Shown piece by piece: positions 1 to 64,000 of a DNA stretch of 64,000 bases (its first letter is position 1; each line of letters starts with the position of its first letter). Made by a program: the position numbers and the translations under genes. Under the pieces are notes generated by a model. It did no database searches. It saw only the letters and a program-made list of their open reading frames with translations, and was not told the DNA's origin. This DNA comes from Dysgonomonas sp. PF1-14 (GTDB lineage: Bacteria; Bacteroidota; Bacteroidia; Bacteroidales; Dysgonomonadaceae). Location of the stretch: positions 248,001 through 312,000 of the forward strand of contig NZ_JARXWN010000002.1 of the NCBI RefSeq assembly GCF_029892965.1. The letters run 5' to 3'.

Positions 1-99
1 ATGGAAGAGGAAATGCACTTCCTGTCCCGAATTAGCTAACCGTCCGCCATAGTATCCACCTATAGCACCTGTACCTATTACTGCGTATTTTAATGACAT
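1..99 (-). CDS. panE: 2-dehydropantoate 2-reductase, N-terminal fragment
   Basis: Reading the minus strand from the ATG at 99-97 gives 33 residues that run off the window edge. They contain a dinucleotide-binding motif, VIGTGAIGGYYGGRLA (GxGxxG), followed by a short hydrophobic strand. This glycine pattern with GGYYGG is typical of the ketopantoate reductase (PanE/ApbA) family, which reduces 2-dehydropantoate to pantoate with NADPH in pantothenate and CoA synthesis. Only the Rossmann start is visible, so another member of the same superfamily is possible. The gene starts upstream of, and on the same strand as, the sdh operon end, with the terminator at 141-168 between them. Confidence 0.8.
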   Translation of the reverse strand, partial: MSLKYAVIGTGAIGGYYGGRLANSGQEVHFLFH

Positions 100-140
100 A
101 ATATATACTTTTTGCTACAAAGATAAACATATACAAACAA

Positions 141-168
141 AAAGCGACCATCTCTTGATAGTCGCTTT
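141..168 (-). terminator. Terminator after sdhB
   Basis: The arms AAAGCGACCATC and GATAGTCGCTTT form a 12-bp stem with one mismatch and a 4-nt loop. Read on the minus strand it is followed by TTTTTG. It lies 23 bp past the sdhB stop, which suits a rho-independent end for the sdhCAB transcript. Confidence 0.7.
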
Positions 169-190
169 CATATATCTAATACATAGTGTA

Positions 191-946
191 TTAATCTTTA
201 AATTTCGCTTTTAGGAACTCGCGGTTCATACGTGCGATATTGCTGATCGATACGTTCTTAGGACATTGTACTTCACATGCCTGTGTGTTTGTACAGTTCC
301 CGAAGCCTAATTCATCCATTTTTGAAACCATTGCTTTAGCACGACGCGAAGCCTCTATTCGTCCTTGCGGCAACAGTGCCAATTGGCTTACCTTTGCCGA
401 AACGAACAACATAGCCGATCCGTTCTTACAAGCTGCAACACAAGCACCGCAACCAATACAAGAAGCGGCATCCATAGCCTCATCAGCATCTGTTTTCGGA
501 ATCGGAATTGCATTAGCATCAGGGATACCTCCAGTGTTTACACTCACATAACCACCAGCCTGCATGATTTTATCAAATGCGTTACGGTCAACCATCAGGT
601 CGCGTATAACAGGGAATCCGTGAGAGCGCCAAGGCTCTATTGTAATAGTTTCACCATCCTTAAATTTACGCATATGCAGCTGGCAAGTCGTAATATCTTC
701 GTCCGGACCATGCGGGTGACCATTAATATACAAGCTACACATACCGCAGATACCTTCGCGGCAGTCATGATCGAATACTACAGGTTCTTTACCGTCATTG
801 ATCAGCTTTTCATTCAATATATCGAGCATTTCAAGGAAAGAACTTTCAGTAGAAATGCCATCAAGTTTATGGGTTTCAAAAGCTCCTTTTACTTGCGGGC
901 CTCTTTGACGCCAAACTTTTAATGTTATATTTATTAATTTTTCCAT
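191..946 (-). CDS. sdhB: Succinate dehydrogenase/fumarate reductase iron-sulfur subunit
   Basis: This 251-residue protein is the electron-transfer subunit of complex II, carrying electrons between the flavoprotein and the membrane cytochrome b. The [2Fe-2S] ligands are Cys62, Cys67, Cys70 (CREGICGMC) and Cys88. The C-terminal ferredoxin half has [11 protein letters not shown] (Cys163, 166, 169, 173) and a second group at Cys218, 224 and 228, which together bind the [4Fe-4S] and [3Fe-4S] centres. Length and motif order match the Bacteroidetes SdhB/FrdB type. It is the last gene of sdhC-sdhA-sdhB but is separated from sdhA by about 470 bp holding a small inserted gene. The sequence alone does not show whether the enzyme works as succinate dehydrogenase or fumarate reductase; in Bacteroidales the latter is usual. 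Confidence 0.96.
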
Positions 947-1000
947 TTTGTTTTAAAGTTTTAAAGTTTTTAGTTTACTAGTTTACTAGTCTTCAATAAG
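947..1000. repeat. ACTAGT/TTTAAAGT short-repeat array, left side of inserted gene
   Basis: Between sdhB and the four-helix-bundle gene the sequence repeats TTTTAAAGT (twice) and TTTACTAGT (twice). A matching ACTAGT-rich stretch lies on the other side of the inserted gene at 1367-1412, and a third between gltB and gltD at 51780-51848. The arrays look like the boundary sequence of an intergenic insertion. Confidence 0.6.
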
Positions 1001-1069
1001 CTCTTCTTTCATTGATTTAATCAAGGCTTTCAGCATTTTTTTGATCTCTATCAATAATGAATTAATCTC
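986..1069 (-). other. Out-of-frame C-terminal helix of the four-helix-bundle gene
   Basis: Reading from GAG at 1069 on the minus strand gives 27 sense codons ending in TAG at 988-986. The peptide begins EINSLLIEIKKMLKALIKS, an amphipathic helix of the kind that closes proteins of the four-helix-bundle/IVS family. It is one base out of frame with the upstream coding sequence, whose own frame stops at 1064-1062. Joining the two parts would give about 121 residues, the usual family length. I read it as the lost end of that gene. Confidence 0.6.
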
Positions 1070-1349
1070 TATTATCTTCGCATAAGAAACCAAGTTCTTT
1101 GGATATAATCATTTGAGTATCTAATTCTATAGCAGAACCTAATGCTATATGTATAAATCGTTTACAATCTTTTTTAGAACCTCTTCCAAAACCTTCCGCT
1201 ATATTAGACGGAATCGAAATAACAGCTCTTTTTATTTGAGAAACCAATCCAAATATTTCCTCTTTTGGATATGATTGTACTCCTTCATAAACCAGTTTCA
1301 CAAGGTCTATACTCTTTTGCCATACAATCAAATTTTTATGAGAATCCAT
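1062..1349 (-). CDS. Four-helix bundle protein (23S rRNA IVS family), probably frameshifted
   Basis: The 95 residues carry the family signature: an N-terminal LIVWQKSIDLVKLVY helix, then VSQIKRAVISIPSNIAEG, then an FIHIALGSAIELDTQ helix. This family is named after proteins in 23S rRNA intervening sequences and resembles Avd of diversity-generating retroelements; its usual role outside those contexts is unknown. The last helix is missing in this frame but present one base away (986-1069), so an extra base near 1066-1075 has either broken the gene or is a sequencing error. The gene sits between sdhA and sdhB, is bounded by ACTAGT-rich arrays, and looks like an intergenic insertion rather than a functional part of the sdh operon. 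Confidence 0.75.
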   Translation of the reverse strand: MDSHKNLIVWQKSIDLVKLVYEGVQSYPKEEIFGLVSQIKRAVISIPSNIAEGFGRGSKKDCKRFIHIALGSAIELDTQMIISKELGFLCEDNRD

Positions 1350-1366
1350 TTGTTTTCTTTCTCTTG

Positions 1367-1412
1367 TAAACTAATTTCTCTAGTACACTAGTATACTTAT
1401 AACTAGTACACT
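1367..1412. repeat. ACTAGT short-repeat array, right side of inserted gene
   Basis: The stretch contains CTAGTACACTAGTATACTTA then ACTAGTACACTA, several overlapping ACTAGT/ACTAGTA units between the four-helix-bundle gene and the sdhA stop. It mirrors the array at 947-1000. Confidence 0.6.
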
Positions 1413-1417
1413 AAAAA

Positions 1418-3391
1418 TTACGCTTTATAGTTTCTTTGTTGTCTTACCACAAACTCGTAGTCAAGAGGCTCTTTTATCAGTTCAGGGGCTTCGTTGTCTC
1501 CAGTATACTTCCAGCATCCGACATATGAGTAATGCTCATCATCGCGCATAGCCTCACCTTCCGGAGTCTGATACTCTTCACGGAAGTGTCCACCACACGA
1601 CTCGTTACGGTTTAGTCCGTCATAAGCCATCAATAAACCTATCTCTATAAAGTCTGATAAACGGAGTGCTTTTTCCAATTCGGTATTCAGATCCGTAGCC
1701 TCTCCCGGAATACGAACGTTTGTCCAGAATTCTTTTTTCACAGCCTTGATTTCTTCAATGGCTTTCTCCAAAGATTCCTTTGTACGTGCCATACCCACAA
1801 AGTCCCACATGATAATACCAAGTTGCTTATGAATAGAGTCTACCGAACGGTTACCCTTAATATTCATCAGTTTGGCAACTTTTTCTTTTAGTTCATTTTC
1901 AGTTTGAGCAAACTCAGGAAGATCGGTACTGAAACGCGGTACAGAAATCTGGTCAGCCAGATAATTCTGTATAGTGTAAGGCAACACGAAATATCCGTCA
2001 GCAAGCCCCTGCATCAGAGCAGATGCGCCAAGGCGGTTAGCTCCATGATCTGAGAAGTTAGCTTCACCAAGAGCAAACAGTCCTTTGATAGAAGTCATCA
2101 GCTCATAGTCTACCCAGATACCACCCATTGTATAGTGGATAGCAGGATAGATCATCATCGGAGTTTCATACGGATTGTCATCCACAATCTTATCGTACAT
2201 CTGGAACAAGTTACCGTATTTAGCTTCTACCACATCACGTCCGAGACGTTTGATAGCATCGCTGAAATCAAGATAAACAGCTAGGCCTGTAGAACCTACA
2301 CCATAGCCTGCATCGCATCTTTCTTTAGCTGCACGCGAAGCAACATCACGAGGAACAAGGTTACCGAATGCCGGATAACGTCTTTCCAGATAGTAATCTC
2401 TGTCTTCTTCTTTTATTTGAGTCGGTTTCAGCTTTCCGGCACGGATAGCTTCCGAATCTTCTATCTTTTTAGGTACCCAGATACGTCCGTCGTTACGAAG
2501 TGACTCCGACATCAGAGTCAGTTTCGATTGGAACTCGCCATGTACAGGAATACATGTAGGGTGAATCTGAGCAAAACAAGGATTCGCAAAATATGCGCCT
2601 TTCTTATAAGCCTGAATTGCGGCCGAACCGTTCGATCCCATTGCATTGGTAGAAAGGAAGAAGGCATTTCCATATCCACCTGTAGCAATAACTACAGCAT
2701 GAGCTGCAAAACGCTCAAGGTGGCCTGTTACAAGGTTACGGGCAATAATACCACGCGCACGTTCTTCGCCGTTATCGTCTTTTACAAGAACGACATCAAG
2801 CATTTCGTAGCGTGTATAAAGCTTCACACTCTTTTTCTGCACCTGACGGCTAAGTGCTGAATAAGCTCCGAGCAGCAATTGCTGTCCTGTCTGCCCTTTA
2901 GCATAGAATGTACGCGACACCTGCGCACCACCGAACGAGCGGTTATCGAGCAAGCCTCCGTATTCGCGAGCAAAGGGTACTCCCTGAGCCACACACTGGT
3001 CGATGATACTATTCGCCACTTCAGCCAGACGATATACGTTAGCTTCACGTGCGCGGTAGTCACCACCTTTGATTGTATCGTAGAAAAGACGATAGACAGA
3101 GTCACCGTCGTTCTGGTAATTCTTTGCTGCATTTATACCGCCCTGTGCTGCAATAGAGTGCGCGCGACGGGGAGAATCCTGAATACAGAAGTTTAGGACA
3201 TTGAACCCCATCTCACCCAGAGATGCAGCCGCCGATGCTCCTGCAAGGCCCGTACCTACCACAATAATGTCGAGGCGACGCTTATTGGCAGGGTTCACCA
3301 GCTTCTGGTGAGCCTTATAGTTGGTCCATTTTTCCGCCAATGGCCCCTCAGGTATTTTTGAATCTTTTTTTGGATCTAGTATAGTACTCAT
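1418..3391 (-). CDS. sdhA: Succinate dehydrogenase/fumarate reductase flavoprotein subunit
   Basis: This is the catalytic subunit that interconverts succinate and fumarate with covalently bound FAD. The N-terminus carries [19 protein letters not shown] (FAD Rossmann motif) and [15 protein letters not shown], whose histidine is the usual 8-alpha-FAD attachment site. Substrate-site segments [15 protein letters not shown] and [16 protein letters not shown] follow. I start at the ATG at 3391 ([16 protein letters not shown], 657 residues); an upstream ATG at 3418 would add nine residues of poor character. The sdhC stop lies about 50 bp upstream of this start, so the two are probably co-transcribed. 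Length and sequence fit the Bacteroidetes/epsilonproteobacterial B-type enzyme. Confidence 0.96.
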
Positions 3392-3439
3392 AATCTGTTT
3401 TTCTTTAATCTTTAACAAAAATAATCTGTGTCTGCTTCC

Positions 3440-4141
3440 TTATGCTCCAAGACAGAAATAGTGCCTTGCATAGAAGTAGATGGTTACAAAAGCAAATGCC
3501 AGACAAATAACAGTAGCAACTACCTGTCCAATCACTTTCCAGCGATTCATCCATATTGTGTTATTCCATCCGATAGTTTGGATAGCACTCCAGAAACCGT
3601 GAGATAAGTGGAACCACAGTGCCACATACCAAACCAGATAGGCTATAACAACCCATGTCTGACTGAAATAATACTTAATGAAAGCTGCTCCATCTTGTGG
3701 AGAAACCACAGCACCGCCTAACGCAACTTCGTGATGTCCCATCAGCTCCACAAACATCATCTTATACCAAAACTGGCTAAAGTGAAGGAACATGAATCCG
3801 ATAACGATAACCCCCAATACAAACATGTTCTGGGAAGCCCATTCTACGTTTTTCGGGCGAACATTCACTGCATAGCTGTCATTACCACGAGCTTTGCGGT
3901 TTTGCAGTGTCAGTATCAGTGCGTAAATAAAATGGATAGCGACCAATGCTCCCAAAGCGATAGTACCCGCTACAGCATACCAGTTAGCTCCCAACAGGGA
4001 ACAGATAGTATTGTAAGCGTCCTCCGAAAACACAGCCGTTACATTCATTGCCGCGTGAAACAGCAAAAACAAGATAAGAGCGATACCCGTAACGCTCATT
4101 ATCAGCTTCTTACCAATAGAAGACTTTAGTAACCAACTCAT
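3440..4141 (-). CDS. sdhC: Succinate dehydrogenase/fumarate reductase cytochrome b subunit
   Basis: A 233-residue integral membrane protein with about five hydrophobic segments and scattered histidines (LFHAAMN, AIHFIYAL, LHFSQFWY, LWFHLSHGFW) suited to bind two hemes. This is the B-type single-subunit anchor found in Bacteroidetes and Wolinella-like enzymes, which passes electrons between menaquinone and SdhB. It is the first gene of sdhC-sdhA-sdhB. A well-formed Bacteroidetes promoter lies about 105 bp upstream at 4246-4276. Confidence 0.93.
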   Translation of the reverse strand: MSWLLKSSIGKKLIMSVTGIALILFLLFHAAMNVTAVFSEDAYNTICSLLGANWYAVAGTIALGALVAIHFIYALILTLQNRKARGNDSYAVNVRPKNVEWASQNMFVLGVIVIGFMFLHFSQFWYKMMFVELMGHHEVALGGAVVSPQDGAAFIKYYFSQTWVVIAYLVWYVALWFHLSHGFWSAIQTIGWNNTIWMNRWKVIGQVVATVICLAFAFVTIYFYARHYFCLGA

Positions 4142-4245
4142 AAATTAAAATTGTTTTTAGTTATATTGAATAGTTAATTTCCAGTTGATAAATCTGATCA
4201 TTTATAGAAAAAGAACATGTTCAATCATTTTTTTCTATACTCATG

Positions 4246-4276
4246 CAAAAATAGATTAAATAAAGGGATTTTCAAA
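4246..4276 (-). promoter_or_regulatory. Promoter of sdhCAB
   Basis: On the minus strand a TTTG (4276-4273) and TATTTTTG (4253-4246) are separated by 19 bp, an exact match to the Bacteroidetes primary sigma pattern TTTG-N19-TAnnTTTG. The implied leader before the sdhC start is roughly 100 nt. Confidence 0.65.
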
Positions 4277-4470
4277 GGAAATAGAATGCGTTTTTGATTA
4301 AAAATCAAAATGATTTGTTAACCTGTGAACATATTTTATGTCCTTTATTTACTCTTTTATCCGATTATTGTAAAAAACCTTAAATATAAGACAACTGAGT
4401 CACTTTTTGCTCTCGCTTCCGCTATTGCAACAGCAAATTGTTAAAAAGAAAACTTCCCTGATATTTGCTA

Positions 4471-4900
4471 AAAGGTAACAACCAACGGTCACAGGAGCGA
4501 AGTCTATGTAAAAGTGACACTTTTTCAAATAATTTTTCTTTGCGTTTTCGCGTCTTTGCGTGAAATAATTTTAACGTGAGTTCGAAATAATAGCATCTAA
4601 ATATCAGCTAGTTATACATTTTCTTTGTGAGCCTTGTGTAAAACCTTGTGCTCTTTGTGGTTAAATCTTATTTCTTTTACCACAAAGGACACAAAGAAAA
4701 ACCACAAAGGGCACGAAGTTTACATCATATATTTTGGAAAACAATTGATTACATACTATTTTTATATCGAACTCACGTTAATTTTAACTAAAACCTCACA
4801 AAAATTACACTTTCCTTTATTTCTTCAAAGATCACTAACCCTTGTTAACTGTCGAGTGATCACTGTTAACTGAATATGCCTTAAAGATAATTCCAAGCAA
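4471..4900 (+). repeat. Dispersed intergenic repeat, copy 1 (interrupted by a MITE)
   Basis: The sequence opens with AAAGGTAACAACCAACGGTC and ACAGGAGCGAAG, continues through TTTGCGTGAAATAATTTTA, and ends with TGATCACTGTTAACTGAATA. The same order occurs in reverse complement at 41329-41570, so this is a repeat unit of about 230-250 bp. A 205-bp insertion at 4574-4778 splits this copy. Related copies or fragments lie at 26884-27090, 54744-54776 and 61779-61799. There is no believable gene inside; a 79-codon open frame at 4634-4873 merely crosses the repeats. Confidence 0.75.
4574..4778. mobile_element. MITE-like element with 12-bp TIRs and 8-bp target duplication
   Basis: The element begins ACGTGAGTTCGA (4574-4585) and ends with its exact reverse complement TCGAACTCACGT (4767-4778); with one mismatch the inverted repeat extends to 17 bp. 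It is flanked on both sides by TAATTTTA (4566-4573 and 4779-4786), an 8-bp target-site duplication. The homologous repeat at 41406-41413 holds the same octamer once (TAAAATTA on the plus strand), the unoccupied site. The interior has further inverted repeats built from CTTTGTGGT/ACCACAAAG and no transposase, so it must depend on a transposase elsewhere. Eight-bp duplications occur in several IS families, so I do not assign one. Confidence 0.8.
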
Positions 4901-4913
4901 AACTCACAAAATA

Positions 4914-4949
4914 AATAAGCCGGATATATTTTGATATATCCGGCTTATT
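4914..4949 (-). terminator. Terminator of the surface-glycan operon
   Basis: AATAAGCCGGATATA and TATATCCGGCTTATT form a perfect 15-bp stem around a 6-nt loop. It lies about 20 bp after the stop of the last glycosyltransferase on the minus strand and is followed there by TATTTTGT. It probably ends the long minus-strand cluster that starts at 12701. Confidence 0.75.
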
Positions 4950-4969
4950 ATGTTTATAATAGGTTCTGT

Positions 4970-6034
4970 TTATTGCATATATTTTTGAGCTAATTCGTAA
5001 ACCTGTTTTGCCGACTTCTCCCACGAATATTTCTTAATCTGCTCCAGACCTTTTACACGCAAATCTTGCTGCAATGATTCATCGGCAAGCAACTGGTTTA
5101 TTTTCATTGCCATATCACCCACATCATACGGGTCAATGTACAACGCCGCACCCTCACTCACTTCGCGCAGGGCGGGAATATCGGAATTTATAGCCGGACA
5201 ACCGTAGGTCATCGATTCGAGCGGTGGCAAGCCGAAACCTTCATACAATGACGGGTAAACGGACAGAATAGCATTCTGATACATTTTCTGCAACGCATCG
5301 TCTGAGATATAGCCCGGAAGGAATACATTCTCTCCTATCAGCTTTTGCAGATCGGGGGTATTGAATGCCTTAAATGACATACCGATAATGTACAACTTTA
5401 CCGATTTATCCTCTATCTTGTTAAACGCTGCTACAAGCCGCTCAAAGTTCTTTCGGGGATCCATTGACGAAACGGCTATTACGTATCGGTCTCCGGACGG
5501 ATTGTGCCGATAATTCAATATTTCTTCATCAGATGGTTTATTGTGGAAAGGCACATTGCTATGCACTACATGTATCTTAGCCGCATCCAACCCTAGTGTA
5601 TCTACTATCTCACGCTTGGAAAACTCGCTTACGGTAAGTATTGCATGTGCCTTACGCCCGATACGTGGCATCATATAATGATAGAAGCGATAATAATTCT
5701 TCGAAAACCATTGTGGATAACGCTCATGCGAAACATCGTGAATAGTCATTATCTGATTATTGTAGTTCAATGGTCCACATCCGGTAAAGCTTATGAGTAA
5801 GGGACTCCCTATTTTTTTCAGATAGCGGGGCAATGATACCTGTTCCCACAAATGGGTATTGAGTGAACCGCACTTGACCGTTTTAAAGTCAAATGTATAA
5901 TCGGGATGTATTTCCTGCGGTACAGCCACATGAAAGTCTACACCCATTTCGTGCAACTTATTGCATATTTCGAAAGCATAGCGGTGCACTCCCGTAGCCT
6001 TCTGTGTCAGATACCTTCCGTTTACAACAAACAT
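4970..6034 (-). CDS. Glycosyltransferase family 4 (GT-B)
   Basis: This 354-residue protein has the GT4 layout: an N-terminal acceptor domain with MTIHDVSHERYP and LTVSEFSKREIV segments, then a donor domain with VSSMDPRKNFERLV and the E-x7-E motif in YEGFGLPPLESMTYGCP that binds the nucleotide sugar. Such enzymes are retaining transferases, often mannosyl- or rhamnosyltransferases, acting on polysaccharide intermediates at the cytoplasmic face of the membrane. It is the last gene of the glycan cluster, downstream of a short AT-rich repeat region. Donor and acceptor sugars cannot be read from sequence. Confidence 0.88.
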   Translation of the reverse strand: MFVVNGRYLTQKATGVHRYAFEICNKLHEMGVDFHVAVPQEIHPDYTFDFKTVKCGSLNTHLWEQVSLPRYLKKIGSPLLISFTGCGPLNYNNQIMTIHDVSHERYPQWFSKNYYRFYHYMMPRIGRKAHAILTVSEFSKREIVDTLGLDAAKIHVVHSNVPFHNKPSDEEILNYRHNPSGDRYVIAVSSMDPRKNFERLVAAFNKIEDKSVKLYIIGMSFKAFNTPDLQKLIGENVFLPGYISDDALQKMYQNAILSVYPSLYEGFGLPPLESMTYGCPAINSDIPALREVSEGAALYIDPYDVGDMAMKINQLLADESLQQDLRVKGLEQIKKYSWEKSAKQVYELAQKYMQ

Positions 6035-6045
6035 AGTTTTAGTGA

Positions 6046-6155
6046 ATTATGAGTTATGAATTATGAGTTATAAATTACAAAGCAATCGGCAAATCAATTA
6101 CGGAACAACAGCCGTTAATTCATAATTTATAATTTCTAATTCATAATTTCTTTGT
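6046..6155. repeat. AT-rich TTATGAATTATGAG inverted-repeat region
   Basis: Between two glycosyltransferase genes the sequence repeats GAATTATGAGTTATGAATTA and, about 50 bp on, its near complement in TTAATTCATAATTTATAAT. It can fold into a long weak hairpin. The same word family recurs before murA at 37868-37962. It overlaps the last few codons of the upstream gene, whose stop is at 6136. Confidence 0.55.
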
Positions 6156-6972
6156 ACGTCTTTTTCCCATACCAGCTTCTCTTTACAAAGCATTTGGTGA
6201 GGCCTATCCAGAATCTCATCTTGAAACGGTTCCATGCTTTACAACCCGCTTTCGCTTCAGGGAAATAATCGTGATCGGCTAATATGTTGAAATAATATTT
6301 CTTTTTCTGTATTCCTTCTTTCAGGTATTCGATGTGATGTGTCACCGTTTTCGATTTCGGGAACACATAGAAACGTCCTTCTTTTATATTAGGAACGTAA
6401 GGATAAGCATATTTTATATAACTGGGTACATGCACAGGCATATTTTCAGTTATCCAGATATATCCGGCATTGGTATCGCGCAGGAAATTAGAGATATGGC
6501 ATTCGGGGAAAAGCTCAAAATCAAATATTCCCGGATTTTCTCTTATATATTTTGTCTTGATAATAGCAAAATCGGTAGCCAGAGCATAATATTTATCGTA
6601 CCAGTCGGCGCTAGACCATACTGCACCTGAGTTTTCTGATAACAAACGGGTGTACTTGGTCAACAATTTATCACCATACAGCCATGTATCAGCTTCCAGA
6701 ATCAGTGTATAATCGCAATCTTCGGGAATATATTTAGCCCCCTCCAGCAGCAACTGTGAATTACCTTTACGGTGTCCGGCATTCTCTTCGAGAACCACCA
6801 GTTTATCTATCAGAGGTAGCGACTCCGGTGATACTTCATAACCCTTCGTCAAGCCATTGCTGACTACAATTATATAATAATCATTATCTTTCCATGTATC
6901 TGAGATTATCTGGAGATTATATTTCAAATCTTCAATCCTATCGTATACACGTATAAGTATAGCAATCTTCAT
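6136..6972 (-). CDS. Putative glycosyltransferase (GT-A-like)
   Basis: A 278-residue protein starting MKIAILIRVYDRIEDLKYNL, which resembles the N-terminal strand and helix of GT-A enzymes. LILEADTWLYG may be the metal-binding DxD-like stretch (EAD here). The C-terminal third is basic with many aromatics. It does not show the full GT2 signature, so the family is uncertain, but its place between a GT4 and the heptose genes supports a glycan role. It starts only five bases after the hddA stop, indicating co-transcription. Confidence 0.6.
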   Translation of the reverse strand: MKIAILIRVYDRIEDLKYNLQIISDTWKDNDYYIIVVSNGLTKGYEVSPESLPLIDKLVVLEENAGHRKGNSQLLLEGAKYIPEDCDYTLILEADTWLYGDKLLTKYTRLLSENSGAVWSSADWYDKYYALATDFAIIKTKYIRENPGIFDFELFPECHISNFLRDTNAGYIWITENMPVHVPSYIKYAYPYVPNIKEGRFYVFPKSKTVTHHIEYLKEGIQKKKYYFNILADHDYFPEAKAGCKAWNRFKMRFWIGLTKCFVKRSWYGKKTYKEIMN

Positions 6973-6977
6973 TTCGT

Positions 6978-8006
6978 CTATTTTGTATGCCAGGTTTCCA
7001 AGCCTTTTTTAGTGAATGAGTATGGCTGAACCTTTCCGCCGAGTTTTTCTAAAGCTTTTGCTACTTCAAACCTGCTATTACCCGGACAATAGAAGAATAC
7101 ATATCCGCCACCGCCGGCTCCTGATATCTTACCCCCCGAAGAGCCTGCCGACATTGCTGTTTCGTACAATTCTTCGAAAAAGGGTGTAGAGATACCGTCT
7201 GCCATCTCACGCTTGTAGTTCCAGCCGCGATGCAGGATATGCCCTATTTCATCCAGATTATTTTTCAGTATTGCTTCTTTTATTTCGTAAGCCTGATTTT
7301 TTATCTGGTGCATGGCTTCTATCGACTTCGACTTTTGCTCTTTTACATTCTTTTGCTGCTTGGCAATAATGTCGCCTGAGTTACGGCTCGAATTTGTATA
7401 ATAAAGCAGCAGATTATTAGACAACTCATTGATAATTTCGTTACGCACACGTAACGGATTCACAATGACTTTGTCGTCTGCATAGAATTCCATAAAGTTG
7501 AAACCACCGAAGGCGGCCGAATACTGGTCTTGCTTTCCACCTGCTTGCATGAGGTCTACGCGTTCGATAAGATATGCCAGATATGCCAGATCGTATTCAC
7601 CTAATGGCAATGACAGCCACTCGGTATATGCTCCCAATATAGCTACAGCCAATGTGGATGATGTACCCAATCCTGAACCGAAAGGCACTTCCAGTGCACA
7701 AGTAAGTGTAAAAGACAATGGTTTGTTAGCATAATCCTTTACAATGCGGTTATATATCCCCTTCATCAAATCGGCCTTATCGTTCAGTATAGGAAGTTCT
7801 ATAGCCGAATCGAATATATATTCTTCACCCGTCTGAGGTATGCGGAATACTATCTTGTTATCATCGCGGGGTTCTATATTTGCAAAAGCATACAGACTGA
7901 TAGTTGCATTAAGGATACATCCTCCATACAAATCGGAATACGGAGATACATCCGTACCCCCCCCTGCCAGTCCTAAACGAAAAGGTGCTTTACTTCTAAC
8001 AATCAT
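6978..8006 (-). CDS. hddA: D-glycero-alpha-D-manno-heptose 7-phosphate kinase (GHMP kinase)
   Basis: The 342 residues form a GHMP kinase: MIVRSKAPFRLGLAGGGTDV at the start, the ATP-binding PFGSGLGTSSTLAVAILGA loop near residues 108-126, GGKQDQYSAAFGGFN in the middle and the C-terminal GKISGAGGGGYVFFYC motif. The GGGTDVSPY start is characteristic of HddA-type heptose kinases, which phosphorylate heptose 7-phosphate at C1. The next two genes upstream encode the matching phosphatase and guanylyltransferase, so the pathway context is strong. The start overlaps the gmhB end by 11 bp, indicating translational coupling. A related fucokinase-type GHMP kinase is the main alternative. Confidence 0.85.
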   Translation of the reverse strand: MIVRSKAPFRLGLAGGGTDVSPYSDLYGGCILNATISLYAFANIEPRDDNKIVFRIPQTGEEYIFDSAIELPILNDKADLMKGIYNRIVKDYANKPLSFTLTCALEVPFGSGLGTSSTLAVAILGAYTEWLSLPLGEYDLAYLAYLIERVDLMQAGGKQDQYSAAFGGFNFMEFYADDKVIVNPLRVRNEIINELSNNLLLYYTNSSRNSGDIIAKQQKNVKEQKSKSIEAMHQIKNQAYEIKEAILKNNLDEIGHILHRGWNYKREMADGISTPFFEELYETAMSAGSSGGKISGAGGGGYVFFYCPGNSRFEVAKALEKLGGKVQPYSFTKKGLETWHTK

Positions 8007-8562
8007 CGTTATTCTTGATTTTTAAAGACAGTGCAAACTTATATAAATTTTCGTAGTGCGCATCGGCAATCGTGTAAATATCATTATCGCGTGAATATTT
8101 GTCGCCGACCAATACAGTGTACATACCCAGTTTTTTACCGAACAATATATCCGATTTGCTGTTGCCCACCATTATGCTTTCGGCAAATACAATCTCGGGA
8201 TAATCTTCTAAAGCTCTGAAAGCCATGCCGACATTCGGTTTCCGGTTTATAGAGGTGGAAGCGGTATCGGTACAATAATATATCTGCGATATCTTTCCTC
8301 CATCTGCGGCAATCTCTGACAGCATATGTGAATGAACAGCCTGCAATGCTTCCTCTGTCATTACTCCACGCCCTACACCACGCTGGTTTGTTATCACGAA
8401 AATCTTATCAAAGAGTGTTGATAATATCGCTATCGCATCCAAAGCTTTTTCCTCAAAGACAAATTCCCGAACTGATTTCACATAATCGTCGGGACGTTCT
8501 ATATTTATCACCCCGTCTCTGTCGAGAAAGAGATATTTATATTGTTTCATACTATCTGTCAT
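7996..8562 (-). CDS. gmhB: D-glycero-D-manno-heptose 1,7-bisphosphate 7-phosphatase
   Basis: This 188-residue HAD-IIIA phosphatase has LFLDRDGVIN (nucleophile Asp in motif I), FVITNQRGVGRG (motif II) and SIMVGNSKSDILFGKKLGM (motif IV). The NQRGVGRG loop is typical of GmhB and histidinol-phosphatase relatives. It should remove the 7-phosphate of heptose 1,7-bisphosphate made by the adjacent kinase. The ATG at 8562 overlaps the stop of the guanylyltransferase gene as ATGA, which fixes the start. The family zinc loop (CxH...CxC) is reduced here to sparse residues such as YYCTDTASTS, so metal binding may differ from the E. coli enzyme. Confidence 0.85.
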   Translation of the reverse strand: MTDSMKQYKYLFLDRDGVINIERPDDYVKSVREFVFEEKALDAIAILSTLFDKIFVITNQRGVGRGVMTEEALQAVHSHMLSEIAADGGKISQIYYCTDTASTSINRKPNVGMAFRALEDYPEIVFAESIMVGNSKSDILFGKKLGMYTVLVGDKYSRDNDIYTIADAHYENLYKFALSLKIKNNDDC

Positions 8563-9266
8563 TGGGCAAAATCAATATTTGCCTTACGATAATCTTCAGG
8601 AATACCAATATCGATAAAATATGTATCCTGAATATTTCCGTATATGGGTAGTGTGCTTATTTTTGCCTCGAGAACATCTTTTTCGAATGAGAATTTCACA
8701 GGAAGCTCTTTGTCGGACAAAAGGATGTCTTTATCTATCAGATATACGCCTCCATTTATCAGCCCCTCTTTACACTGCTGTTTTTCTATAAAGGCGATAA
8801 TCCTGTTATCCGCATTTAGTTCTACTCTGCCGTAACGATCAAAGTTTGTCATGGGTTTCAATGCCAGACTTATATTTGCCAATTTCCCCTTATGGAACTC
8901 ATACAGCATATTTATATCTACATCGAAAAAGGTATCTCCGTTTATCACAACAGCCCTATCTCCCTCAACTGATTGCATAGCCAGCTTTATAGCTCCACCT
9001 GTGCCTAACGGCTCTTGCTCTTTTACATATACTATTTCGAAAGGGTATTCATTTTTCTCAACCCAATTTGTCACCACTTCCGACAGATAACCTAAAGACA
9101 GTATTACCCTGCCAAAAGACTGAGCTTTACACCAATCGAGCAGATAGGATAGAAAGGGTTTTCCGGCCACTTCAGCCATGCATTTTGGCACATCACTTAC
9201 TACTTCGCGTAGTCTTGTACCAAGCCCTCCTGCCAATATTATACACTCTTTTCTTTTCATATCCAT
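8559..9266 (-). CDS. hddC: D-glycero-D-manno-heptose 1-phosphate guanylyltransferase-type nucleotidyltransferase
   Basis: A 235-residue sugar-nucleotide transferase with the signature LAGGLGTRLREVVSDVPKCM near the N-terminus and VINGDTFFDVD as the metal-binding region. It is short, without the C-terminal left-handed helix of larger pyrophosphorylases, as in HddC. With the adjacent kinase and phosphatase it completes activation of heptose 1-phosphate to GDP-heptose. The first isomerase (GmhA) is not in the window. The start overlaps the stop of the O-antigen gene by one base; a start two codons later (MKRKECIIL) is possible. Confidence 0.82.
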   Translation of the reverse strand: MDMKRKECIILAGGLGTRLREVVSDVPKCMAEVAGKPFLSYLLDWCKAQSFGRVILSLGYLSEVVTNWVEKNEYPFEIVYVKEQEPLGTGGAIKLAMQSVEGDRAVVINGDTFFDVDINMLYEFHKGKLANISLALKPMTNFDRYGRVELNADNRIIAFIEKQQCKEGLINGGVYLIDKDILLSDKELPVKFSFEKDVLEAKISTLPIYGNIQDTYFIDIGIPEDYRKANIDFAQ

Positions 9267-10567
9267 TATGTATGAATCAGTTTTTTCTCCTTTTTCGTTT
9301 GTTGCTGTTCTTTGTTTAATCGAATCATCTTAGGATAATAAACATAGTACTTATAGAACATGAAATAAAAGAAGATAACAAACAATATGTGATTGAGATC
9401 GAACCAACCTTTGACATTCAAAACAAGACTGTAAAAACAAAGTGCATACCCCAGAATCTTTATCGTACTATGCTTTGTTCCCCACATTCTTACAATAAAG
9501 AAAGCATATCCGTAAAACAGTAAGGAACCGATTAGCCCCACATAATATAACATACGGGTATAACCGACATCAGATCCGCGAAAGATCATAACCCCGTCAC
9601 CCGCTAATAGCACCTTTGTTAATTCCGGTATTTCAAACATTCCTTTGATACCGTCAGACGATCGTGTTTGCAACTCTCCCTTTTGGGCAAAGTTGATAAA
9701 CAACTCAAAAGCCCAGTCGGCAAGCCCTTCGAAGTAGAACATGGCAAAGAGATATCCGCCGAAGAGCAAAAATACAGATGCTATCAGGAACTTGTGTATT
9801 TGTTTTCGTTGAGCATTTTTATCTTTAAAATAGAGAAAAGCAATCAGCGCAAACCCCACTCCGGCTCCGACCACTGTCGTTCTGGCCATAAACAGGCTTA
9901 TGTAGAAAATAAAGACATACAGACTGGACAGAATAAAAAATTCGCTTGTCTTGAGGGGTTTTCTGATCAACAGGTACGATATGACAACAAGGGCAATACC
10001 ATTGTTAGCTCCGGCACCGAAGAAGCCAATCCCGTAGCCCATCAGACGCTGCCAATTATTCTCGCCTACTACATCTTCGGTATATTGAGCTTGCAGCTGC
10101 AATGAGAAAAAGAAGTCTGCAATACTCTCGTTCAGGTACATAATAAATGTAATAAAACACTGAAGAGCAACAGCTCCTACTATATACATCAGAACAGTAT
10201 CGACCGAAGGCTGCTTATGTACCTTAAATATAAATAAGACGATGAGATATGATGAGAAAAACCACGCTATTTCACTCTTGAAATACCCTAAGGTATAGGG
10301 GTCATTAGCATCGTTCATCCAGGCTACTGTAAGAAACCATAGCAAAACAACACCCATGCCCAATAGTAATATGATCGTTTCTTTGAATGGGAATCCGTGA
10401 TACACGTAATATGCCATACCCACAACTCCCGAGAAAAGGATAAAGGAAGAGCCCATCACATCTAATGCCTGAGGATATATATGATAGAATGTCAATAGTA
10501 ACGGGATTACCATTGGTATAATATCTTTCAGGTCAGGGATGTTCGATATCTCTTTTCGTTGCAGCAT
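9266..10567 (-). CDS. O-antigen polymerase/ligase-like membrane protein
   Basis: The 433-residue protein is strongly hydrophobic, with about ten to twelve membrane segments and a larger polar loop around residues 270-320. This is the topology of Wzy polymerases and WaaL ligases, which join oligosaccharide repeat units or attach them to lipid A core in the periplasm. Primary sequence in this group is poorly conserved, so I rely on topology and on its place among glycosyltransferases and sugar-nucleotide genes. The C-terminus is basic (RLNKEQQQTKKEKKLIH). Polymerase and ligase roles cannot be told apart here. Confidence 0.75.
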   Translation of the reverse strand: MLQRKEISNIPDLKDIIPMVIPLLLTFYHIYPQALDVMGSSFILFSGVVGMAYYVYHGFPFKETIILLLGMGVVLLWFLTVAWMNDANDPYTLGYFKSEIAWFFSSYLIVLFIFKVHKQPSVDTVLMYIVGAVALQCFITFIMYLNESIADFFFSLQLQAQYTEDVVGENNWQRLMGYGIGFFGAGANNGIALVVISYLLIRKPLKTSEFFILSSLYVFIFYISLFMARTTVVGAGVGFALIAFLYFKDKNAQRKQIHKFLIASVFLLFGGYLFAMFYFEGLADWAFELFINFAQKGELQTRSSDGIKGMFEIPELTKVLLAGDGVMIFRGSDVGYTRMLYYVGLIGSLLFYGYAFFIVRMWGTKHSTIKILGYALCFYSLVLNVKGWFDLNHILFVIFFYFMFYKYYVYYPKMIRLNKEQQQTKKEKKLIHT

Positions 10568-10575
10568 GTACTCGG

Positions 10576-11640
10576 TTACCTAAAAACAAGTTTGTAAATA
10601 AGGGACTTTTTGTATCTGAGCTTAAATGTACACTTTGTATAAAGAATTGCAAAATCCCGTGATGTATAATTTTCAGGTTTATACAACGGTGACTGTTTTA
10701 GTCTGTGCAATACTTTCAATCCCACACGGGAATTGGCGCATAAGCGTAACCAGTTTACCGACAGCATCCGGTCGAGATAAGCATTATCACAAAAAGGCTT
10801 CTGTTTATTAACAGTGAGCAAATTTAGCATAAATTCTTCACACTTGTCTAAATATTTTAAAGATGAATGCAAAGGTACGCATTCGGCAACGGAAGCATAT
10901 ACGTCTATAAAGTCGCTATCGGAGGGTAACCCCAGATGTGAGCAGTGTATTTTAAAAACTTTTTTCTTATTATCAGTCTGCAAATCTTCATGCAAAGAAG
11001 ATACCTGATTCTGATGAACCCGGTAAAGAAGCAAGGGTTCCCCTACATTTGCCACTTTTGTTTTATATACGGCTTCTGACCATAAGGCATAGTCTTCGAC
11101 ATGAAGGAATTCAGGCTCAAATTTCAATCCAAGTTCGGTAAAAACACGTTTACGAATCATTACTGCGGGGTGGCAGATTCCCGACTTGAAAAGCAGGTAT
11201 GCCCTGAGTTCGCTATCTGTAAGCGGACTATGGTGTAGCGTTTTCTTTGCAGGGTTTTCAGAATTGAAAGCATAAAAAAGCGTACTGACAATGTCATGAT
11301 CTCTATTAGCTTCCAGGAAAGCAACTTCTTTTTCTATACGGGTAGGCAACGATATATCATCGGCATCCATACGGGCAATATATTCACCATTACACAATGC
11401 TACTCCTTTGTTCAGTGTTTTTATAAGTTTCAGATTCACCTCGTTATCGACCACTGTGATGCGGGAGTCCTTTTGTGCCAGTTTACGCAACAGATCACCG
11501 GTACTATCAGTAGAACAATCGTTGATAGCTATTATTTCCAGATTGGTATAGGTCTGACTGAGAATCGAATTAACCGACTCTTCCACATACTTCTCTACAT
11601 TGTAGCAAGGTATCAATACCGAAACCAAAGGTGTGCTCAT
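10576..11640 (-). CDS. Glycosyltransferase family 2
   Basis: A 354-residue inverting GT-A enzyme. The N-terminus reads VSVLIPCYNVEKYVEESV, the classic GT2 start, followed by AINDCSTDSTGDLL (first Asp motif) and ARMDADDISLPTRIE, where DAD is the DxD metal and nucleotide-sugar site. FLHVEDYALW carries the likely catalytic base (ED). It overlaps the upstream GT4 gene by 4 bp and lies 8 bp before the O-antigen gene, so the three are one operon. Acceptor and sugar are unknown. Confidence 0.9.
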   Translation of the reverse strand: MSTPLVSVLIPCYNVEKYVEESVNSILSQTYTNLEIIAINDCSTDSTGDLLRKLAQKDSRITVVDNEVNLKLIKTLNKGVALCNGEYIARMDADDISLPTRIEKEVAFLEANRDHDIVSTLFYAFNSENPAKKTLHHSPLTDSELRAYLLFKSGICHPAVMIRKRVFTELGLKFEPEFLHVEDYALWSEAVYKTKVANVGEPLLLYRVHQNQVSSLHEDLQTDNKKKVFKIHCSHLGLPSDSDFIDVYASVAECVPLHSSLKYLDKCEEFMLNLLTVNKQKPFCDNAYLDRMLSVNWLRLCANSRVGLKVLHRLKQSPLYKPENYTSRDFAILYTKCTFKLRYKKSLIYKLVFR

Positions 11641-12701
11641 CTTTTATTTGCAATGATTTCATTAAAAACGGATGTATATCCGTCCACCATTTTTTCTATA
11701 GTAAAATTGGCAAGGTATGACTGCCGGGCATTGTCCGACATCGTTTTTTGCCTCTCTTCATCCGAAAGGATATATTCTATTTTTTCTATAAAAATAGACT
11801 GATCGTTTTCCACAGCAAAGCCGTTTCTGCCATCCAATACTTCCGTTATACCTCCTACAGCAGAAGCCACAACCGGGACTTTATAGGACAAAGCTTCGAG
11901 CAAAGACATCGGTAAGCCCTCATAGTTGGATGGTAGAATAAATACATCTGCATATTTCAGAGAATAGAAAGCCGAATGCATCTCTCCCAGACAGAATGCA
12001 TTATCAGGCAGCCCTTTTATCTTCTCCTTATTACCTATCCAGACAAATGCATACTGAGGCATATCACGAGCAATATCAACAAACAATTCGAATTTCTTTT
12101 GTTTGGATATGCGTGATATACACATTACGATTTTAGGATAGGATTGTTTTATTTTTTCAAGTTCTTCGGTAACATGGTTCTTTAACTCGTACTTCTCCAC
12201 GTATTCATCCGTAACTCCGTTATATATGCATTCCACATTTTTAGAAATGCCTTCTTCCTGCATCATCTCTACATCGTAACGGCTAACGCCGATTATGCGG
12301 AATGCCCTGTTCTTAAACGATTTTTCAATAATAAGGAATTTACGGAATGCTTTTCGGATAGAATCGAAACCGTGAACTGTATAAACGATTTTTTTAGGGC
12401 TGAAAGCAATGCGTCCCAATACGCCCATTTTGGAAGAATGCAGATGTACGACATCAGGTTTATATTTAAATCTGTAATAAAACAGTTTAAACAATAAACC
12501 AATATCCCTCCACGAAATTTCTTTCCGATGGCTATTAAGTTTGATCTTTGTAAAATTGTCTCCGAGATTGTTCCAGGCCTCTCCATCACCGCCATATAAA
12601 ACAAAAAGCTCGTGTTCGGGGCTTAATGTTTTTATCAGATTGGCTACAATAGTCTGAGCACCGCCATATTCGGAAACAGTAATAATCTGGAAAATTTTCA
12701 T
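11637..12701 (-). CDS. Glycosyltransferase family 4
   Basis: This 354-residue GT-B enzyme is the first gene of the cluster. It begins MKIFQIITVSEYGGAQTIVA, has VVHLHSSKMGVLGRIA in the acceptor domain, and VMCISRISKQKKFELFVD plus NYEGLPMSLLEALSYKVPVV (E-x7-E) in the donor domain. The GGAQ loop and these motifs match retaining GT4 transferases of polysaccharide loci. It is coupled to the next GT2 gene by a 4-bp ATGA-type overlap. The roughly 100-bp upstream gap carries a weak promoter-like TATCTTTA on the minus strand at 12732-12739. Confidence 0.9.
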   Translation of the reverse strand: MKIFQIITVSEYGGAQTIVANLIKTLSPEHELFVLYGGDGEAWNNLGDNFTKIKLNSHRKEISWRDIGLLFKLFYYRFKYKPDVVHLHSSKMGVLGRIAFSPKKIVYTVHGFDSIRKAFRKFLIIEKSFKNRAFRIIGVSRYDVEMMQEEGISKNVECIYNGVTDEYVEKYELKNHVTEELEKIKQSYPKIVMCISRISKQKKFELFVDIARDMPQYAFVWIGNKEKIKGLPDNAFCLGEMHSAFYSLKYADVFILPSNYEGLPMSLLEALSYKVPVVASAVGGITEVLDGRNGFAVENDQSIFIEKIEYILSDEERQKTMSDNARQSYLANFTIEKMVDGYTSVFNEIIANKR

Positions 12702-12798
12702 CTACTTAGCCTTATCGACACAATTCGATGGTAAAGATAATAGTTTTTATCTGTTTTTTTGTTAATATTATTCTATAGAAGTCTTCTTTAGTATATTT

Positions 12799-13416
12799 TC
12801 AGTCTGTCAATGTAGTTTTTGCAAGCTTTTTCCACCTCAGATAGCCGAATATGGAAACTACAAAATAAATGAAAAACATACACCCTGACATCACATCGCC
12901 CTGTACAAAGAGCAAAATCGAAGATATAAGATTAGCAGGAATCACCAGTAGCCACTGGTCTGCCCATTTGCGCGAAATCATCCATAAAGCAACAATGTTA
13001 AGAGATGTAGACAAAGCATCGCCTGCCGTCAGTAAAAACGGATTTTCAGTGAGATGCAGGTAACCAGCCGATTGTGTAAGCAGTATATATAACAATATGG
13101 TGAAAACCATAACACCTGATACAATAGGAATGATATACTTTTTCCCGACACGGGTAATGATCTCATTGCCTGTCTGATCGTCTCTGTTACGTGTAAGCCA
13201 CATAATCCAGCCATAGACAGATGCAAAGAAAAAATATGTGTAAATACCCATACTGGCATATAACCCGGCATGGTAATAGATATAGATAAAGAATGCCGCC
13301 ATAACGATACTGGCAAGCCACATCCATACATTGGCCTTATATTCCAAATACAGAAATATCAGCCCGATAACAGCACCTGTTATACTTACCCAATTATTAA
13401 TTATAAAATCCGGCAT
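12799..13416 (-). CDS. pnuC: PnuC-family transporter, probable thiamine transporter PnuT
   Basis: A 205-residue membrane protein with about seven hydrophobic segments, including FLYLEYKANVWMWLASIV and YTYFFFASVYGWIMW, which match the PnuC family of facilitators. PnuC proteins carry nicotinamide riboside, but in Bacteroidetes the branch encoded with a TPP-riboswitch TonB receptor (PnuT) carries thiamine. This gene follows such a receptor on the same strand, so thiamine is the better inference. Thiamine pyrophosphokinase, often the third gene of this set, is absent. A strong inverted repeat at 13443-13519 separates it from the receptor gene and may alter its expression. Confidence 0.85.
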   Translation of the reverse strand: MPDFIINNWVSITGAVIGLIFLYLEYKANVWMWLASIVMAAFFIYIYYHAGLYASMGIYTYFFFASVYGWIMWLTRNRDDQTGNEIITRVGKKYIIPIVSGVMVFTILLYILLTQSAGYLHLTENPFLLTAGDALSTSLNIVALWMISRKWADQWLLVIPANLISSILLFVQGDVMSGCMFFIYFVVSIFGYLRWKKLAKTTLTD

Positions 13417-13442
13417 AGTTTTTTTAGTTTCAAAATTTTTAA

Positions 13443-13519
13443 TTTCAAGATTTCAGGTTTCAAAATTATCTGCTTTATTTATTAGAATTTTGAAATCTTG
13501 AAACCTGAAATCTTGAAAT
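13443..13519. repeat. Inverted repeat between TonB receptor and pnuC
   Basis: The 25-bp left arm (13443-13467, starting TTTCAAGATTTCAGG) pairs with 13486-13519, which has the same complement with an 8-bp TCTTGAAA unit duplicated inside it. The loop is about 18 nt. It lies in the gap of a presumed two-gene transcript, so it could act as a stabiliser or partial terminator, or be a dispersed repeat. Confidence 0.6.
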
Positions 13520-13523
13520 AGTA

Positions 13524-15740
13524 TTAAAAGCGATATCTGATCTTTCCCATCAGGTTAGCTCCTGCCTGAGGAAACAAGCCTTTATATACTTCCTCACTGC
13601 CATCCGAAAACTTATAAGTTTCTACCCATGCGTTGGCATTGTATTTTATACTAGCCAGATTGTTGATAAAAAACTGGAAGTCAAATGTACCTATTTTATG
13701 TGTGTCGAGTGTATAAGACACTACCAAATCGGTTACCAGATGATCTTGCAGCCTGTTGTCAGGGTTGGATGTATTGTCATAATACATACGCCCTACATAC
13801 TTATTCACAAAAGAGAAACTGAAATCTTCTTTTTCGAACGGTTTGAATGTAACTATTCCGCTAGCTACTACATTTGGAGAGAACGATATATCGGTCGATT
13901 TGTGAAACTCTGATATTTGCCCCAGATAATTCCAGTCGGTATCGTAATAATCATAATAGGCTGTATAATTTTTGATCTTATTGCGGCTCAGTGTCAGATT
14001 CCCGTCAAGCCGCATCCATTCAGTTGGCGTGTATGCCATAGCCAGTTCGATACCGGTACGGTAACTGTCAGGGACATTCTCCTGCAACTTATACCCTGTA
14101 TCGTTCAGTTTGCCTGTTTGTACCAACTGGTCTTTATAATCCATGTAATAGAGATTGGCACTGAATGAGAATACAGAACTTGTATATCTGTAGCCCAGTT
14201 CGTAATCATACAACCGTTCGGATGTTATATCACGCGCACCTCCACCTTTAAGAGATTCTTTCAGGTCGGCACGCAATGGCTCCCTGTTAGAGATACCGAA
14301 AGATGCATATACTTCATTATACTTCGCAAAGCGGAAGGAAGCACCACCTTTGGGATTGATGAAATTATAATAATTGTTATTCGACAAGTCCATCAGGTCG
14401 TCGTCTATCCCTTTCATACGGTAATCGATATAACGATCCTGAACTTCAGCAAAGAGGGACAGATTCTCCACAGGTCTGTACTCTACCTTAAGAAAAGCGT
14501 TCATATCCTTCTTATCGGCTTCGTTTCTGTACCACTCGTAGCCTTCGGGTATATTCTGATTATATTTTGCCCATAGTAACCGCCCGTAATGGTCTCCGTC
14601 AAAGTAGTTGTACACTCCGCCCAGTGTCAACCCCAGCTTATGTTTTTGATAATTGAGATTGAATCCGCCTGTGTACAGATGGTTCATCATTAGCTTACGG
14701 CGTATTATATCTGATTTCTTATATGTAACGCCGTTCACTACCTGATCGTCTATACCAAATTTTTCGCCGAACTTCTGATCGGTTTTATAGTTTTCATAAT
14801 AACCGTAACCATGATTGTAGCTCAGATTGGCATTCAGTGTCAGCGCACTTGTCAGATAACGTGTATAGATAAGCTGACCTATATTGGAATAGTAGTTGTC
14901 CGTTTCGTTATCGTAGTAGTGATTCCCTGTTTCGTCTTTGTATTCACCTGCTTTATTGTACCGTCTGTCGATATTTATCATATCGGGACTTATGCCTTCC
15001 CACGTGATTCCTGTGTGCTGAATACCGTTCATGTAGATAAGGCGAATCAGTTGCTTTTCGGAATAATGCGATACGGCTGCATAAATATTCCGGTGGTCTA
15101 CCTTCCCGTTACGTATGTACCCGTCACTTTTGGTATAAGAATAGCGGGCATCTACAGACAATCCATTCTTCATGATGCCTGTACCTGCCGCCGCTGTAAG
15201 CAGTAATGTATTGTATTGCCCATAAGCCGAAGAGAGGTCTGCATATGGTTTCGGCCTGCCGCCTAGCGTCTGCATGGAAATACTGGCTCCGAACGAAGCT
15301 GTACCGTTTGTAGCCGTACCCACACCACGCTGTACCTGCATACTTTGTAGTGAATTTGACAAGTCGGGCAGATTTACCCAATATACTTCCTGACTTTCGG
15401 CATTGTTCAACGGCATACCATTCAGTGTGATATTGATGCGGTTCGCATCTGTTCCCCTGATGCGAAACGACGTATTTCCTACAGCCGTTCCCCCTTCGGT
15501 ATATGCAACTACCGACGGTAGCGTCTGCAAAAGAGCTGGAATGTTCTTTGCTGCGTTTTCCTGTTTTATCTGCATTTCGCTGAGATTTGAATAGGCTACG
15601 GGGGCATCGTCACTCACTCGTGTAGCCGATACGACCACTTCGTCCAGTTTTACAACTTTCAATGTGTCTGATTTTTGTTGAGAATAGGCTCCACTGCTAC
15701 TTACAATAACAGCAAAGAAAGCCCAGAATACCTTTTTCAT
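13524..15740 (-). CDS. TonB-dependent outer-membrane receptor, probable thiamine receptor
   Basis: The 738-residue precursor has a signal peptide (about residues 1-20, ending GAYSQQ), a TonB-box region with DEVVVSATR at about 33-41, and a plug domain with SFRIRGTDANRINITLNG and GTASFGASISMQT. The rest is rich in alternating aromatic beta strands and ends in IRYRF, the terminal aromatic of an outer-membrane barrel. A TPP riboswitch sits directly upstream, so thiamine or its phosphates are the likely substrate. It carries no N-terminal carboxypeptidase-like (SusC) domain. It forms a uptake module with the PnuT-like gene that follows. Confidence 0.92.
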   Translation of the reverse strand: MKKVFWAFFAVIVSSSGAYSQQKSDTLKVVKLDEVVVSATRVSDDAPVAYSNLSEMQIKQENAAKNIPALLQTLPSVVAYTEGGTAVGNTSFRIRGTDANRINITLNGMPLNNAESQEVYWVNLPDLSNSLQSMQVQRGVGTATNGTASFGASISMQTLGGRPKPYADLSSAYGQYNTLLLTAAAGTGIMKNGLSVDARYSYTKSDGYIRNGKVDHRNIYAAVSHYSEKQLIRLIYMNGIQHTGITWEGISPDMINIDRRYNKAGEYKDETGNHYYDNETDNYYSNIGQLIYTRYLTSALTLNANLSYNHGYGYYENYKTDQKFGEKFGIDDQVVNGVTYKKSDIIRRKLMMNHLYTGGFNLNYQKHKLGLTLGGVYNYFDGDHYGRLLWAKYNQNIPEGYEWYRNEADKKDMNAFLKVEYRPVENLSLFAEVQDRYIDYRMKGIDDDLMDLSNNNYYNFINPKGGASFRFAKYNEVYASFGISNREPLRADLKESLKGGGARDITSERLYDYELGYRYTSSVFSFSANLYYMDYKDQLVQTGKLNDTGYKLQENVPDSYRTGIELAMAYTPTEWMRLDGNLTLSRNKIKNYTAYYDYYDTDWNYLGQISEFHKSTDISFSPNVVASGIVTFKPFEKEDFSFSFVNKYVGRMYYDNTSNPDNRLQDHLVTDLVVSYTLDTHKIGTFDFQFFINNLASIKYNANAWVETYKFSDGSEEVYKGLFPQAGANLMGKIRYRF

Positions 15741-15867
15741 TTAAAATAATAATTTGCAAAAGCATAAAACAACACCAAAATGATGCTTATACTTCCTGTT
15801 AAACAAAAAAGGGGTTTTTAATAAGATGATTTCCCGAATTTTAAAATATGCGTGCGCGAAGCATAAT

Positions 15868-15945
15868 TCTCAATCCCTACGCCAGCATTACCCGGATCAG
15901 GTATATGGGTATGATCTCAGCCCGTTCTATTAAGGCACCCCTAAG
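15868..15945 (-). ncRNA. TPP riboswitch (THI element)
   Basis: On the minus strand the sequence runs GGGGTGCC, then CGGGCTGAGATCATACCC, then ACCTGATCCGGGTAATGCTGGCG and AGGGA. CTGAGA, ACCTGATCTGGGTAATGCCAGCG-like words and their spacing are the conserved core of the thiamine pyrophosphate aptamer. It ends about 125 nt before the TonB receptor start. A promoter -7 box TATCTTTG lies just upstream on the minus strand (15963-15956). Binding of TPP would be expected to switch the receptor gene off. Confidence 0.95.
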
Positions 15946-16107
15946 ATTTCAGCGGCAAAGATAGGCAAACCTTTTTAATAAATAAGTGTTTACCCTTTAT
16001 AAAAAGTTTCTATAACTATAACTCTCGATGTTACAAAACGCAAAAATTACAGTCATATAAATAATAAAAGATATTTATGTACATTTGTCACAAAATAAAG
16101 AAATGAT

Positions 16108-16668
16108 ATGAAAAAATTTAAGAACAAACTATTCGCAGTATTATTTGCGGTTACTGCACTAGTAGCTTTCTCTTCATGTGAAAGCGATGACTATGAATGG
16201 CTACGTGGTACACTTAATTTATCCACAGTTAACGACAAGGAGCCTATTTACACTTATGAAGGGGGGCTGTTCAGTTTTAATTATAATTTGCGTGCTGAAG
16301 ATATCAGAGGCATAGATGCACGCAGATTAGATATTGTAGACGTAAGATCATATGAGTCTGAAGTTTTCCTTTTCCAGAGTAATTTGTTCAGACCGAATGA
16401 TCGGATAAATATAAGATTGAGAGCCGATGGCGTAAAATCGTACACACTAAGAATGATAGTTATAGTTAACGATTATGGTGACAGAGTAGCAATGGTAATA
16501 GATGAAGACCTCTATTTACTAAGAGAATTTATGTCCAATATGACATATAATTTAGCTCGCAATGGCCAACTCAAGTTTTACATTGACGGTGAACTACTTA
16601 GTACATCCCAAGATACCTCTTTTGATTTTGAAGTTAGAAATGACTTTGACTTTGAAGTCAGATACTAA
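16108..16668 (+). CDS. Lipoprotein, unknown function
   Basis: A 186-residue protein with a lipoprotein signal (VTALVAFSSCESDD, lipid-modified Cys24). The mature part is beta-rich, with FSFNYNLRAEDIRGIDARRL and a C-terminal TSFDFEVRNDFDFEVRY. It aligns in layout with the next gene (shared A-x-DI-x-GI, then a helix near FMSNM/FVEEM, then a closing F-x-x-E-F-x-N pattern), so the two look like tandem paralogs. A promoter-like TACATTTG lies at 16080-16087. No known family is recognised. Confidence 0.75.
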   Translation: MKKFKNKLFAVLFAVTALVAFSSCESDDYEWLRGTLNLSTVNDKEPIYTYEGGLFSFNYNLRAEDIRGIDARRLDIVDVRSYESEVFLFQSNLFRPNDRINIRLRADGVKSYTLRMIVIVNDYGDRVAMVIDEDLYLLREFMSNMTYNLARNGQLKFYIDGELLSTSQDTSFDFEVRNDFDFEVRY

Positions 16669-16681
16669 TTAAAGCAACAAC

Positions 16682-17230
16682 TTGAACTTGAAAAAAGCAA
16701 CTATATTCTTACTAACATTATCCTGTATTTTCCTCTCATCTTGTAGTAATGGAGAAGAGGACAATTACAGCAATGAGAAAGCACAACTAATAGTATCTAC
16801 AGAGGGAACTGTTTATCAAAACATTAAAACAGACAATGAAGGAGAATTTGCACTCCATATGATTATATCAGCTTCTGATATAACAGGAGTGGAAACATCT
16901 GCACTGAATGTAGACAATATAACGGTTAACAATGCCGAATGGCGGTTCTACAGTCCGGACTTCACTTATGGCGATCCTATATATACCAGTCTGGCTCTGG
17001 ATGGTAATACTTATTGTAATATTGTATGGGCAGTAGACGAACATAGAAAAACCATTCCATTAGATGCTAAGCATACATTGTGCGAATTTGTAGAAGAGAT
17101 GACAAGAATAATTCTGCAAAAGGGAAGTGTCTCACTTGCTATATACGGCGAAGCACCTAATCCGAGGCAACGGAATACCACATTTAATATAGAATTTAAC
17201 AACGAATTGGAATTCAAGGTAAAGAACTAG
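16682..17230 (+). CDS. Lipoprotein, paralog of the preceding gene
   Basis: This 182-residue frame has no ATG; it starts at TTG 16682, or at the in-frame TTG 16688 giving a conventional LKKATIFLL start. A lipobox IFLSSCSN follows (Cys21 from the first TTG). The mature region repeats the pattern of the upstream lipoprotein: ISASDITGVETSALNVDN, then LCEFVEEMTRIILQKGSVSL, and a terminal FNIEFNNELEFKVKN. It is 13 bp after its paralog and stops 4 bp before the helicase gene, so all three are probably one transcript. Function is unknown. Confidence 0.72.
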   Translation: MNLKKATIFLLTLSCIFLSSCSNGEEDNYSNEKAQLIVSTEGTVYQNIKTDNEGEFALHMIISASDITGVETSALNVDNITVNNAEWRFYSPDFTYGDPIYTSLALDGNTYCNIVWAVDEHRKTIPLDAKHTLCEFVEEMTRIILQKGSVSLAIYGEAPNPRQRNTTFNIEFNNELEFKVKN

Positions 17231-17234
17231 GTAT

Positions 17235-20200
17235 ATGTCTGATAAACCACTCATCGTATTATCCGACTATTCTCTTGAAATACAACAAATAGACCAATCG
17301 GATCTATCACTAAGGAACAAATATATCCGGTTGAAACAAATACTCGAACGAAGCTGTAAAGATATCACTGCCAGTGAATCTTTGCAGTTTCCTTCTTTAT
17401 TCTCGCGCCTTGTATTCATATCTCAGAAATATGAACTGCCCAAATCGCTGGAATGGCGCTTGCAAAACATACGAATAAAGGCAGCCTTCCTCCTCCGCAG
17501 CGAAAAACACCTTATATCGCCATATCAATATGAGCAGGCGAAGGAAACACTGGAAAAATTCTTTTTGGTTATCAATGGCAATACTATTGAATTATCAGAT
17601 AATGCTGAAAAGGAGAACACTACACCTCTATCACTCGACAAGATACGTGTACAGGTACTGGATATAGACAGGGAAAACGAAATAATTATATGCCAGTCCG
17701 ACAGCCTTACGGACGAAACGTTGCGGGTAAAATATAATATTGAACATGTAAATGACTTGTTTAACGATACTATCAGCCGACTGTGGACAGGGGCACAACT
17801 CAACCTGATAGACGTAAAAGAAGACGGTGAGGGTTACTATATTCCGAAAATAGTTGTACTTGAGCCCGATTACCTGATAGATGCTTCTGCAATAGCCGAG
17901 TGCTTTCAGTCATACGGGAATTCACATCTGCATTACTTCCGCCGCAAGTTTGAACCGAATGCAAATACACATTATATACTGCTCGGAAATCTGGCTAACT
18001 ATTTTCTGGACGAACTGATCTATGCAGAAGATGCTGCTACAGTGACTTTCGAAGATACCTTTATGAAGTCGTTTCGTTCCATGCCCTTTGAATATGCTTC
18101 GTGTAAGGAGATACAAAACAACAGCGACTTCAAAGAGTTTATGGCGAAAGCCGAAAGCCAGTTCAACAACATTAAGCGTGTAGTGCTGAACGATATGCCT
18201 GCCAACGGTTTTAAGGCAGCGGACTGCATACTTGAACCATCCTTCTTCAGTGAAAAGTATGGTTTTCAGGGAAGGCTCGATTTGCTACAACTGGCAGAAG
18301 ACAGAACAGGAACAGACCGCATTATAGAACTGAAATCGGGCAAACCACCCTACCCTCGCGAAGATGTGACCAAGATAGCACCGAATCACGAGACACAAAC
18401 AGCTGTTTACCGTCTGATGATACAAAGTGTATTCGGCAAAGATGCACGCCATATATATCCGACCATCTTGTATTCGGCTGCGGAAAACGATGGAGAGAAC
18501 ATCCGTTTTGCCGCTTTCTATCAACAACTGGAGAAAGAAATAATCAATACACGCAACCTGATCGTAGCCACCGAACACGATCTATATATCGGTGATGGAG
18601 GAACGGTAGAAGATACTTTCCGTAAATTATTTGACATGAATAATTACGGACGTGTACCGCAGTTCTTCACTGACAAGCTAAATGAACTCAAGAAGATACT
18701 AGACGGTGCGTCTACTGTGGAAAAAGCATATTTCTACCGGTATATCAGTTTTATATCGCGTGAACTGTACCTGCAAAAAACAGGAGATGAAGGTTACGAT
18801 TCGTCAATGAGTGTTTCCGCACTATGGAACACTACTTTTGAGGAACGGCGCGATGGACTGGATCTGATAGCCGGACTGGAGATAGAAGGCATAGACGATA
18901 GCGGACGCGATATGATTATCCGTTTCAGACGGGAAATACAGCCCGACTGTGTCAATTTTCGTGAGGGCGAAATTTGTATCCTTTATCCGAAAGAGCAGGA
19001 AGACGATTCGGTGCTGACAAACCAGATACTGAAAGGAACGGTCGTAAAAATATCATCAACGGAAGTAATACTGAGATTCAGATATAAACAGCGAAACCGA
19101 AACTTTTTCACGAAATACAGATATTGGGCGGTAGAGCATGACAAGCTTGATCACAGCTATAATGCCATGTTTAAAAGCCTGTTTGCTTTCCTTGCTTCGC
19201 CAATCGAGAAAAAAGAACTGCTGTTAGGTATCAGACAACCGGATTCATCCTATAATGAAGTTCATACAGGAGAATACTCCCAAGAGCTAAAGCAGGAAGT
19301 CATTATAAATAAAGCCTTGTCAGCCAAAGACTATTTCCTCATCGTAGGGCCACCGGGAACAGGCAAGACATCTATTTTTGCCCGAAAACTGATAGAACGG
19401 CTACATGCCGAACCCAATACAAACATTCTTGTCATAGCATATACCAACAGGGCTGTAGACGAATTATGCGCATCGGTATGTGCAGCTTTCGGCGAAGATG
19501 AGGCTGCGTGTAGCAAGTATATCCGTATCGGCACAGAGCTTTCGTGCGGTGAACCATATCGCCATCGCCTGTTGCAGAATATCTCACATAAGGCAAAAAA
19601 CAGGAAAGAACTGCTGACTGAAATAGACAATACCCGTATTTTCATTGGTACGCTGGCATCCGTAACCGGAAAGTCGGAGCTATTCGATCTGAAACAGTTC
19701 GATACAGCTATTATAGATGAAGCTTCGCAAATACTGGAACCTCAGATAATTGGACTACTCCCTCAGTGCGACAGGTTTATAATGATAGGTGACCACAAAC
19801 AGCTATCTACAATCACTTTGCAGGATGAGAACAAATCTAAGGTCACCGATAGTGAGCTTAACGCTATCGGCTTGTACGATTGCCGCGAGTCACTGTTTGA
19901 ACGCCTATACCACATCTGTCAGAAAAACGAATGGACACACGCTTATGATACACTGACATATCATGGCCGTATGCACTACGACATTGCCGAACTGGTAAAT
20001 AATAGCTTTTACGACAATCGGCTTAAGACAGCTACCGAAAGGCAACAGATACCATTATCTTTACCAAACTACGATGCGGACGACAAATATCAGTCTGTGG
20101 TAGCGAATACCCGCATCGGATTTGTTCCTGTAAGGGTGTCCGACTATTCCAATTCGTCTGATAAGATAAACCTTGCCGAAGCTGATACTGTCGTTTCATT

Positions 20201-20585
20201 GGCTACAGCATTATTGGAGGTTTACCGTGCCAACAATCTGGATTTCGATTCACAAAAAACATTGGGAATCATTACCCCATACCGCAATCAGATAGCACTG
20301 ATAAAGCGTAAACTGGAAGAAACCGGAATTGCCGAACTAAGGGATATTATGGTAGATACGGTAGAGCGCTATCAGGGTAGCCAACGCGATGTTATAATCT
20401 TCTCGTTCTGCTTCAATAAGCCTTATCAGCTCCGCTTTTTCAGCAATATGAACAGGGAAAACACTGTAGACAGAAAACTGAATGTAGCACTTACCCGTGC
20501 GCGAGAGCAGCTGTTTCTTGTAGGAAATGACCACATACTAAGCCAAAACTCTATCTATAAAAAAATATTGGAGGCTATCGGATAG
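17235..20585 (+). CDS. Dna2-like PD-(D/E)XK nuclease and superfamily 1 helicase
   Basis: A 1116-residue fusion. Around residues 345-370 it has GFQGRLDLLQL and IIELKSGKPP, the D and E-x-K parts of a RecB/Cas4-type nuclease. The C-terminal half is an SF1 helicase: Walker A GPPGTGKTS near 705, IIDEASQILEPQ near 828, GDHKQLS near 853, TVERYQGSQRDV near 1044 and NVALTRAREQLFLVG near 1085, the order found in Dna2/Upf1/NAM7 helicases. It likely processes DNA or RNA ends with 5'-3' helicase and nuclease activity. The cysteine ligands that bind Fe-S in Dna2 and Cas4 are not obvious. The neighbours are two lipoproteins, an odd pairing. Confidence 0.85.
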   Translation: MSDKPLIVLSDYSLEIQQIDQSDLSLRNKYIRLKQILERSCKDITASESLQFPSLFSRLVFISQKYELPKSLEWRLQNIRIKAAFLLRSEKHLISPYQYEQAKETLEKFFLVINGNTIELSDNAEKENTTPLSLDKIRVQVLDIDRENEIIICQSDSLTDETLRVKYNIEHVNDLFNDTISRLWTGAQLNLIDVKEDGEGYYIPKIVVLEPDYLIDASAIAECFQSYGNSHLHYFRRKFEPNANTHYILLGNLANYFLDELIYAEDAATVTFEDTFMKSFRSMPFEYASCKEIQNNSDFKEFMAKAESQFNNIKRVVLNDMPANGFKAADCILEPSFFSEKYGFQGRLDLLQLAEDRTGTDRIIELKSGKPPYPREDVTKIAPNHETQTAVYRLMIQSVFGKDARHIYPTILYSAAENDGENIRFAAFYQQLEKEIINTRNLIVATEHDLYIGDGGTVEDTFRKLFDMNNYGRVPQFFTDKLNELKKILDGASTVEKAYFYRYISFISRELYLQKTGDEGYDSSMSVSALWNTTFEERRDGLDLIAGLEIEGIDDSGRDMIIRFRREIQPDCVNFREGEICILYPKEQEDDSVLTNQILKGTVVKISSTEVILRFRYKQRNRNFFTKYRYWAVEHDKLDHSYNAMFKSLFAFLASPIEKKELLLGIRQPDSSYNEVHTGEYSQELKQEVIINKALSAKDYFLIVGPPGTGKTSIFARKLIERLHAEPNTNILVIAYTNRAVDELCASVCAAFGEDEAACSKYIRIGTELSCGEPYRHRLLQNISHKAKNRKELLTEIDNTRIFIGTLASVTGKSELFDLKQFDTAIIDEASQILEPQIIGLLPQCDRFIMIGDHKQLSTITLQDENKSKVTDSELNAIGLYDCRESLFERLYHICQKNEWTHAYDTLTYHGRMHYDIAELVNNSFYDNRLKTATERQQIPLSLPNYDADDKYQSVVANTRIGFVPVRVSDYSNSSDKINLAEADTVVSLATALLEVYRANNLDFDSQKTLGIITPYRNQIALIKRKLEETGIAELRDIMVDTVERYQGSQRDVIIFSFCFNKPYQLRFFSNMNRENTVDRKLNVALTRAREQLFLVGNDHILSQNSIYKKILEAIG

Positions 20586-22238
20586 CTAATCTAACTCTTC
20601 GATATAGGCATTTGGATAACCGCTCCTATCCTTATGTATTTTCAACAGATAGCGTCTTCGTTCACCTAAAGGAGTTTCATGTATAAAAAGAGTTTCAAAA
20701 TCTTTATCGCCTGATTTGAATACTCCATTTAAGGAGAAATAACGATCGGTATAGGTATTATTCAAAGGAGAGTGATCCCATTCTATATCACCTAACCTTT
20801 GCTCCATCTCCACTACTTTCAATGGCCAGCCGTCATTATAGAATGAAAGAGAAAATTCTCCATAGTTATCTCTCTGATCGGAGGAGTAACGATAATTTCC
20901 ACCACCACTTCTGCTTATAGCCGGTTCATCTATATATATGATATTTTTCAGTTCATAGCCCTTATTTCCTATGTGTACACTTCCCTCCTGCAAATATGAC
21001 ATCTTCACATCATTCTTTACAGAGGTTATCAACTCGCTTTTTAGTATCGGAATGAGCGAATCTCCGACTAGGTCGATCGAATTATATGAATTATAAACAG
21101 AAGAAATATCCGGTGAATATGAGTCGGTAGGGACAAATACCGTATACAAAGTATCGTTACTTATGCGTTCTACTTTATACCAGTCTTTTTCAAATACCAA
21201 GAATGCTTCGGTAGATACCCGCTCTGCCCTTTTCAGCAAATTGTCCCTTTCTGTCTGTTTTTCTGTTTCATATTGTTTATCACGATCCGCCTTTTCCAAC
21301 ATGTCTCCTGCAAATTTAGCCCCATAAAAAATAGCTGTGCAGCTAACTATCACACCCAATATACCTATCAGATAGCTTTTACCACTCACACCGGTCTGTT
21401 CTTCTCTGACTACATTGGTATCCGACCAGTTGTCGTGCCATCTGCTGCCAAGCAGGAAAGCTATACGCTCGAAAGGAATAATACGACAAAAACTACGTAG
21501 AATAGCGGTTCCCACAGGTAAGCTGTCCATATCATTTTTTATCGTGCGGCTCTCGGTCAGGTATTTACCGGGGGTAGCTCCGAATATTGTTTCAAACAAT
21601 ATGTAGAAAAATAACTGTAATATGATAAAACAGACTGCAAGGAAAGATGCAGCAATGCTGTTAGGTATCTCCATTAACCGCCCCAGCCATATCACCCAAG
21701 GGTAAAAAAAGAACATCAGTAATAAGAGATCGGTTACAAGGTGCGAAAAGCGTTGCCAGCCTGTTGTTTCCACATAATTACTTATCTCGGCATCTCCCAG
21801 TTTGTATGATTCCACTTTCAATGATTTTAAAGTAGTCATATGTTTTAATGCCAGATAAGAAACTACCAGAAAAGAAATCTTGATAAGGAGGATCAGGGCA
21901 TATAACACACTCATATTTTTCAGTTCGAAGATCAGTATAGATAGAATAGGTACTACATTATATATAAAGACCAGACTAAAACAGAATCGCAGTAAACGCA
22001 CTTCCCGACCATTAGTCTTCAGGCATAGAACCGAACCTGAAAGAAATAAAATATTAATGATAAATCCAACTACCAAAGCCAACTCTCTAAGAAAACTAAC
22101 AGGAGAAGCAACTGCCGAAAAACTAAATATAGTGGAAGGTGTTTTATCACCCATGAATATATAAAGGATATATGTAAACAGGGAATATAGCGAGAATACA
22201 CATCCTGCCCAAGCGATCAACCGGAGTTTTTTGTCCAT
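20586..22238 (-). CDS. RDD-domain membrane protein
   Basis: A 550-residue protein. Residues 1-135 contain about four membrane helices; an RDD domain follows at about 150-285, with WQRFSHLVTDLLLL, FGATPGKYLTESRTI and AILRSFCRIIPFERI. One more helix comes near 290-310 and then a soluble C-terminal region of about 240 residues. RDD proteins are proposed ion or solute transporters, but this large C-terminal part is not typical and I do not recognise it. The stop is immediately next to the convergent helicase stop (20585/20586), with no room for a separate terminator. Confidence 0.78.
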   Translation of the reverse strand: MDKKLRLIAWAGCVFSLYSLFTYILYIFMGDKTPSTIFSFSAVASPVSFLRELALVVGFIINILFLSGSVLCLKTNGREVRLLRFCFSLVFIYNVVPILSILIFELKNMSVLYALILLIKISFLVVSYLALKHMTTLKSLKVESYKLGDAEISNYVETTGWQRFSHLVTDLLLLMFFFYPWVIWLGRLMEIPNSIAASFLAVCFIILQLFFYILFETIFGATPGKYLTESRTIKNDMDSLPVGTAILRSFCRIIPFERIAFLLGSRWHDNWSDTNVVREEQTGVSGKSYLIGILGVIVSCTAIFYGAKFAGDMLEKADRDKQYETEKQTERDNLLKRAERVSTEAFLVFEKDWYKVERISNDTLYTVFVPTDSYSPDISSVYNSYNSIDLVGDSLIPILKSELITSVKNDVKMSYLQEGSVHIGNKGYELKNIIYIDEPAISRSGGGNYRYSSDQRDNYGEFSLSFYNDGWPLKVVEMEQRLGDIEWDHSPLNNTYTDRYFSLNGVFKSGDKDFETLFIHETPLGERRRYLLKIHKDRSGYPNAYIEELD

Positions 22239-22345
22239 AGTATCGGGTTATAGTTTATAAAAGTTTTTGAGAAGTCTTCTTTAAAATTAGCAACTATACA
22301 AATCTAGAAACATTATATAAACCTACAAAAAATATTACAAAAAAC

Positions 22346-22371
22346 AATTTAGTTAAACATTCAACTAAATT
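22346..22371. promoter_or_regulatory. Palindromic operator of the efflux operon
   Basis: AATTTAGTT (22346-22354) and AACTAAATT (22363-22371) are perfect 9-bp inverted arms 8 bp apart. The centre lies about 30 bp upstream of a -7 box (22381-22388), so a bound protein would cover the -33 region. The first gene downstream encodes a MarR-family regulator, and members of this family normally bind such palindromes and repress their own operon. Confidence 0.65.
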
Positions 22372-22380
22372 ATTTTGTTA

Positions 22381-22388
22381 TACCTTTG
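22381..22388 (+). promoter_or_regulatory. Promoter -7 box of marR operon
   Basis: TACCTTTG matches the Bacteroidetes -7 consensus TAnnTTTG, 23 bp before the marR ATG. The operator palindrome lies directly upstream; a separate TTTG -33 box is not clear. Confidence 0.5.
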
Positions 22389-22411
22389 CAGTCGAAAAAA
22401 ATGATAAAGAC

Positions 22412-22840
22412 ATGATGCAAACATTTGTACAAACAATATTGCAAACGCAGTCTTTCTACCGTCAGATAATCCATAGAAAAATACGAGAGCATAATATAGA
22501 TGTGACATTTGAGATGTTACACATATTGCGCTGTATGGACAGGGTTGGTGATAAAGTGAACCAACAGGAACTGGCAAATCTGACGTTCAAAGACAAATCG
22601 AGCCTCTCTTATCTGATAAAGAACATGGAGAAAAGAGGACTGATCGCACGCGAAGAAGATGCCGCAGACAAGCGCAACAAGCTGGTTATGCTGACAGAGA
22701 AAGGAGAACAATTGTATATACAGATCAAAGACATTATAGAAGATGTATATACAACACTGGAACAAAATGTGAATACCGAACATATACAACTGTGCATAGA
22801 ATATATGAAAGAGTTTACAGGAACAATAAAAGATAATTAA
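22412..22840 (+). CDS. MarR-family transcriptional regulator
   Basis: A 142-residue winged-helix protein. The core reads NQQELANLTFKDKSSLSYLI (recognition helix region), then MEKRGLIAREEDAADKRNKL, the MarR wing with the D-x-R motif, and VMLTEKGEQLY. It heads a four-gene operon with TolC, membrane-fusion and MFS efflux genes, the usual arrangement for a ligand-responsive repressor of drug export. A matching palindrome overlaps the promoter at 22346-22371. The next gene begins 11 bp later. Confidence 0.92.
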   Translation: MMQTFVQTILQTQSFYRQIIHRKIREHNIDVTFEMLHILRCMDRVGDKVNQQELANLTFKDKSSLSYLIKNMEKRGLIAREEDAADKRNKLVMLTEKGEQLYIQIKDIIEDVYTTLEQNVNTEHIQLCIEYMKEFTGTIKDN

Positions 22841-22851
22841 GTAATAAGCAA

Positions 22852-24159
22852 GTGAAAAAGTATTTATACACCCTATTTACAATACTATCCATATCGCTAC
22901 CGCTTACAGCCCAAACAACATACAGACTGACAGTAGACGAACTATTCGAAAGAGGGATACAAAGCAGCATAGCCATTCAGACCTCTATTGTAAAAACGCA
23001 GATTTCGGAAGATAAGGTAAGTCTGGCAAAGAACAAACGATTGCCGGATATTTCGATCAACGGGCTATTCGGGTACGTAGGTACTCCCATCATCCTCGAC
23101 AAGGACTTTTCTTTCCTGCAACATTCCAATACACCCGACTGGAAACAAAACTATCAGGTGAGTGCTACTCAGCCGATCTATCAGGGCGGACGTATCAAAA
23201 ACAGTATAGAAAAGGCCGATCTGGAAAGACAAGTAGCCGAACTCTCGCTGCAAAAGGATAAATCAGACCTGCGACTATGGCTGATAGGCAAGTATCTGGA
23301 TCTCTTCAATATGTACAAAGAGCGTGAAGTGTACACGAAGAATATAGAAGAAGCACAGATCCGCCTGCGCGATATAGAGAAGATGAAAGAACAGGGGATG
23401 ATTACTTCGAATGATGTACTTCGCAGCCAGATCATTCTCACTAATTACGAACTTTCATTTAAAGAGACACAGAACGACATACAACTTACTTCGCAACAGT
23501 TGGATATAGTTTTGGGACTGGACGAAAATACGATACTGCAACCGGACGAGAATCTGCTGTCTTACCGATTGGCTATACAGACTGAAAACGATTATATATA
23601 TCAGGCTTATGCACAATATCCCGATCTGAAAATAGCAGAACGCAATATAGCGCTGGCACAGAACAACCTGAAACTGACCAAGGCCGACTACCTCCCTACC
23701 CTGTCGCTACAGGCAAGTAATACGCTTGCACGCCCGATACCGAATGTATCTCCGGCTCAGGACTTATACCTCAATGCCTGGGGTGTAACGCTGAATCTCA
23801 GCTATCACATATCTGCCCTGTTCGACAAGAAGCATAATACAAATGCAGCCAAAAGCCAGATACACTTACAGGAACTAGCTCAGGAGCAGCAGAAGCAGCA
23901 TATACGTACCGAAGTAAAATCGGCATTCATAAAACATCAGGAAGCACTGGACAGAATTAAGGCTCTGGAAAAGACACTGGAGCAATCGAATGAGAACTAC
24001 CGCATTGTAAAGAATAAATACTTTAACCAACTGGCGATACTCACCGATCTGCTGGATGCCAATTCGGTACAGTTAAATGCCGAGTTGCAGCTGACAGCAG
24101 CTAAGACCAACGCAATATATACTTATTATCAATTACAAAAAGTTAGTGGAAACTTATAA
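22852..24159 (+). CDS. TolC-family outer-membrane efflux protein
   Basis: A 435-residue protein starting at GTG 22852, with a signal peptide (VKKYLYTLFTILSISLPLTA). It shows two outer-membrane-efflux repeats rich in long amphipathic helices, including QYQVSATQPIYQGGRIKNSI in the first and QEQQKQHIRTEVKSAFIKHQ in the second. Such trimers form the exit duct for RND or MFS pumps. Here it pairs with the EmrA- and EmrB-like genes that follow, giving a complete tripartite pump. The next gene starts 3 bp after its stop. Confidence 0.92.
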   Translation: MKKYLYTLFTILSISLPLTAQTTYRLTVDELFERGIQSSIAIQTSIVKTQISEDKVSLAKNKRLPDISINGLFGYVGTPIILDKDFSFLQHSNTPDWKQNYQVSATQPIYQGGRIKNSIEKADLERQVAELSLQKDKSDLRLWLIGKYLDLFNMYKEREVYTKNIEEAQIRLRDIEKMKEQGMITSNDVLRSQIILTNYELSFKETQNDIQLTSQQLDIVLGLDENTILQPDENLLSYRLAIQTENDYIYQAYAQYPDLKIAERNIALAQNNLKLTKADYLPTLSLQASNTLARPIPNVSPAQDLYLNAWGVTLNLSYHISALFDKKHNTNAAKSQIHLQELAQEQQKQHIRTEVKSAFIKHQEALDRIKALEKTLEQSNENYRIVKNKYFNQLAILTDLLDANSVQLNAELQLTAAKTNAIYTYYQLQKVSGNL

Positions 24160-24161
24160 TT

Positions 24162-25265
24162 ATGGACACAGACAAACCAACTAATATACCGGACAGCAAA
24201 CTAGAAGAAAAGGAAGCCTATCTGAAACTGAAAAAGAAGCGTACCCGCAACATTATACTCAACACTATCAGCATACTGCTTGCACTGGGAGGCATTATAT
24301 GGGGTGTCAATTTCTTTATGCGGTACTACAGATATGAGATCACTAACGATGCTACCATAGAGCAGTACATCACCCCCGTTAATTCGCGCATAGCCGGATA
24401 TATAAAGGAAGTACGATTCACCGAACACCAATGGGTAAATGCAGGCGACACCCTGCTCATTATAGACGACCGCGAGTTCAGGATAAAGGAAATGGATGCT
24501 GAAGCTGCACTGATGGATGCGCAAAGCACCTCATCGGTACTCTCATCGAGCATAGCCACTACCTCAACAAATGTAGCCGTATCGGATGCCAACATAGAAG
24601 AGGCTAAAGCCCGTCTGTGGAGAGCCGAACAGGATATGAAACGATACAAGAACCTGCTTGATGCCGAATCGGTATCGCAACAGCAGTATGATCAAATAAA
24701 GAGTGAGTTCGATGCGCAAACCGCTCACTACAACGCTTTGCTAAGACAGAAAGAGTCATTGAAGTCCACATCTTCCGAAACATCGAAGAAGCAGGGAAAC
24801 GCAGCGGCTACAATCCTGCGGCGTGAGGCCGATCTGGCAATGGCAAAATTAAACCTGTCGTATACGGTAATCACAGCCCCATACAGTGGCTATGTAGGAC
24901 GCCGTACTCTCGAAGTTGGGCAGCTGGTACAGGCAGGACAAACAATTACCAACCTGATAAAGAACGACAACAAGTGGATCATAGCCAACTATCGCGAGAT
25001 GCAGATAGGAAATATATACATCGGGCAGGAAGTAAAAATAAGGGTAGACGCCATTAGAGGAAAGACCTTTAAAGGTAAAGTAACCGCCATATCGGAAGCC
25101 ACAGGATCGAAATATTCCATGCTGCCGACCGACAATTCGGCCGGAAACTTTGTCAAGATACAGCAACGTATCCCTGTACGCATCGACTTTGAGGATATCA
25201 CTGCCGAAGATATGCAGAAACTGCGTGCCGGAATGATGGTGATTACCGAAGCTATAAAAGACTGA
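24162..25265 (+). CDS. HlyD/EmrA-family membrane fusion protein
   Basis: A 367-residue periplasmic adaptor. A single membrane anchor lies at about residues 28-47. ITPVNSRIAGYIKEVRFTEH is the first half of the biotinyl-lipoyl domain, a coiled-coil hairpin spans about 95-215, and VITAPYSGYVGRRTLEVGQL is the second lipoyl half, followed by a beta-barrel domain. This is the EmrA pattern, linking the inner-membrane pump to the TolC-like duct. It is followed by the MFS gene after 4 bp. Confidence 0.92.
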   Translation: MDTDKPTNIPDSKLEEKEAYLKLKKKRTRNIILNTISILLALGGIIWGVNFFMRYYRYEITNDATIEQYITPVNSRIAGYIKEVRFTEHQWVNAGDTLLIIDDREFRIKEMDAEAALMDAQSTSSVLSSSIATTSTNVAVSDANIEEAKARLWRAEQDMKRYKNLLDAESVSQQQYDQIKSEFDAQTAHYNALLRQKESLKSTSSETSKKQGNAAATILRREADLAMAKLNLSYTVITAPYSGYVGRRTLEVGQLVQAGQTITNLIKNDNKWIIANYREMQIGNIYIGQEVKIRVDAIRGKTFKGKVTAISEATGSKYSMLPTDNSAGNFVKIQQRIPVRIDFEDITAEDMQKLRAGMMVITEAIKD

Positions 25266-25269
25266 CAAC

Positions 25270-26877
25270 ATGATTATCCCTGTTATAAAAACAACGGCTA
25301 TAAGCCCATTTAGAAGTTGGGTTCCCAACTGGCTGAAAACTGTTGTTGCCCTCATCATACTGATACCCATACTGCTGGTGAACGGGGCATATACCGGAAG
25401 TAACATCGACATATCCAGTTATCTCGGTGTTATCTCCGAAGACATCAATATGGCGTATTATGCTTCATCGGTGGGCATGGCTGTTGCACATCTGGTAATA
25501 CCCAAAGTAAAACCTATTGCCACAGCAAAAACAATTATCCTCATTGTATTACTGTTTCAGGTGCTTCTCAGCTTTATCTGTGCAGAAACCAGCTATATAG
25601 AGATCATCATTATATGCAGTTTCTTCATCGGTTATTTCAAGGCATTCTCTATGATAGAAACTATCAACATACTGATGCCTGTCCTGAGTCCGAGTGGCAC
25701 ACGTAACGAATTTTATGCAAAGTTTTATCCTATAATACTCACCTGCGGACAATTATCACTGGTATTAACAGCCGAACTGGCTTATATATACAACTGGCAA
25801 TATATGTACTATTTTATGATACTCATGTTGCTGGTGTCGATCATTGCTGTAGTAATATGTATGTCGTTTGCCCGAAGGCTTGTGCGCATACCTTTCAAAG
25901 ATATAGACTGGCTGAGTTTTTTCCTCGTATCGGTTTGCTTTATGGCTATTGTCTATGTGGCAACCTACGGAAAGACGAAAGACTGGTTCAATTCGGGTCA
26001 GATTATAATCGCTACGATACTGATTCCGCTGACCGGTTGGCTTTTCATCCGCCGCCAATTTTCCGACACGCCGTTTCTGGATATGAGCGTATTGAAGAAC
26101 AGAAACTCAGTGACCATTTATCTCCTGTCTTTCCTGCTCATGTTTTATGCTTCATTCAGTATTCTCATTTCGTCATACACTACTAATGTACTTCGGTTGG
26201 ACAGCACCCATGTAAACGAATTATACCTGTATATGATTCCCGGTTTTTTAGTTGGTGGCGTCATCTGTTACTACTGGTTCCTTAAAGAGATACGTATGGC
26301 ATGGCTCATATTTCTGGGATTCGCCTGTTTTACATTGTCCATAGCCTTGTTATACTTTCAGATAACACCAAACGGCTTGTATGAAGACCTGTATCTGCTC
26401 ATGTTTCTCAGAGGTATCGGTATGCTTGTGTTGTTTGTGGCTTTTGCAATTTATGGTATATACGGATTATCACCGAGGCAACTTATATACAATGCATTCT
26501 TTCTTATCACCGCACGTTCGGCACTTGCTCCTGCCATTGGTGCTTCTGTACTGACTAACTGGCTCTACCGCCTGCAGCAAAAAAATACAAGTATCTTGTC
26601 GGAAGGAGTAGATATGCAAAACCCTCTTGCTAACAGCCAGTTTACCTCATCTGTAAATTCAGCTTTGTCACAAGGGTGGAGCCTCGAAGATGCCCAACGC
26701 ATTGCAACAAATCTCCTATACCAGAAAATACAGGTACAAGCCGTCACCATCAGCATAAAAACCATAGCCGGATGGATGCTGATATTGGGCATTCTATTGC
26801 TGATAGGCATTGTATTATACTTCCTGCAATTTAAGCCTGTAAGGTTGATGAAAATGGGTAATGATATGTCGGGGTAA
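25270..26877 (+). CDS. MFS drug exporter, EmrB/DHA2 type
   Basis: A 535-residue protein with about 14 membrane helices, the DHA2 topology. It differs from standard EmrB in the weakly conserved first loop; after the MFP and TolC genes a proton-driven multidrug exporter is the natural reading. RRQFSDTPFLDMSVLKNRNS matches the common mid-protein loop of the DHA2 family. It ends the four-gene operon and is followed by a repeat region. Substrate cannot be inferred. Confidence 0.88.
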   Translation: MIIPVIKTTAISPFRSWVPNWLKTVVALIILIPILLVNGAYTGSNIDISSYLGVISEDINMAYYASSVGMAVAHLVIPKVKPIATAKTIILIVLLFQVLLSFICAETSYIEIIIICSFFIGYFKAFSMIETINILMPVLSPSGTRNEFYAKFYPIILTCGQLSLVLTAELAYIYNWQYMYYFMILMLLVSIIAVVICMSFARRLVRIPFKDIDWLSFFLVSVCFMAIVYVATYGKTKDWFNSGQIIIATILIPLTGWLFIRRQFSDTPFLDMSVLKNRNSVTIYLLSFLLMFYASFSILISSYTTNVLRLDSTHVNELYLYMIPGFLVGGVICYYWFLKEIRMAWLIFLGFACFTLSIALLYFQITPNGLYEDLYLLMFLRGIGMLVLFVAFAIYGIYGLSPRQLIYNAFFLITARSALAPAIGASVLTNWLYRLQQKNTSILSEGVDMQNPLANSQFTSSVNSALSQGWSLEDAQRIATNLLYQKIQVQAVTISIKTIAGWMLILGILLLIGIVLYFLQFKPVRLMKMGNDMSG

Positions 26878-26883
26878 TAATTA

Positions 26884-27090
26884 CAGTCAACAGTGATCAG
26901 TCAACAGTTAACAACAAAAGGTAACAACCAACGGTCACAGGAGCGAAGCGTATGTAAAGGTAACACATTTGCACAGTTTGTTTGTCACTTTACCTTTCCT
27001 GTAGGAGCAGACTCGCATGTCTACCCGTATATTCGTTTTAATATTTTTTTATCCGGTCAATACTGTTAACTGAATATACCTTACAGATAA
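26884..27090 (+). repeat. Dispersed intergenic repeat, copy 2
   Basis: This copy begins with CAGTCAACAGTGATCAGTCA and AAAGGTAACAACCAACGGTC, then ACAGGAGCGAAGCGTATG, and ends with ACTGTTAACTGAATATACC. The ends match copies 1 and 3 but the middle (about 26970-27055) is different, including CCTGTAGGAGCAGACTCGCATG. The remaining 215 bases before the next gene are AT-rich and featureless to my eye. Confidence 0.7.
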
Positions 27091-27305
27091 AGTTATTTAT
27101 TTCTCATATCACCTCTTTATCAACCTATACCAGAAAGCAAGCAAAACCGTTTGTCTTTTATAAGAAAATATTAGATTCGTTCAGAATTAGAACAGCCAAA
27201 ACAAAAACTTCATTAAAAACGCATAGGGCTTTAAAACATTCCGGGAGATAAACAGTCTTATATAATAGAGGCACAGAACTATTTAATTCTCAGAATGGGC
27301 GCAAT

Positions 27306-27608
27306 ATGGTAAAGACTATAGCAATAATCATGGATAAAGGAGTTCCAAGCAAGGAAATAAAGGAAGATACTACCGTAAATATATTCAGAATAGAAGATGA
27401 CAAAGTTTTCAGCTACGAAAGTATAAAACTCGACAACAATAGCAATGATCACTTCTCATCTCTGCTGAAGTTGAAAGAGATCAGTCTGATTTACATAGAC
27501 ACGATTACTAACGAATTGAAATACATTCTCAGCAAACTGGGAATCGGCATCAAGTGCAAAGACGAATGGGATAATGACAAGTTCATTTCTCAGTTTGTTT
27601 TTAGTTAA
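27306..27608 (+). CDS. Small hypothetical protein
   Basis: A 100-residue acidic protein beginning MVKTIAIIMDKGVPSKEIKE. The pattern of strand, IFRIEDDKVFSYESI, helix, then LIYIDTITNELKYILSKLGI and an ending KDEWDNDKFISQFVF recalls the NifX/NifB-like fold, but the sequence is too short and divergent to assign. A strong terminator follows at 27633-27666, which supports a transcribed unit. Confidence 0.6.
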   Translation: MVKTIAIIMDKGVPSKEIKEDTTVNIFRIEDDKVFSYESIKLDNNSNDHFSSLLKLKEISLIYIDTITNELKYILSKLGIGIKCKDEWDNDKFISQFVFS

Positions 27609-27632
27609 CAGTCAAATAATTTCATCTAAACG

Positions 27633-27666
27633 AAAAAACTCCGGTAAGACTTTTACCGGAGTTTTT
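27633..27666. terminator. Bidirectional terminator
   Basis: AAAAAACTCCGGTAA and TTACCGGAGTTTTT form a stem of about 14 bp around a 5-nt loop. T runs lie on both strands. It serves the small plus-strand gene ending at 27608 and the minus-strand serA ending at 27689. Confidence 0.85.
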
Positions 27667-27688
27667 CTATTTTAGAAAATAAAATCAT

Positions 27689-28612
27689 TTACTTCTTGTT
27701 TACTCTGAAACGTTCGTTACCGTTCTTTATGAAGTCTACTATCTGGTTAGCCGCAGCAATACCAGCATTTGTATTAGCCTCTGCTGTCTGGGCTCCCATC
27801 TTTTTAGGAGTAGAGAAATAACGTCCGGCGAATTTTTCAGCCAGTTCGGCATGGTTACCCGGCATAATGTCCGTAACATATTTGAAATCCTTACGGTCTT
27901 CCAACAGTTTCACCATTTCTGCTTCATTGATTACTTCCTTACGTGCTGTGTTGATAAGCAAGGCGTTCTTAGGCATTTTGCTCAACAGTGCATAGTTGAT
28001 AGAATTCTTGGTTTCAGCAGTTGCAGGTATATGCAGAGAAACCACCTGACAGGTTGCGTACAGTTCGTCTGCCGAAGCAACAGCTTTTACTCCTTCTTTT
28101 TCTATCTGCTCTGCTGTAAGGAACGGATCGTAAGCGTACACTTCCATCCCGAAACCTTTAGCTACGCGGGCTACATTACGCCCTACATTGCCATAGGCAT
28201 GGATACCCAGTTTTTTTCCGTAAAGCTCTGTACCCGAAGTACCGTTATAGAAATTACGTACTGCATATACAGCAAGTCCCAGAGCCAGTTCAGCCACAGC
28301 ATTGGCATTCTGCCCCGGTGTGTTCATCACACATATATTATTTGCCGTAGCAGCATCGAGGTCGATATTATCAAAACCTGCACCTGCACGCACTACAATT
28401 TTCATGTTTTTTGCAGCATCCAATACTTCCTTATCAAAAATATCGCTGCGGATGATCGCGGCATCAGCACCGGCTACAGCATCCAGCAATTGTTTTTTCT
28501 CTGTATATTTTTCGAGCAACACCAGTTCATAACCGGCTTTCTCAATCACACTTCTGATACCGTTTACTGCTTCTGCGGCAAAGGGTTTATCTGTTGCTAT
28601 TAATACTTTCAT
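27689..28612 (-). CDS. serA: D-3-phosphoglycerate dehydrogenase, short ACT-less type with a lysine at the catalytic site
   Basis: A 307-residue enzyme of the D-2-hydroxyacid dehydrogenase fold that oxidises 3-phosphoglycerate in serine synthesis. It has IVVRAGAGFDNIDLDAA, NTARKEVINEAEM (Arg234) and ends without an ACT domain, so it should lack the serine feedback of long SerA. Two features stand out. The dinucleotide motif reads AYGNVG rather than GxGxxG. The usual catalytic-histidine segment TPHIGA is TPKKMGAQT (Lys270/271). A lysine there is known for the short PGDH of Entamoeba and Bacteroides-like relatives. It lies downstream of serC on the same strand. Confidence 0.92.
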   Translation of the reverse strand: MKVLIATDKPFAAEAVNGIRSVIEKAGYELVLLEKYTEKKQLLDAVAGADAAIIRSDIFDKEVLDAAKNMKIVVRAGAGFDNIDLDAATANNICVMNTPGQNANAVAELALGLAVYAVRNFYNGTSGTELYGKKLGIHAYGNVGRNVARVAKGFGMEVYAYDPFLTAEQIEKEGVKAVASADELYATCQVVSLHIPATAETKNSINYALLSKMPKNALLINTARKEVINEAEMVKLLEDRKDFKYVTDIMPGNHAELAEKFAGRYFSTPKKMGAQTAEANTNAGIAAANQIVDFIKNGNERFRVNKK

Positions 28613-28631
28613 TTTATATAAGCCCCTCCAA

Positions 28632-28724
28632 CCTCCCCAAAGGGGGAGGCTATAATGAGGGTATTTTTTTAATTGTTACAATTAATATTCATTTTTCCAG
28701 AACAAGAGAAGTCCCCCTTGGGGG
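28632..28724. repeat. CCTCCCC/GGGGGAGG hairpins between serC and serA
   Basis: CCTCCCCAAAGGGGGAGG (28632-28649) is a tight GC hairpin, and TCCCCCTTGGGGGA (28712-28725) is a second. Between them lies AT-rich DNA. Both resemble dispersed C5/G5 repeats of this phylum and sit in the gap of the probable serC-serA transcript. Confidence 0.55.
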
Positions 28725-28734
28725 ATTAGGGGGC

Positions 28735-29808
28735 CTATTTAACCAATCTTTTTTCAAACTCCTGCATTGCATCAACCAGTGCTTGTACACCTTCGATAGG
28801 CATAGCATTGTAGATAGAAGCACGGAAGCCACCAACAGAACGGTGTCCCTTCAATCCGTCAAGGCCTCTTTCTTTAGCTAAAGCTAAGAAGTCAGCTTCA
28901 TTTCCTTCATATTCTGATGAAAGCACAAAGCATACATTCATTATTGAACGGTCTTCTACCTGACATGTACCTTTGAATACAGGATTACGGTCGATCTCGT
29001 TATAAAGCAATGCTGCTTTTTCTTTGTTCTTTTTATACATAGCCGCTACTCCACCGTTAGCTTTAAGCCATCTCAATGTCTGCATGGCAGCATAGATAGG
29101 TACTACCGGAGGCGTATTGAACATCGATCCGTTTTCGATATGTGTGCGATAGTCCAGCATTGTAGGTATCTGGCGATTTACTTTTCCAAGCAATTCATCT
29201 TTTACAATAACGAATGTAACACCGGCAGGAGCCAGATTCTTCTGAGCACCACCGTATATCAACCCGTATTTAGAAACGTCTACAGGACGAGAGAATATAT
29301 CGGATGACATATCTGCTACCAACGGAACAGGAGAATCGAGGTCGGTATGTATTTCAGTACCAAAAATCGTATTATTGGTTGTAATATGGAAATAATCTAC
29401 ATCGGTAGGTATTGTATAATCTTTAGGGATATATGTATAGTTAGCCTCTTTAGATGATGCTACTTCTACAACTTCACCAAACAGTTTTGCTTCTTTTAGA
29501 GCCTTATTTGCCCATGTCCCAGTATTCAGATAAGCAGCTTTCTTCTCCAACAGATTGAAAGGTACCATGCAGAATTGAAGACTGGCTCCGCCTCCAAGGA
29601 AGATTACAGAATAACCTGCCGGTATATCTAACAATTCTTTAAACAATTCGACAGTTTCATCCATCACAGCCTGAAAGTCTTTTCCTCTGTGGCTGACTTC
29701 CATCAACGATAGTGTGGAGCCATTAAAATCCAGAATAGCTTTTGCTGTCTCCTCTATTGTTTGCTGAGGTAAAATTGAAGGCCCGGCGCTAAAATTAATT
29801 TTCTTCAT
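28735..29808 (-). CDS. serC: Phosphoserine aminotransferase
   Basis: A 357-residue PLP enzyme that converts 3-phosphohydroxypyruvate and glutamate to phosphoserine. It begins [18 protein letters not shown], the SerC signature, and has [20 protein letters not shown], the PLP lysine in [13 protein letters not shown], and C-terminal [20 protein letters not shown]. Full length. It is followed by serA, and DUF1015 is transcribed away from it, the arrangement seen in many Bacteroidetes. A promoter matches at 29859-29888. Confidence 0.96.
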
Positions 29809-29858
29809 TGCTATAAAAAATTAGGTAATTAGTATTCTCCTTTGCTTATTAAGGTCTT

Positions 29859-29888
29859 CAAAATTAGTAATTATATCTTAAAACAAAG
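29859..29888 (-). promoter_or_regulatory. Promoter of serC-serA
   Basis: On the minus strand TTTG (29888-29885) and TAATTTTG (29866-29859) are 18 bp apart, close to the Bacteroidetes consensus, about 50 bp upstream of the serC start. Confidence 0.5.
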
Positions 29889-30247
29889 TATTTAATAGAA
29901 AATATTATTAACTTTATTTCCTGTTTTATATCAAAATGTTTTTACAAATATGTTTTATAACATTTTTTAAACGAATATTCTATTATATTTTATTGTTTTT
30001 ATATATTTGTACCTAACAAAAAGATAGTTCATTGTTGATAAAAAATCAGAAAAAGGATAAAAAAAATTTAGAAAAAGAACAAACAAAACGAAAAAGGGCT
30101 ATCTTACCGTTAGCAAAATAGCAGGAACATAAACTATTTGACAATTAAAAACAACTGAAATTCACATATAAATAATTGCCGGAGTAGTTTCAATTTATTA
30201 GAAAATATGTAATTGTTTAACCTTATATAAAATAAATAAACGATATC
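29889..30247 (+). promoter_or_regulatory. Long AT-rich leader of the DUF1015 gene
   Basis: A plus-strand -7 box TATATTTG at 30002-30009 implies a leader of about 235 nt before the ATG. The leader is purine-rich (runs such as AAAAAGGATAAAAAAAATTT) and has no clear gene, hairpin terminator or known riboswitch core. The region before 30002 holds only AT-rich sequence shared with the divergent serC promoter. Confidence 0.4.
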
Positions 30248-31492
30248 ATGGCTGTAATCAAACCTTTTAAAGGGGTAAGACCCCCTAAAAACATTGTTAG
30301 TGAAGTAGTTTCTCGCCCTTACGATGTATTGAGTTCACTCGAAGCCCGCCTCGAAGCCGAAGGCAATGAGAAGTCCCTTTACAGGATTATAAAGCCTGAA
30401 ATAGACTTCGAAGAAATGATAGACGAACATCACCCCGATGTGTACGATCGTGCGGTAGAAAACTTCAATAAGTTTCAGGAAAAGGGCTGGCTGGTACAAG
30501 ACCCTGAGGAATACTACTATGTATATGCCCAAACCATGAACGGAAAAACTCAATACGGACTTGTAGTATGCTCGCATACCGAAGATTACATGAACAACCG
30601 TATAAAGAAGCATGAACTGACCCGCCGCGACAAGGAAGAAGACCGTATGAAGCATGTACGTGTAAACAATGCCAATATAGAGCCTGTATTTTTCGCGTAT
30701 CCCGACAATAAAGAGTTGGACGATATAGTAAAGAGCGTGATCGCTACCCCTGCCGAATACGACTTTACGGCTACAGATGGTGTAGGTCACCACTTCTGGG
30801 TAATTAAGGATAAAAAGGTGATAAAACGGATTACCGAACTTTTCGCCGCAATACCGAATCTTTATATTGCCGACGGACATCACCGTTCTGCAGCAGCGGC
30901 TCTGGTAGGTGCAGAAAAGGCAAAACAGAACCCGAACCACAAAGGTGACGAGGAATACAATTTCTTTATGGCCGTATGCTTCCCCGACACTCAACTGAAT
31001 ATTATAGATTATAATCGTCTGGTAAAAGACCTCAATGGTTTGTCAACAGCCGAATTTCTGAAAAAATTGGAAGAGCATTTTACAGTTGAACCTAAAGGTA
31101 CGGAAATAACACCTCCGACAGGGTTGCATAATTTCTCCATCTATGTAGACGGAAAATGTTATAGCCTGACTGCTAAAGCAGGTACTTATGACGACAATGA
31201 TCCTATCGGCGTACTGGATGTAACCATTTCATCAAAATATATTCTGGATGAAATACTCGGCATAAAAGACCTGCGCTCTGATAAACGCGTCGACTTTGTT
31301 GGCGGTATCAGAGGATTGGGCGAACTGAAAAAACGAGTAGACAGTGGTGAGATGAAAGTAGCTCTGGCTCTTTATCCTGTGACTATGAAACAGTTGATGG
31401 ATATAGCTGACACAGGTAATATCATGCCTCCAAAGACTACATGGTTCGAGCCGAAACTACGCTCGGGACTGGTAATACATAAACTGGACTAA
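30248..31492 (+). CDS. DUF1015 family protein
   Basis: A 414-residue protein. It opens with IKPFKGVRPPKNIVSEVVSR and PYDVLSS, the DUF1015 signature, and contains LYIADGHHRSAAAALVGAEK in the middle, a conserved histidine-rich loop. The biochemical role is not established. The gene is very often next to serC and serA in Bacteroidetes and Clostridia, as here, divergent from serC, so a link to serine or phosphoserine metabolism is inferred. The start has a conserved context and no rival ATG nearby. Confidence 0.92.
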   Translation: MAVIKPFKGVRPPKNIVSEVVSRPYDVLSSLEARLEAEGNEKSLYRIIKPEIDFEEMIDEHHPDVYDRAVENFNKFQEKGWLVQDPEEYYYVYAQTMNGKTQYGLVVCSHTEDYMNNRIKKHELTRRDKEEDRMKHVRVNNANIEPVFFAYPDNKELDDIVKSVIATPAEYDFTATDGVGHHFWVIKDKKVIKRITELFAAIPNLYIADGHHRSAAAALVGAEKAKQNPNHKGDEEYNFFMAVCFPDTQLNIIDYNRLVKDLNGLSTAEFLKKLEEHFTVEPKGTEITPPTGLHNFSIYVDGKCYSLTAKAGTYDDNDPIGVLDVTISSKYILDEILGIKDLRSDKRVDFVGGIRGLGELKKRVDSGEMKVALALYPVTMKQLMDIADTGNIMPPKTTWFEPKLRSGLVIHKLD

Positions 31493-31511
31493 TCATTCTC
31501 TATCTTAGATA

Positions 31512-31556
31512 ACAGAACCGATTCCGAATGTTTTTGGAACCGGTTTTGTCTTTTTA
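31512..31556 (+). terminator. Terminator after DUF1015
   Basis: ACAGAACCGATTCC and GGAACCGGTTTTGT pair over 14 positions with one mismatch and one G-U, with a 10-nt loop, followed by CTTTTTATAT. It lies 20 bp after the stop. Confidence 0.75.
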
Positions 31557-31742
31557 TATATTTCCGGTAAGCTTTATCTGTAAGATAATCGGAATCCGCA
31601 CAAAAAATGAAAGACATAGATATTATTAACCGTTGACTCTTTCGGCTGAGAGTAAAATCCGAATGATCTTTCAACTGTTAGCCGATAAGTTTGTTATATA
31701 AATAACTTATATTTGTTAACTAAACAATGTAAACAAACGATT

Positions 31743-32906
31743 ATGATTATACAACATTTTACAGACAATGACCTTTACAAGTTCTCAGTAATGCACGCTA
31801 TACAGAAGCTATACCCTTGGTCTTACGTAAAATATGCATTTACCAACAGAGGAAAGACAGAATTTCCCGAAGGGTTTGCCGTAAGAATGCGTGAAGAAGT
31901 AGATGCTATGGCCAGCCTGAAGCTAACCGCAGAAGAGAAAAAATATATAGAGAAAAGGTGTTACTTTTTCGACCCTGTGTTTATCGACTTTCTGGAAGGA
32001 TACAAATACGATCCTACGGAGGTACAGATAACACAGAATGGCGGAGAACTCAGCGTAGTAATAGAAGGCTACTGGTACCGCACCGTACTGTGGGAAGTTC
32101 CGCTGCTGGCTATTATATCGGAATTGTACTTCAAAATGACGGGCGCCGAGCCTAAGGATGTGGAAATAAAAGCAGCACAGAAAGGGAAAGCCCTGAAAGA
32201 AATGGGTGCAGACTACTCCGAATTCGGTACACGCCGCCGTTTTTCGTTCGATGTACAAGACAAGGTAATTGCCGCACTACAGGCTAATTCAGGGGATTGC
32301 TTCAAAGGTACAAGCAATGTATATCTGGCGATGAAATACAATACCACGCCTATCGGTACCATGCCACACGAATGGTTTATGTATCACGGTGCCGTATTTG
32401 GTTATCGTTCGGCAAATATAAAAGGGCTCGAAGCTTGGGTAGACGTATATGACGGCAGTCTGGGTATTGCACTTACAGATACCTATACTACCGATGCGTT
32501 CTTCAATTCGTTTAGCCTGAAACAGGCAAAACTGTTTGATGGAGTACGCCACGACAGCGGCGACCCACTTGTCTTTGCCGATAAAGCCATACAGTTTTAT
32601 GAACAGAGCCGTATCGACGCCACCTCTAAGACACTAGTGTTCAGCGACTCTCTTAACCTGGAAGCGGTGAAACAAATTCAGGAATATATTGGAGGCCGAA
32701 TACACGATACCTACGGAATAGGCACATTCTTTTCGAACGATGTGGGTGTAAAACCGTTGAATATTGTTATCAAACTCACCGATGTGAAGCCTAACAAGAA
32801 AGATAAGAAATATCTGAAAGCGGTAAAACTGTCTGATGTATCGGGTAAGCACACCGGTGACGAAAAAGAAATAGATTTGAGTTTAAGAACTTTAGGACTG
32901 GAATAA
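31743..32906 (+). CDS. pncB: Nicotinate phosphoribosyltransferase
   Basis: I start at ATG 31743 (MIIQHFTDNDLYKFSVMHAI, 387 residues); an upstream ATG at 31713 would add ten residues not typical of the family. The enzyme makes nicotinate mononucleotide from nicotinate, PRPP and ATP in NAD salvage. Family segments visible are EFGTRRRFSFDVQDKVI, IGTMPHEWFMYHGAVFG (containing the phosphorylated-histidine region), and FDGVRHDSGDPLVFADKA. Length matches bacterial PncB. The next gene starts 2 bp after the stop, suggesting co-transcription. Confidence 0.94.
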   Translation: MIIQHFTDNDLYKFSVMHAIQKLYPWSYVKYAFTNRGKTEFPEGFAVRMREEVDAMASLKLTAEEKKYIEKRCYFFDPVFIDFLEGYKYDPTEVQITQNGGELSVVIEGYWYRTVLWEVPLLAIISELYFKMTGAEPKDVEIKAAQKGKALKEMGADYSEFGTRRRFSFDVQDKVIAALQANSGDCFKGTSNVYLAMKYNTTPIGTMPHEWFMYHGAVFGYRSANIKGLEAWVDVYDGSLGIALTDTYTTDAFFNSFSLKQAKLFDGVRHDSGDPLVFADKAIQFYEQSRIDATSKTLVFSDSLNLEAVKQIQEYIGGRIHDTYGIGTFFSNDVGVKPLNIVIKLTDVKPNKKDKKYLKAVKLSDVSGKHTGDEKEIDLSLRTLGLE

Positions 32907-32908
32907 CC

Positions 32909-33979
32909 ATGTCAAAATTATTTACTCCACTGAAAATACGCAATCTTATCCTTAAAAACAGGATAGTGATGTCACCCATGTGCCAGTATTCGGCAACAGA
33001 TGGTTTTGCCAATGACTGGCATCTGGTACACTACGGTAGCCGTGCTGTAGGCGGCTCGGCTGCAATCATACAGGAGGCTACTGCCGTTTGTCCCGAAGGA
33101 CGCATATCGTATGGCGATCTGGGAATCTGGAAAGATGAACATATAACAAAATTGAGCGAGATTGCTGACTTTGTATCGAAAAATGGAGCTATACCCGGAA
33201 TACAATTAGCCCATGCCGGACGAAAAGCCAGTTGCGATCTGGCTTGGAATGGTGGCGGACAACTAAAGGAAGACCGCAATAGCTGGACTACAGTTTCTGC
33301 GTCTGCAATTCCTTTTTATGAAGCTGACAATAGTCCTGTAGAGCTATCGAAAGTACAGATAGAAAAGATAATAGATGATTTTGCTCTGGCTGCACAGCGG
33401 GCTGTAAAAGCAGGATATAAAATCATAGAGATACACGCTGCACATGGTTATCTTATCCATCAGTTCCTGTCTCCGCTGACTAACAAAAGGAATGATGAAT
33501 ATGGAGGTACGTTTGAAAACAGGATACGTTTGATATTGAAAATAGTAGATGCTATAGCTCTGCTTATGAACGAAGATCATTCGCTATGGGTAAGAATTTC
33601 GGCAACCGACTGGACTGAAGGAGGCTGGAGCGTAGAAGAATCAGCTAAGCTAACCGGACTGCTAAAAGGTAGAGGCGTAGATGTCATTGATGTATCTTCC
33701 GGAGGAAATATTCCACACGTAAAAATTCCGGTCGGGAAGAGTTATCAGGTACCATTTGCCGAAAAAATAAAGAAGCAAACAGGTATTATTACCGGAGCGG
33801 TAGGACTTATCGATGATGCGCAACAAGCTGAAGATATATTGGCGAAAGGACAAGCCGATCTGATATTTATAGGAAGAGAACTTTTGCGCGATGCGTATTT
33901 CCCCCTACACGCTGCTCAAAAGTTAAATAATGACATTGAATGGAAGAATCAATATATCAGAGTGAAGCAGTCCATATAA
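32909..33979 (+). CDS. Old yellow enzyme, NADH:flavin oxidoreductase (YqjM/NamA type)
   Basis: A 356-residue TIM-barrel flavoenzyme. N-terminal KNRIVMSPMCQYSATDGFAN has the cysteine of the YqjM/NamA branch that contacts FMN; IQLAHAGRKAS and EIHAAHGYLIHQFLSPLTNK supply the conserved His-Ala-His region. GRELLRDAYFPLHAAQKL closes the barrel. Such enzymes reduce activated alkenes; the natural substrate is unknown. Adjacent to pncB by 2 bp, which may only be transcriptional convenience. Confidence 0.9.
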   Translation: MSKLFTPLKIRNLILKNRIVMSPMCQYSATDGFANDWHLVHYGSRAVGGSAAIIQEATAVCPEGRISYGDLGIWKDEHITKLSEIADFVSKNGAIPGIQLAHAGRKASCDLAWNGGGQLKEDRNSWTTVSASAIPFYEADNSPVELSKVQIEKIIDDFALAAQRAVKAGYKIIEIHAAHGYLIHQFLSPLTNKRNDEYGGTFENRIRLILKIVDAIALLMNEDHSLWVRISATDWTEGGWSVEESAKLTGLLKGRGVDVIDVSSGGNIPHVKIPVGKSYQVPFAEKIKKQTGIITGAVGLIDDAQQAEDILAKGQADLIFIGRELLRDAYFPLHAAQKLNNDIEWKNQYIRVKQSI

Positions 33980-34399
33980 TATTTATTAGACAAAAGTTTA
34001 TCTAAGTGATGCATAATATTTATTGTCGTGTTCAATGCTGTAGGGGCGAAAGATCTTTCGCCCCTACGACTACCTAAGAAAATGCGACAGTATTTATCAT
34101 GTATTACTTAATCGATATCAACATTTAGCACTTTAACCATCAGCTAAAAAAACTTAAAAATACACAAAAATGCATTCCTGTGAATTTTAATAAATTCCCA
34201 GAATTACATTTTTTATATACTTTTGCAATCGTAAAATGAGAAAATGAGAAAGGCAAGCTTGCCTATAATGCCTATTACTCCCCTCCATTCTCTTTTTATA
34301 TTCTATTAAATTCACATTTACAGACTTACACTACATGCTTGCTTGAGCATAAACATTAACATCAACAATGTGTATTAATAATAGAATTAGACTAACAAA
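33980..34399 (+). other. Intergenic region with a palindrome and a promoter-like box
   Basis: No gene is visible. It contains the 28-bp palindrome at 34040-34067, a -7-like TACTTTTG at 34218-34225, a short AAGCTT-centred palindrome (GGCAAGCTTGCC near 34252-34263) and about 175 nt of leader before the next gene. The rest is AT-rich. Confidence 0.4.
34040..34067. repeat. Perfect 28-bp palindrome
   Basis: GTAGGGGCGAAAGA joined directly to TCTTTCGCCCCTAC, with no loop. Similar GGGGCGAA palindromes are dispersed in many bacterial genomes. It follows the OYE gene by 60 bp and could act as a transcript end or a REP-like repeat; a T run is absent. Confidence 0.65.
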
Positions 34400-35803
34400 A
34401 TGAAAGTAAAATCAAGAAATGTCCTCTTAATGATATCTATTCTAACGGTATCATTAACAACACAATTACAAGCACAGGTTACCATAGGTGATGGTATACC
34501 ACCCCAGAAGTTTTCAATACTCGAATTATCAACCTTATCTACAAAAGGAGGTATCAGATTACCACAACTGACAACAAGTGAAAAACTAGGCCTGTCGCTA
34601 GAAGACCTGACAGATCCGAATGAAATAAAAATGGCAAAAGGTCTTACGGTTTATGATATTACCGATAACTCAGTCGAATACTGGGACGGTACAACATGGG
34701 AAAAGCTGGATATAGTCGGCCCATGGCGAATATCAAATGCTAATCCGGGTACGGATACCATCGCCACTGAAAACAGTCAAAACATATACCAAATGGGGAG
34801 AGTCAGTGTAGGCACATCCAATGGAGACCCTTCAGCTGCACTCAACATATATGCAAAGAATAAAGGTGTTTTAATACCGCGAGTCACTTTAACGGGGTCC
34901 ACCGATAGGACTACTATATCTAACCCCGCAAAAGGTCTGCTGGTTTACAATACAGGTGAAAACGATAAGTTTGCCATTAGCGGATTTCTTTACTGGAATG
35001 GGAATTCATGGATGAAGTTTTCAGATAGAGCAACCACTCCTCCATCAATAACATCTTTATTATGCGATGGGGCACAGCTTACACCATCTACATATACTAA
35101 TAATAAGGATTATAGCGGAATTCTGGAAGTTCCTTATACAGGCGGTAACGGTGCATCGTATGACGGTGGAGAGCAATTAGGCCCTATAGACGGATTATAT
35201 TACAAATTGCAACCCGGAACTCTGGAATATGGGAACGGGAAAATAACCTATGCCATAACAGGCAGGCCGACCGCCTCTTCGCCGATAGAGACCAGCTTTC
35301 CTATTTCTTTTCTTAGCAAAAGCTGTACAGCAAAAGTCGGACGTGGCGGAGCTTCTTTCGAAACAAGAACATATCTGGGACCTATGTATGCAGTCTCAGG
35401 AGGTGCAGAATATGCAGTAACAACTTTTGACGGTAGATACTCCATGCGATTTTTTGTTAATGCAAATCAGAGTTTAAATTTGACAGATATACAAATAAAG
35501 CATAATGGCACAGTGTATAGCGACAACGATAACATAATGATTCTCCATTCTTCGGACTATAACGGAGGGGCTTTCGGCGACTCCGACAATGCTTGTGTAG
35601 TCACTCAAAGCTGGAAAACTAATGGGAATCCGGATGTATATTTCGGAGGAAATCCGGAATACCGTCAACTGGTTTTTACACCTATAGATAATACGAAGAA
35701 GATATATAGATATTCTTTCTTCTTTGGAGCACCGGCCAGCGCCTATTCCAATTACACAAAGACCAAGTGCTGGATATATGCAGAAGAGATCGTATCAGAA
35801 TAA
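34400..35803 (+). CDS. Secreted protein with tandem surface-module repeats
   Basis: A 467-residue protein with a signal peptide (about residues 1-25, ending LQAQ). The segment GIRLPQLTTSEKLGL...GLTVYDITDNSVEYWDGTTWEKL is repeated in altered form as GVLIPRVTLTGSTDR...GLLVYNTGENDKFAISGFLYWNGNSWMKF, so there are two copies of a module common in Bacteroidetes secreted and tail-fibre-like proteins. The last 250 residues are beta-rich with three cysteines. It is monocistronic with a terminator at 35817. Function unknown; surface display or adhesion is inference. Confidence 0.72.
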   Translation: MKVKSRNVLLMISILTVSLTTQLQAQVTIGDGIPPQKFSILELSTLSTKGGIRLPQLTTSEKLGLSLEDLTDPNEIKMAKGLTVYDITDNSVEYWDGTTWEKLDIVGPWRISNANPGTDTIATENSQNIYQMGRVSVGTSNGDPSAALNIYAKNKGVLIPRVTLTGSTDRTTISNPAKGLLVYNTGENDKFAISGFLYWNGNSWMKFSDRATTPPSITSLLCDGAQLTPSTYTNNKDYSGILEVPYTGGNGASYDGGEQLGPIDGLYYKLQPGTLEYGNGKITYAITGRPTASSPIETSFPISFLSKSCTAKVGRGGASFETRTYLGPMYAVSGGAEYAVTTFDGRYSMRFFVNANQSLNLTDIQIKHNGTVYSDNDNIMILHSSDYNGGAFGDSDNACVVTQSWKTNGNPDVYFGGNPEYRQLVFTPIDNTKKIYRYSFFFGAPASAYSNYTKTKCWIYAEEIVSE

Positions 35804-35816
35804 GGAATATAAACAA

Positions 35817-35846
35817 CAAGGGGTTATCCGTCCGGACAACCTCTTG
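35817..35846. terminator. Hairpin terminator after the secreted-protein gene
   Basis: CAAGGGGTTATCCG and CGGACAACCTCTTG pair over 14 positions with three mismatches, followed by TATTTATT. It lies 14 bp after the plus-strand stop and 26 bp before the end of the convergent gene. Confidence 0.6.
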
Positions 35847-35871
35847 TATTTATTATATCAGCATTATTTCT

Positions 35872-36513
35872 TCAACGTGTCATCAATTCTATGACACGGT
35901 CATAACCCCATTTTTCATCTACATCTGCATCTGTAGTGAAAACATTCTGCCATTTGAAGTTTTGAACCTCTATTCTCCTCGATGCAGTATTGTTCCATTC
36001 TATTTCAAAACCTGCATCTCTGAGAGCCGATGCAACCTTATTGCCTATGGCTATGGCTTCCTTTTCGTTCTTTTCTTTTTCGCCATAGAACCCGATACAT
36101 AACACACCTGTTTCTATTACCCTCTCTAAATCTTGCCCGTGATAATAACAATAACCAATAGGCTTAACACCGCTGTCTTCGATATCTTCCCATACATCCT
36201 GTACATCGTAGATAGCATCAGACTGTGTATAACCCGCATTGTGCAGGGCTACAATTTTTTCGCGACATAGCTTATCAAATACGGCATGTAGTTTATCGGT
36301 ATCGGTAGGCCGTTGCCAACTCTTACTCTCCACCTCATGTTTCTGATATTCATCAGTAATAGTTTTTCTCAGCCATTCTTCGGGAATCTCATTTCCCCAG
36401 CCTTCATCTTCTACAGCTTCGATTTCGCCGTCAATAATATCTTCTAATGATTCGAATCCGGATTTTATACTAATCAGGAAACGATCGTAGAGATATTTCT
36501 CATTTTCTGTCAT
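35872..36513 (-). CDS. DUF6891-like protein
   Basis: A 213-residue acidic protein. The order of a WQRPTDTDKLHAVFDKLCRE helix, a segment GYCYYHGQDLERVIETGVLC and FEIEWNNTASRRIEVQNFKW fits the DUF6891 family, in which a HQQD/HGQD motif is conserved. No activity is known. It is 46 bp from the murA stop on the same strand but no functional link to cell-wall synthesis is evident. The start MTENEKYLYD is the only reasonable one. Confidence 0.7.
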   Translation of the reverse strand: MTENEKYLYDRFLISIKSGFESLEDIIDGEIEAVEDEGWGNEIPEEWLRKTITDEYQKHEVESKSWQRPTDTDKLHAVFDKLCREKIVALHNAGYTQSDAIYDVQDVWEDIEDSGVKPIGYCYYHGQDLERVIETGVLCIGFYGEKEKNEKEAIAIGNKVASALRDAGFEIEWNNTASRRIEVQNFKWQNVFTTDADVDEKWGYDRVIELMTR

Positions 36514-36559
36514 AGTGTAAAAATTGAATATAGTAACGTTAGTTTTATATTGCCTACTC

Positions 36560-37864
36560 TTAGTCTAAGCGCATAATATTAGCACCCAGTTGATTGAGAC
36601 GGATATCGATATTCTGATATCCTCTGTCTATCTGCTCTATATTATGAATTGTACTTTTCCCATCGGCACACATTGCTGCAATCAGCAAAGCGATACCGGC
36701 ACGTATATCCGGCGAAGTCATTGTAGTGGCACGCATCGGTCTTTTGCCTGTACCTATGACTGTAGCACGATGGGGATCGCACAATATTATCTGTGCGCCC
36801 ATATCTATCAGTTTATCGACAAAGAACAAGCGGCTCTCGAACATTTTCTGATGAATAAGCACGCTACCTTTTGCCTGAGTGGCTACCACCAGCAACACAC
36901 TGATAAGGTCGGGGGTAAGTCCCGGCCAAGGAGCATCGGCAATAGTGAGAATAGAGCCGTCGATAAATGTATCTATTGTATATTCTTTCTGTGCAGGTAT
37001 ATATATATCGTCCCCCTTGCGTTCGAGCTGAATACCCAGTCGTCTGAACGTATCGGGTATAATTCCCAGATCGTCATAAGCTACATTCTTGATTGTGATT
37101 TCCGAGCCGGTCATTGCTGCCATTCCGATGAAGCTCCCTATCTCTATCATATCAGGCAGAATACGATGTTTAGTACCACCCAGAGTTTTCACTCCTTCTA
37201 TTCGAAGCAAGTTAGATCCTACTCCTGTAATTTTGGCTCCCATCTGGTTCAGCATTTTGCTCAACTGCTGTATATAAGGCTCGCAGGCTGCATTATAAAT
37301 AGTGGTTTCTCCTTCCGCCAAAACGGCAGCCATCAATATATTTGCCGTTCCTGTTACAGATGCCTCATCCAGCAGCATATATGTACCTGTCAGTTTTTCT
37401 GCTGAAATATTGTATATCTGCTGTGCATCGTCGTAAACGAAGTCTGCACCAAGCTTCTGTATTCCTACAAAGTGAGTATCGAGACGACGGCGACCGATCT
37501 TGTCACCTCCCGGCTTCGGCAGCATAGCTTTTCCAAAACGGGCAACAAGCGGCCCTATTATCATCACCGAACCACGAAGCGAAGCACTTTTCTTCATAAA
37601 CTCAGGAGTCTGCAAATAGTCTATATTTACATTCTCAGCCTTAAACGACCATGTATCTTCTCCGATTCTCCTTGTCTCTACCCCCAACTCGCCCAGTAAT
37701 GCGATCAGGTTGTTCACATCCAGTATGTCGGGGATATTTTCTATTATCACTTCTTCGGGAGTGAGCAATACGGCACAGATAACCTGTAACGCTTCGTTCT
37801 TCGCTCCCTGTGGGGTAATCTCTCCATTAAGGCGGCAGCCACCTTCGATAATAAATGATGCCAT
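36560..37864 (-). CDS. murA: UDP-N-acetylglucosamine 1-carboxyvinyltransferase (Asp-type MurA)
   Basis: A 434-residue enolpyruvyl transferase, first step of peptidoglycan precursor synthesis. It has the N-terminal GGCRLNGEITPQGAKNEAL and the loop MLPKPGGDKIGRRRLD. In E. coli MurA the loop carries Cys115, the residue alkylated by fosfomycin; here the matching residue is Asp121. The same change is known in fosfomycin-insensitive MurA of mycobacteria and Chlamydia. Full length; murB lies 100 bp upstream on the same strand. Two AT-rich inverted repeats separate them. Confidence 0.95.
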   Translation of the reverse strand: MASFIIEGGCRLNGEITPQGAKNEALQVICAVLLTPEEVIIENIPDILDVNNLIALLGELGVETRRIGEDTWSFKAENVNIDYLQTPEFMKKSASLRGSVMIIGPLVARFGKAMLPKPGGDKIGRRRLDTHFVGIQKLGADFVYDDAQQIYNISAEKLTGTYMLLDEASVTGTANILMAAVLAEGETTIYNAACEPYIQQLSKMLNQMGAKITGVGSNLLRIEGVKTLGGTKHRILPDMIEIGSFIGMAAMTGSEITIKNVAYDDLGIIPDTFRRLGIQLERKGDDIYIPAQKEYTIDTFIDGSILTIADAPWPGLTPDLISVLLVVATQAKGSVLIHQKMFESRLFFVDKLIDMGAQIILCDPHRATVIGTGKRPMRATTMTSPDIRAGIALLIAAMCADGKSTIHNIEQIDRGYQNIDIRLNQLGANIMRLD

Positions 37865-37867
37865 GTG

Positions 37868-37962
37868 TTTTTTTAGTTATAAATTATGAGTTATAAATTA
37901 TGAATTGTTAGAGTGGTCATTTAGTAAATGAATTTATAATCCATAATTTATAATCCATAATT
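37868..37962. repeat. AT-rich TTATAAATTATGAG inverted repeats between murB and murA
   Basis: AGTTATAAATTATGAGTTAT occurs near 37876, and about 40 bp later TTTATAATCCATAATTTATA and ATCCATAATTA occur as near complements. The same word family lies at 6046-6155. Confidence 0.55.
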
Positions 37963-37965
37963 AGA

Positions 37966-38973
37966 TTAATATATTCTTACTTCGGGTTCTAATTCTATAC
38001 TAAAAGTATCTTTGACAGCTCCACACACTTCATTCATGAAACGCAGTATATCGTTGCCATCAGATGACCCATAATTTACTATTATCAAGGGTTGGTATGG
38101 GTATGTACCTATCTCACCTACCCTTTTTGCCTTATATCCTGCCTTATCTATCAGAAAAGCCGCCGAAGTCTTTATCAGTCCGTCTTTTTGAGGATAGGCC
38201 GGTATATCGGGATATTCGGTTTGTATTTTCGAGGCCAGTTCTTTTGTTATATAAGGATTCTTGAAAAAGCTTCCTGCATTGGGCAGGACTTTCTCGTCCG
38301 GCAGTTTTCGCTGACGCACACGAATAACAGCTTCGCGTACATCTTGTATTGTAGGTTCGGCTATATCTTCCAATTCTTTATTCAGATCGAAATATTTAGG
38401 CGTATAAACAAATGTGCGTTTCAGGTGAAAAACAACCGAAATAACAAAATATTTACCTGTGCGCTTGAATACACTGTCGCGATAGCCAAATTCACATTCG
38501 TTGTTGTTGAATGATACAGCTTCGCCGGTCTCCATATCTATTGCCACCACTTCGCGAATCACATCTTTCACCTCAGCACCATATGCTCCTATATTTTGTA
38601 TAGGTGCGGCTCCTACCGTTCCGGGTATAAGCGAAAGATTTTCGAGTCCGGCAAATCCGCGTTCTACACAGTAGGCGACAAATTCATCCCAGTTTTCGGA
38701 AGCACTCACTTCCAAAAAAACATCCTCATCCTCTTCTTCTTCATCCGATATCTCGCGAAGCCCTTTTATCTCGGGACAGATAACAAGCCCGTCAAAATCT
38801 TTTGTAAAGAAAAGATTACAACCTCCGCCTATTATTAATTTCTGTTCGTTAGGATAATCTGATAAACACTTGCGGAATTCCTCCACATTTTTTGGCCGGC
38901 AAAACAATTTTGCCAAAGCCTCTGTTTTAAATGAATTGTAATTTTTTAGCTGGGTTTGCCTATAATAGTCCAT
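37966..38973 (-). CDS. murB: UDP-N-acetylenolpyruvoylglucosamine reductase
   Basis: A 335-residue FAD enzyme, the second step of muramic acid synthesis. KLIIGGGCNLFFTKDFDGLV and GLENLSLIPGTVGAAPIQNI form the FAD-binding region, NAGSFFKNPYITKELASKIQ supplies the catalytic serine, and IELEPEVRIY carries the terminal glutamate. The presence of the extra loops and the ending marks the E. coli-like type I. An acidic insert EEEEDEDVF follows residue 75. It precedes murA on the same strand. Confidence 0.95.
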   Translation of the reverse strand: MDYYRQTQLKNYNSFKTEALAKLFCRPKNVEEFRKCLSDYPNEQKLIIGGGCNLFFTKDFDGLVICPEIKGLREISDEEEEDEDVFLEVSASENWDEFVAYCVERGFAGLENLSLIPGTVGAAPIQNIGAYGAEVKDVIREVVAIDMETGEAVSFNNNECEFGYRDSVFKRTGKYFVISVVFHLKRTFVYTPKYFDLNKELEDIAEPTIQDVREAVIRVRQRKLPDEKVLPNAGSFFKNPYITKELASKIQTEYPDIPAYPQKDGLIKTSAAFLIDKAGYKAKRVGEIGTYPYQPLIIVNYGSSDGNDILRFMNEVCGAVKDTFSIELEPEVRIY

Positions 38974-39008
38974 TTCGGGAATAATTGGTTAAACATAAGG
39001 ATGACCTG

Positions 39009-39971
39009 TCAGCGCTTTCGCTTAACAAGCCAGTAAATCAGAATTGCCAAAACTAAAACGACACCGACTACAATAAGGATAGTTTGCCAGTGTAGCATTA
39101 CAAACTTAACAATAAAAACTAAAGCCACAACAGCGGCTACAATGCCAATAACCTGCACTACTCTGCGAATCGTTATTTTACGCTTTGCAGCAGCCAGTTC
39201 TTCTTCGCTCGGAAAAAGGTTTTCGTCTTCTTCAGCCTGCGATTGCAATTCTAATTTTTCAGTCTTTGCTTCCGGACTGTCTACATCTTCAGTTTCCAAA
39301 TTATGGTGTATTACCGATTCGGTTACTTCGTCCGGTTCCGATTCCGTAGTTGTATATATATCTTCATCTCTTACATTCTCGTACGGCACATAGCCTTTTT
39401 CTTCCTCTTCTTCTGCCGACACAGGAACTTCTTCATAATCCACATCTTCGGGATGATATACAGGTTCTTCCTCACCCTGATATATTTCCATCGGTATATC
39501 ATCGGTATCGAGTGAATGCTCTACCGCCGATTCCGGCTCTTCGACGGGTTCTTCAGTATCTTCAATATTACCAGTAATATTATTATCCTCTATTTCTTCC
39601 ACAACCGATGCAGGCTGCTGTTCTTCTACTACAGGCAGATTTATGACTTCACTCTCTTCCTCTATAAGGAGTTCTTCCTTTGACTCCTCTATCTGAGGAG
39701 TAATAGTACGGCTTGCCTGAGCAGCCTCTATATCAGCCAGACGTATAACCGTATCTACACGGGAAGAAGCTACTTTAGTATCGAAATCGCCATCTTCAAC
39801 CATCGAGATCAGCTCATCTTCTATAGCCGGATATTTAATCATAAGAGATTTCAGGGCATTGGCAAAATCCCTGAACCGCTGCATTTTGTCTATTTTTGCC
39901 TTTACTTCGTCTCCGCTTTCGGCAGACAGGTCTAATATTTTGTCTGCCAATATAGATTTCAATCGTTCCAT
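39009..39971 (-). CDS. Acidic protein with two C-terminal membrane helices
   Basis: A 320-residue hypothetical protein. Residues 1-95 are predicted helical and mixed charge; residues 100-255 are very acidic, rich in Glu, Asp, Pro and Val and probably disordered; then two hydrophobic helices at about 270-292 and 297-316, ending RKR. No family is recognised. It sits between rfbB (25 bp) and murB (35 bp) on the same strand, so a cell-envelope role is possible by context. Confidence 0.7.
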   Translation of the reverse strand: MERLKSILADKILDLSAESGDEVKAKIDKMQRFRDFANALKSLMIKYPAIEDELISMVEDGDFDTKVASSRVDTVIRLADIEAAQASRTITPQIEESKEELLIEEESEVINLPVVEEQQPASVVEEIEDNNITGNIEDTEEPVEEPESAVEHSLDTDDIPMEIYQGEEEPVYHPEDVDYEEVPVSAEEEEEKGYVPYENVRDEDIYTTTESEPDEVTESVIHHNLETEDVDSPEAKTEKLELQSQAEEDENLFPSEEELAAAKRKITIRRVVQVIGIVAAVVALVFIVKFVMLHWQTILIVVGVVLVLAILIYWLVKRKR

Positions 39972-39995
39972 ATATAAATCCGGAATAGTTTGATT

Positions 39996-41132
39996 TTATC
40001 TGTTAGCGTACATTTGTTCGTAATACTTCATATAGTCGCCCGAAGTAACCTCTTCTACCCATTCCTGATTGTCGAGATACCAATATATGGTTTTTACAAT
40101 GCCTTTATCGAATGTAGTTTCGGGTAACCATCCCAGCTCGGTAGATATTTTGGTGGGGTCTATAGCATAGCGGTGGTCGTGCCCCTGACGGTCTGTTACG
40201 AAAGAGATAAGATCATCATTAATCCAGCTTATATCGATACTGCCATCGGCAGCTATTTCTTTCTTCTTCAGCACTTCACGATATTTAGGTTCTTTGTCGA
40301 GAATATCGTGTATGGTCTTTATCACAAGTTTTACAATATCTATATTCTTTTTCTCATTGTGACCTCCCACATTATAGACTTCATCTATGCGTCCACGATG
40401 CAAAACAGCATCTATAGCCTTACAGTGATCTTCTACATACAGCCAGTCGCGTACATTGCTACCATCACCATAGACAGGCAATTGTTTTCCCGACAGGATA
40501 TTCTTAATAATGAGCGGAATTAGTTTTTCAGGGAAATGATACGGCCCGTAGTTATTAGAACAACGGGTTATATTTATCGGCATCTTAAATGTTTCGCCAT
40601 AAGCGCGTACAATAAGGTCACCCCCTGCTTTAGCGGCACTATACGGCGAACGCGGATCGAGCGGTGTAGTTTCTGTAAAATACCCTTCGTCTCCCAACGA
40701 ACCATATACCTCATCGGTAGAAACCTGTAGATATTTTACACCTTCGCGCCATATAGGGTAATTATTTTCATCTTTGCCCACTGTCCAGAATTTCTTAGCT
40801 GTATCGAGCAGATTTTGCGTGCCCAATATATTCACTTGCAAGAAAAGCTGTGGATCTTCGATACTTCGGTCAACATGACTTTCAGCAGCAAAGTTGACTA
40901 CATAATCTATCTGATGGTCTGCAAATATTTTTTCAGTAATGTTCCTGTCACAGATATCCCCTTTTATAAAGACTACTCTGGGGTCTTTCAGTTCTTCTGC
41001 CAATGTTTTCAGGTTTCCTGCATAGGTAAGAGCATCGAATACGATAAGTTTTGCCTGAGGGTGTGTAGCCAGCATATGCTTCACAAAATTTGAGCCGATA
41101 AAGCCGGCTCCGCCTGTAATAAAATACGTCAT
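39996..41132 (-). CDS. rfbB: dTDP-glucose 4,6-dehydratase
   Basis: A 378-residue extended short-chain dehydrogenase. ITGGAGFIGSNFVKHML binds NAD, YSAAKAGGDL carries the YxxxK catalytic pair, and FAAESHVDRSIEDP is the RmlB-type substrate segment. It forms dTDP-4-keto-6-deoxyglucose, the first committed step to dTDP-rhamnose. The remaining rml genes are not in the window. It is the first gene of the rfbB-murB-murA run on the minus strand. A TATTTTTG -7 box lies at 41219-41212 on the minus strand. Confidence 0.94.
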   Translation of the reverse strand: MTYFITGGAGFIGSNFVKHMLATHPQAKLIVFDALTYAGNLKTLAEELKDPRVVFIKGDICDRNITEKIFADHQIDYVVNFAAESHVDRSIEDPQLFLQVNILGTQNLLDTAKKFWTVGKDENNYPIWREGVKYLQVSTDEVYGSLGDEGYFTETTPLDPRSPYSAAKAGGDLIVRAYGETFKMPINITRCSNNYGPYHFPEKLIPLIIKNILSGKQLPVYGDGSNVRDWLYVEDHCKAIDAVLHRGRIDEVYNVGGHNEKKNIDIVKLVIKTIHDILDKEPKYREVLKKKEIAADGSIDISWINDDLISFVTDRQGHDHRYAIDPTKISTELGWLPETTFDKGIVKTIYWYLDNQEWVEEVTSGDYMKYYEQMYANR

Positions 41133-41328
41133 TTACTATTTTATATATTTAAGTAATTATTCAAATTTGACTGAAAATATTTCTTATAACTGTTTTTAAT
41201 TATATTATTTACAAAAATAAGAAAAAAACAACATTAAAAACATTCATCTGAATATTATCGGGATAAACATATAAAATTTTTGCATTGTCTTATTTTTTCT
41301 TTACAAATTTATCTATAAAATGTATTCA

Positions 41329-41570
41329 GTTAACAGTGATCAGTCAACAGAGGCAAGTGATCTTTGAGGAAATAGAGAAAAATGTAATTTTCGTGAGGGT
41401 TTAGTTAAAATTATTTCACGCAAAGACGCGAAGGCACAAAGAAAAACTATTTGAAAAAGCGTCACCTTTACACATACACTTCGCTCCTGTAATTGATAAT
41501 TGTCAAGTTTTTGATCACTGTTGACTGACAGAAGTGTTGCCTTTGTTACCTTTTTTCATTAACTAAATTG
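41329..41570 (-). repeat. Dispersed intergenic repeat, copy 3 (unoccupied MITE site)
   Basis: Reverse complement of copy 1: TTCAGTTAACAGTGATCAGT at the left, TTTAGTTAAAATTATTTCAC in the middle, then ACACTTCGCTCCTG and GTTACCTTTTTTC at the right. TAAAATTA at 41406-41413 is the single copy of the octamer that is duplicated around the MITE in copy 1. The rest of 41133-41856 is AT-rich and holds only promoters for rfbB and dapF. Confidence 0.75.
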
Positions 41571-41798
41571 CTTTTTGTCTGTTATAACAAATATAGATAT
41601 TTTGATATAATTACATTCCGAATTGCATTAAAGCGATGGTATATGGATGTTAATGCTATCATTTGTAAATAATTTAAGAATCCAGAATGTCTTTATGCTA
41701 TGTATTTAGAAAATATATAAGTCAAAAAGATTCTTTTGCTTAATTAAATCTGAAAAAATGTTATAAATTTCTTGCAAAAATGAATAATTTGTATGAAA

Positions 41799-41831
41799 TT
41801 TGTGGCGTAAATAATAAATACAATATTTTTG
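41799..41831 (+). promoter_or_regulatory. Promoter of dapF
   Basis: TTTG (41799-41802) and TATTTTTG (41824-41831) are 21 bp apart, near the Bacteroidetes consensus, 25 bp before the dapF ATG. Confidence 0.55.
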
Positions 41832-41856
41832 TACACAAAAAGAGTCTTATAAATAG

Positions 41857-42702
41857 ATGGGAAATCTGAAATTTACCAAGATGCAAGGTGCCGGAAACGA
41901 CTATATATATGTGAACGGCTTCGATCAGAAAATAGAAAACCCTTCAGACTTGGCTGTAAAATTGAGTAATCGTCATTTCGGTATTGGTTCGGACGGTCTT
42001 GTGCTTATCCTGCCATCTGAAAACTGTGACTTCAGAATGCAAATGTTTAACTCGGATGGTTCTGAAGCCGAGATGTGCGGAAATGCTTCACGTTGCGTGG
42101 GAAAATATGTCTACGACAACGGTCTGACTACAAAAAGAGAAATAACGCTGGAAACCAAAGCCGGCACAAAGTATATTACATTGCTTGAGGGTGATGCTAA
42201 AACCCGAAAAATAACAGTGGATATGGGTGAGCCAATTCTGGACCCCACACTGATTCCTGTAAAGATAGACGAAGAGCCTGTATTGAATTATCCGTTGGAT
42301 ATTGACGGAAAGATATGGAACATATCGTGTGTGTCGATGGGTAATCCTCATGCAGTAGTTTTCACTACCGGGATAAATGATTTAGACTTGCCTGTATTAG
42401 GTCCTAAATTTGAGAAACATCCGATCTTTCCACGCAAAACAAATACTGAGTTTATCGAAGTGATAGATCGCAGCACATTGAATATGCGTGTATGGGAGCG
42501 TGGAGCAGGAGAAACGCTTGCTTGTGGTACAGGTGCCTGTGCAGCAGCAGTCGCAGCTATTCTTAACGGGTACTGTGACAGAAAGGTTACTATACACTTG
42601 CTAGGCGGTGATCTTCAGATAGAATGGAAACAGGAGAACAACCATGTATATATGACCGGTGAGGCGGTAACAGTCTTTGAGGGAGAATTGTCAATAGGTT
42701 AA
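41857..42702 (+). CDS. dapF: Diaminopimelate epimerase
   Basis: A 281-residue PLP-free epimerase that converts LL- to meso-diaminopimelate. The two catalytic cysteines are both present: Cys74 in EMCGNASRC and Cys223 in LACGTGACAA. MQGAGNDYIYV and NPHAVVF are further family motifs. The meso form feeds lysine and peptidoglycan. It is followed by dapL after a 120-bp gap, so the two steps from tetrahydrodipicolinate to meso-DAP are together. Confidence 0.96.
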   Translation: MGNLKFTKMQGAGNDYIYVNGFDQKIENPSDLAVKLSNRHFGIGSDGLVLILPSENCDFRMQMFNSDGSEAEMCGNASRCVGKYVYDNGLTTKREITLETKAGTKYITLLEGDAKTRKITVDMGEPILDPTLIPVKIDEEPVLNYPLDIDGKIWNISCVSMGNPHAVVFTTGINDLDLPVLGPKFEKHPIFPRKTNTEFIEVIDRSTLNMRVWERGAGETLACGTGACAAAVAAILNGYCDRKVTIHLLGGDLQIEWKQENNHVYMTGEAVTVFEGELSIG

Positions 42703-42821
42703 TGTGCCAATATGCCAATTGGTCAATTTGAAATGAATAAGAATAAAAAATAGTAGAATAGGAATAGGTAATAATTGTGTTGGCACATCGGCATATTATC
42801 TCATTACTACATTAAAATTAT

Positions 42822-44054
42822 ATGGCATTAATAAACGAAAATTATACTAAACTTCCGGGTAGCTACCTGTTCTCGGATATTGCACGTAAGGTAAATGAAT
42901 TTAAGGCAGCGCATCCCGATGCCAATATAATACGACTGGGGATAGGCGATGTGACAAAGCCTTTAGCTCCGGCTGTGATCGACGCTTTACACAAGGCTGT
43001 GGATGATATGGCGGACGCTTCTACTTTCAGAGGATATGGCCCTGAGCAGGGTTATGACTTTTTGGTAAATACTATTGTAGATAACGATTATAAGGCATAT
43101 GGATTGGATATTGCCGCCGATGAGGTATTTGTCAGCGACGGATCGAAGAGCGATACAGGTAATATTGGTGACATTCTGGGCTTAGACAATGTTGTAGCTA
43201 TAACAGACCCTGTATATCCTGTATATGTAGATACGAATGTAATGGCAGGACGTTCGGGTGAATTGTTACCGAATGGAAAGTGGAGTAACATCGTATATCT
43301 CCCTTGTACGGAAGAAAATGACTTTGTTCCTGCTCTGCCGACAGAGAAAGTGGATATAGTATATCTGTGTTATCCTAACAATCCTACAGGTACTACACTG
43401 ACAAAAGATCAGCTTAAAGTATGGGTTGATTATGCCCTGAAGAATAAGGCGCTTATCCTTTTCGATAGTGCATACGAAGCCTTTATTACCGAAGACAATG
43501 TTCCTCACAGTATATACGAAATAGAAGGAGCAAAAGAAGTGGCAATCGAATTTCGTAGCTTCTCCAAAACGGCAGGATTTACGGGTACACGTTGTGCATA
43601 CACTGTAGTTCCAAAGGCTTTGATGGGATATACAAAATCGGGAGAGAAAGTATCACTTAATAAATTGTGGAACAGACGCCATACGACTAAGTTTAATGGT
43701 GTACCCTATATTATTCAGCGTGCAGCCGAAGCATGTTACTCGGTTGAAGGGAAAAAACAGGTGAAAGCTACAATCGATTATTATCTGAACAATACAAAAA
43801 TAATCAGAGACGGTCTGTTGTCGCAAGGCTTTAAAGTATATGGTGGAGTAAATTCTCCGTATATTTGGGTGAAAACCCCAAAAGAAATGACCTCATGGCA
43901 ATTCTTTGATTATCTTCTTGCCGAGTTGAATATAGTCGGTACTCCGGGTGTGGGTTTTGGACCTAGCGGAGAAGGATATCTGAGACTGACGGGTTTCGGT
44001 ACGCTCGATAATACAAAAGAGGCGGTTAGCCGTTTGAAAAAGATTTCAATATAA
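42822..44054 (+). CDS. dapL: LL-diaminopimelate aminotransferase
   Basis: A 410-residue class I/II aminotransferase. The PLP lysine is in [32 protein letters not shown] and [17 protein letters not shown] are DapL segments; [15 protein letters not shown] supplies the substrate arginine. It makes LL-DAP directly from tetrahydrodipicolinate, so succinyl or acetyl intermediates are not needed. Adjacent to dapF and 28 bp before the glutamine synthetase gene, giving a possible dapF-dapL-glnN transcript. Confidence 0.96.
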
Positions 44055-44082
44055 AACAATATAACTCAATAAAAATAGATTT

Positions 44083-46260
44083 ATGACAAAGTTACGTTTC
44101 AGAGCAGTTGCAATCGCTTCCGAGAGAAAACCAATGGAAGTGAAAATGCCGGCAAGTAAGACTTCGGAATATTATGGGGAGAAAGTATTCAACCGTAAAG
44201 CGATGACTAAGTATCTTTCTAAAGAAACTTTCAAAGCCTTACATGATGCTATAGATGAGGGAGGATCGGTAAATCGCAATCTTGCTGAACACGTAGCGGC
44301 AGGGATGCGTATGTGGGCTCTCGAAAACGGAGTTACGCACTACACGCACTGGTTTCATCCGTTGACAGACGGAACAGCCGAGAAGCACGATGCATTTGTA
44401 GAGCATGACGGACAGGGTGGCCTTATCGAAGAATTTGAAGGAAAACTTCTTGCACAGCAAGAGCCGGATGCTTCGAGCTTCCCTTCGGGAGGGCTGCGAA
44501 ATACATTCGAGGCGCGCGGATATTCGGCTTGGGATCCGTCTTCACCTGCATTTATCGTTGGCGATACATTGTGTATCCCTACTATATTTATCTCGTACAC
44601 AGGGGAGGCTCTCGACTATAAAACTCCATTGTTGAAGGCATTGTCTTCTGTCGATAAGGCGGCTACCGATGTTGTACATTACTTTAATAAAGATGTGCGC
44701 AAGGTGCAGTCTAATCTGGGTTGGGAACAGGAATATTTCCTTGTAGATGAAGATCTGTTTATGGCTCGTCCCGATCTGGCGCTGACAGGAAGAACACTGA
44801 TGAGTCACGAAAGTTCTAAAAATCAGCAACTTGAAGATCACTACTTTGGGGCTATCCCAGAACGTGTTCATAAATTCATGGAAGAACTTGAGTATGAGGC
44901 GTATTCGCTCGGTATTCCGGTAAAGACACGTCACAATGAGGTTGCACCGAACCAGTTTGAGCTGGCTCCTATATATGAAGAATGTAACCTTGCTGTAGAC
45001 CATAACCTGTTGGTAATGTCTATCATGGATAAGGTTGCCCGCAAACATTCATTCCGCGTGCTGTTCCACGAAAAACCGTTCAAAGGGATCAACGGATCGG
45101 GTAAGCACAACAACTGGTCGTTGAGTACCGATACAGGAATTAACCTGTTGTCGCCGGGAAAAGATAAGGTTGAAAATCTTCGCTTCATAACTTTCGTTGT
45201 GAACATTCTGGCTGCGGTGTACAAGAATAATGGCTTACTGAAAGCCTCTATCTCATCTGCTACCAATGCTCACCGACTTGGTGCGAATGAAGCGCCTCCG
45301 GCAATTATATCTGTATTCTTGGGTACTCAGGTTAGCGACATTCTCGACAAGTTTGAAAAAAGCTCGGTGAAAGATGCTATTGTTGTAGACAGCAAAAAGC
45401 AGATCAGTCTGGGAGTAGGCCAGATACCAGAGATATTGCTCGATAATACCGACCGTAACCGTACCTCGCCTTTTGCTTTTACCGGTAACCGCTTCGAGTT
45501 TCGTGCGGTAGGTTCTACAGCTAACTGTGCTTCGGCCATGACTGCGTTGAATGCTTCTGTTGCTGAGCAACTGAGAACATTCAAACAAGAAGTGGATGCT
45601 TTGATCAAGAAAGGTAAATCGAAAGAAGAAGCGCTATACGAGGTATTGAAGAAATACATCAAAGAATCGCGTCCTATCCGTTTCAATGGTAACGGCTACA
45701 GCGAAGAATGGAAAGCCGAGGCTAAGAAGCGTAAACTGGATACAGAAACCAGCGTTCCGGTGATTTATGATTGCTATACTTCAAAACAAAGTATCAAGAC
45801 ATTCGAGGGTATCTTGTCGGAAATAGAGCTTCATGCACGTAATGAAGTGAAATGGGAGACATATACGAAGAAGATTCAGATAGAGTCGCGTGTACTGGGT
45901 GATCTGGCTCTGAATCATATCATTCCGGTTGCTATAGCTTATCAGTCTATCCTGCTAACTAACGTATCGAAACTGAAAGAAGTTACTGATAACTATAAGG
46001 TGTTGGGAGCTGAGCAGTTACGTCTGATAGAGAAGGTTTCTACCCATGTGAACGCTATCAATGCCAAAGTGCATGAAATGATCGATGCTCGTAAACTGGC
46101 AAACAATATCGAGAGTGAGCGCGAAAAAGCAATTGCTTACCACGATAATGTAGCTCCATATCTTGACGAAATCCGTTATCATGTCGATAAGCTTGAGCTG
46201 ATCGTTGATAACGAAATGTGGCCATTGGCTAAATACAGAGAACTGTTGTTTATACGATAA
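44083..46260 (+). CDS. glnN: Glutamine synthetase, type III
   Basis: At 725 residues this is the large GS III found in Bacteroidetes and some cyanobacteria. Early FEARGYSAWDPSSPAFI is a GS III signature. EVAPNQFELAPIYEECNLAV, KGINGSGKHNNWSLSTDTG and NRTSPFAFTGNRFEFRAVGS correspond to the metal, ATP and glutamate sites of the catalytic core. It assimilates ammonium into glutamine; gltB-gltD downstream recycle the glutamine. The stop is followed by a strong terminator. Confidence 0.96.
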   Translation: MTKLRFRAVAIASERKPMEVKMPASKTSEYYGEKVFNRKAMTKYLSKETFKALHDAIDEGGSVNRNLAEHVAAGMRMWALENGVTHYTHWFHPLTDGTAEKHDAFVEHDGQGGLIEEFEGKLLAQQEPDASSFPSGGLRNTFEARGYSAWDPSSPAFIVGDTLCIPTIFISYTGEALDYKTPLLKALSSVDKAATDVVHYFNKDVRKVQSNLGWEQEYFLVDEDLFMARPDLALTGRTLMSHESSKNQQLEDHYFGAIPERVHKFMEELEYEAYSLGIPVKTRHNEVAPNQFELAPIYEECNLAVDHNLLVMSIMDKVARKHSFRVLFHEKPFKGINGSGKHNNWSLSTDTGINLLSPGKDKVENLRFITFVVNILAAVYKNNGLLKASISSATNAHRLGANEAPPAIISVFLGTQVSDILDKFEKSSVKDAIVVDSKKQISLGVGQIPEILLDNTDRNRTSPFAFTGNRFEFRAVGSTANCASAMTALNASVAEQLRTFKQEVDALIKKGKSKEEALYEVLKKYIKESRPIRFNGNGYSEEWKAEAKKRKLDTETSVPVIYDCYTSKQSIKTFEGILSEIELHARNEVKWETYTKKIQIESRVLGDLALNHIIPVAIAYQSILLTNVSKLKEVTDNYKVLGAEQLRLIEKVSTHVNAINAKVHEMIDARKLANNIESEREKAIAYHDNVAPYLDEIRYHVDKLELIVDNEMWPLAKYRELLFIR

Positions 46261-46281
46261 TTGAACATTATATAAAGGAAA

Positions 46282-46312
46282 AGCCCCGTTCTTAGTTTAC
46301 TAAGGCGGGGCT
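46282..46312. terminator. Terminator between glutamine synthetase and convergent lipoprotein
   Basis: AGCCCCG...CTTAG TTTA CTAAG...CGGGGCT forms a bulged stem of 12 pairs. It lies 22 bp after the glutamine synthetase stop and 25 bp after the convergent gene's stop; on the minus strand it is followed by TTTTCC. Confidence 0.75.
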
Positions 46313-46336
46313 CTCTGTATTATATATAGCTGTGGG

Positions 46337-47002
46337 TTATTTTCTTACCCACACATTTGTGATATCGCCGAATACAAGTTTGTGGTATTCCTTACCATTA
46401 CCGTCTTTCATGCCTTTTTCAACGAAGTCTTTTCCTTTCTCAGAATAAAAGTCTTTAGGATTAGTCTCGGTAATCTCTACCAGTTTGCACTCTATTATCA
46501 GCTTGGCCTCCTTGTATGTTATATTGTTTGATGGCGTTTTCACATGGGTTAGTATGGTTTCTTTCATCTTGTCGGAGTTTCTTCCGCTCTTACTGCCAAA
46601 TGCGATTACCTGTTCCTTGAACTGCTCAGGGAAGTAAGTCATGGTGTATGTCTGTTCTTTCTTGATAAATTCCAATGTATAGCGGCTCGCATTCAGGAAG
46701 CACCATGTAACAGGCACTTCGAACAGTTGTCCCCAGCCACCCCAACTGGCAGTCATAGAGTTGAATGCGGAATCTGTTCCGGCTGTGATGACAGTATAAT
46801 CCTGTCCTACCAGCTTGAATACATTATCGGTTAGTTCGGTCGGTTCGATCTTTTTGAATAAATCTTCGAATGATTTATCTTTTACATTGGTATAGTCTAT
46901 TGTCTCTATATTGACATTCTCTGTAGCAGCCGCTTCCTTTACTTTTCCTGTACATGAGATTAGGAAGATAGCAGATAGTAATACTGGCAATACCTTTTTC
47001 AT
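46337..47002 (-). CDS. Flavin-reductase-like lipoprotein
   Basis: I start at ATG 47002, giving a lipoprotein signal MKKVLPVLLSAIFLISCTGK (Cys17) and 221 residues; an upstream ATG at 47044 would bury the signal. The mature part has TELTDNVFKLVGQDYTVITA, SFNSMTASWGGWGQLFEVPV and an NASRYTLEFIKKEQTYTM region, the layout of flavin-reductase split-barrel proteins that bind FMN. A lipid-anchored form of this family is unusual. Role unknown. Confidence 0.78.
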   Translation of the reverse strand: MKKVLPVLLSAIFLISCTGKVKEAAATENVNIETIDYTNVKDKSFEDLFKKIEPTELTDNVFKLVGQDYTVITAGTDSAFNSMTASWGGWGQLFEVPVTWCFLNASRYTLEFIKKEQTYTMTYFPEQFKEQVIAFGSKSGRNSDKMKETILTHVKTPSNNITYKEAKLIIECKLVEITETNPKDFYSEKGKDFVEKGMKDGNGKEYHKLVFGDITNVWVRK

Positions 47003-47264
47003 AAGCAATACATTTTTTTGATTAATATTTTTCAAAAATAACAATAAAATAAGGAAGTTGGTATAATATAAGGATATAGGTTTATAAATGAGTTCTTACA
47101 AAATATTCTTTTGCTACACAAAATGTATTAAATTAACAAAAGTCAAATTTATATCATATTTTATTGTCAAAAAGAGATTTTTAGAAATAAAAATTGTATT
47201 TTTGTCATGTTAAATAAATTAGGTTTGAAGCCTATTCTTCTTTCAATTTTTATCAACTATCAAT

Positions 47265-50200
47265 ATGCAAGATTTAAGATCAGCAATACAGCACGGATTA
47301 TATGACCCAACTTACGAACACGATGCTTGTGGGGTAGGTATGGTGCTTCATCTGAAAGGTGCAAAATCGCATGCTATCGTTGAAAACGGCCTACGTGTTT
47401 TGGAAAATATGACGCATCGGGGAGCCGAAAATGCAGACAACAAAACCGGTGACGGCGCAGGTATTATGCTACAAATTCCTCACGAATTTATTCTGTTACA
47501 GGGAATCCCTGTTCCTGAAAAAGGACACTATGGAACCGGACTGGTCTTTTTACCAAAAGGTGAAGCTGAACAGGAAATCTGTATGATCACCCTGACCGAA
47601 TATGTAGAAAAGGAAGGATTGAAGTTGCTTGCTGTTAGAGATGTGCCTGTCAATAGCGAGATACTTGGCGAGATGGCTTTGTTGAATGAGCCACATATTA
47701 AACAAATATTTGTTGTAGGTGAAGAGGGTATGCTTCAGGACGAACTTGAGCATCGCCTGTATATACTTCGCAAGAAGATAGAGAAAGAGATATTCAATTC
47801 TAAAACATTCTCATTGGCTACGAAACGTGCATTTTATATTGTCAGCTTGTCCACCAAGCGCATTATATATAAAGGTATGTTGTCTTCCGAGCAGTTAAGG
47901 CATTATTATCCCGATCTGCTGAATCCACATCTTACAAGTGCTATTGCCCTTGTTCACTCACGATTCAGCACCAATACATTCCCTACATGGGATCTGGCAC
48001 ATCCGTTTCGTATGGTCGCACACAATGGAGAGATCAATACTATCAAAGGAAACCGTCTATGGATGGAAGCCCGCGAAAGTGTTTTAAAGTCAGAATTACT
48101 GGGGAATATTAATGATATATGGCCGGTTGTACAGCCACACATGAGCGATAGTGCATCATTCGATAACGTGCTGGAGTTTCTTGTAATGTCGGGAAAATCC
48201 TTACCACACGCTATGGCTATGATGGTGCCGGAATCGTGGAACGATAAAAACCCGATTTCGAATGATCTGAAAGCGTTTTATGAATACCATAGTTTGTTTA
48301 TGGAGCCATGGGATGGCCCTGCTACTCTGCTGTTCTCTGACGGACGCTATGCCGGAGGGTTCTTAGATCGTAACGGTCTGCGCCCTGCCCGCTATCTGAT
48401 GACGCACAACGATATTATGGTAGTGGCATCCGAAATGGGAGTGTTGCCATTCGAACCATCCGAAATAAAGGAGAAAGGACGCCTTCGTCCGGGTAAGATG
48501 CTGATGGTAGATACCGAAACAGGCACTATACAATACGATGCCGAACTGAAAGAGAATCTCGCAAAAGCATATCCGTACAGAGAATGGTTGTCAAAAAACC
48601 GTATTTCACTGGATGATATCTCGTCTGGTCGTACGCCTAAATATAGCGTGGAAGACTATACCAAACTACTTAAAGTATTTGGTTTCTATAAAGAAGACAT
48701 CGAAAAGATCATTACCCCGATGGCTGCCGAAGGTAAAGAGCCTACAGCCTCGATGGGTAACGATACGCCTATTGCGGTATTGTCGAATAAACCGCAAAGG
48801 TTGTTTACCTATTTCCGTCAGTTATTTGCTCAGGTGACGAATCCGCCTATCGACCCTATACGTGAAGAACTCGTGATGTCTTTGTCCGGATATATAGGTT
48901 CGCTACATAAAAATATTCTGGAACCGATGCCTGAGCATACCAAAATGGTCGGTCTGTCGAATCCGTTCCTGTCTAACAGAGAATTAGACTTACTTATCCA
49001 CCTGCAATATAAGGGCTTTAAATGTGAAGTGTTACCGATGCTTTTCGATCCTAAACAAGGAGGAGCAGGGCTTGAGAAAGCGATAGATGAACTGTGTAAG
49101 AAAGCTGAAAAAGCCGTAGACAACGGCAATAATTATATTATCCTTAGCGACAGGGGCGTTAATACTGAGAATGCTGCGATACCATCTTTATTGGCTGTGT
49201 CAGCTGTGCATCATTACCTGATCGAACGCCGCAAGCGTATGCAGATAGACATTGTAGTGGAATCGGCAGAGCCGCGCGAAGTAATGCACTTCGCTTTATT
49301 GTTCGGTTATGGAGCTAATGCGGTTAATCCATATCTGGCACTGGCTGTAATCGAAGACCTTGTGAAAAAAGGAGATATACAGCTCGACTTTTATACAGCG
49401 ATGAAGAATTATGTGAAATCCATCAACAAAGGACTGTTGAAGACTATGTCTAAGATGGGTATTTCCACATTGAAGAGCTATATAGGGGCTCAGATATTTG
49501 AGGCTATCGGTATCAGTAGTCCTGTTATCGAGAAATACTTTAAAGGAACAACTTCGAAAATAGAAGGTATCGACCTCAATGATATAGCCAGCGACACACT
49601 CGAAGCATTTTATGAAGCATTCGAAGATGACTTTGTTGATCCATCGTTGGTTAGTCAGGGTATATATGCCTGGAGGCGTAATGGTGAATACCATGCGTGG
49701 AATCCCGAAACGATAATGCAGCTTCAAATGGCAACCCGTTTGGGCAGCTATAAGAAGTTTAAAGAATATACAGACGGTATAGACAAAAAGCCGGAAAAGA
49801 TATTCCTGCGCGATTTTCTTGATTTCGATCGGGCTAAAAAGCCTGTCGATATATCAGTAGTAGAACCAGCTTCGGCGATAATGAAACGTTTTGTAACAGG
49901 TGCTATGTCATTCGGATCTATCAGTCGCGAAGCACACGAAGCTATGGCTGTGGCTATGAATACTATCGGAGGAAAGAGTAATACCGGTGAGGGCGGCGAG
50001 CTTCCCGAACGTTTTGCGACAAATGCACGTTCGGCCATCAAACAGGTAGCATCTGGGCGTTTTGGTGTTACTACCGAATATCTGGTGAATGCAGACGAAC
50101 TTCAGATAAAGATAGCACAAGGGGCGAAGCCGGGTGAAGGCGGACAGCTTCCGGGTTTTAAAGTGGATAAGATCATTGCTAAAACAAGGCACTCCATACC

Positions 50201-51782
50201 GGGAATTTCGCTGATTTCGCCACCACCGCATCATGATATTTATTCTATCGAAGATTTGGCTCAACTTATTTTCGATCTGAAAAATGTAAATCCGATAGCT
50301 CAAATAAGTGTGAAGCTCGTTTCGGAAAGTGGTGTCGGCACAGTTGCTGCCGGAGTGGCAAAAGCAAAAGCCGACCGTATTATAATCAGTGGTTGCGAGG
50401 GTGGAACAGGTGCAAGTCCTGCCAGTTCGATCAAGCATGCAGGTTTACCATTAGAGATTGGTCTGGCCGAAGTACAGCAAACTCTGGTGCTGAACGGACT
50501 ACGAGGACAAGTATATCTGCAAACAGACGGACAACTGAAAACCGGACACGATATAATTGTAGCTGCCATGCTCGGGGCAGAGGAATATGGGTTTGCAACC
50601 AGTGCATTAATTGTATTGGGATGTATTATGATGCGCAAATGCCATCTGAATACCTGTCCTGTAGGAGTAGCAACACAGAATGAAGAGCTGAGGAAGAAGT
50701 TTATCGGACGCAGCGAGTATCTTATCAATTACTTTAACTTTCTGGCAGAAGAGGTTCGTGAGCATCTGGCATCGTTAGGTGTAAAATCGCTTGATGAAAT
50801 AGTGGGACGTACCGATTTGCTGAAATATGTGAAGAGTGATATTAACAAGAAAGTAGAGAAGATAGATCTGTCCCGTCTGCTTTATTTCCCTGAGGAGGCT
50901 AAAGAGAACGCAATACGTCATATAAAAAATCAGGAACATAAACTGGATGATATCCTGGACAAGAAGCTGATCACTACTTCGCGCATGGCTATTGATAAAG
51001 CTATGCCGATTGAAATATCGCATGTTATAAAAAATACAAACCGTACTGTAGGTGCTATGCTTTCGGGCGAAATAGCTAAGAAATATGGAAACGATGGACT
51101 TCCTACAGATACAATAAAGTGTACGTTTCAAGGTTCAGCCGGGCAAAGTTTCGGAGCATTCCTTGCTCATGGAGTGACTTTCCGACTGGAAGGGGATACC
51201 AACGATTATGCAGGAAAAGGCTTATCCGGAGGTAAGATCATCATTGTTCCACCTGCTGTATCCAGTTTCAAGCCCGAAGAAAATATCATTGCCGGAAATA
51301 CATTATTGTACGGAGCAACTTCGGGAGAAATATATATAAACGGGCGAGTAGGAGAACGTTTCTGTGTCCGTAACAGTGGTGCGACTGCCGTCGTGGAAGG
51401 AGCCGGAGACCACTGCTGCGAATATATGACAGGCGGACGTACTGTCGTACTGGGTGCAACAGGACGAAACTTTGCTGCCGGAATGAGTGGTGGCGTAGCC
51501 TATGTATATAATGTAAATGGTGATTTCGATTACTATTGTAATATGCAGATGGTGGAACTGTCACTGATAGAAGATACATACGATAGCCGCGAACTTCGTC
51601 AGTTGATAACCAATCATTACACTTATACCAACAGTCCGCTGGCGAAACGCATTCTCGATAACTGGAATACTGAAGTAGAGCAATTCATGAAAGTGACTCC
51701 TATCGAATATAAAAAGGTATTGCAGGATGAAAAACTTGAAGCTATCAAGAAAAAAATAGCACAGGTAGAATTTGATTACTAG
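47265..51782 (+). CDS. gltB: Glutamate synthase (GOGAT) large subunit
   Basis: A 1505-residue enzyme that makes two glutamates from glutamine and 2-oxoglutarate. After a short propeptide the class II glutaminase begins at Cys22 (HDACGVGMVLHLKG). The FMN synthase barrel lies in the second half, and CIMMRKCHLNTCPVG (about residues 1120-1131) binds the [3Fe-4S] cluster. The C-terminal beta-helix domain follows. A TATTTTTG promoter box lies at 47197-47204. It is followed by gltD. Confidence 0.97.
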   Translation: MQDLRSAIQHGLYDPTYEHDACGVGMVLHLKGAKSHAIVENGLRVLENMTHRGAENADNKTGDGAGIMLQIPHEFILLQGIPVPEKGHYGTGLVFLPKGEAEQEICMITLTEYVEKEGLKLLAVRDVPVNSEILGEMALLNEPHIKQIFVVGEEGMLQDELEHRLYILRKKIEKEIFNSKTFSLATKRAFYIVSLSTKRIIYKGMLSSEQLRHYYPDLLNPHLTSAIALVHSRFSTNTFPTWDLAHPFRMVAHNGEINTIKGNRLWMEARESVLKSELLGNINDIWPVVQPHMSDSASFDNVLEFLVMSGKSLPHAMAMMVPESWNDKNPISNDLKAFYEYHSLFMEPWDGPATLLFSDGRYAGGFLDRNGLRPARYLMTHNDIMVVASEMGVLPFEPSEIKEKGRLRPGKMLMVDTETGTIQYDAELKENLAKAYPYREWLSKNRISLDDISSGRTPKYSVEDYTKLLKVFGFYKEDIEKIITPMAAEGKEPTASMGNDTPIAVLSNKPQRLFTYFRQLFAQVTNPPIDPIREELVMSLSGYIGSLHKNILEPMPEHTKMVGLSNPFLSNRELDLLIHLQYKGFKCEVLPMLFDPKQGGAGLEKAIDELCKKAEKAVDNGNNYIILSDRGVNTENAAIPSLLAVSAVHHYLIERRKRMQIDIVVESAEPREVMHFALLFGYGANAVNPYLALAVIEDLVKKGDIQLDFYTAMKNYVKSINKGLLKTMSKMGISTLKSYIGAQIFEAIGISSPVIEKYFKGTTSKIEGIDLNDIASDTLEAFYEAFEDDFVDPSLVSQGIYAWRRNGEYHAWNPETIMQLQMATRLGSYKKFKEYTDGIDKKPEKIFLRDFLDFDRAKKPVDISVVEPASAIMKRFVTGAMSFGSISREAHEAMAVAMNTIGGKSNTGEGGELPERFATNARSAIKQVASGRFGVTTEYLVNADELQIKIAQGAKPGEGGQLPGFKVDKIIAKTRHSIPGISLISPPPHHDIYSIEDLAQLIFDLKNVNPIAQISVKLVSESGVGTVAAGVAKAKADRIIISGCEGGTGASPASSIKHAGLPLEIGLAEVQQTLVLNGLRGQVYLQTDGQLKTGHDIIVAAMLGAEEYGFATSALIVLGCIMMRKCHLNTCPVGVATQNEELRKKFIGRSEYLINYFNFLAEEVREHLASLGVKSLDEIVGRTDLLKYVKSDINKKVEKIDLSRLLYFPEEAKENAIRHIKNQEHKLDDILDKKLITTSRMAIDKAMPIEISHVIKNTNRTVGAMLSGEIAKKYGNDGLPTDTIKCTFQGSAGQSFGAFLAHGVTFRLEGDTNDYAGKGLSGGKIIIVPPAVSSFKPEENIIAGNTLLYGATSGEIYINGRVGERFCVRNSGATAVVEGAGDHCCEYMTGGRTVVLGATGRNFAAGMSGGVAYVYNVNGDFDYYCNMQMVELSLIEDTYDSRELRQLITNHYTYTNSPLAKRILDNWNTEVEQFMKVTPIEYKKVLQDEKLEAIKKKIAQVEFDY

Positions 51783-51848
51783 TATACTAGTTTTCAGTTT
51801 ACAAGTGTACTAGATAAAATAAAGAGCAACGAAACTAGTAAACTAGCA
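51780..51848. repeat. ACTAGT array between gltB and gltD
   Basis: TACTAGTATACTAGTTTTCA and ACTAGATAAAATAAAGAGCA are followed by CGAAACTAGTAAACTAGCAT, an ACTAGT-rich stretch like those that flank the four-helix-bundle gene near 947-1412, but with no gene inside. Confidence 0.55.
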
Positions 51849-51872
51849 TGCTTAAAAACCAATAAACTAAAA

Positions 51873-53300
51873 ATGGGAAATCCAAAAGCATTTTTGACAG
51901 TAAAAAGAAAAGACGCAGGATACCGTCCGGTTCAGGAACGTATCCTCGACTTCGGAGAAGTAGAACAGACACTGAATACCGAAGACCGGCGTGAGCAGGC
52001 TTCACGCTGTATGGATTGTGGTATTCCGTTTTGCCACTGGGGTTGTCCGCTGGGAAATAAGATGCCCGAATGGCAGGAATATATATATAAAGGAAACTGG
52101 AAACTGGCGGCAGAGGTGCTGATGCAGACAAATGATTTTCCCGAATTTACAGGACGTATTTGTCCTGCACCCTGTGAAAAATCGTGTGTGTTGTCCATCC
52201 ATCGTGCTCCGGTAACTATTCGCGAGAATGAAGCTTCCGCATTAGAACATGCCTTTAACGAAGGTTTTATACAACCCAAAATTCCGGCGCATCGCACCGG
52301 TAAGAAGGTGGCAGTAATCGGTTCGGGACCATCGGGGCTGGCAGTAGCAAATCAGTTGAATCAGAGAGGGCACGATGTTACTGTATATGAGAAAAGCTCA
52401 CATATCGGAGGTTTGCTTCGCTTTGGAATACCGGACTTCAAGCTGAATAAGAATATTATCGACCGCCGCCTGAAACTAATGGAAGCAGAAGGTGTTAAGT
52501 TTGTCGTGAACACTGAGATAGGCAAAGATGTCAAAGGCAAAGACATCCTTAAAGAATATGATGCTGTCTGCGTTGCCATCGGTTCGCAGGTGCCACGTAA
52601 TTTACCAGTTGAAGGGCGCGACCTGAAAGGAGTTTATTATGCGATGGAATATCTTACTGTGCAGAATAAACTGGTTGCTAAAGAAGAAGTGCCAGCCGAT
52701 CAGATTATAGATGCTAAAGGTAAGAATGTGCTTGTTATTGGCGGTGGTGATACAGGTTCGGACTGTATCGGAACTGCTAACCGTCAGGGTGCAGCTAATA
52801 TCCTGCAAATAGAAATTCTGCCAAAACCAAAGAAATTGGATGAAGTAGAAAACCCTTGGCCTAATCCGTTCCCTGTTGTACTGAAAACATCTTCATCTCA
52901 CCTCGAAGGATGCGACCGCCGTTGGTCGCTCAATACCAAGCGTTTTATCGGTGAAGATGGTAAACTAACCGCTGTAGAATTGGTTGAGGTAGCTTGGGAA
53001 CAAGACAAATCGGGTAAACATATAATGAAAGAAGTAGGCAAGCCTGAGATATTGAAGATCGACCTTGTATTTCTTGCTCTTGGCTTCGTACATCCGATAC
53101 AGGAAGGGCTTTTGGCTGAACTGGGTATTAAGACCGATGATATACGCCATAATGTAGCCACAGATCAGAATCGTGCAACAAATGTAGCTAAAGTGTTTGG
53201 AGCAGGAGACTGCGTAAGCGGGCAATCACTAGTGGTAACCAGTATTGCTTCGGGTCGCAAAACAGCAGAACATATAGATGTATTTTTAGGCGAAATATAG
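51873..53300 (+). CDS. gltD: Glutamate synthase small subunit
   Basis: A 475-residue iron-sulfur flavoprotein that feeds electrons from NADPH to GltB. N-terminal CMDCGIPFCHWGCPLGNKMP and CPAPCEKSC bind two [4Fe-4S] clusters. VAVIGSGPSGLAVANQLNQR is the FAD motif and NVLVIGGGDTGSDCIGTANR the NADPH motif. It forms the glutamate synthase with gltB, 90 bp upstream. Ends with the FAD segment VFGAGDCVSGQSLVVTSIAS. Confidence 0.97.
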   Translation: MGNPKAFLTVKRKDAGYRPVQERILDFGEVEQTLNTEDRREQASRCMDCGIPFCHWGCPLGNKMPEWQEYIYKGNWKLAAEVLMQTNDFPEFTGRICPAPCEKSCVLSIHRAPVTIRENEASALEHAFNEGFIQPKIPAHRTGKKVAVIGSGPSGLAVANQLNQRGHDVTVYEKSSHIGGLLRFGIPDFKLNKNIIDRRLKLMEAEGVKFVVNTEIGKDVKGKDILKEYDAVCVAIGSQVPRNLPVEGRDLKGVYYAMEYLTVQNKLVAKEEVPADQIIDAKGKNVLVIGGGDTGSDCIGTANRQGAANILQIEILPKPKKLDEVENPWPNPFPVVLKTSSSHLEGCDRRWSLNTKRFIGEDGKLTAVELVEVAWEQDKSGKHIMKEVGKPEILKIDLVFLALGFVHPIQEGLLAELGIKTDDIRHNVATDQNRATNVAKVFGAGDCVSGQSLVVTSIASGRKTAEHIDVFLGEI

Positions 53301-53449
53301 TTAAGTATCTGTTAAATTTAGTTATCTTTGTCTGTTTTCGCGGTACAACAAAATATATTGTTTCATAAGTCGTTGTATCTTTGCGGGGTTTAGGAACATA
53401 GAAATTAATTAATCGATTATCAATATTATTAACTAAAAGAATGCCTATT

Positions 53450-53935
53450 ATGAACAAAAAACTTATTTATTTATTAGCATTGGTATTTTCATTGGGTTTG
53501 TCATTTACTGCTTGCGGTGACGATGATGACGATCCGGTAGTAACATCTGATTATGCAAAAGAAATAGCCGGAACATATAAGGGTACCCTAACTGTGACTA
53601 TCGCTGGACAAGATACTCCTATTGAGAGAGAGATAAAAGTCGAAAGAACTGCTGAAAACAAAGCAACAGTTTCTGTGATAGGCTTCTCTTTTGAAGGTAT
53701 TGGAGAACTTGGAGACATCGTTGTAGAAAATATTCCTGTTAGCAAGAGCGGAGAAACTATTAATCTGGCTGAAACTAAGAAAGATGTAACTCTTAATATA
53801 TTGGGAGTAGATGCAACTGTAAAAGTTACAGTATCTGGCACAGTGAAAGGTAAAGTAATAGACTTGAAGATACCGGTAGCAGAAGTTCCTGTCCTTCAAA
53901 ATCTGAATGTAACTTTCAATGGCACTAAAAAATAA
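53450..53935 (+). CDS. Calycin-like lipoprotein
   Basis: A lipoprotein starting at ATG 53450 (an ATG at 53441 is also in frame), with lipobox LSFTACGDDDDD (Cys22). The mature part of about 140 residues is beta-rich, with DYAKEIAGTYKGTLTVTIAG and a closing LNVTFNGTKK, the layout of the Bacteroidetes calycin-like putative lipoproteins. Small-ligand binding is inferred only from fold. TATCTTTG at 53376-53383 is a promoter candidate. Confidence 0.75.
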   Translation: MNKKLIYLLALVFSLGLSFTACGDDDDDPVVTSDYAKEIAGTYKGTLTVTIAGQDTPIEREIKVERTAENKATVSVIGFSFEGIGELGDIVVENIPVSKSGETINLAETKKDVTLNILGVDATVKVTVSGTVKGKVIDLKIPVAEVPVLQNLNVTFNGTKK

Positions 53936-54048
53936 GAAGAAATTCTGTTAATTAATCTTTTTATTATATGACGAAGGGCGGTTTTTGGAAACAGAAATCG
54001 CTCTTCTCTTTTATAATTTGTATATTTATTGCAGATAATCACATTCTT

Positions 54049-54594
54049 ATGAGTAAGACTACTTCTAACTATATACTACTGATAGCCTTTTCTGCCTTAC
54101 TGCTTACATCCTGCGGTACACAGAAAACGTCTAATGCTACCTTGTATAATCCTGTAGAAGTAGCGGACTTGTCAGATAAGCTCGGGGTAAAGCTAAGCAA
54201 TATAGACAAGGACGATGATAAGAATATGGGCTTGTATGCCGAAGTTTCCTTATGGTTGGGCGTTCCATACCGCTATGGAGGCTTATCACGCAAGGGCCTT
54301 GATTGTTCGGGTTTTGCATATCTTATATTTCAGAAAGTATATGGACTAAATCTGCCCCGTTCTACAGCCGACCAGTCTACTATGAGGATGAAACAAGTTT
54401 CGAAAGGCAACCTAAAGACCGGAGACCTTGTTTTCTTTGCTACATCTAAGAATAAGAACAGGATAAACCATGTGGGCATATATCTCAAAGATGGTGCTTT
54501 TATTCATGCATCTACATCGAAAGGCGTGATTGTCAGCCATCTGAATGAAGGATATTACAACCGCACATGGAAAAAAGGCGGACGCATACTGTGA
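54049..54594 (+). CDS. NlpC/P60 family lipoprotein hydrolase
   Basis: I start at ATG 54049, which gives a lipoprotein signal (LIAFSALLLTSCGTQ, Cys22); the in-frame ATG at 53968 adds 27 residues that are not signal-like. The C-terminal NlpC/P60 domain has the catalytic Cys86 in GLDCSGFAYLIFQKVYG, the His in INHVGIYLKD, and HASTSKGVIVSHL. Such enzymes cleave gamma-D-Glu-diaminopimelate bonds in peptidoglycan peptides. 181 residues. A paralog follows at 54799. Confidence 0.88.
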   Translation: MSKTTSNYILLIAFSALLLTSCGTQKTSNATLYNPVEVADLSDKLGVKLSNIDKDDDKNMGLYAEVSLWLGVPYRYGGLSRKGLDCSGFAYLIFQKVYGLNLPRSTADQSTMRMKQVSKGNLKTGDLVFFATSKNKNRINHVGIYLKDGAFIHASTSKGVIVSHLNEGYYNRTWKKGGRIL

Positions 54595-54645
54595 GCTGCT
54601 ATAGTTCTTAAAATAATATAAAAGATCAGAATTGTTAACTTGTTA

Positions 54646-54678
54646 TTAAGCTGGATTACTTATTTTTATCCGGCTTAA
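54646..54678 (+). terminator. Hairpin after the first NlpC/P60 gene
   Basis: TTAAGCTGGAT and ATCCGGCTTAA form an 11-bp stem with one mismatch and an 11-nt loop. The T run after it is poor, so the terminator call is moderate. Confidence 0.5.
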
Positions 54679-54743
54679 AATTGAATGTTTTCGTTAAGCA
54701 ATGAGTGCAGAATCAAATTTACTTGAATTATGCCATTGCGAGA

Positions 54744-54776
54744 ACCAACGGTCACAGGAGTGAAACGTATGTAAAA
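54744..54776 (+). repeat. Dispersed intergenic repeat, copy 4 (core only)
   Basis: ACCAACGGTCACAGGAGTGA followed by AACGTATGTAAA matches the repeat core of copies 1 and 2. It ends 22 bp before the ATG of the second NlpC/P60 gene and so forms most of the visible leader. Confidence 0.7.
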
Positions 54777-54798
54777 TACCTAATGAAATTGAACGTAT

Positions 54799-55557
54799 AT
54801 GTCTACACAACCTAACCTTTTGAGGATACCATCACTATTACTGCTTATTTTAATGGCATTTGCCCCTATATCGGCGACCAATCCAAAACAATCTAAAACA
54901 GGAAAAAAGAAACCAAAAGCGAAGTCTTCAATGACAACCAAAAAGGTTACTGTCGTACAGTCGACAGATAATGTAGAGATGACCACAGATGATGGTGCTA
55001 CAGTCTCTTTACCAAGAGTAGACCAGACATTAATAGATCAATCATCTATTATATCTGATGCAGCTGATGATCTGTTTGCAGATGCTGATATCAATAAGTC
55101 TTTAGAAGCGTTGAAAGAAAAGCTGATGATGCAGAAAGAAATGCAGGAGCTTTCATCTAGACTGGGAATAACAATTACCGATGCTGCCCATATAGACCTG
55201 TACAGGGAAGTTGCAGACTGGCTGGGAACACGTTACAGAAGAGGAGGTATGAGCCGTCAGGCGGTAGATTGTTCGGGGTTTACAAATCTTGTCTATAAGA
55301 ATGTATATAATCAACAACTGGATAGAGTAAGCACTACCATAGCTAACAACTTGAAAGAGTCTGTTGCAAAAGAAGATTTAATACCGGGTGACATGGTGTT
55401 CTTTTCTACATTCAACAAAAAATATATTAACCATGTAGGTGTGTATATCGGCGAAGGCAAGTTTATTCACGCGTCCATAAAGAAAGGTGTGATTGTGAGT
55501 TCCCTTGCAGAAGGTTACTATAGTAAGGCATGGAGAAAAGGCGGAAGAAACAACTAA
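54799..55557 (+). CDS. NlpC/P60 family hydrolase with long N-terminal extension
   Basis: A 252-residue protein with a signal peptide ending near APISATNP, a lysine-rich stretch and a glutamate/glutamine-rich helix at about 95-120. The NlpC/P60 domain then has Cys158 in AVDCSGFTNLVYK, and INHVGVYIGEGKFIHASIKK with the catalytic His. It is a paralog of the lipoprotein just upstream but lacks a lipobox. The start lies right after the repeat copy at 54744-54776, and a terminator follows at 55582. Confidence 0.87.
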   Translation: MSTQPNLLRIPSLLLLILMAFAPISATNPKQSKTGKKKPKAKSSMTTKKVTVVQSTDNVEMTTDDGATVSLPRVDQTLIDQSSIISDAADDLFADADINKSLEALKEKLMMQKEMQELSSRLGITITDAAHIDLYREVADWLGTRYRRGGMSRQAVDCSGFTNLVYKNVYNQQLDRVSTTIANNLKESVAKEDLIPGDMVFFSTFNKKYINHVGVYIGEGKFIHASIKKGVIVSSLAEGYYSKAWRKGGRNN

Positions 55558-55581
55558 TAATCAAGATATAAATAATGGGAG

Positions 55582-55616
55582 AGAGGAAAGGTCGATAGTC
55601 TTTCCTCTTTTTATTT
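55582..55616 (+). terminator. Terminator after the second NlpC/P60 gene
   Basis: AGAGGAAAG and CTTTCCTCT form a perfect 9-bp stem with a 9-nt loop followed by TTTTATTTAT, 25 bp after the plus-strand stop. Confidence 0.75.
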
Positions 55617-56214
55617 ATAGATTTCGGGCATGTCTTGCCAACTCATCTTTTAATATCGTCAATCTGAGGCTTATCGTCTTGCTTGCCAGTTGATAATCTT
55701 TTTCATCATCCAACTGTTTATACCTGCGGACAAATTCATCGAGTGGATCTGTGTCCGAATACCCTTCAAAAATGCGATCTTTAGCCTCTTTTGCCTTTCT
55801 CGCTATCTGCGCAACATCTGCCAGTGAAGGTATAAGCAGCATTGTTTCGATCGCTTCATTAAGGAATTTGTAATCGAGGGCTGTCCCGAAATCCTTATCC
55901 TCAATGAATCTTAACCATTGATAAGCAAGGCTTAATTTCTCTTTTGTTACTCCTTCAATGGGTATATAGCATATGTCAAAGATAGCTTCACGAATACTCG
56001 AAACGGTTCTGTTGAGGTCGTATTTCTCCGCTTCATAGTGGGTGCTCGCCATCTTTTCGTCGCAGCCGGTCAGTTCCTGTATCTCCTTTATGCTTTTTGC
56101 CTTGAACAGATAGGCGCATTTTTCGACGTCTCCGTCATTTGCTTTCAGTAGCTGTAAAGCCTCACCCATAGGAACAGGAACTAATTTTCGTAGCTCTTTT
56201 ATCTTGTCGGTCAT
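55615..56214 (-). CDS. UBA/EF-Ts-N-like domain protein, unknown function
   Basis: I start at ATG 56214 (199 residues); the in-frame ATG at 56280 adds a hydrophobic 22 residues that run into the promoter of the divergent gene. Residues 1-40 (TDKIKELRKLVPVPMGEALQ, ANDGDVEKCAYLF) resemble the UBA-like N-terminal domain of elongation factor Ts. The rest is all-helical with no recognised domain. Function unknown. It is divergent from the creatininase gene with about 75 bp between starts. Confidence 0.65.
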   Translation of the reverse strand: MTDKIKELRKLVPVPMGEALQLLKANDGDVEKCAYLFKAKSIKEIQELTGCDEKMASTHYEAEKYDLNRTVSSIREAIFDICYIPIEGVTKEKLSLAYQWLRFIEDKDFGTALDYKFLNEAIETMLLIPSLADVAQIARKAKEAKDRIFEGYSDTDPLDEFVRRYKQLDDEKDYQLASKTISLRLTILKDELARHARNL

Positions 56215-56288
56215 ATATTCTCTAATTTTGGGCAAAGATAATAAAAGCAATATCACTATCTTTACATCTGCTAAAAACAAAGAATATA

Positions 56289-57044
56289 ATGAGTCAACAA
56301 TTCGATATACTGAAAGCCATATATAATGATACTAAAGATGAAAAGTATCAGTATGCCATACTTCCATGGGGAGCAACCGAGCCGCATAATTACCATCTTC
56401 CATATCTTACCGACTGTTACTTGTCTCACGATGTAGCTGTCGATGCTGCCATCAGAGCTTATGAGCAAGGACGGATAAAAGGGATGGTATTACCTCCGAT
56501 TCCGCTCGGATCACAAAATCCCGGTCAGCGCGAACTGCCTTTCTGTCTGCATACACGCTACGAAACGCAAAAAGCCATCTTAACCGATATTGTCGCCTCC
56601 CTCGATTATCAGGGTATCAGTAAGCTGTTTATCGTAAACGGACACGGAGGCAATAGCTTTAAAAATATGATACGCGATCTGGCTGTAGACTATCCTCACT
56701 TTCTGATCGTTGTGTCCGATTGGTTTGCAATTGTACCGCAAATCGGTTTCTTTGATGAAAAAGACGATCATGCAGGCGAATTGGAAACGTCCGTACTGAT
56801 GCACTATCGCCCCGAGTTGGTAGACCTGTCTGTGGCCGGAAACGGAGTTTATTTTCCATTCAGGATACAGGCTCTGCGTGACGGAACCGGTTGGATACCT
56901 CGTAACTGGGCAAAAGTGTCGCAAGATACCGGAATTGGAAATCCTCTGAAATCTACAGCCGAAAAGGGCAGAAGGTATGTTGAAGCTGTAAGTAATAAAT
57001 TGGCAGATTTATTTATTTCGGTAGTTGAAGACGAAATATATTAA
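56289..57044 (+). CDS. Creatininase family amidohydrolase
   Basis: A 251-residue protein. LPWGATEPHNYHLPYLTDCY has the Glu and His metal ligands, LPPIPLGSQNPGQ and FIVNGHGGNSFKNM the other conserved regions, and HAGELETSVLMHYRPELVDL the Glu near the C-terminus. The family includes creatininase and mycofactocin or riboflavin-degradation-type amidases, so the substrate is unknown. It is monocistronic; the ATG is well supported by the immediate motif. Confidence 0.9.
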   Translation: MSQQFDILKAIYNDTKDEKYQYAILPWGATEPHNYHLPYLTDCYLSHDVAVDAAIRAYEQGRIKGMVLPPIPLGSQNPGQRELPFCLHTRYETQKAILTDIVASLDYQGISKLFIVNGHGGNSFKNMIRDLAVDYPHFLIVVSDWFAIVPQIGFFDEKDDHAGELETSVLMHYRPELVDLSVAGNGVYFPFRIQALRDGTGWIPRNWAKVSQDTGIGNPLKSTAEKGRRYVEAVSNKLADLFISVVEDEIY

Positions 57045-57118
57045 GAGCCTGTTTAAAGTTGATTGGCAATCTTATTTTGTATTATTCAAATATATTTTCG
57101 GTCAAATTTAAACAGTTA

Positions 57119-57727
57119 CTAATTCCCGCTTTCTCCTTTGCCTATGCCTAGCAGATCTCTGTAGGTCTTAATTGATTCGTAGTGGTCGTAACCGCTAAAA
57201 TCTGATATTACTACCTGATTTGCTAGTTGCCATTCGTTGCCGATCAGTTTATATATCTGCATTTCGTAAGGCATGGAAATACTATATTCGCCTTTTGTTG
57301 AAGTATGATCTATTTTTAAATATTGGGAAGGGATAAAACGTCCTATTATGCAGAAATCTTTTATATTCAGACTACTGCGTATTATTTCATCTGTCTTTCT
57401 GGACATTTCGTCACTATAAAATAGATTTCCGGTAGAATCGGCGCTGATTGTAATATTATTTTTCTGATCAAAATTCTTATATTTTTCCAGTACTTCCTCT
57501 GTTTTGGGAATATATAGTATCGAATATTGTCCTTCACCCTCTTTCATGTATATCGAAGAAGGAATATCCATCATCAGGTCTACTGCCAGTTCCTTGTGCA
57601 AATCGAATCCCGCTGTTATTTTTTCAATAGCCTCATTGGCTGTCCCTTTTTCCTGTTTTCCTTTTTTTCCATCACTGCATGACAGAAATAAAAGTAATGA
57701 TATTGCAACGACAACAATCTTTTTCAT
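57119..57727 (-). CDS. Lipoprotein, unknown function
   Basis: A 202-residue protein with lipobox LLLFLSCSDG (Cys17). A lysine-rich linker follows, then a mixed alpha-beta domain with no recognised family. Its stop faces the creatininase gene, with a CTGTTTAAA/TTTAAACAG inverted repeat (57049-57057 and 57107-57115) in the 75-bp gap. Confidence 0.68.
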   Translation of the reverse strand: MKKIVVVAISLLLFLSCSDGKKGKQEKGTANEAIEKITAGFDLHKELAVDLMMDIPSSIYMKEGEGQYSILYIPKTEEVLEKYKNFDQKNNITISADSTGNLFYSDEMSRKTDEIIRSSLNIKDFCIIGRFIPSQYLKIDHTSTKGEYSISMPYEMQIYKLIGNEWQLANQVVISDFSGYDHYESIKTYRDLLGIGKGESGN

Positions 57728-58232
57728 AACCCTGTAGTTTGCTATATAGATATAAATTAAAATAATGCACTACTTAGAATTAATAGTTTAGTCAAAAGTA
57801 CAATATTTGTTCCATTAATAGGCAAAGGAAGGGAAGGTTTATACATTGGTATATTTCAGTACTAAAATAGGAATGGTTGTCTCCCGACAACCAATCTTCA
57901 CTCCTAACCATAAATCTAATACCATGAAAAATACAGTACAAATGTATACAATATTTTTAAATAACCAAAACAAAAAGACATAAATATTATTTATTTAATA
58001 TCATTATGATGTGAAATAAATGATTTATCAATCAAAATGAAATATTTAATTCAAGGAAATGAGCTATTTAAAACTTTAATCTTATCTTTGTAAGATATAG
58101 TAAAAACTTTATGGCATCATTTTTGTTTGAATATAAATAACTAGAGAAGTTAATTAAGATTATCGCTAAAAAAGGTTTTAGAAATTAATCTTATATTTGT
58201 AATAAACATACAGATCATCAAATAAGACGGTT
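57728..58232 (+). promoter_or_regulatory. Long upstream region of clpC with two promoter boxes
   Basis: There is no gene in these 505 bp. Two closely matching blocks, TTTAATCTTATCTTTGTAA (-7 box 58083-58090) and ATTAATCTTATATTTGTAA (-7 box 58192-58199), lie 109 bp apart and suggest tandem promoters for clpC. No CIRCE or CtsR-type operator is evident. The rest is AT-rich. Confidence 0.5.
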
Positions 58233-60758
58233 ATGGAAAATAATTTTTCACAAAGAGTTCGCAAGATCATGACTTATAGTCGTGAAGAGGCCGGACGCTT
58301 ACAAACCAACTATCTGGCACCCGAACATTTGATGCTTGGAATTCTCCGCAACGGGGAAGGATTAGCCATACAGGCATTGAAAGATTTTGGAATAGATCTA
58401 GTTGAAGTTAAAGACAGTATTGATAATAACATATTAAAGCAACAGGAGGACGCATACCCAAACAGCGAAATAGTATTAAGCAAAAGCACTGAAAAAATAT
58501 TAAAAATGAGCATACTGGAAGCGCGATTGACGAAAAGTCAGGAAACTGACTCGGAACATTTGCTTCTAGCCATTCTCAAAGATCATGACAATGTAGCTGC
58601 AACGCTGTTAGAAGAATATCATATGGATTATAACGGAGCATTTACCTATATTAAAAGTATGGGAGATATTATGCACAACAATAGTAAAGAATCGCCCCGC
58701 ATGGGTGCAGACTTTACCGACGATGACGACGATGACGATGAAGCTGTAAGCGGAGGTTCGGGAAATGTGGGTACACAACAACCGCGCCAGGCTACAGATA
58801 CGCCTGTACTCGACAATTTCGGTATAGATATGACAAAGGCTGCTTTGGAAAACAAGCTTGATCCGATAGTAGGCCGCGAAAAAGAAATAGAACGTCTGGC
58901 GCAGATACTTAGCCGCCGCAAGAAAAACAACCCTATACTGATCGGTGAACCGGGAGTCGGTAAATCGGCTATAGTAGAAGGTCTTGCCTTGCGTATTACC
59001 CAGAAGAAAGTATCGCGAGTATTGTTCGACAAACGTGTGATAGCTCTCGATATGGCTTCGGTAGTAGCAGGAACTAAATATCGCGGACAATTCGAAGAAC
59101 GTATAAAAGCGATATTGAACGAGTTGTCAAAAAATCCGAACATTATATTGTTCATCGACGAGATACATACTATAGTAGGTGCAGGCGGAGCAACCGGATC
59201 ATTGGATGCTGCCAATATGCTGAAACCGGCTCTGGCTCGTGGAGAAATACAATGCATCGGTGCAACAACACTGGACGAATACCGCAAAAATATAGAAAAA
59301 GACGGTGCGCTCGAACGCCGTTTCCAGAAAGTTATGGTAGACCCTACCACTGCCGAAGAAACATTGCAGATATTACATAATATCAAAGAGCGTTACGAGG
59401 AACACCACAATGTAAAATATACAGAAGGGGCGCTTGAGGCCTGTGTGAAACTAACTGACAGATATATCACCGACCGCAACTTCCCCGACAAGGCAATCGA
59501 TGCTCTGGACGAAGCCGGTTCCCGTATGCATATTGCAAACATACAGGTACCAAAAGAGATAGAAGACCTCGAAAAGGAACTGAAAGAAGTCATCGATCAG
59601 AAGGGAGATGCCGTAAAAGCCCAGAAATACGAACTGGCAGCCAGCTTCCGCGACACACAGCGTCAACTGATGGCTAAACTGGATACGGCAGAGGCCGAAT
59701 GGAAAGCTTCGCTGAAAGAAAAACCGGAGACTGTAGACGCAGAGATGGTTGCCGAAGTAGTTTCCATGATGTCAGGTGTACCTGTACAAAGAATAGGTGA
59801 ATCGGAAGGTATTAAGCTTGTGGGTATGAAAGACAGCCTGAAAGCTGCCGTTATCGGACAAGACGAGGCTGTAAATAAAATAGTGAAAGCTATACAGCGC
59901 AACCGTATAGGACTGAAAGACCCTAACCGCCCGATAGGTTCGTTTATGTTCCTAGGACCGACAGGAGTAGGTAAAACGCACTTAGCTAAAATGATTGCCG
60001 AACAACTGTTCGACTCTGCCGATGCGCTGATACGTATTGACATGAGCGAGTATATGGAGAAATTTAATGTATCGCGTCTGGTCGGAGCACCTCCGGGATA
60101 TGTAGGATATGAAGAAGGCGGATTGCTCAGCGAAAAGGTTCGCCGCAAACCCTACTCGGTAGTATTGCTCGATGAGATCGAAAAAGCCCACCCTGATGTG
60201 TACAATATACTGTTGCAGGTAATGGACGAAGGACACTTGACCGATAGTCTGGGACGTAAGATCGACTTCAAGAATACAATACTGATTATGACATCGAACG
60301 TAGGTACACGCCAGTTGAAAGACTTTGGGGGAGGTATCGGGTTCAACCGTCAATCGGCTGCCAATAGAGAATATTCGAGAGGCGTACTTCAAAAAGCACT
60401 GAACAAAACATTCTCGCCTGAGTTCCTCAATCGTGTAGACGACATTATAACATTCGATCAGTTGGATAAAACTTCTATCGAAAAGATTATCGACATAGAA
60501 CTGAAAGGCTTCTACAAACGTATGGAAGAACTGGGTTACACAATCAATCTGAGTCAGGAAGCCAAAGATTTTCTTGCCGATAAAGGTTATGATGTACAAT
60601 TCGGAGCCCGTCCGCTAAAACGTGCTATCCAAAACTACGTGGAGGATGAAATAGCCGAGCTGATACTTTCGGGTGCAGTAAAAGAAGGCGGTACTATAAG
60701 CTTTGAAGTGGACAAAGAAAAAGACAAATTGAAAGCTGTAACACAAAAAGGGAAATAA
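58233..60758 (+). CDS. clpC: ATP-dependent Clp protease ATP-binding subunit ClpC
   Basis: An 841-residue class I Clp/Hsp100 unfoldase. The N-domain (1-150, NFSQRVRKIMTYSREEA) has two Clp repeats, then an acidic linker (FTDDDDDDDEA). The first AAA+ module has Walker A GEPGVGKSA at about 237, a UVR-like segment lies near 455-480 (AQKYELAASFRDTQRQLMAK), and the second module has GPTGVGKT at about 575. The UVR region marks it as ClpC rather than ClpA or ClpB. It would unfold substrates for ClpP, which is not in the window. Confidence 0.96.
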   Translation: MENNFSQRVRKIMTYSREEAGRLQTNYLAPEHLMLGILRNGEGLAIQALKDFGIDLVEVKDSIDNNILKQQEDAYPNSEIVLSKSTEKILKMSILEARLTKSQETDSEHLLLAILKDHDNVAATLLEEYHMDYNGAFTYIKSMGDIMHNNSKESPRMGADFTDDDDDDDEAVSGGSGNVGTQQPRQATDTPVLDNFGIDMTKAALENKLDPIVGREKEIERLAQILSRRKKNNPILIGEPGVGKSAIVEGLALRITQKKVSRVLFDKRVIALDMASVVAGTKYRGQFEERIKAILNELSKNPNIILFIDEIHTIVGAGGATGSLDAANMLKPALARGEIQCIGATTLDEYRKNIEKDGALERRFQKVMVDPTTAEETLQILHNIKERYEEHHNVKYTEGALEACVKLTDRYITDRNFPDKAIDALDEAGSRMHIANIQVPKEIEDLEKELKEVIDQKGDAVKAQKYELAASFRDTQRQLMAKLDTAEAEWKASLKEKPETVDAEMVAEVVSMMSGVPVQRIGESEGIKLVGMKDSLKAAVIGQDEAVNKIVKAIQRNRIGLKDPNRPIGSFMFLGPTGVGKTHLAKMIAEQLFDSADALIRIDMSEYMEKFNVSRLVGAPPGYVGYEEGGLLSEKVRRKPYSVVLLDEIEKAHPDVYNILLQVMDEGHLTDSLGRKIDFKNTILIMTSNVGTRQLKDFGGGIGFNRQSAANREYSRGVLQKALNKTFSPEFLNRVDDIITFDQLDKTSIEKIIDIELKGFYKRMEELGYTINLSQEAKDFLADKGYDVQFGARPLKRAIQNYVEDEIAELILSGAVKEGGTISFEVDKEKDKLKAVTQKGK

Positions 60759-60780
60759 ATATCTCACTCGATAGCGAAAG

Positions 60781-60815
60781 GCTGTGTCGGAAAAAACTGA
60801 CACAGCTTTTTTATT
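60781..60815 (+). terminator. Terminator of clpC
   Basis: GCTGTGTC and GACACAGC form a perfect 8-bp stem with a 10-nt loop, followed by TTTTTTATTTTAT, 22 bp after the clpC stop. Confidence 0.85.
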
Positions 60816-60973
60816 TTATACTCTTCCAACAGGAAATATTATACACTTGTTTTAGAACTCTTTTTCGCTTCCTAAATACATCTGTCTTAATAATTCTACT
60901 TTAATATTAAGTTAATATTTTATTTATCAACTGTTTGCAGGGAAGTGTTGTCTCAAAATATGACAAGCTGAAA

Positions 60974-61005
60974 TTTGGTCTGCTACACTTTTGCCGATAA
61001 CTTTG
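60974..61005 (+). promoter_or_regulatory. Promoter of the orphan gene at 61064
   Basis: TTTG (60974-60977) and TAACTTTG (60998-61005) are 20 bp apart, a good Bacteroidetes match, 58 bp before the ATG. Confidence 0.6.
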
Positions 61006-61063
61006 AGAAACAACTTACAAATAAATTTCACGTAGAAAAAGACTCATCTAACACACAAAATTT

Positions 61064-61675
61064 ATGAACGACGAATTTGAATATTACCTGATGGAGCGGA
61101 GTAATAATCAAAACTATCCTCTGCTAAAGGAAGACGGAACATGTAACTACCAGCATGTAAAGACACACATCGAAAATCCGTATATGACAAAGTACAGTTA
61201 CAAAAATCCCGTTCCGCGAAGAGTGCAAACGGCAGATTACTATGCAATGCCATTCTCTATAGTATCGGATAAGATATATGATGTACTGGCAGCGATGAAT
61301 CTGAAAAAGGTACAGCTGATACCCGTCATCGTTACAGGCAGGGAAAATGAGCTGTACGACAGGCACTGGTATATACATATATACAACAGGTTGAAAGCAA
61401 TGGATATAAAAAAGTCGAAGTGTAACTGGATAGAGTCGATACAAATAGCCAATCCCATAGAAAAACTGGTACTCAACAGAGAGTATCTGAACACCATACC
61501 ACTAAAAGACCGTTTGGTCTTCCGCCTTATAGAAAATTCTACGAAGCAAATATATCACGCATCCGTAGCAGAAGCCATTATGGCAACTAACCCTGTAGGT
61601 GTGCGTTTCATAAAACTGCAAACAAATGCACAAAATATAGATGTTTATAATACCAAAAGGGTGTTTGCTGTCTAG
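61064..61675 (+). CDS. Hypothetical protein, weakly immunity-protein-like
   Basis: A 203-residue soluble protein. The central IVSDKIYDVLAAMNLKKVQL and the end DRLVFRLIENSTKQIYHASV, then AIMATNPVGVRFIKLQ, recall the DUF1629/Imm11-43 class of polymorphic-toxin immunity proteins. No toxin is next to it, so this is weak. It is preceded by a good promoter and followed by a large noncoding block. Confidence 0.6.
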   Translation: MNDEFEYYLMERSNNQNYPLLKEDGTCNYQHVKTHIENPYMTKYSYKNPVPRRVQTADYYAMPFSIVSDKIYDVLAAMNLKKVQLIPVIVTGRENELYDRHWYIHIYNRLKAMDIKKSKCNWIESIQIANPIEKLVLNREYLNTIPLKDRLVFRLIENSTKQIYHASVAEAIMATNPVGVRFIKLQTNAQNIDVYNTKRVFAV

Positions 61676-61778
61676 CACATCCTGCCGGGATTCATTTATA
61701 GAGAATCCAAAATACTCTTTTCGAATCATTATTTATGCGAATCAGTAGTTGAAATTATATGCTCTATTTCATTAGTCG

Positions 61779-61799
61779 TTTCACATACGCTTCGCTCCT
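61779..61799 (-). repeat. Dispersed intergenic repeat, copy 5 (fragment)
   Basis: The minus strand reads GAGGAGCGAAGCGTATGTGA, the inner part of the repeat core seen in copies 1-4. It lies at the left edge of the structured block at 61800-62190. Confidence 0.6.
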
Positions 61800-62190
61800 C
61801 AGCGACCTGTCAACGGTTTGACGGCTGAAAGGGACGAACGGGCTATCGCCCCATCCCTTTCCACGCCGCCTGCACCGGACAGGCGCCCGCTTGCGTAGCT
61901 AATGCACAGAGTCGCGACGCACTGACAAAGCAGCATAATTGCCAGCCAATCGTGCGTTAGCCCGCGCCGTTAGCTTTATGGACGGGGTACCCGTAGGGTG
62001 AAAAAGGCGTGAAACGAAAACGTGTTTGAGCTTAGCTTCAAATGAATATTCTACAAACTTCTGAGCGAGTTTTTTCGTTTAGACTTTAAGCCCTTCTACG
62101 GGTCGTCCTATGAAGCGGGGCGCTAAAGACTTTTTGATTCCTTTTGGGGCTTTGGGCAAAAGGAATGCAAGCAATCTGTGATTGCGCGCA
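61800..62190. other. Hairpin-dense, G+C-richer noncoding block
   Basis: This 390-bp stretch is clearly richer in G+C than its flanks and has no open frame of note. Stems include GTCAA/TTGAC (61809-61822), CGCCTG/CAGGCG (61867-61885), AAACGAAAA (62012-62020) with TTTTCGTTT (62072-62080), ATTCCTTTTG/CAAAAGGAAT (62137-62166) and GCAATC/GATTGC (62171-62185). ACCCGTAGGGT and CCCTTCTACGGGT may pair across about 90 bp. It could be a structured RNA, a decayed mobile element or a dispersed repeat; I cannot assign it. Confidence 0.45.
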
Positions 62191-62277
62191 GTAGAAAATA
62201 AAAGAACCTATTATCTATCTGCCTCCATCCGTAGAAATGTTTAATGGTTCCTTAACCAAAATGACACAGAAATGTCT

Positions 62278-62285
62278 TATCTTTG
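62278..62285 (+). promoter_or_regulatory. Promoter -7 box of mgsA
   Basis: TATCTTTG matches TAnnTTTG, 75 bp before the mgsA ATG. A -33 TTTG is not evident. Confidence 0.4.
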
Positions 62286-62360
62286 GGATAATTAAGATCA
62301 CAATCTATAAAGGGTATCCTGTTAGAAATTACCATACTTAAAACAGAAAATAATTCAGAT

Positions 62361-62840
62361 ATGAACAGAAGATTAACAATAGCGCTGGTAGCGCACGATC
62401 ACCGCAAAGCGGACATGGTAGAATGGTGTTTTTATAACTCTGACTTTTTGGCAAAACATCACTTGGTTTGTACCGGAACAACAGGAACACTTGTAAAAGA
62501 GGCATTTGAAGAAAAGGGAATCAATGCGGACATCACCCGTATGAACTCGGGGCCGATGGGTGGAGATGCCGAGATTGCTGCTATGGTGGTACGTCACGAG
62601 GTGGATCTGGCTATTTTCCTGATCGACGACCTGAACCCTCAGCCACACGAAGCCGACATTATGATGTTGCTGCGCCAATGCCGCGTGCACAATGTACCTA
62701 TTGCCTGCAACCGTTACAGTGCCGACCTGATGCTTACAAGCCCGCTGTGGGACAACGATGATTATGTTCCGACAAAACCGCGATACGAAGCATTCGACAG
62801 GGCTAATTTCGATGCAAGTTTCAAAAGGTTGAAAGATTAA
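62361..62840 (+). CDS. mgsA: Methylglyoxal synthase
   Basis: A 159-residue enzyme that converts dihydroxyacetone phosphate to methylglyoxal and phosphate, a bypass when phosphate is short. ALVAHDHRKADMVEW, CTGTTGTLVKEAFEEKG and MNSGPMGGDAEIAAMVV (with the catalytic Asp) are family motifs; FLIDDLNPQPHEADIMMLL follows. Full length. No partner genes; it is flanked by noncoding DNA on both sides. Confidence 0.95.
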   Translation: MNRRLTIALVAHDHRKADMVEWCFYNSDFLAKHHLVCTGTTGTLVKEAFEEKGINADITRMNSGPMGGDAEIAAMVVRHEVDLAIFLIDDLNPQPHEADIMMLLRQCRVHNVPIACNRYSADLMLTSPLWDNDDYVPTKPRYEAFDRANFDASFKRLKD

Positions 62841-62914
62841 GATTTTATTGGAACTTTATCTATAAGAATATAACAGTCAGCATTTAGCGACAAAAAGGTA
62901 ACGAGAATTAAAAA

Positions 62915-63078
62915 CAATGCGAATCCGTTACTTTCGTTACATTTTAGTTAAAATCGGGGTGTTGTATTATTGGGTGACAATGGATAAAAAGTAATAAGAA
63001 TGAAAACAGCGCAGATTGACTCCGCTTCGCTCTGTCGAACGTTGTTTCGTTACATTCGTTACTTTTTAGTTAAAAAGC
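62915..63078 (+). repeat. Paired TTCGTTAC-AGTTAAAA repeat between mgsA and the SUI1-like gene
   Basis: TTCGTTACATTTTAGTTAAAA and, about 120 bp later, TTCGTTACTTTTTAGTTAAAA are near-identical direct repeats. GACTCCGCTTCGCTC lies between them, with words similar to the dispersed repeat. No gene is present in the 245-bp gap. Confidence 0.45.
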
Positions 63079-63085
63079 GATTATT

Positions 63086-63424
63086 ATGAATGATTGGAAA
63101 GACCGTCTGAATGTGGTGTATTCCACCAATCCGGACTATAAATATGAGACAGAAAAAGAAGATGAGCAGGATACACAGCCTAAAGACAAGCAGCTACTGC
63201 GCATCTCTCTCGATAAACGTAACCGGAAAGGAAAAGCCGTTACCCTGATCACCGGATTTGTAGGAACAACCGATGACCTTGAAGCTCTCGGCAAAATGCT
63301 GAAAGTGAAATGTGGCGTCGGTGGTTCAGCGAAAGACGGAGAGATAATCATACAGGGTGATTTCAGAAACAAGATACTGGAACTTCTCCAGAAAGAAGGG
63401 TATGTCAAATCACGCACTATTTGA
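63086..63424 (+). CDS. SUI1/eIF1-like translation factor (YciH family)
   Basis: A 112-residue protein. After a charged N-terminus it has TLITGFVGTTDDLEALGKML and KCGVGGSAKDGEIIIQGDF, the SUI1 fold of eIF1 and bacterial YciH. These factors bind the 30S subunit and may improve start-site selection. The stop (63424) lies 23 bp inside the helicase gene that starts at 63402, so the two are translationally overlapped. Confidence 0.9.
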   Translation: MNDWKDRLNVVYSTNPDYKYETEKEDEQDTQPKDKQLLRISLDKRNRKGKAVTLITGFVGTTDDLEALGKMLKVKCGVGGSAKDGEIIIQGDFRNKILELLQKEGYVKSRTI

Positions 63425-64000
63425 CGATGAAATAAACTTGCAGGTTTACAAGGCATCGGCAGGCTCGGGAAAGACTCATCGCCTGACCGCCGAATATCTG
63501 CGCCTGCTTTTTTCTGCTCCAAATGCATACAGGCATATTCTGGCTGTAACATTTACCAACAAGGCTACGGACGAAATGAAAACCCGTATTGTAGCCGAAC
63601 TGGCACGATTGGCTAAAGGTGAAGATTCCCCATACACAAAACTTCTGGCAGAAGAATACGGCTACAACGACGAGCAGGTAAAGAAAGAAGCTCGCGACAC
63701 GCTTGTCCGCGTACTACATGACTATTCTGCATTCTCGGTCAGTACCATCGACAAGTTCTTTCAGCAAACCATGCGTGCCTTCACCCGCGAAATTGGGTTG
63801 GGCGGAGGATATAATGTAGAACTGGATACCGATAAGGTATTGGGCGAAGCAATAGACTCCATGCTTTACGATCTGGAACGCAGCGATAACAAGCTGCTGC
63901 TCGACTGGCTGATACGCTTCTCGGAAGAAAAAGTAGAAAACGGGGAAACATGGAACATACGCAATGACATACAGTCGCTATCATCCGAAATATTCAAAGA
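63402..64000 (+). CDS. RecB/AddA-like UvrD-family helicase, N-terminal fragment
   Basis: From ATG 63402 the frame is open to the window end (about 199 residues). It begins MSNHALFDDEINLQVYKASA, then Walker A GSGKTHRLTAEYLRLLF, and AVTFTNKATDEMKTRIVAEL, which is helicase motif Ia. AFSVSTIDKFFQQTMRAFTR follows. This is the pattern of the helicase-nuclease subunit (AddA/RecB-like) of double-strand-break repair exonucleases in Bacteroidetes. The start lies within the SUI1 gene. The nuclease domain is beyond the window. Confidence 0.88.
   Translation, partial: MSNHALFDDEINLQVYKASAGSGKTHRLTAEYLRLLFSAPNAYRHILAVTFTNKATDEMKTRIVAELARLAKGEDSPYTKLLAEEYGYNDEQVKKEARDTLVRVLHDYSAFSVSTIDKFFQQTMRAFTREIGLGGGYNVELDTDKVLGEAIDSMLYDLERSDNKLLLDWLIRFSEEKVENGETWNIRNDIQSLSSEIFK

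Follow-up and report, generated by a model that had tools for sequence, protein, structure and literature searches.

How did a 205-bp element without a transposase come to lie inside another repeat in Dysgonomonas sp. PF1-14, and which enzyme is likely to have moved it there? The window, i.e. the whole stretch of 64,000 nucleotides analysed here, corresponds to G000:C2:248001-312000 of a 4.58-Mb draft genome in 49 contigs. The element, a MITE, occupies positions 4574-4778 of the forward strand. Its neighbours are a gene without a Pfam match (3440-4141) on one side and a glycosyltransferase gene (4970-6034) on the other; beyond the former, on the same strand, lies a gene (1418-3418) whose product is a flavoprotein of the fumarate reductase/succinate dehydrogenase kind. 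The perfect 12-bp inverted ends described in an earlier note on this DNA are present: the left end, ACGTGAGTTCGA (4574-4585, forward strand), has its exact reverse complement in the right end (4767-4778, reverse strand). The octamer TAATTTTA flanks the MITE on both sides as a target duplication, at 4566-4573 and 4779-4786 (both forward strand), again in agreement with that note. Its statement that no transposase lies inside also holds, as no open reading frame of at least 100 aa in the list for the window overlaps 4574-4778. The interior is a palindrome of CTTTGTG and CACAAAG units between 4619 and 4721, with arms at 4619-4643/4676-4700 and 4641-4662/4700-4721, and the folding z-score of the palindromic MITE is -6.11. 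An Rfam scan of 4201-5160 gave nothing at the gathering score.

The claim that the MITE had inserted into another repeat was borne out, since the host repeat aligns on both sides of it with a homologous repeat at 41329-41570 (reverse strand). The left part (4491-4575, forward strand) is 90% identical to that repeat, in an alignment that runs on through the duplication and 2 bases into the MITE, and the right part (4779-4870, forward strand) is 80% identical. In the repeat at 41329-41570 the MITE is lacking and the octamer TAATTTTA occurs once, as previously noted, at 41406-41413 (reverse strand; the forward strand reads TAAAATTA), marking the empty target. Filled and unfilled forms of the host repeat therefore both lie within the window, 36 kb apart. 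The empty site lies in a paralogue of the host repeat rather than in a second allele of the filled locus. None of five other members of the host repeat that were examined carries a MITE end; the exact octamer is found once in one of them (L050), and variants of it in the other four. The host repeat itself is an apparent mosaic, in which modules such as GTTAACAGTGATCAGTCAACAG, CGCAAAGACGCGAAG and a TTTTAGTTAAAAT stretch come in varying combinations (41329-41570; L048, L049, L050, L051, L061, L063). Three of the 14 full-length MITE copies of the genome (L001, L003 and L013) lie in or beside host-repeat modules, a possible association seen post hoc.

A search of the genome recovered further copies of the MITE. 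There are 14 full-length ones, including that in the window, together with three fragments and one copy truncated at the start of a contig. Pairwise identity among the full-length copies is 0.946-1.000 (median 0.980), and 10 of them have two exact 12-bp ends. With one mismatch allowed, the end motif occurs 37 times in the genome, against 12 for a reversed control pattern. Four loci (L008, L009, L010 and L011) are identical over 205 bp, and a fifth (L012) is one base off this sequence. At 12 of the 14 copies the flanks form exact target duplications of 6-8 bp, compared with none of 182 cross-paired flanks at 5 bp or more. In particular, the duplication is 8 bp in one copy, 7 bp in seven, 6 bp in four and at most 2 bp in two (L009 and L013); L009 is also one of the identical four. 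Thus, the 8-bp duplication reported earlier stands for the window copy, where it is the longest of the set, and does not describe the family, whose duplications are 6-8 bp and mostly 7 bp. No frame of 120 aa or more runs across the insertion junction at any of the 14 copies, so the copies look intergenic. One copy, L014 (C3:328835-329061), is 227 bp long, with 22 additional bases that duplicate an adjacent unit containing CACAAAG within the MITE. Because four copies are identical and exact duplications persist at 12 of 14, a recent spread of the MITE in this lineage is supported by the sequences.

Some match to the MITE is present in 16 of 61 genomes (its own and 60 relatives), many of these matches covering only the interior CTTTGTG stretch. 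Relatives that carry ends were found in three genomes of the same genus: the one in G024 is 82% identical over the full length and has both ends, the one in G016 likewise has both, and for G012 a left end was seen. Palindromes of CTTTGTG/CACAAAG at L107, L088 and L098 in G027, which belongs to a different genus of the same family, resemble the MITE interior, and no IS982-type end occurs in the roughly 110 bases inspected on each side of them. The interior motif is therefore not peculiar to this MITE. Since the interior is a palindrome that also occurs without these ends, and only some 12-17 bp per end of the MITE look IS-like, the MITE did not obviously arise by simple internal deletion from a known IS. 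The glycosyltransferase gene beside the MITE was matched in 22 of 24 relatives, 19 of which gave loci. At these 19 loci neither an end at one mismatch or fewer nor a blastn match to the MITE was found (0/19); the opposite-side gene was recovered in 13 of them, three at only 51-52% identity, the other six may not be syntenic, and L281 is cut short. Intergenic DNA between the species is too diverged to reveal an empty allele.

Candidates for a helper transposase were sought within the same genome, which holds two genes with a PF13612 match, a broken one on C3 and a second one on C27. The broken IS982 gene, within C3:34424-35263, is split into two frames of 133 and 118 aa that score 85.3 and 67.6 bits against the NCBIfam model transpos_IS982, both fragments falling below its whole-protein cut-off of 130 bits. 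It ends in TCGAACTCACGT, the same 12 bp as the MITE end, followed by TGTATTA; no left end was recognised. It is the only same-ended transposase gene found in the assembly, and no intact IS982 with the MITE ends was found in this 49-contig draft, drafts being able to miss an IS. The C27 gene was set aside as a helper, with no MITE end within two mismatches in the locus and no end pair from an inverted-repeat search. At this locus (L079, C27:15925-16368) the IS982-type frame, of 410 aa, continues in frame into a tail matching part of Bacteroid_MobC. This match and the presence of TonB-receptor genes would point to a source in the Bacteroidota. Five loci of the same genus (L113-L117) have ends ACCCGTAGTGC or ACCCGTGGTGC, and the C27 gene would appear to belong with this type.

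Further, the second piece of the C3 gene was matched in 22 of 101 genomes of the same bacterial family, and the family loci fetched include nine distinct two-ended elements of IS length, whose left end starts with ACGTGAG or ACCTGAG. An intact element of 1031 bp (L131, from G112) has both 12-bp ends exact, a 7-bp duplication (TATATTA) and a transposase scoring 260.3 bits for transpos_IS982; its protein shares 58% identity with one C3 piece (119 aa) and 49% with the other (89 aa). Similarly, L144 (G074) has both ends exact, no exact duplication and a score of 278.7 bits, while L128, with the one-base end variant ACGTGAGTTCGG, has a 6-bp duplication and scores 267.9 bits. The ends ACGTGAGTTCGG recur in L126 and L146, which have no exact duplication, and in L145 and L151, which have 5-bp duplications. 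Duplications of 5 bp also flank L125 (ends ACCTGAGTTCGA) and L108 (ends ACCTGAGTTCCG). Exact duplications among the nine elements are accordingly 5 bp in four, 6 bp in one and 7 bp in one, with none in three; the 5-bp value lies outside the 6-8 bp of the MITE and counts against an IS982 helper. The full IS with the same ends for which the earlier note proposed a search thus exists in the same family, intact and with a 7-bp rather than an 8-bp duplication, whereas in the genome of the MITE only the broken gene was found. Other copies and IS with those ends, the absence of which that note had named as telling against its reading, both exist (14 full copies and same-ended IS982 elements).

Taken together, the MITE has very probably been moved in trans by a DDE transposase of the IS982 family. 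A helper from this family is most likely because a broken same-ended IS982 is present in the genome and an intact same-ended IS982, with a 7-bp duplication, is present in the same bacterial family. The MITE ends begin with AC and equal the ends of IS982 elements, and its 6-8 bp duplications fall within the range in print for IS982, in which direct repeats, when present, measure 2-10 bp (PMC7335449). The IS982 transposase would recognise the 12-bp ends and join the MITE to TA-rich DNA between genes, whereupon gap repair would create the target duplication. The helper of this lineage may since have been broken, and the MITE would then stay stranded until the arrival of a further IS982 with such ends.

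The last of these steps bears on whether the MITE still moves. That it is by now a stranded relic, an IS982-type MITE no longer moving in this species, is a rider on the IS982 reading and not exclusive of it, and we regard it as a real possibility while leaning against it. In its favour, no intact same-ended transposase was found in the assembly, and the diverged end-bearing relatives in G012, G016 and G024 suggest that the family is older than the species. Against it stand the signs of recent spread, namely the four identical copies and the 12 exact duplications, and the chance that a 49-contig draft misses an IS. With no intact same-ended helper in that draft, the data support recent and not present movement. 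Thus, the earlier description of the transposon as active in this lineage stands for its recent past and falls short for today, the only same-ended gene found in the assembly being broken.

Movement by an IS5-type transposase instead of an IS982 one is very unlikely. This possibility is raised by ISPg3, which is labelled IS5 and has printed ends ACGTCAGTTCGA, one base away, and with which two MITEs are paired in PMC4596501; IS982 proteins also match IS5 models weakly. However, the transposases of L131, L144 and L128 score at least twice the transpos_IS982 cut-off and remain below the cut-off for each IS5 model listed, and the broken gene on C3, which shares the end, is IS982 as well. It is scarcely credible that the MITE is a structural hairpin repeat spread by recombination rather than transposition: its strong palindrome and the apparently intergenic setting of its copies would suit such a repeat, but the exact duplications, absent from cross-paired flanks, and the unduplicated octamer in the unfilled host repeat speak against it.

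The IS982 reading can also be viewed against the distribution of the ends in other organisms. A search of genome contigs with the pattern end-N165..195-end gave at least 117 stretches in other genomes. The 80 record titles among the matches listed comprise 53 rows of Bacteroidota, 26 of other groups (Clostridia and kin, Cyanobacteria, Desulfobacterota, Acidobacteriota, Balneolaceae, Omnitrophota and Endozoicomonas) and one titled only 'bacterium', where phyla are read from titles, several rows share one genome, many are metagenome bins and single assignments may be wrong. Viral contigs gave no match to the end-pair pattern, and the MITE was matched by nothing in plasmid or phage collections at E <= 1e-5. 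Exact duplications of 6 bp or more flank 73 of the 117 listed elements with both flanks and are absent in 44, against 2.3% of cross-paired flanks; among the matches listed, these duplications start with TA in 62 of the 73 and end with TA in 65. The 44 elements without one, like the two such copies in the genome of the window, count against the IS982 reading. Exact ends and length are imposed by the pattern search itself, whereas duplications and interiors are not. With ends trimmed, the listed elements and the window MITE form 57 clusters by alignments of at least 80 bp, and the window MITE interior has no match to the other listed elements at E <= 1e-5.

Of the 56 genomes picked from the 80 titles among the matches listed, 50 with same-ended elements of 189-219 bp were searched for IS982. 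PF13612 has a match in 26 of these 50 genomes and exceeds the cut-off in 25; the corresponding values in 148 genomes of the window's phylum (its own included) are 16 and 12, a difference in favour of an IS982 helper, the two groups being unmatched in taxonomy and completeness. PF13612 is without a match in the remaining 24 genomes, and distant members of its family are among the 25, both of which count against such a helper. Among 30 PF13612 loci from the 50 genomes, exact ends flank six on both sides at IS length, another seven carry two ends within two mismatches, and no pair is present in 17. Six of the 50 genomes contain an IS982 element whose 12-bp ends are both exact, again in favour of IS982. 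The 13 two-ended elements, six with exact duplications of 6-8 bp, lie in only 11 of the 50 genomes, which counts against it. Sub-terminal matching between MITE and resident IS982 was weak in eight genomes, 1449 of 40320 permutations being as good or better; the ten genomes were hand-picked, and Amazonocrinis and Anabaena, where the IS ends are ACCTGAGTTCGG, were dropped before permutation.

These distributions allow a tentative, and on present evidence rather unlikely, extension. The ACGTGAGTTCGA end with a TA...TA target may be honoured across phyla, given that unrelated interiors in many bacteria carry it, so that any IS982 of this end-type that arrives, even from a different phylum, could set a stranded MITE moving again; the window MITE would be such a passenger, assembled around a CTTTGTG palindrome that had earlier been an independent repeat. 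In a literature search covering few subscription papers, no publication connecting this end between phyla was found. Since the same paired ends recur in at least 117 stretches, the 12-bp signature could be of use in annotating such elements, and it could make the restart of stranded MITEs by transposases from other lineages testable. For the window itself, the analysis names a likely helper family (IS982) for a repeat that would otherwise escape annotation, and both the filled and the empty state can be read there.

The MITE is a new example of a well-known kind, as both an IS982-derived MITE and a MITE with this end are already in print. The former is MITECca01 of Cardinium (PMC9769881), described there as about 240 bp long, with IS982-like inverted repeats and no transposase, and lying mostly in intergenic DNA or in other mobile elements. 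The likeness is one of description, and MITECca01 differs in having 169 copies and an intact parental ISCca4 in the genome, whereas the window MITE counts 14 full copies in a genome whose one same-ended gene found is broken. The latter is MITE239 of Porphyromonas gingivalis, whose left end is printed as ACGTGAGTTCGATATAAAGGAA (PMC4596501); its first 18 bases equal the right end of the window MITE read inward. MITE239 is likewise small, multi-copy and without a transposase, and one copy is reported to lie inside another MITE (BrickBuilt_18). Unlike the window MITE, it has a right end printed as imperfect, the comparison resting on printed ends. The 12-bp end or its complement was found in the table rows of PMC4596501 for MITE239 and MITE700, and in a human lncRNA paper.

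Among complete elements, the IS982 review PMC7335449 gives AC as the start of 57 of 69 IS982 members, direct repeats of 8 bp for IS195, 7 bp for IS1187 and 7 bp for ISPrsp2, and an inverted repeat of 12/12 bp for IS195, itself called an IS982-family element in PMC13305171. These three elements, of about 1 kb, resemble the MITE in their direct repeats, in the 12/12-bp inverted repeat of IS195 and in the AC start of most IS982 members; they differ in carrying a transposase. The review contains no word beginning 'mite'. In the P. gingivalis study, MITE ends are tied to IS elements labelled IS5 (PMC4596501). For one of these, ISPg3, the end printed in Table 2 is a single base from the present IS982-type end, and the label may deserve a recheck. 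Lone left ends, ACGTGAGTTCGAAATAAGATAAT, also occur in the PF1-14 genome at L033 (C5:160747) and L043 (C16:70523) and lack a right-end partner within the locus; in L033 the closest candidate has two mismatches and lies 717 bp on. These single ends are perhaps remnants of IS982 elements.
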